Shown here in pieces: positions 1 to 10,345 of a stretch of 10,345 bases of DNA (position 1 is the first letter of the stretch; each line of letters begins with the position of its first letter). The notes under the pieces were generated by a model that was given only the letters and a program-made list of their open reading frames with translations, did not search any database and was not told the DNA's origin. Source of the stretch: Thermococcus sp. (lineage in GTDB: Archaea; Methanobacteriota_B; Thermococci; Thermococcales; Thermococcaceae); NCBI GenBank assembly GCA_027065835.1, contig JAMONK010000132.1, positions 1 through 10,345 of the forward strand. The letters are read 5' to 3'. A program made the position numbers and the translations under genes.

Positions 1-330
1 GTCTGTCCAACCGGAGCGATGGAGCCGACGACGCGCTTTGAGATAGCGAGCAACAGCAAGGAGGACCTGGTCGAGGTCGTCGAGCACAAGCTGGCCTACT
101 GTGAGGAGTGCGGTGAGTACCTCGACTTCACCGAGAGGCAGATAGAGTACGTCAAGAAGGTTCTGCCAAAGGACGTCTTCGACCTCTACTCCCTAGGGGA
201 CAGAATGAAGCTCACACAGGAGGAGAAAATGCGCAAAACGGTTGTTACGCTTAGGGAAACAGAGGGAAACGCCTATCCTGCGTTCGTTCTGGTGGGAGAG
301 TCCACGAAGGAGAAGGGGGGTGAGGAATGA
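1..330 (+). CDS. C-terminal part of a 4Fe-4S polyferredoxin subunit of a membrane-bound hydrogenase (HycF/NuoI type), 5' end outside window
   Basis: The frame is open from base 1 and gives 109 residues. The first visible residues, VCPTGA, are the typical end of a bacterial-type 4Fe-4S binding loop (last cysteine followed by proline). A second pair, YCEEC (visible residues 33-37), precedes a RQIEYV segment. HycF/HyfH-type hydrogenase ferredoxins have a similar tail after their Fe-S clusters. Such subunits pass electrons from the donor enzyme to the small subunit on the cytoplasmic face of the membrane. The stop overlaps the ATG of the hydrogenase small subunit gene (ATGA), so the two are translationally coupled. 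The remaining cluster ligands must lie upstream. The Fe-S role is firm; assignment to formate hydrogenlyase rather than another energy-converting hydrogenase is inferred from neighbours. Confidence 0.85.
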   Translation, partial: VCPTGAMEPTTRFEIASNSKEDLVEVVEHKLAYCEECGEYLDFTERQIEYVKKVLPKDVFDLYSLGDRMKLTQEEKMRKTVVTLRETEGNAYPAFVLVGESTKEKGGEE

Positions 331-1163
331 TGGGGAAGCAGAGACTGAAGTCCGTCTGGGTCTACCACGTTGACGCAGGTTCGTGCAACGGCTGCGACAT
401 CGAGGTCCTCGACGTCATAAGCCCGTACTACGACCTTGAGAGGCTTGGTGTTAAGGTCGTCCCCAACCCAAGACATGCCGATGCACTGCTCATAACCGGT
501 CCACTCACGAGGCAGACGAGGATCTCCCTCAAGAAAACCTACGAGGCTATGCCGCCGAAGCCGAGGATAGTGGTTGCCATAGGGACGTGCGCCTGCAGCG
601 GGGGTATATGGTACAACAGCTACGCCCTCTACAACACCTCACCCCAGCGCGGAAGGGACAGGCTCAGGAGCGGCGGGCCGGAGATGATAGTGCCGATAGA
701 CATGTACATCCCAGGCTGTCCGCCGAGCCCGGAGGAGATACTCTACGGGATATCCCAGCTCCTGGGTATCAGGGAGAAGAAGATGAAGGGGGAGTACTGG
801 TACGCACTGCCTCCGGAGGAGAAGGCCAGAAAGGAGAGCGAGATCGAGTTCAAAATCCCGGAGAGACCCATCCCGCTCCGCTACTGGTTGACGCTCAGGG
901 AAGAGCTTAGAAGGGTGATCGGCTATTTCGACCGTGACGCGGTCCTTGAGGACTTCATGACCCTCGTTGGAAAGGCGTTTGAGGATGAGAAACCTAGGGA
1001 GAAGCTCCACGACCTGATAACCGGCTACTTCCTGAAGGAGAAGGATTCCAGGGTTGGCTTTGCCATGCGCTTCCTTGAGAACGAGTTCTGGCGTCTGGTC
1101 GATGAGTACAGGGAGTGGGGTGAGGCGCTGAGGGAGAAGTACCCCGTTACGGCGGGTGTCTGA
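327..1163 (+). CDS. [NiFe] hydrogenase small subunit, group 4 (HycG/NuoB-like)
   Basis: A 278-residue protein of the NuoB/HycG/MbhJ family. It carries the single proximal 4Fe-4S cluster that hands electrons to the [NiFe] site of the large subunit. Visible ligands are C20 and C23 (GSCNGCDIE), C88 in IGTCACSGG, and C131 in PGCPPSP, the standard four-cysteine pattern. There is no Tat signal or membrane helix, as expected for group 4 enzymes facing the cytoplasm. Residues from about 150 onward form a charged C-terminal extension, making it somewhat longer than E. coli HycG as I recall it. Two ATGs are adjacent (327 and 330); a GGGGGTGAGG stretch lies just upstream, and either start is possible. 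The gene overlaps the ferredoxin gene by 4 bases. The order ferredoxin then small subunit matches E. coli hycF-hycG. The partner large subunit is not in the window. Confidence 0.95.
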   Translation: MMGKQRLKSVWVYHVDAGSCNGCDIEVLDVISPYYDLERLGVKVVPNPRHADALLITGPLTRQTRISLKKTYEAMPPKPRIVVAIGTCACSGGIWYNSYALYNTSPQRGRDRLRSGGPEMIVPIDMYIPGCPPSPEEILYGISQLLGIREKKMKGEYWYALPPEEKARKESEIEFKIPERPIPLRYWLTLREELRRVIGYFDRDAVLEDFMTLVGKAFEDEKPREKLHDLITGYFLKEKDSRVGFAMRFLENEFWRLVDEYREWGEALREKYPVTAGV

Positions 1164-1164
1164 G

Positions 1165-1482
1165 GTGCCGTGGAAGCTCTACCGTTTCAAGTACGAGGAC
1201 TACCCGGAGTACTCGGCAAGGATAACCGGTCACTACGGGGGGGACCTGCTGCTGATAGAGGAGGAGGGGGAACTCAGCGACGAGGCAGTGAGGCTGATTA
1301 AGGACTCCCTTGGTGTTGTCGATGACGCGAGGAAGTTCGAGATAACACCGAGGGACGTCATGAAGTTGCCCCTTGAGAAACTGCCCGAAGGCGACAGAAG
1401 GGCCCTGCTGGAAGCGGCCGGAAAGCTCGACGCGGAAAGCAAGCTTCATCTGGAGTACCGCTATCGACCGAGCTTTGATTGA
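1165..1482 (+). CDS. Small acidic protein of unknown function, in the hycH position
   Basis: About 105 residues, highly charged, with no membrane segment, no signal peptide and no cysteines, so probably a soluble cytoplasmic protein. I do not recognise the family with confidence. It starts just after the hydrogenase small subunit gene. GTG at 1165 is preferred because GGCGGGTG at 1151-1158 lies at a suitable distance; an upstream in-frame GTG at 1156 would overlap the previous gene but lacks a Shine-Dalgarno site. In E. coli the gene after hycF-hycG is hycH, which encodes a small protein needed for formate hydrogenlyase maturation. The segment around residues 38-52 (DEAVRLIKDSLGVVD) and the LPEGDRR segment at 73-79 faintly recall HycH, but this is from memory. 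An assembly or maturation role is a guess from position. Confidence 0.8.
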   Translation: MPWKLYRFKYEDYPEYSARITGHYGGDLLLIEEEGELSDEAVRLIKDSLGVVDDARKFEITPRDVMKLPLEKLPEGDRRALLEAAGKLDAESKLHLEYRYRPSFD

Positions 1483-1520
1483 TGTTTTACGTCCCTTTCA
1501 AACTTTTTGGAGGTGGAAAC

Positions 1521-1964
1521 GTGACGGGGATTGATGAGGTAAAGGGTGAAATTCTCAGGAGGCTGGGGGAGCTCTACGGTGAGAATCTCGTTTCGGTGGT
1601 GTTCTACGGCAGACACCTCAGGGATCCCGGGTTTCCCGAGATAGACGTTATGGTCATCATTGAACGTGCCTACGACCCGGTCAAGATGAACCGCGTTGCC
1701 GATTTCGTTGAGAACGTCCGCGATCCCATAGAGGACGAATACGGCTACCACGTTTCGTTTGAGCTGTACACAAAGGAAGAGGCCGAGAACTTCCACTCCG
1801 GCTACCTCGACGTCGTGGTTAACTACGAGATCGCCTACGACAGGGACGGTTACTTCGAGTGGCTCATGGAGGAGATGATGAACCCGGAGAAGGTCATGAG
1901 GCACGTCCAGTACCTGAGCACGATTGAATATTTTGTGGTTGATGACAAGGAGAACGAAAGATGA
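1521..1964 (+). CDS. Minimal nucleotidyltransferase-like protein with altered active-site acids
   Basis: About 147 residues, soluble. Start GTG 1521 is chosen because a full GGAGGTG lies at 1509-1515, 5 bases upstream; the frame is open from 1479, but ATG there has no such site. The layout resembles minimal nucleotidyltransferases (the MNT/Pol-beta-like fold): a leading helix, VVFYGR (residues 27-31), then EIDVMVII (40-47), a later strand VSFELYT (78-84), and a NYEIAYDRDGYFEWL segment (101-115) of the kind often seen near the end of these domains. The usual GSxxxG...DxD signature is changed: GR instead of GS, E40-x-D42 instead of DxD, and E81 where a third Asp is expected. Catalysis may be altered or lost. 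It is the last gene of the hydrogenase operon, 38 bases after its neighbour. Its role there is unknown. Confidence 0.8.
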   Translation: MTGIDEVKGEILRRLGELYGENLVSVVFYGRHLRDPGFPEIDVMVIIERAYDPVKMNRVADFVENVRDPIEDEYGYHVSFELYTKEEAENFHSGYLDVVVNYEIAYDRDGYFEWLMEEMMNPEKVMRHVQYLSTIEYFVVDDKENER

Positions 1965-1990
1965 ATGCACTTGACGGCCAGATTATAAAA

Positions 1991-1996
1991 TTTTTT
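1991..1996 (+). terminator. T-run, possible transcription terminator of the hydrogenase operon
   Basis: Six T residues follow an A/T-rich stretch (TATAAAA), 27 bases after the stop of the nucleotidyltransferase-like gene and before the next promoter. Archaeal RNA polymerase often terminates at oligo-T tracts without a strong hairpin. Six Ts is modest, so termination may be partial and read-through into the antiporter operon is possible. Confidence 0.4.
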
Positions 1997-2013
1997 CGAA
2001 AATCTCCGCAAGA

Positions 2014-2023
2014 TTTAAAAATA
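2014..2023 (+). promoter_or_regulatory. Archaeal TATA box for the antiporter/mobA operon
   Basis: TTTAAAAATA, preceded by a purine-containing CGCAAGA (2007-2013) that could act as the BRE. Archaeal transcription usually starts about 25-27 bases downstream of the TATA centre, which puts the start near 2042-2046. The leader would then be about 40 bases, with GGAGGGAG at 2073-2080 as the ribosome binding site for ATG 2085. This is the only clear intergenic promoter in the window and would drive all genes from 2085 to 10252. A second A/T-rich element (ATTATAAAA at 1982-1990) could also act as a TATA box. Confidence 0.65.
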
Positions 2024-2038
2024 GTGGTGACCAGAGTT

Positions 2039-2071
2039 TTAGGGCATTCTAAATGATTCAGACTGCCCTAA
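2039..2071. promoter_or_regulatory. 33-bp near-perfect palindrome at the predicted transcription start (candidate operator or leader hairpin)
   Basis: The outer arms TTAGGGCA (2039-2046) and TGCCCTAA (2064-2071) are perfect 8-bp complements. Symmetry continues inward with TCT/AGA and AAT/ATT around a centre at 2055. In all, 14 of 16 symmetric base pairs match; only 2051/2059 and 2047/2063 fail. It lies just downstream of the TATA box and spans the predicted start site. This is where archaeal repressors typically bind to block polymerase recruitment or escape. As RNA, a hairpin with an 8-bp stem, one mismatch and 3 further pairs would sit just before the ribosome binding site. No known regulator motif was recognised; it does not fit the SurR consensus GTTnnnAACnnnnnGTT. 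Confidence 0.6.
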
Positions 2072-2084
2072 TGGAGGGAGAGGG

Positions 2085-3554
2085 ATGGTGGGTGCACTCG
2101 CAGCTCTGACCTTTATGATTCCCCTGCTCGCGGGCCTGGTTCTCTTTAAACTCGACGGGAGACGGGCGGATACTCTGATGATGGGTTCCCTCCTCACGGC
2201 AATGGTGAGCCAGCTGGTGCTGGATTACGTGTACCTCACCTCCGGTGGGGGGCTCGTTCATATCGTTTACCTGGAAACCCGAAGCTTTGGGGAGGCGTAC
2301 GGCATAATAATCGACCCTATGAGCGTTCTAATCGGCAGCGTTGTGGCGGTTGCGGGCTTCATATTCATGTTCTACGGCGTCGAGTACATGAGCGAGAGGA
2401 ACGTCGGCCATCCTGTGAGGAAAGGTAAGGGCCTCTTCTACGCATGGATGACGCTCTTCGAGGGGGCAACTCTTGGGTTCATATACTCCTCAACGTTCCT
2501 TGGTCTGCTCATCTTCTTCGAGCTGATGGGCTTAGCCTGCTGGGGTGTCGTCAGCTATTACAACACGGGGGAGGCAAGGCGGGCCGGCTTCAAGGCCTTC
2601 ATAATCCCGAACGTGGGGGCCATGGTGGGTTTTTACACCGCGATAGGTGTTGGAATAACCCAGCTCCACGATCTCAGCCTGTTCTCGCTCTCCAGGGTTT
2701 CCCCCGACGTCAAGCCCTGGCTCTTCCTCGCCCTGCTCATAGCCGGCTACACCAAGAGCGCCCAGTTCCCCACATACTCGTGGATTCCGGACGCGATGGA
2801 GGCCCCTACCCCCGCTTCGGCGTTCCTCCACGGCGCGGCGATGGTCGAGATGGGCGTTTACCTCGTCGCGAGGGTCATCCAGTTCATCGGACCCCTGCCC
2901 CTCTGGATCTTCTACCTCATGGCGGTTATGGTCTCCCTTACACTGCTCATTCCCATGCTGAACTACCCCCTCCAGAACGACGCGAAGAGGCTGTTGGCCT
3001 ATTCTACCGTTGCAGAGGCGGGGATAATGTTCGTTGGTCTCACCTTTGCCTCCCTCGGTCTGCGCATCGGCCTCCAGGCGGCCATGTTTCAGCTCACGGC
3101 TCACGCGTTCGTCAAGGGGTTGGGGTTCCTCACCGCCGGGAGTTTTACCTACTCCCTTGGAACCCTTGACCTCAGGAGGATAGGTGGTCTTCAGGAGGGC
3201 ATGCCCGTGAGCGGGTTCTCCTGGGCCGTTGCACTCCTTGGTCTGGCGGGTCTTCCTCCAATGGGGATAGCGTTCAGTAAGGCGGAATTGCTCGCGGCCG
3301 TCGGTGAGGCGGGGTTGCATCCCCTGGCCTGGCTTCCGATGCTTCTGGTACTGGCGGATTCAGTCGTCTTCCTCTGGGTGGGTACTAAGTGGATAGGCCG
3401 CAACATCTTCGGGAGGAGGGGTTCTCCGGCGGTGAGTGCTGGAACCCACCCGGTGATCGCGGCGTCCCTCGTCACTCTGGTGGTCCTCACCCTGATCTCG
3501 GCTTACCTCGCGTATCCACTGGTCAAGATGATAGGCTTTTACGGGGGTGTTTGA
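2085..3554 (+). CDS. Antiporter-like membrane subunit (NuoL/M/N, MrpA/D, HyfB family), apparently complete channel
   Basis: A 489-residue, strongly hydrophobic protein with about 14 membrane helices, of the proton-translocating antiporter-like family. All key polar residues of a working half-channel pair appear present: E146 in FFELMGL, K224 in GYTKSAQFP followed by SWIPDAMEAPTPASAFLHG with H249, K301 in DAKRLLAYST, H340 and K344 in TAHAFVKG, and K399 in FSKAELL. It probably moves H+ (or Na+) across the cytoplasmic membrane, driven by the hydrogenase. ATG 2085 has GGAGGGAG at 2073-2080. It is the first gene of the operon under the TATA promoter at 2014 and is followed directly by a second, larger homologue. 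With no separate full-length MrpA here, it or its neighbour may supply the MrpA N-terminal function. Confidence 0.92.
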   Translation: MVGALAALTFMIPLLAGLVLFKLDGRRADTLMMGSLLTAMVSQLVLDYVYLTSGGGLVHIVYLETRSFGEAYGIIIDPMSVLIGSVVAVAGFIFMFYGVEYMSERNVGHPVRKGKGLFYAWMTLFEGATLGFIYSSTFLGLLIFFELMGLACWGVVSYYNTGEARRAGFKAFIIPNVGAMVGFYTAIGVGITQLHDLSLFSLSRVSPDVKPWLFLALLIAGYTKSAQFPTYSWIPDAMEAPTPASAFLHGAAMVEMGVYLVARVIQFIGPLPLWIFYLMAVMVSLTLLIPMLNYPLQNDAKRLLAYSTVAEAGIMFVGLTFASLGLRIGLQAAMFQLTAHAFVKGLGFLTAGSFTYSLGTLDLRRIGGLQEGMPVSGFSWAVALLGLAGLPPMGIAFSKAELLAAVGEAGLHPLAWLPMLLVLADSVVFLWVGTKWIGRNIFGRRGSPAVSAGTHPVIAASLVTLVVLTLISAYLAYPLVKMIGFYGGV

Positions 3555-3556
3555 GG

Positions 3557-5455
3557 TTGCTGTACCTTACGGACGTTGCCCTCGTTGAGTTTGCGGTGCT
3601 TTTCTTTCTGCTGGGGGCAGTGGCGCCCCTCTTCAAGAGGGACTTCAGGGTATCCCTGCCTTTCTCCGTCCTGGGCTCCCTGTTCACGATGGTCGTTGGG
3701 GTTTACGGCATCTCGGAGGGTATCAAGGGAGGGATCTTCAGCGGGATCTTCGAGGCTCGGGTTAACGTGGACCCTCTCTCCGCCTTCTTTACGTTTGTCC
3801 TTGGGCTGATAGGCTTGCTTTCTTCCGTGTATCTTATGGACTACGAGATGAGGCCCAGACATCTGACCTTTGCCGTTGCCTACAACGGAACGCTTCTGTC
3901 CGCCCTTCTGTTCCTCACAACGGAAAGCTTTGAGAGGATGGTTCTCTCGTACGAACTTCTGGCGCTCTTCACCTACGTCCTGATTCTCTCAACGGCTGTG
4001 AGGGGGGACAGGGATACCCCTAGGAACTACATCGTCCTGACCCAGGTCTTCGGTGTGGTGCCGCTTTTGATCACCGCTTCGCTCTTAACCACCGCGGGTC
4101 CTACCTTCGGCGCGATAAGGGTGAATCTGGCTGCCCTTCCGGTTTCCGTCTCGTTCCTCTACGCCCTCCTCGTCTCCCCCCCGCTTGTCAGGAGCGGGGC
4201 CTTTCCATTCCATGTGTGGGTTCCAGACGTCTACAGAAGGGTCCCATCCCCGGTGGTTCCGGTCCTGATATCCCTTGAGGCCGTTGGGGTTTACATGGCG
4301 ATCAGATTATTCTGGTTTGTTCTGCCCCTTTCAAAATCTCTCGGCTACGTTGTTGCCTTCCTGGGTACGATCTCGGCCTTCTCGACCCTCTACTCCTTCA
4401 GAGAGATAAGGCTCAAGAGAAAGTTCGCATACCACAGCGTTATGGACGTCGGCATCTCCTATTTCGCCCTCGGTTCGGCCATGGTCCTTCACGGTTCTCT
4501 GGCCGGAAGGATCCTCCTGGCTGGTGCCCTCTTCCATACCCTCTACCAGGTCGTGTACAAGTCCTCCATCTTCTTTGGCCTCGGTGCCATAGAGCACTAC
4601 GGGGAGGAGCCAAACGTATGCTCCCTCCGGAAGCTCTTTAGGGGGCACGTGATGGCCTTTTTAATGTCGATCTCGGCCTTTTCAATGGCCGGGCTGCCCC
4701 CACTGGCCGCCTTTGTTTCAAAGTGGCTCGTGTATCAGGGGGCACTTCTGTCGGGGGATACGCTTGTTCTCCTGATGTTCTCCGCGGTGATCTTCCTTGG
4801 ACTCTTCCCCTTCGCCTCGGTGGTTCAGGTAAGGAAGCTCAACAGGGAGATGTGCAAACGGGAACTCGGTGCCGAAAACGTTCCGTTCCTGCTCAGGGGA
4901 GTTGTGGGCACCACGGCCATGCTCACCGTACTCTTGGCGGTTCTTCCCCTCCTCGTGGAGCCCTTCATAGTGCCTGCCCTCGGAGAGGTTACGGGGTTCT
5001 CGTTCCCATCCCTTGCGGCCCTCTTCACGGCGAGGGTTCCGGCCTCCCTGGCCGCCATCCTTCTCCTGATCGGAACCGCGTACATTGGGTTGAGGGTTGG
5101 GAGGATGCCAACGGACAGGGTCTCCGAGCTTCTCCTGATATTCTACAACATGGGTGGAATGCTGACCGTTACTAAGGATCTTCTGCTTGAAGGGGGAAAA
5201 AGGGCCTACATAACCCGCATCCTCCCCATCTTAAGGTCCATCCCGCGGCACGAGCTGCCGCTGGTCAAGGACTGCGACGACGTCTTCGATTATCCCGTGA
5301 GGCACCTAGACGAGGCGATGTTCATGCCGCTCCTGCGGCTGATATCCCGGATGAGCGGGAGGGCCGGGGAAAGGGTTTACGACATGAACGCCCTGATGGC
5401 GGCCTTTGCGGTGGTGTTTGCCCTCTTGATAATCCTCTTCGGGGTGGTGATGTGA
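3557..5455 (+). CDS. Large antiporter-like membrane subunit (HycC/HyfB-like) with substituted channel residues
   Basis: About 632 residues from TTG 3557, chosen because GGGGGTG at 3543-3549 lies 7 bases upstream; TTG 3551, overlapping the previous stop, is the alternative. There are many membrane helices, then a largely hydrophilic stretch (about 520-608) and a final helix (610-632). The length is close to E. coli HycC/HyfB as I recall them. E133 (SYELL), K289 (KRKFAYHS), H327, K335 and K389 (FVSKW) are kept. The central lysine of the family, in the equivalent of YTKSAQFP, is R212 (LVRSGAFPF), and the family histidine after PTP is I238. Ion transport through this subunit may therefore differ or be lost. 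It is probably a membrane subunit of the hydrogenase module, linking it to the Mnh proteins encoded next. Confidence 0.88.
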   Translation: MLYLTDVALVEFAVLFFLLGAVAPLFKRDFRVSLPFSVLGSLFTMVVGVYGISEGIKGGIFSGIFEARVNVDPLSAFFTFVLGLIGLLSSVYLMDYEMRPRHLTFAVAYNGTLLSALLFLTTESFERMVLSYELLALFTYVLILSTAVRGDRDTPRNYIVLTQVFGVVPLLITASLLTTAGPTFGAIRVNLAALPVSVSFLYALLVSPPLVRSGAFPFHVWVPDVYRRVPSPVVPVLISLEAVGVYMAIRLFWFVLPLSKSLGYVVAFLGTISAFSTLYSFREIRLKRKFAYHSVMDVGISYFALGSAMVLHGSLAGRILLAGALFHTLYQVVYKSSIFFGLGAIEHYGEEPNVCSLRKLFRGHVMAFLMSISAFSMAGLPPLAAFVSKWLVYQGALLSGDTLVLLMFSAVIFLGLFPFASVVQVRKLNREMCKRELGAENVPFLLRGVVGTTAMLTVLLAVLPLLVEPFIVPALGEVTGFSFPSLAALFTARVPASLAAILLLIGTAYIGLRVGRMPTDRVSELLLIFYNMGGMLTVTKDLLLEGGKRAYITRILPILRSIPRHELPLVKDCDDVFDYPVRHLDEAMFMPLLRLISRMSGRAGERVYDMNALMAAFAVVFALLIILFGVVM

Positions 5456-5456
5456 G

Positions 5457-5741
5457 ATGAACGTTCAGTCGGTGTTTTACACGAGCCTGTACTTTGTGGC
5501 CGTCCTCTACACCTTCGCCTTTGTCCTCTACGGTATCAGGGCCATTAAAGGTCCCACAACCGCGGACATAATCATGGCCGTGGACTGCCTGTCGTTTGAC
5601 ATGGCGGCCTTCATGGTCATCCTCGGCATCTACTTTCGCTCCATCCTTCTGGCGAGCGGGGCGATAATCCTCGCCCTATGGGCCTACATGCTGGACGTTT
5701 ACTACACAAAATACGTCCTGTACGGGGAGGTGGAGGTATGA
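5457..5741 (+). CDS. mnhF: Na+/H+ antiporter subunit MnhF/MrpF
   Basis: 94 residues with three predicted membrane helices (about 8-28, 36-58, 63-83). The segment between the first two, RAIKGPTTADIIMAVDCLS (28-46), matches the family signature RxxxGPTxxDRxxAxD, with D37 and D43 kept. MrpF (MbhB in Mbh hydrogenases) is a small, essential subunit of the Mrp antiporter core, thought to take part in the Na+ path. ATG 5457 lies 1 base after the stop of the preceding antiporter-like gene. Its own stop overlaps the mnhG start (ATGA). Subunit identity is secure; whether the complex moves Na+, H+ or both cannot be read from sequence alone. Confidence 0.93.
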   Translation: MNVQSVFYTSLYFVAVLYTFAFVLYGIRAIKGPTTADIIMAVDCLSFDMAAFMVILGIYFRSILLASGAIILALWAYMLDVYYTKYVLYGEVEV

Positions 5742-6193
5742 TAGGGGAGGCGGTCTTCCTTGCTGGTATGGTGATGATCTTCATCGGCGCGGTTTACGAC
5801 GTCATAGCCTCGATAGGGATGCTCCGCTTTGACGATTTCTACCTGAGGGCCCACGCGGCAACGGTTGGAACCATCGGCGGTGCGGTCCTCCCGATCTTTG
5901 GGGCCGGGCTGGTCGCCCTCGTGAGTCCGTGGTTGGGTGCCCTGCGGTACTTCCTTACTGGTATAGCGTTGACCACGGGGGTTCTTATACTCCTCACCGC
6001 TCCAACAGGCTCACATTCTCTCGTTTCGGCCGTTTACTTCGGTAGGATTGGAAGGCCACCGAGGCTCGTCGTCGACCACCTGGCGGAGGATCTTCCGGTA
6101 AGGAAGGACGTTGAGGAGCTCGTCCGTGAGCACGAGGATCTCCCCGGTGAGGAGGGGGAAGCTAGATTTGTCTTCCGGAGGGTGAGGAGATGA
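5738..6193 (+). CDS. mnhG: Na+/H+ antiporter subunit MnhG/MrpG with hydrophilic C-terminal tail
   Basis: 151 residues from ATG 5738, which overlaps the mnhF stop (ATGA) and has GGAGG just upstream; the open frame extends further upstream but inside mnhF. Three membrane helices precede residue 88. The family signature is clear: SIGMLRFDDFYLRAHAAT (25-42), then a glycine-rich helix and TAPTGSHSLVSAVY (87-100). MrpG (MbhC in Mbh) packs with MrpF and MrpA in the membrane. After residue 103 comes a charged, probably cytoplasmic tail of about 45 residues, rich in Glu, Asp and Arg, longer than I recall for typical MrpG (about 110-125 residues). The tail may contact a soluble partner, but this is only a suggestion. 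Confidence 0.93.
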   Translation: MIGEAVFLAGMVMIFIGAVYDVIASIGMLRFDDFYLRAHAATVGTIGGAVLPIFGAGLVALVSPWLGALRYFLTGIALTTGVLILLTAPTGSHSLVSAVYFGRIGRPPRLVVDHLAEDLPVRKDVEELVREHEDLPGEEGEARFVFRRVRR

Positions 6194-6447
6194 TAGAGCT
6201 ACACCTGTTGATCCTGGCCATGGTGGTCTCGTTCGGCTTCGTCTTCAGCTACCTGGCGATGAAGGAACACGACCTGCTGAAGGCCCTCGCCCTGTCCTCG
6301 GTTCAATCGACCTTCTTTGCCCTTGGATTCTACATCCTCGCCGCCCCGGATATAGTGCTGGCCTACCTGGCCATAGCGGTCGGGGCCTACACCGCCCTCG
6401 TGATCCTCGCCATAAGCAAAACCGAACGTTTTGAGGTGGGAGAATGA
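6190..6447 (+). CDS. MbhD-like / MrpA C-terminal-type membrane subunit (DUF4040)
   Basis: 85 residues with three membrane helices and almost no loops. It corresponds to MbhD of Mbh hydrogenases and to part of the C-terminal end of bacterial MrpA, related to NuoJ. The segment LLKALALSSVQSTFFALGFYI (29-49) and the APD motif (52-54) with the following AVGAYTALVILAISKTER (63-80) fit DUF4040. In the family I recall a glutamate just after the APD helix start (APDxALTEAAVG); here that position appears to be Y59, so the charge is missing. It overlaps mnhG and the downstream gene by ATGA junctions. Its place, after mnhG and before the MbhE/MnhB fusion, is the same as in Mbh operons (C-D-E-F). Confidence 0.85.
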   Translation: MIELHLLILAMVVSFGFVFSYLAMKEHDLLKALALSSVQSTFFALGFYILAAPDIVLAYLAIAVGAYTALVILAISKTERFEVGE

Positions 6448-7211
6448 CGGTGAAGAGGGATACCGCAGTTGCACTCTCCTTCCTGCTCGCTTTCCTCGTG
6501 TTATCCTACGCGGTGGTCGAGAAGGACGTCATGGGCCTGTCAAAGAACCCACTGCGCCCCCTGGGTGAGTTCTACTTGGGTCATGCCTTCGCCTCGGGCG
6601 AACTGACCTCCCACAGTCCGGAGGTGGTCACCGCCATAGTGTGGAACTACCGCGGCTTTGATACGCTGTTTGAGACCTTTGTGTTCTTCCTGGCCATAAT
6701 GGGGACCCTCTCCGTTCTGAGGCTTAGGGAGGGACAGGAGAGGATGGTGAGGGACATGGAGAGGGTGGAACCCCACAGGCATATGGATCTCATAGTCAGG
6801 GTGATAACCCGGCTCGTTCTCCTCATGATAATAGGTATCTCGGCCTCGATAGCCCTTCACGGCCATCTCACCCCCGGCGGTGGATTCCAAGGCGGTTCGG
6901 CGATGGCCGTTGCCTCGCTCCTCCTGTTCGCGGTCTTCTCCAAGTTCACCCTTGAGAGGAGGGGGCTGACCCTGAGGCACACCCTTGGAGCCTACGCCGT
7001 TGGGATAGCCATAATACTCCTCACGGTCTACGCGCCGCTTGCCCTTGGCGGCCGTTTCCTCCAGATAAACCTCCTGCCCGGGGAGCTGGGCCTCTTTGAC
7101 CTTGATGTTGGTGAGTATCTGGCGGTTAGCTTTGGCTTCCTATCCGTCTTCCTGATCCTCGGTGTCTCCGAGTGGATATTCAGGAGGATTCTCAGGGGGG
7201 AGGTCAGATGA
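6444..7211 (+). CDS. mnhB: Fused MbhE-like domain plus MnhB/MrpB
   Basis: 255 residues with two recognisable parts. Residues 1-95 resemble MbhE (the last piece of bacterial MrpA): an N-terminal helix, an extracytoplasmic stretch, then VVTAIVWNYRGFDTLFET (61-78) leading into a second helix. A charged linker (95-113) follows. Residues 114-250 are MrpB (MbhF), with the hallmark HGHLTPGGGFQGG (139-151) and four membrane helices. In Mbh hydrogenases these are two separate genes, as I recall; here they are one frame without any sign of a frameshift. The start overlaps the DUF4040 gene by ATGA and the stop overlaps mnhC the same way. Together with the gene before it, this supplies the MrpA C-terminal and MrpB parts of the antiporter. 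Confidence 0.9.
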   Translation: MTVKRDTAVALSFLLAFLVLSYAVVEKDVMGLSKNPLRPLGEFYLGHAFASGELTSHSPEVVTAIVWNYRGFDTLFETFVFFLAIMGTLSVLRLREGQERMVRDMERVEPHRHMDLIVRVITRLVLLMIIGISASIALHGHLTPGGGFQGGSAMAVASLLLFAVFSKFTLERRGLTLRHTLGAYAVGIAIILLTVYAPLALGGRFLQINLLPGELGLFDLDVGEYLAVSFGFLSVFLILGVSEWIFRRILRGEVR

Positions 7212-7594
7212 GCGCGGGGTTTCTGATGTTCTATTCGGTCCTGGTCCTCTTCGGCATGATGCTCCTGGGGATCTACGGGGTGGTCACGAGGTCCAACATG
7301 GTGAAGAAGATAATCATGCTCAACATCATGGGGGACGCGATAAACATGCTCTTCATAATAATCGGCTACCGCCTCGTTTATCCGGTCTTCCCGCCTGTGT
7401 ACGAGGGGCACATACCCTTCGATGAGTTCCTTAGAACCGCGGTGGATCCTGTCCCACAGGCGCTGGTCCTGACGGCGGTCGTCATAGGGATGGCGATGAA
7501 CATCCTCCTCTCCACCTACGCCATTCAAATCTACCGTCTGTACGGCACCGTCGACGTTAGGGACGTGGCCCACCTCAGGAGGGAGGGGAAATGA
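7208..7594 (+). CDS. mnhC: Na+/H+ antiporter subunit MnhC/MrpC (NuoK-like)
   Basis: 128 residues with three membrane helices, homologous to NuoK and MbhG. The start is ATG 7208, overlapping the mnhB stop (ATGA) with GGGGGGAGGTC just upstream; the open frame reaches further back but only inside mnhB. The signature VDPVPQALVLTAVVIG (79-94) is exact for MrpC. The second helix has the MrpC-type Asn (N46 in DAINMLF), where NuoK carries a glutamate. Between the second and third helices is a longer loop (about 55-78). MrpC sits beside MrpD and helps link it to the rest of the complex. The stop overlaps the mnhE start. Confidence 0.94.
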   Translation: MSAGFLMFYSVLVLFGMMLLGIYGVVTRSNMVKKIIMLNIMGDAINMLFIIIGYRLVYPVFPPVYEGHIPFDEFLRTAVDPVPQALVLTAVVIGMAMNILLSTYAIQIYRLYGTVDVRDVAHLRREGK

Positions 7595-8094
7595 AACCCT
7601 TCGGGCGGTTCTCAGCGGGCACGTTCCTGCTCGTCTTCCTCACCTACATCTTCTACACCGGTTCGGCCACCGGGTACGATGTTATCACCGGGACCCTCGT
7701 TGCGCTTGTGGTCTCCCTACTCGTGGGACGCTGGGTCGTTGAGGACGACCGAAAAGTGTTCCAGCCCCGCAGATGGTTGTCGGCGATAATCTTCTTCCTG
7801 CGCTACTTCGTGGTTGAGGAGACGAGGACCCACGTTGACGTTGCCAAGAGGGTGTTCACCCTTCGGACGAGACCCGGCATAGTGAGGATTCCCCTGGACG
7901 TAAAGAGCGACTACGCGAGGGTTCTGGTCGCCAACTCGATAACCAACACACCCGGAACGGTCGTTGTTGACATAACCGACGACGGAAAGTACCTCTACGT
8001 CCACTGGATAGATGTGAGCAGCCTCGACGAGGGAGAGATCAAGAGAAACGTCGTCTCATACTTCGAGGACTATGCGGGGAGGATGTTTGACTGA
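7591..8094 (+). CDS. mnhE: Na+/H+ antiporter subunit MnhE/MrpE
   Basis: 167 residues. Two N-terminal hydrophobic helices (about 9-28 and 31-50) and a short amphipathic one (62-76) are followed by a soluble cytoplasmic domain. The family motif LVANSITNTPGTVVVD (112-127) and the EETRTHVDVAKRVF helix (76-89) are clear. MrpE (MbhA in Mbh) is a structural subunit at the edge of the complex. The gene overlaps mnhC by ATGA and ends one base into the mnhD start (TGATG). It lies between mnhC and mnhD, whereas in Mbh operons and in bacterial mrp operons, as I recall them, E does not sit between C and D. Confidence 0.93.
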   Translation: MKPFGRFSAGTFLLVFLTYIFYTGSATGYDVITGTLVALVVSLLVGRWVVEDDRKVFQPRRWLSAIIFFLRYFVVEETRTHVDVAKRVFTLRTRPGIVRIPLDVKSDYARVLVANSITNTPGTVVVDITDDGKYLYVHWIDVSSLDEGEIKRNVVSYFEDYAGRMFD

Positions 8095-9674
8095 TGGGGG
8101 TGGTAGGCATGCAGTTTGGAGTGATCCCCGTTGTCCCACTGACGTTCGCTTTTTTCCTTCCCATAACGGCGATCCTGGCCGGTAGAAGGAGGTGGGTTAT
8201 CAACGCCTACGTCCTCGCGGCGACGAGTCTTGTGATGCTGTTCGCTGCGTTTCTTGCGGTTGAGGCTTACCACTCCGGACGGCCCCTGGTCTATTCTTTC
8301 GGTGGCTGGATAGCGCCCGTTGGGATAGTGTTCGAGGTTGACAGGTTCTCGGCACTCCTCGTTCTCACGACCACCGTGGGGTTCTTCCTGGCCGCGATCT
8401 ACGCGGTCGATTACCTTTCCCGCGAGCATGGGGTCGAGTACTTCTTCACCGGGGTGCTGGGACTTGAGGCCGGCGTCCTGGGGGCCTTTATGACGGGCGA
8501 CGCGTTCAATCTCTTCGTGATGCTGGAGGTCATGGGCGCCTCCGCGTACTCCATCGTCGGCTTCTACCGTCACCGGGGCCAGTCCGTTGAGGGTGCCTTC
8601 AAGTACGCCCTAAGCGGGGCCCTGGCCACCAGCCTCTACTTCCTCGGCCTGGGCTTCGTCTACTCCTCCCTTGGAACCCTCAACATGGCCGATATCAGCG
8701 CTCAATTCCATGGCGTAGCCTTCCCCCTGACGGTGGGGGTCTTTGGGGATCCTAAACTCGCCGTGGGGATTTTCTTTGCCCTCACCGTGGCAATGGTTCT
8801 CGTTAAGAGTGCCGTCTTTCCAGGCCACTACTGGCTCCCGGACGCGTACGAGGGGGCACCCGTTCCGGCCGCGGCACTGCTGAGCGGCTTTGTGGAGGTT
8901 GTTGGGATATACATGCTCGCGCGCTACCTCTTCACGGTCTTCGCGGGCCCACCTTACTCCAGGGACCTCTCGCTGGTCTTCTTCACGCTTGGGACCGTGA
9001 GCTCGTTCCTTGGAGCGTTCATGATGCTCGTCCAGCGGAACCTCAAACGGCTTATAGCGTATTCGACGATACTCCACATGGGCTACCTCTTCATGGCGCT
9101 TGGGGTTATGAGCAAGCTCGCGCTGGTGGCCGTAACCTACCACATCATAAACCACGCGATAGCGAAGACCCTCCTCTTCTTCGCCGCCGGCTCCTACATC
9201 TTCGCCACCGGAACGGCCGATATAGATGAGCTCGCCGGTGTCGGAAGAAGCATGCCGCTCACGACGGCTGCATTCGCCGTGGCCACCCTGTCGCTGGTTG
9301 GCGTCCCTCCCCTGAACGTCTTCTTCAGCAAGATGCTCATCTTCGACGCCCTCCTCCAGGTGAGCCCGCTGATTGCCTCTGTGGTTGTGATCACCAGTGC
9401 GGTGGCGGCGTGGGCGTACTTCCGGGCCATGGTCACCATCTGGAGGGGAAGGGCTGGGGCCGGACATGGTACCGAGAATGAGGAGGGGCCGGTGGCCTAT
9501 CGTGAGCGGCCGGTATTTCTTCTGGTCATGCTGGTTCTGGTCCTTGCCGTGGTGTTCATCGGCCTGCTGTCCCCCCTACTGGTGGACCGCTTCGTCCTTC
9601 CGGCCGCGGGTCAGGCCATGAACTACGGCGGTTATATAAAGGCAGTTCTCGAACTTGCAAAGGGGGTGCTCTGA
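8094..9674 (+). CDS. mnhD: Na+/H+ antiporter subunit MnhD/MrpD
   Basis: Up to 526 residues with about 14 membrane helices, an ion-pumping subunit homologous to NuoM/NuoN and MbhH. Functional residues are E145 (VMLEVMG), K238 ([19 protein letters not shown]), K319 (LKRLIAYST), K358 (HAIAKTLLF) and K413 (FSKMLIF). The position that is His in many NuoL-type proteins is S264 (ALLSG), as is common in MrpD. Start choice is open: ATG 8094 shares a base with the mnhE stop (TGATG), but ATG 8109 has a better ribosome binding site (GGGGGTGGT at 8096-8104) and would shorten the protein by 5 residues. It is the third large antiporter-like subunit of the operon and is linked by TGATG to mobA. Confidence 0.94.
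9632..9640 (+). promoter_or_regulatory. Possible internal TATA box for mobA inside the mnhD 3' end
   Basis: TTATATAAA lies 33 bases before the mobA start codon, within the last codons of mnhD (encoding Gly-Tyr-Ile-Lys). At the usual archaeal spacing, transcription would start near 9663, leaving a leader of about 10 bases containing the AGGGGGTG ribosome binding site (9661-9668). The match may be chance, since mobA is also coupled to mnhD by TGATG. Confidence 0.3.
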
Positions 9675-10252
9675 TGCTGGGCGCGGTTCTGGCCGGGGGA
9701 AGGGCGAGGCGCTTCGGTGGGGACAAGCTCCTCTTCCGGGTCAACGGAAAGCCGCTTATCCTGCACACACTTGAGGCCCTCAAGCGGACTGAATCCATCG
9801 ATGAGGTCGTTCTGGTGGTCTCCCCGGATAATGCGGTGAGGTTTGAGTCCCTTGGCCATCGCGTTGTCGTGGACGACCTGCTCGTAGGTCCAATGAGCGG
9901 CGTCTACACCGCCCTGCGCCTCGGTGACGCCTTCGTCGTCGCCGGCGATATGCCCCTTCTCGTTCCGGAGTTCGTTGATTTTCTCATCTCCAGGTTCAGA
10001 GAGCGCGGAAAAATTGCCTGCGTGCCGCGTTGGAACAACGGCTACCTCGAACCCCTCCACGCGGCCTATTCCCGGAGCTTCATGGAGATTCTCGATGAGA
10101 AGATAAGGACAGGGAACTATGCCCTGAATCGGGCGATTCGCGAGGCAGCCCCCTGCTACGTTCCCGTAGAGCCCCTGCCGGAGGAGTGGAGGGGAAGCTT
10201 CTTCAACGTGAACACGAAGGAGGACTTGAAGAGGATTAAGAACCTTCCGTAG
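9674..10252 (+). CDS. mobA: Molybdenum cofactor guanylyltransferase MobA
   Basis: 192 residues, cytoplasmic, single nucleotidyltransferase domain with a Rossmann-like fold. It transfers GMP from GTP to Mo- or W-molybdopterin to make the guanine dinucleotide cofactor used by formate dehydrogenases and related enzymes. Motifs in order: [13 protein letters not shown] (6-18, GTP binding), GPMSGV (72-77), AGDMPLL (90-96, with the metal-binding Asp), EPLHAAY (126-132) and NVNTKEDL (178-185). Length fits the family (about 190-200). ATG 9674 overlaps the mnhD stop (TGATG) and has AGGGGGTG 5 bases upstream. Its place at the end of a hydrogenase/antiporter operon suggests the cluster's electron donor is a Mo/W-bis-PGD formate dehydrogenase encoded upstream. 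The 3' end overlaps a convergent gene. Confidence 0.93.
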
Positions 10253-10345
10253 GGTTCTTTAAAATCCCCGCCAGCAATTCGGCCAGCCTCTCCGCGCGCT
10301 CCTCTATCACCCCGCTTGGCTCCTCGAAGAGGCCGGTTGAGGCCG
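10236..10345 (-). CDS. C-terminal end of an unidentified convergent gene
   Basis: On the minus strand an open frame enters from the window edge and ends at TAA (bases 10238-10236). It encodes at least 35 residues: a start resembling [12 protein letters not shown], then a helix rich in Glu, Arg, Leu and Ala, then ILKNPTEGS. Charged and hydrophobic residues alternate as in a soluble amphipathic helix, and the frame has no stops up to the edge. The last 17 bases overlap the end of mobA in the opposite direction. The family cannot be named from this piece. That it is a real gene is inferred from its plausible composition and from the tight packing of the region. Confidence 0.6.
10238..10259. repeat. 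Inverted repeat at the convergent gene junction (possible bidirectional terminator)
   Basis: AAGAACC (10238-10244) and GGTTCTT (10253-10259) are perfect 7-bp complements around an 8-base loop that contains the mobA stop codon. On the plus strand the second arm runs into TTT; on the minus strand the repeat lies across the stop of the convergent gene. A hairpin could form in both transcripts. Without a long T-run the terminator role is uncertain. Confidence 0.35.

Follow-up and report, generated by a model that had tools for sequence, protein, structure and literature searches.

Two inverted, weak DtxR-type operators predicted over the expected transcription start of a Thermococcus antiporter operon

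The window, a 10,345-nt stretch of Thermococcus sp. DNA that makes up the whole of contig G000:C132 (G000 being the window's own genome, 75% complete), carries a hydrogenase part and an antiporter part, between which two small conserved genes (1156-1482 and 1503-1964) gave no Pfam match at E 0.001. The antiporter (mnh) run opens on the plus strand at 2085..3554 with an antiporter/hydrogenase-4 subunit D type membrane protein, whose reading frame contains a Proton_antipo_M domain and scores above the cut-off of the NCBIfam hydrogenase 4 subunit D model, and its last gene is mobA (9674..10252, plus strand; NCBIfam MobA, above its cut-off). The leader, also read on the plus strand, holds a TATA-like box, TTTAAAAA, at 2014..2021, directly preceded as in other mnh leaders by a conserved element, TTTCG-N8-CGCAA (1994..2011), and a Shine-Dalgarno-like sequence, GGAGGGAG, at 2073..2080. 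Between the TATA-like box and the ATG at 2085 sits an imperfect 33-bp palindrome, TTAGGGCATTCTAAATGATTCAGACTGCCCTAA (2039..2071). According to the available text of PMC5316973, T. onnurineus promoters place the TATA box between -30 and -20, with a pyrimidine at -1 and a purine at +1; by this spacing, transcription would be expected to start at about A2041 on the plus strand, possibly a few bases off, inside the left arm of the palindrome.

The near-perfect 33-bp palindrome described by an earlier note on this DNA is real. Centred on base 2055, it matches at 14 of 16 pairs, including perfect outer arms of 8 bp, and the next-best symmetry centre anywhere in the window reaches 11 of 16 pairs. Across 3000 dinucleotide shuffles of the leader (120 bp) the maximum was 13 pairs and 14 was never attained, and 20 shuffles of the whole window gave a best symmetry of 13. 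A single instance of the exact arm-N17-arm pattern occurs in the 75%-complete genome to which the window belongs, and with at most one mismatch the long palindrome was found only there and in the nearest relative, G022, among the 61 genomes of the genus comparison set (the window's own and 60 others). At up to two mismatches these 61 genomes showed no enrichment (28 hits versus 42 control hits), and the long palindrome was rejected as a recurrent motif. G000:C55 and G022:C34 hold another near-copy, placed where an unrelated ORF begins next to a divergent one. G022 keeps 31 of the 33 palindrome bases but 12 of the 16 pairs, two pairs having been lost; the window and G022 differ at 2 of the 33 palindrome bases, at 5 of the preceding 54 and at none of the following 13, differences too few to show selection on the palindrome. 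The long symmetry might be functionless, with one of two regulator boxes or neither bound and the rest a product of chance or decay. Its restriction to two close genomes, the two pairs missing from G022 and a conservation that does not single out the palindrome fit this explanation, but a symmetry unmatched in 3000 leader shuffles argues against it, and we hold it to be rather improbable.

The symmetry could instead act in RNA, the earlier note having offered a leader hairpin controlling translation as an option. The first 33 bases can indeed pair (-13 kcal/mol if the whole left arm is transcribed); however, the expected start falls inside that arm, the stem stops short of the Shine-Dalgarno-like sequence, the leader folded no better than its shuffles (z of -1.07, -0.19 and +0.45; +0.16 in G022), and the long palindrome was absent from the 26 other Thermococcus mnh leaders compared. 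A structured RNA leader was rejected on the four folds and the missing palindromes, leaving the hairpin option unsupported and, in our estimate, very unlikely.

Orthologous operons were gathered from searches of 101 genomes and of named contigs; identical leaders were removed before counting, and ten stretches were set apart (divergent antiporters, inner genes and a truncated locus). Protein identity was 94% for G022 and about 74-79% for the other 26 distinct leaders. In the orthologue alignment proposed by the earlier note, the literal 8-bp arms were unconserved beyond the nearest relative, but a TTAG...CCTAA core was retained. All 26 other leaders carried TTAG-N5-CC(T/G)AAT(G/A) between the TATA box and the start codon, a constancy partly built in by a search pattern that fixes TTAG, CC and AAT; two tests repeated the comparison without that pattern. 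The best site of an 18-box iron profile fell at -34 to -45 in 26 of 26 leaders, and the majority mnh form TTAGANNNNCCTAA, which was chosen after the orthologues had been seen, scored at least 9 of 10 in the same 26, as against none of 10 stretches taken from in front of divergent or internal antiporter genes. Every one of these orthologous promoters carries a box of this kind. Base 5 of the mnh sites is A, C or T, never G as in iron-gene boxes, and one mnh pentamer is therefore mostly TCTAA. The window shares with these leaders the operon, the location after the TATA box and ahead of the start codon, and the TTAG...CCTAA core; other species have one copy of the element, nearer the TATA box, whereas the window has two, the distance from that box being greater by about 11 bp for the left half and by about 30 bp for the right. 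At one locus (L061 10330-10887, genome G053) mobA directly precedes the first antiporter gene, not standing at the run's end, and the box was not found there.

The search for TTAGNCNAACCTAATGG with one mismatch across the genus returned 44 hits versus 4 control hits, 25 of the 44 being mnh leaders by position. Seven of the 19 non-mnh matches were read: one lay before feoA, one before a ZIP transporter and two before FeMo-co-type proteins, and the other three preceded, or lay close to, a helicase or regulators. The matches at feoA, ZIP and FeMo-co-type genes pointed to the DtxR/IdeR box, whose forms are given in the available text of PMC8464063 as the 19-bp TTAGGTTAGSCTAACCTAA and the 14-bp TTAGGNNNNCCTAA. 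Across the 61 genomes TTAGGNTANCCTAA gave 98 hits versus 2 control hits and was present in 50 of them; with one mismatch it gave 17 versus 2 in G000 and G022 together, and matches to the box with up to two mismatches were common by chance (29 versus 16 control hits in G000, 62 versus 44 in G022). Loci were read for 30 of the 98 sites and Pfam was run on selected downstream genes. Those just downstream of boxes included FeoA, Zip, a NUBPL iron-transfer NTPase, a ferredoxin-bearing ATPase, Nitro_FeMo-Co and radical SAM proteins, and further names were an ABC ATPase, a TIM-barrel protein and a KaiC-type ATPase; some boxes precede genes without an evident iron link. Where the context was read, these other boxes likewise lay between TATA and start codon.

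The DtxR-family domain PF02742 was detected in 57 of the 61 genomes, G022 included; in the genome of the window, which is 75% complete, no dtxR gene turned up. The G022 protein combines PF01325 and PF02742, has MntR as its closest match among solved structures and scores below the cut-offs of both the NCBIfam MntR and DtxR models. A box with one mismatch lies at the start of its gene (L142 around 1932-1945), which suggests autoregulation. The Thermococcales homologues TK0107 and PF0851, of the same protein family, have been suggested to control iron acquisition, and PF0851 is said to regulate its own expression (PMC12827226, PMC6316755), as the G022 dtxR box would predict; the available passages of these two sources name no antiporter target and give no box sequence. 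Among literature titles and abstract openings, with Zhu et al. 2013 on P. furiosus iron regulation outside the coverage, no DtxR-type site was reported before a Thermococcus antiporter operon.

Both halves of the palindrome resemble this box: they are TTAG-N6-CTAA-like 14-mers in which the outer pentamer is a perfect CCTAA and the inner one is altered (TCTAA on the left, TCTGA on the right). The proposed left half-operator (2039..2052), which reads TTAGAATGCCCTAA on the minus strand and TTAGGGCATTCTAA on the plus strand, is a DtxR-type 14-mer containing a CCTAA and a TCTAA pentamer and agrees with TTAGANNNNCCTAA at all ten positions, a match equalled by 7 of 20000 leader shuffles; the proposed right half-operator, TCAGACTGCCCTAA (2058..2071, plus strand), is the weaker 14-mer and has one mismatch to the same form. 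Extended by TGG, the right half (TCAGACTGCCCTAATGG) is the window's top match to a profile of the other mnh sites (15.05, the next site scoring 8.21), a score equalled by 2 of 5000 leader shuffles and, across 20 kb of G022, by a coding-region site at 15.13. Because the right half fits the mnh profile and the left half fits TTAGANNNNCCTAA, the 33-mer may be viewed as two putative inverted copies of an element present once in other species.

With the 18-box profile, whose boxes were picked by hand from non-mnh sites seen earlier and are not a random sample, the left half ranked first in the whole window (13.81), followed by a coding-region site at 8742 (10.64) and the right half (8.32). One of the 18, the box TTAGACTAACCTAA of a G029 gene outside mnh, is identical to an mnh site. 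It was excluded from a 9-box profile built from G000 and G022 only, with which the ranking was unchanged and the lead smaller (13.56, 12.06 and 9.2). All nine own-lineage boxes score 18.0-20.8 on that profile, against 13.56 for the left half and 12.06 for the site at 8742. The left half matches 9 of the 10 fixed bases of TTAGGNNNNCCTAA, having TCTAA for CCTAA, and the right half 7 of 10, both below the own-lineage boxes by profile. The available text of PMC8464063 reports that IdeR affinity did not change significantly when every repeat had TCTAA instead of CCTAA (about 70 versus 45 nM), and that one IdeR dimer bound to the lone 14-bp site upstream of complex I. The DtxR/IdeR box described there shares with the window inverted CCTAA pentamer pairs with N4 between them. 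In its 19-bp form, however, the 14-mers overlap with a 5-bp shift, unlike those of the window, which stand end to end and inverted, 19 bp from centre to centre, each with one altered pentamer. The left half begins 25 bp from the first base of the TATA-like box and the expected start falls inside it, a core-promoter or start-site position of the kind associated with DtxR/IdeR-type operators. Our best reading is accordingly of two inverted, weak, predicted DtxR-type operators over the predicted transcription start, an assignment for which position and orthology count for more than the sequence by itself.

The main rival to this reading is a separate, antiporter-specific regulator that owns TTAGnCnAACC(T/G)AATGG, the window being a lineage-specific double version and the likeness to iron boxes incidental or ancestral. 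The mnh element does have constants of its own, namely the lack of G at base 5 and a downstream AACC(T/G)AAT, partly built in by the pattern. The mnh leaders also share a second element: TTTCG-N(7-9)-CGnAA lies just upstream of TATA in 24 of 28, including leaders of 22 other genomes, and TTTCG-N8-CGnAA is almost confined to mnh (19 of 23 genus hits, with 1 control hit), with no common theme found at the four non-mnh loci. We know of no regulator for this element. Its recurrence upstream of TATA shows that mnh promoters hold one or more further signals besides the box. Against ownership by an mnh-specific protein, the mnh-element search with one mismatch also finds feoA, ZIP and FeMo-co-type genes, and the mnh sites score well on the iron-box profile. 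We judge such a regulator unlikely, though it deserves more weight than the other alternatives.

The earlier note had suggested that the palindrome is a site for a dimeric or tetrameric repressor acting over the start, possibly an uncharacterised regulator of hydrogen/formate metabolism. An operator for a dimeric repressor is the reading best supported here. The hydrogen/formate assignment is not favoured: the element also stands at mnh operons whose fetched upstream DNA lacks fdh-mfh, and a kindred box precedes iron and Fe-S genes. For five boxed mnh operons (L053-L057), the upstream DNA fetched, 7 to 16 kb, contained no fdh-mfh genes, two other loci (L058 and L060) reaching the contig end too early to be judged, and a formate-specific regulator of the mnh element is unlikely because of these five. 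Three particular proteins, a TetR-type protein encoded before fdhA, EnfR and SurR, can be weighed as owners. The TetR-type gene does precede fdhA in G022 and G054, and TGAC-N6-GTCA occurs before DUF302, the TetR-type gene and fdhA in G022 (L050 4421, 4929 and 5665) and at matching places in G054 (L052 3459, 3638 and 4363); these sites are likely the regulon of the TetR-type protein next to formate dehydrogenase, but none of the 28 mnh leaders contains TGAC-N6-GTCA, and the protein was rejected as owner. SurR was rejected likewise, GTTn3AAC being absent from all 28 leaders, in agreement with the mismatch to the SurR consensus that had been noted before. EnfR, of the Tfx family, binds a 36-bp pseudo-palindrome at the T. 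onnurineus codh promoter and also shifted the TON_1582 promoter, according to the available text of PMC10570040. That codh site resembles the window's in being a long pseudo-palindrome opening an antiporter-containing hydrogenase cluster, but its sequence differs when compared by eye. TON_1582-1589 lie near the Mch and Mbh hydrogenases and mnh2 is TON_1574-1580, as far as PMC4791640 and PMC8965080 describe them, which puts the antiporter target of EnfR outside mnh2; EnfR was rejected for that reason. Taken as one alternative, a formate/hydrogen regulator of any of these three kinds is the least probable of those weighed.

The palindrome is thus best regarded as a paired operator that probably serves a DtxR/MDR1-type metal-dependent repressor, with the mnh run repressed when metal is plentiful. 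Metal-loaded dimers of a DtxR-type protein would bind each 14-mer half, cover the expected start at about 2041 together with the first transcribed bases and keep RNA polymerase out. The antiporter-mobA run would then be repressed, rather than activated, at plentiful Fe2+ or Mn2+ and released when these are scarce, which suggests that metal supply may help to set the level of the antiporter ion pump. The single ancestral box may have given way in the window's lineage to two inverted, individually weak boxes, which could take two dimers side by side, perhaps cooperatively. More tentatively, and with somewhat less than even confidence, we propose that mnh antiporter operons across Thermococcus belong to a DtxR-type metal regulon, within which the inverted weak pair of the window's lineage would accept two dimers and make a sharper switch.

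If this proposal is true, ion-gradient energy conservation would be tied to iron or manganese supply across Thermococcus, and one DtxR-type protein would link the Na+/H+ antiporters of the genus, including those of formate-hydrogenlyase clusters, to metal supply. Complex I is related to Mrp antiporters. Metal control of the Thermococcus antiporters would parallel that of complex I in Saccharopolyspora, reported as an IdeR target in the available text of PMC8464063.

The box search also yields a list of predicted iron and Fe-S targets in the genus. Two arrangements among the boxes stand out as observations in their own right. In each of the two close genomes a DtxR-type box (L161 1497 and L164 1501) lies ahead of a TIM-barrel gene resembling xylose isomerase, which is unexpected in an iron regulon. 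Three genomes carry paired DtxR-type boxes with a spacing of about 100 to 116 bp (L143 246-365, L144 1892-2011 and L145 1008-1137) between divergent FeoA-like and KaiC-type ATPase genes, one box of each pair being near the 19-bp form.
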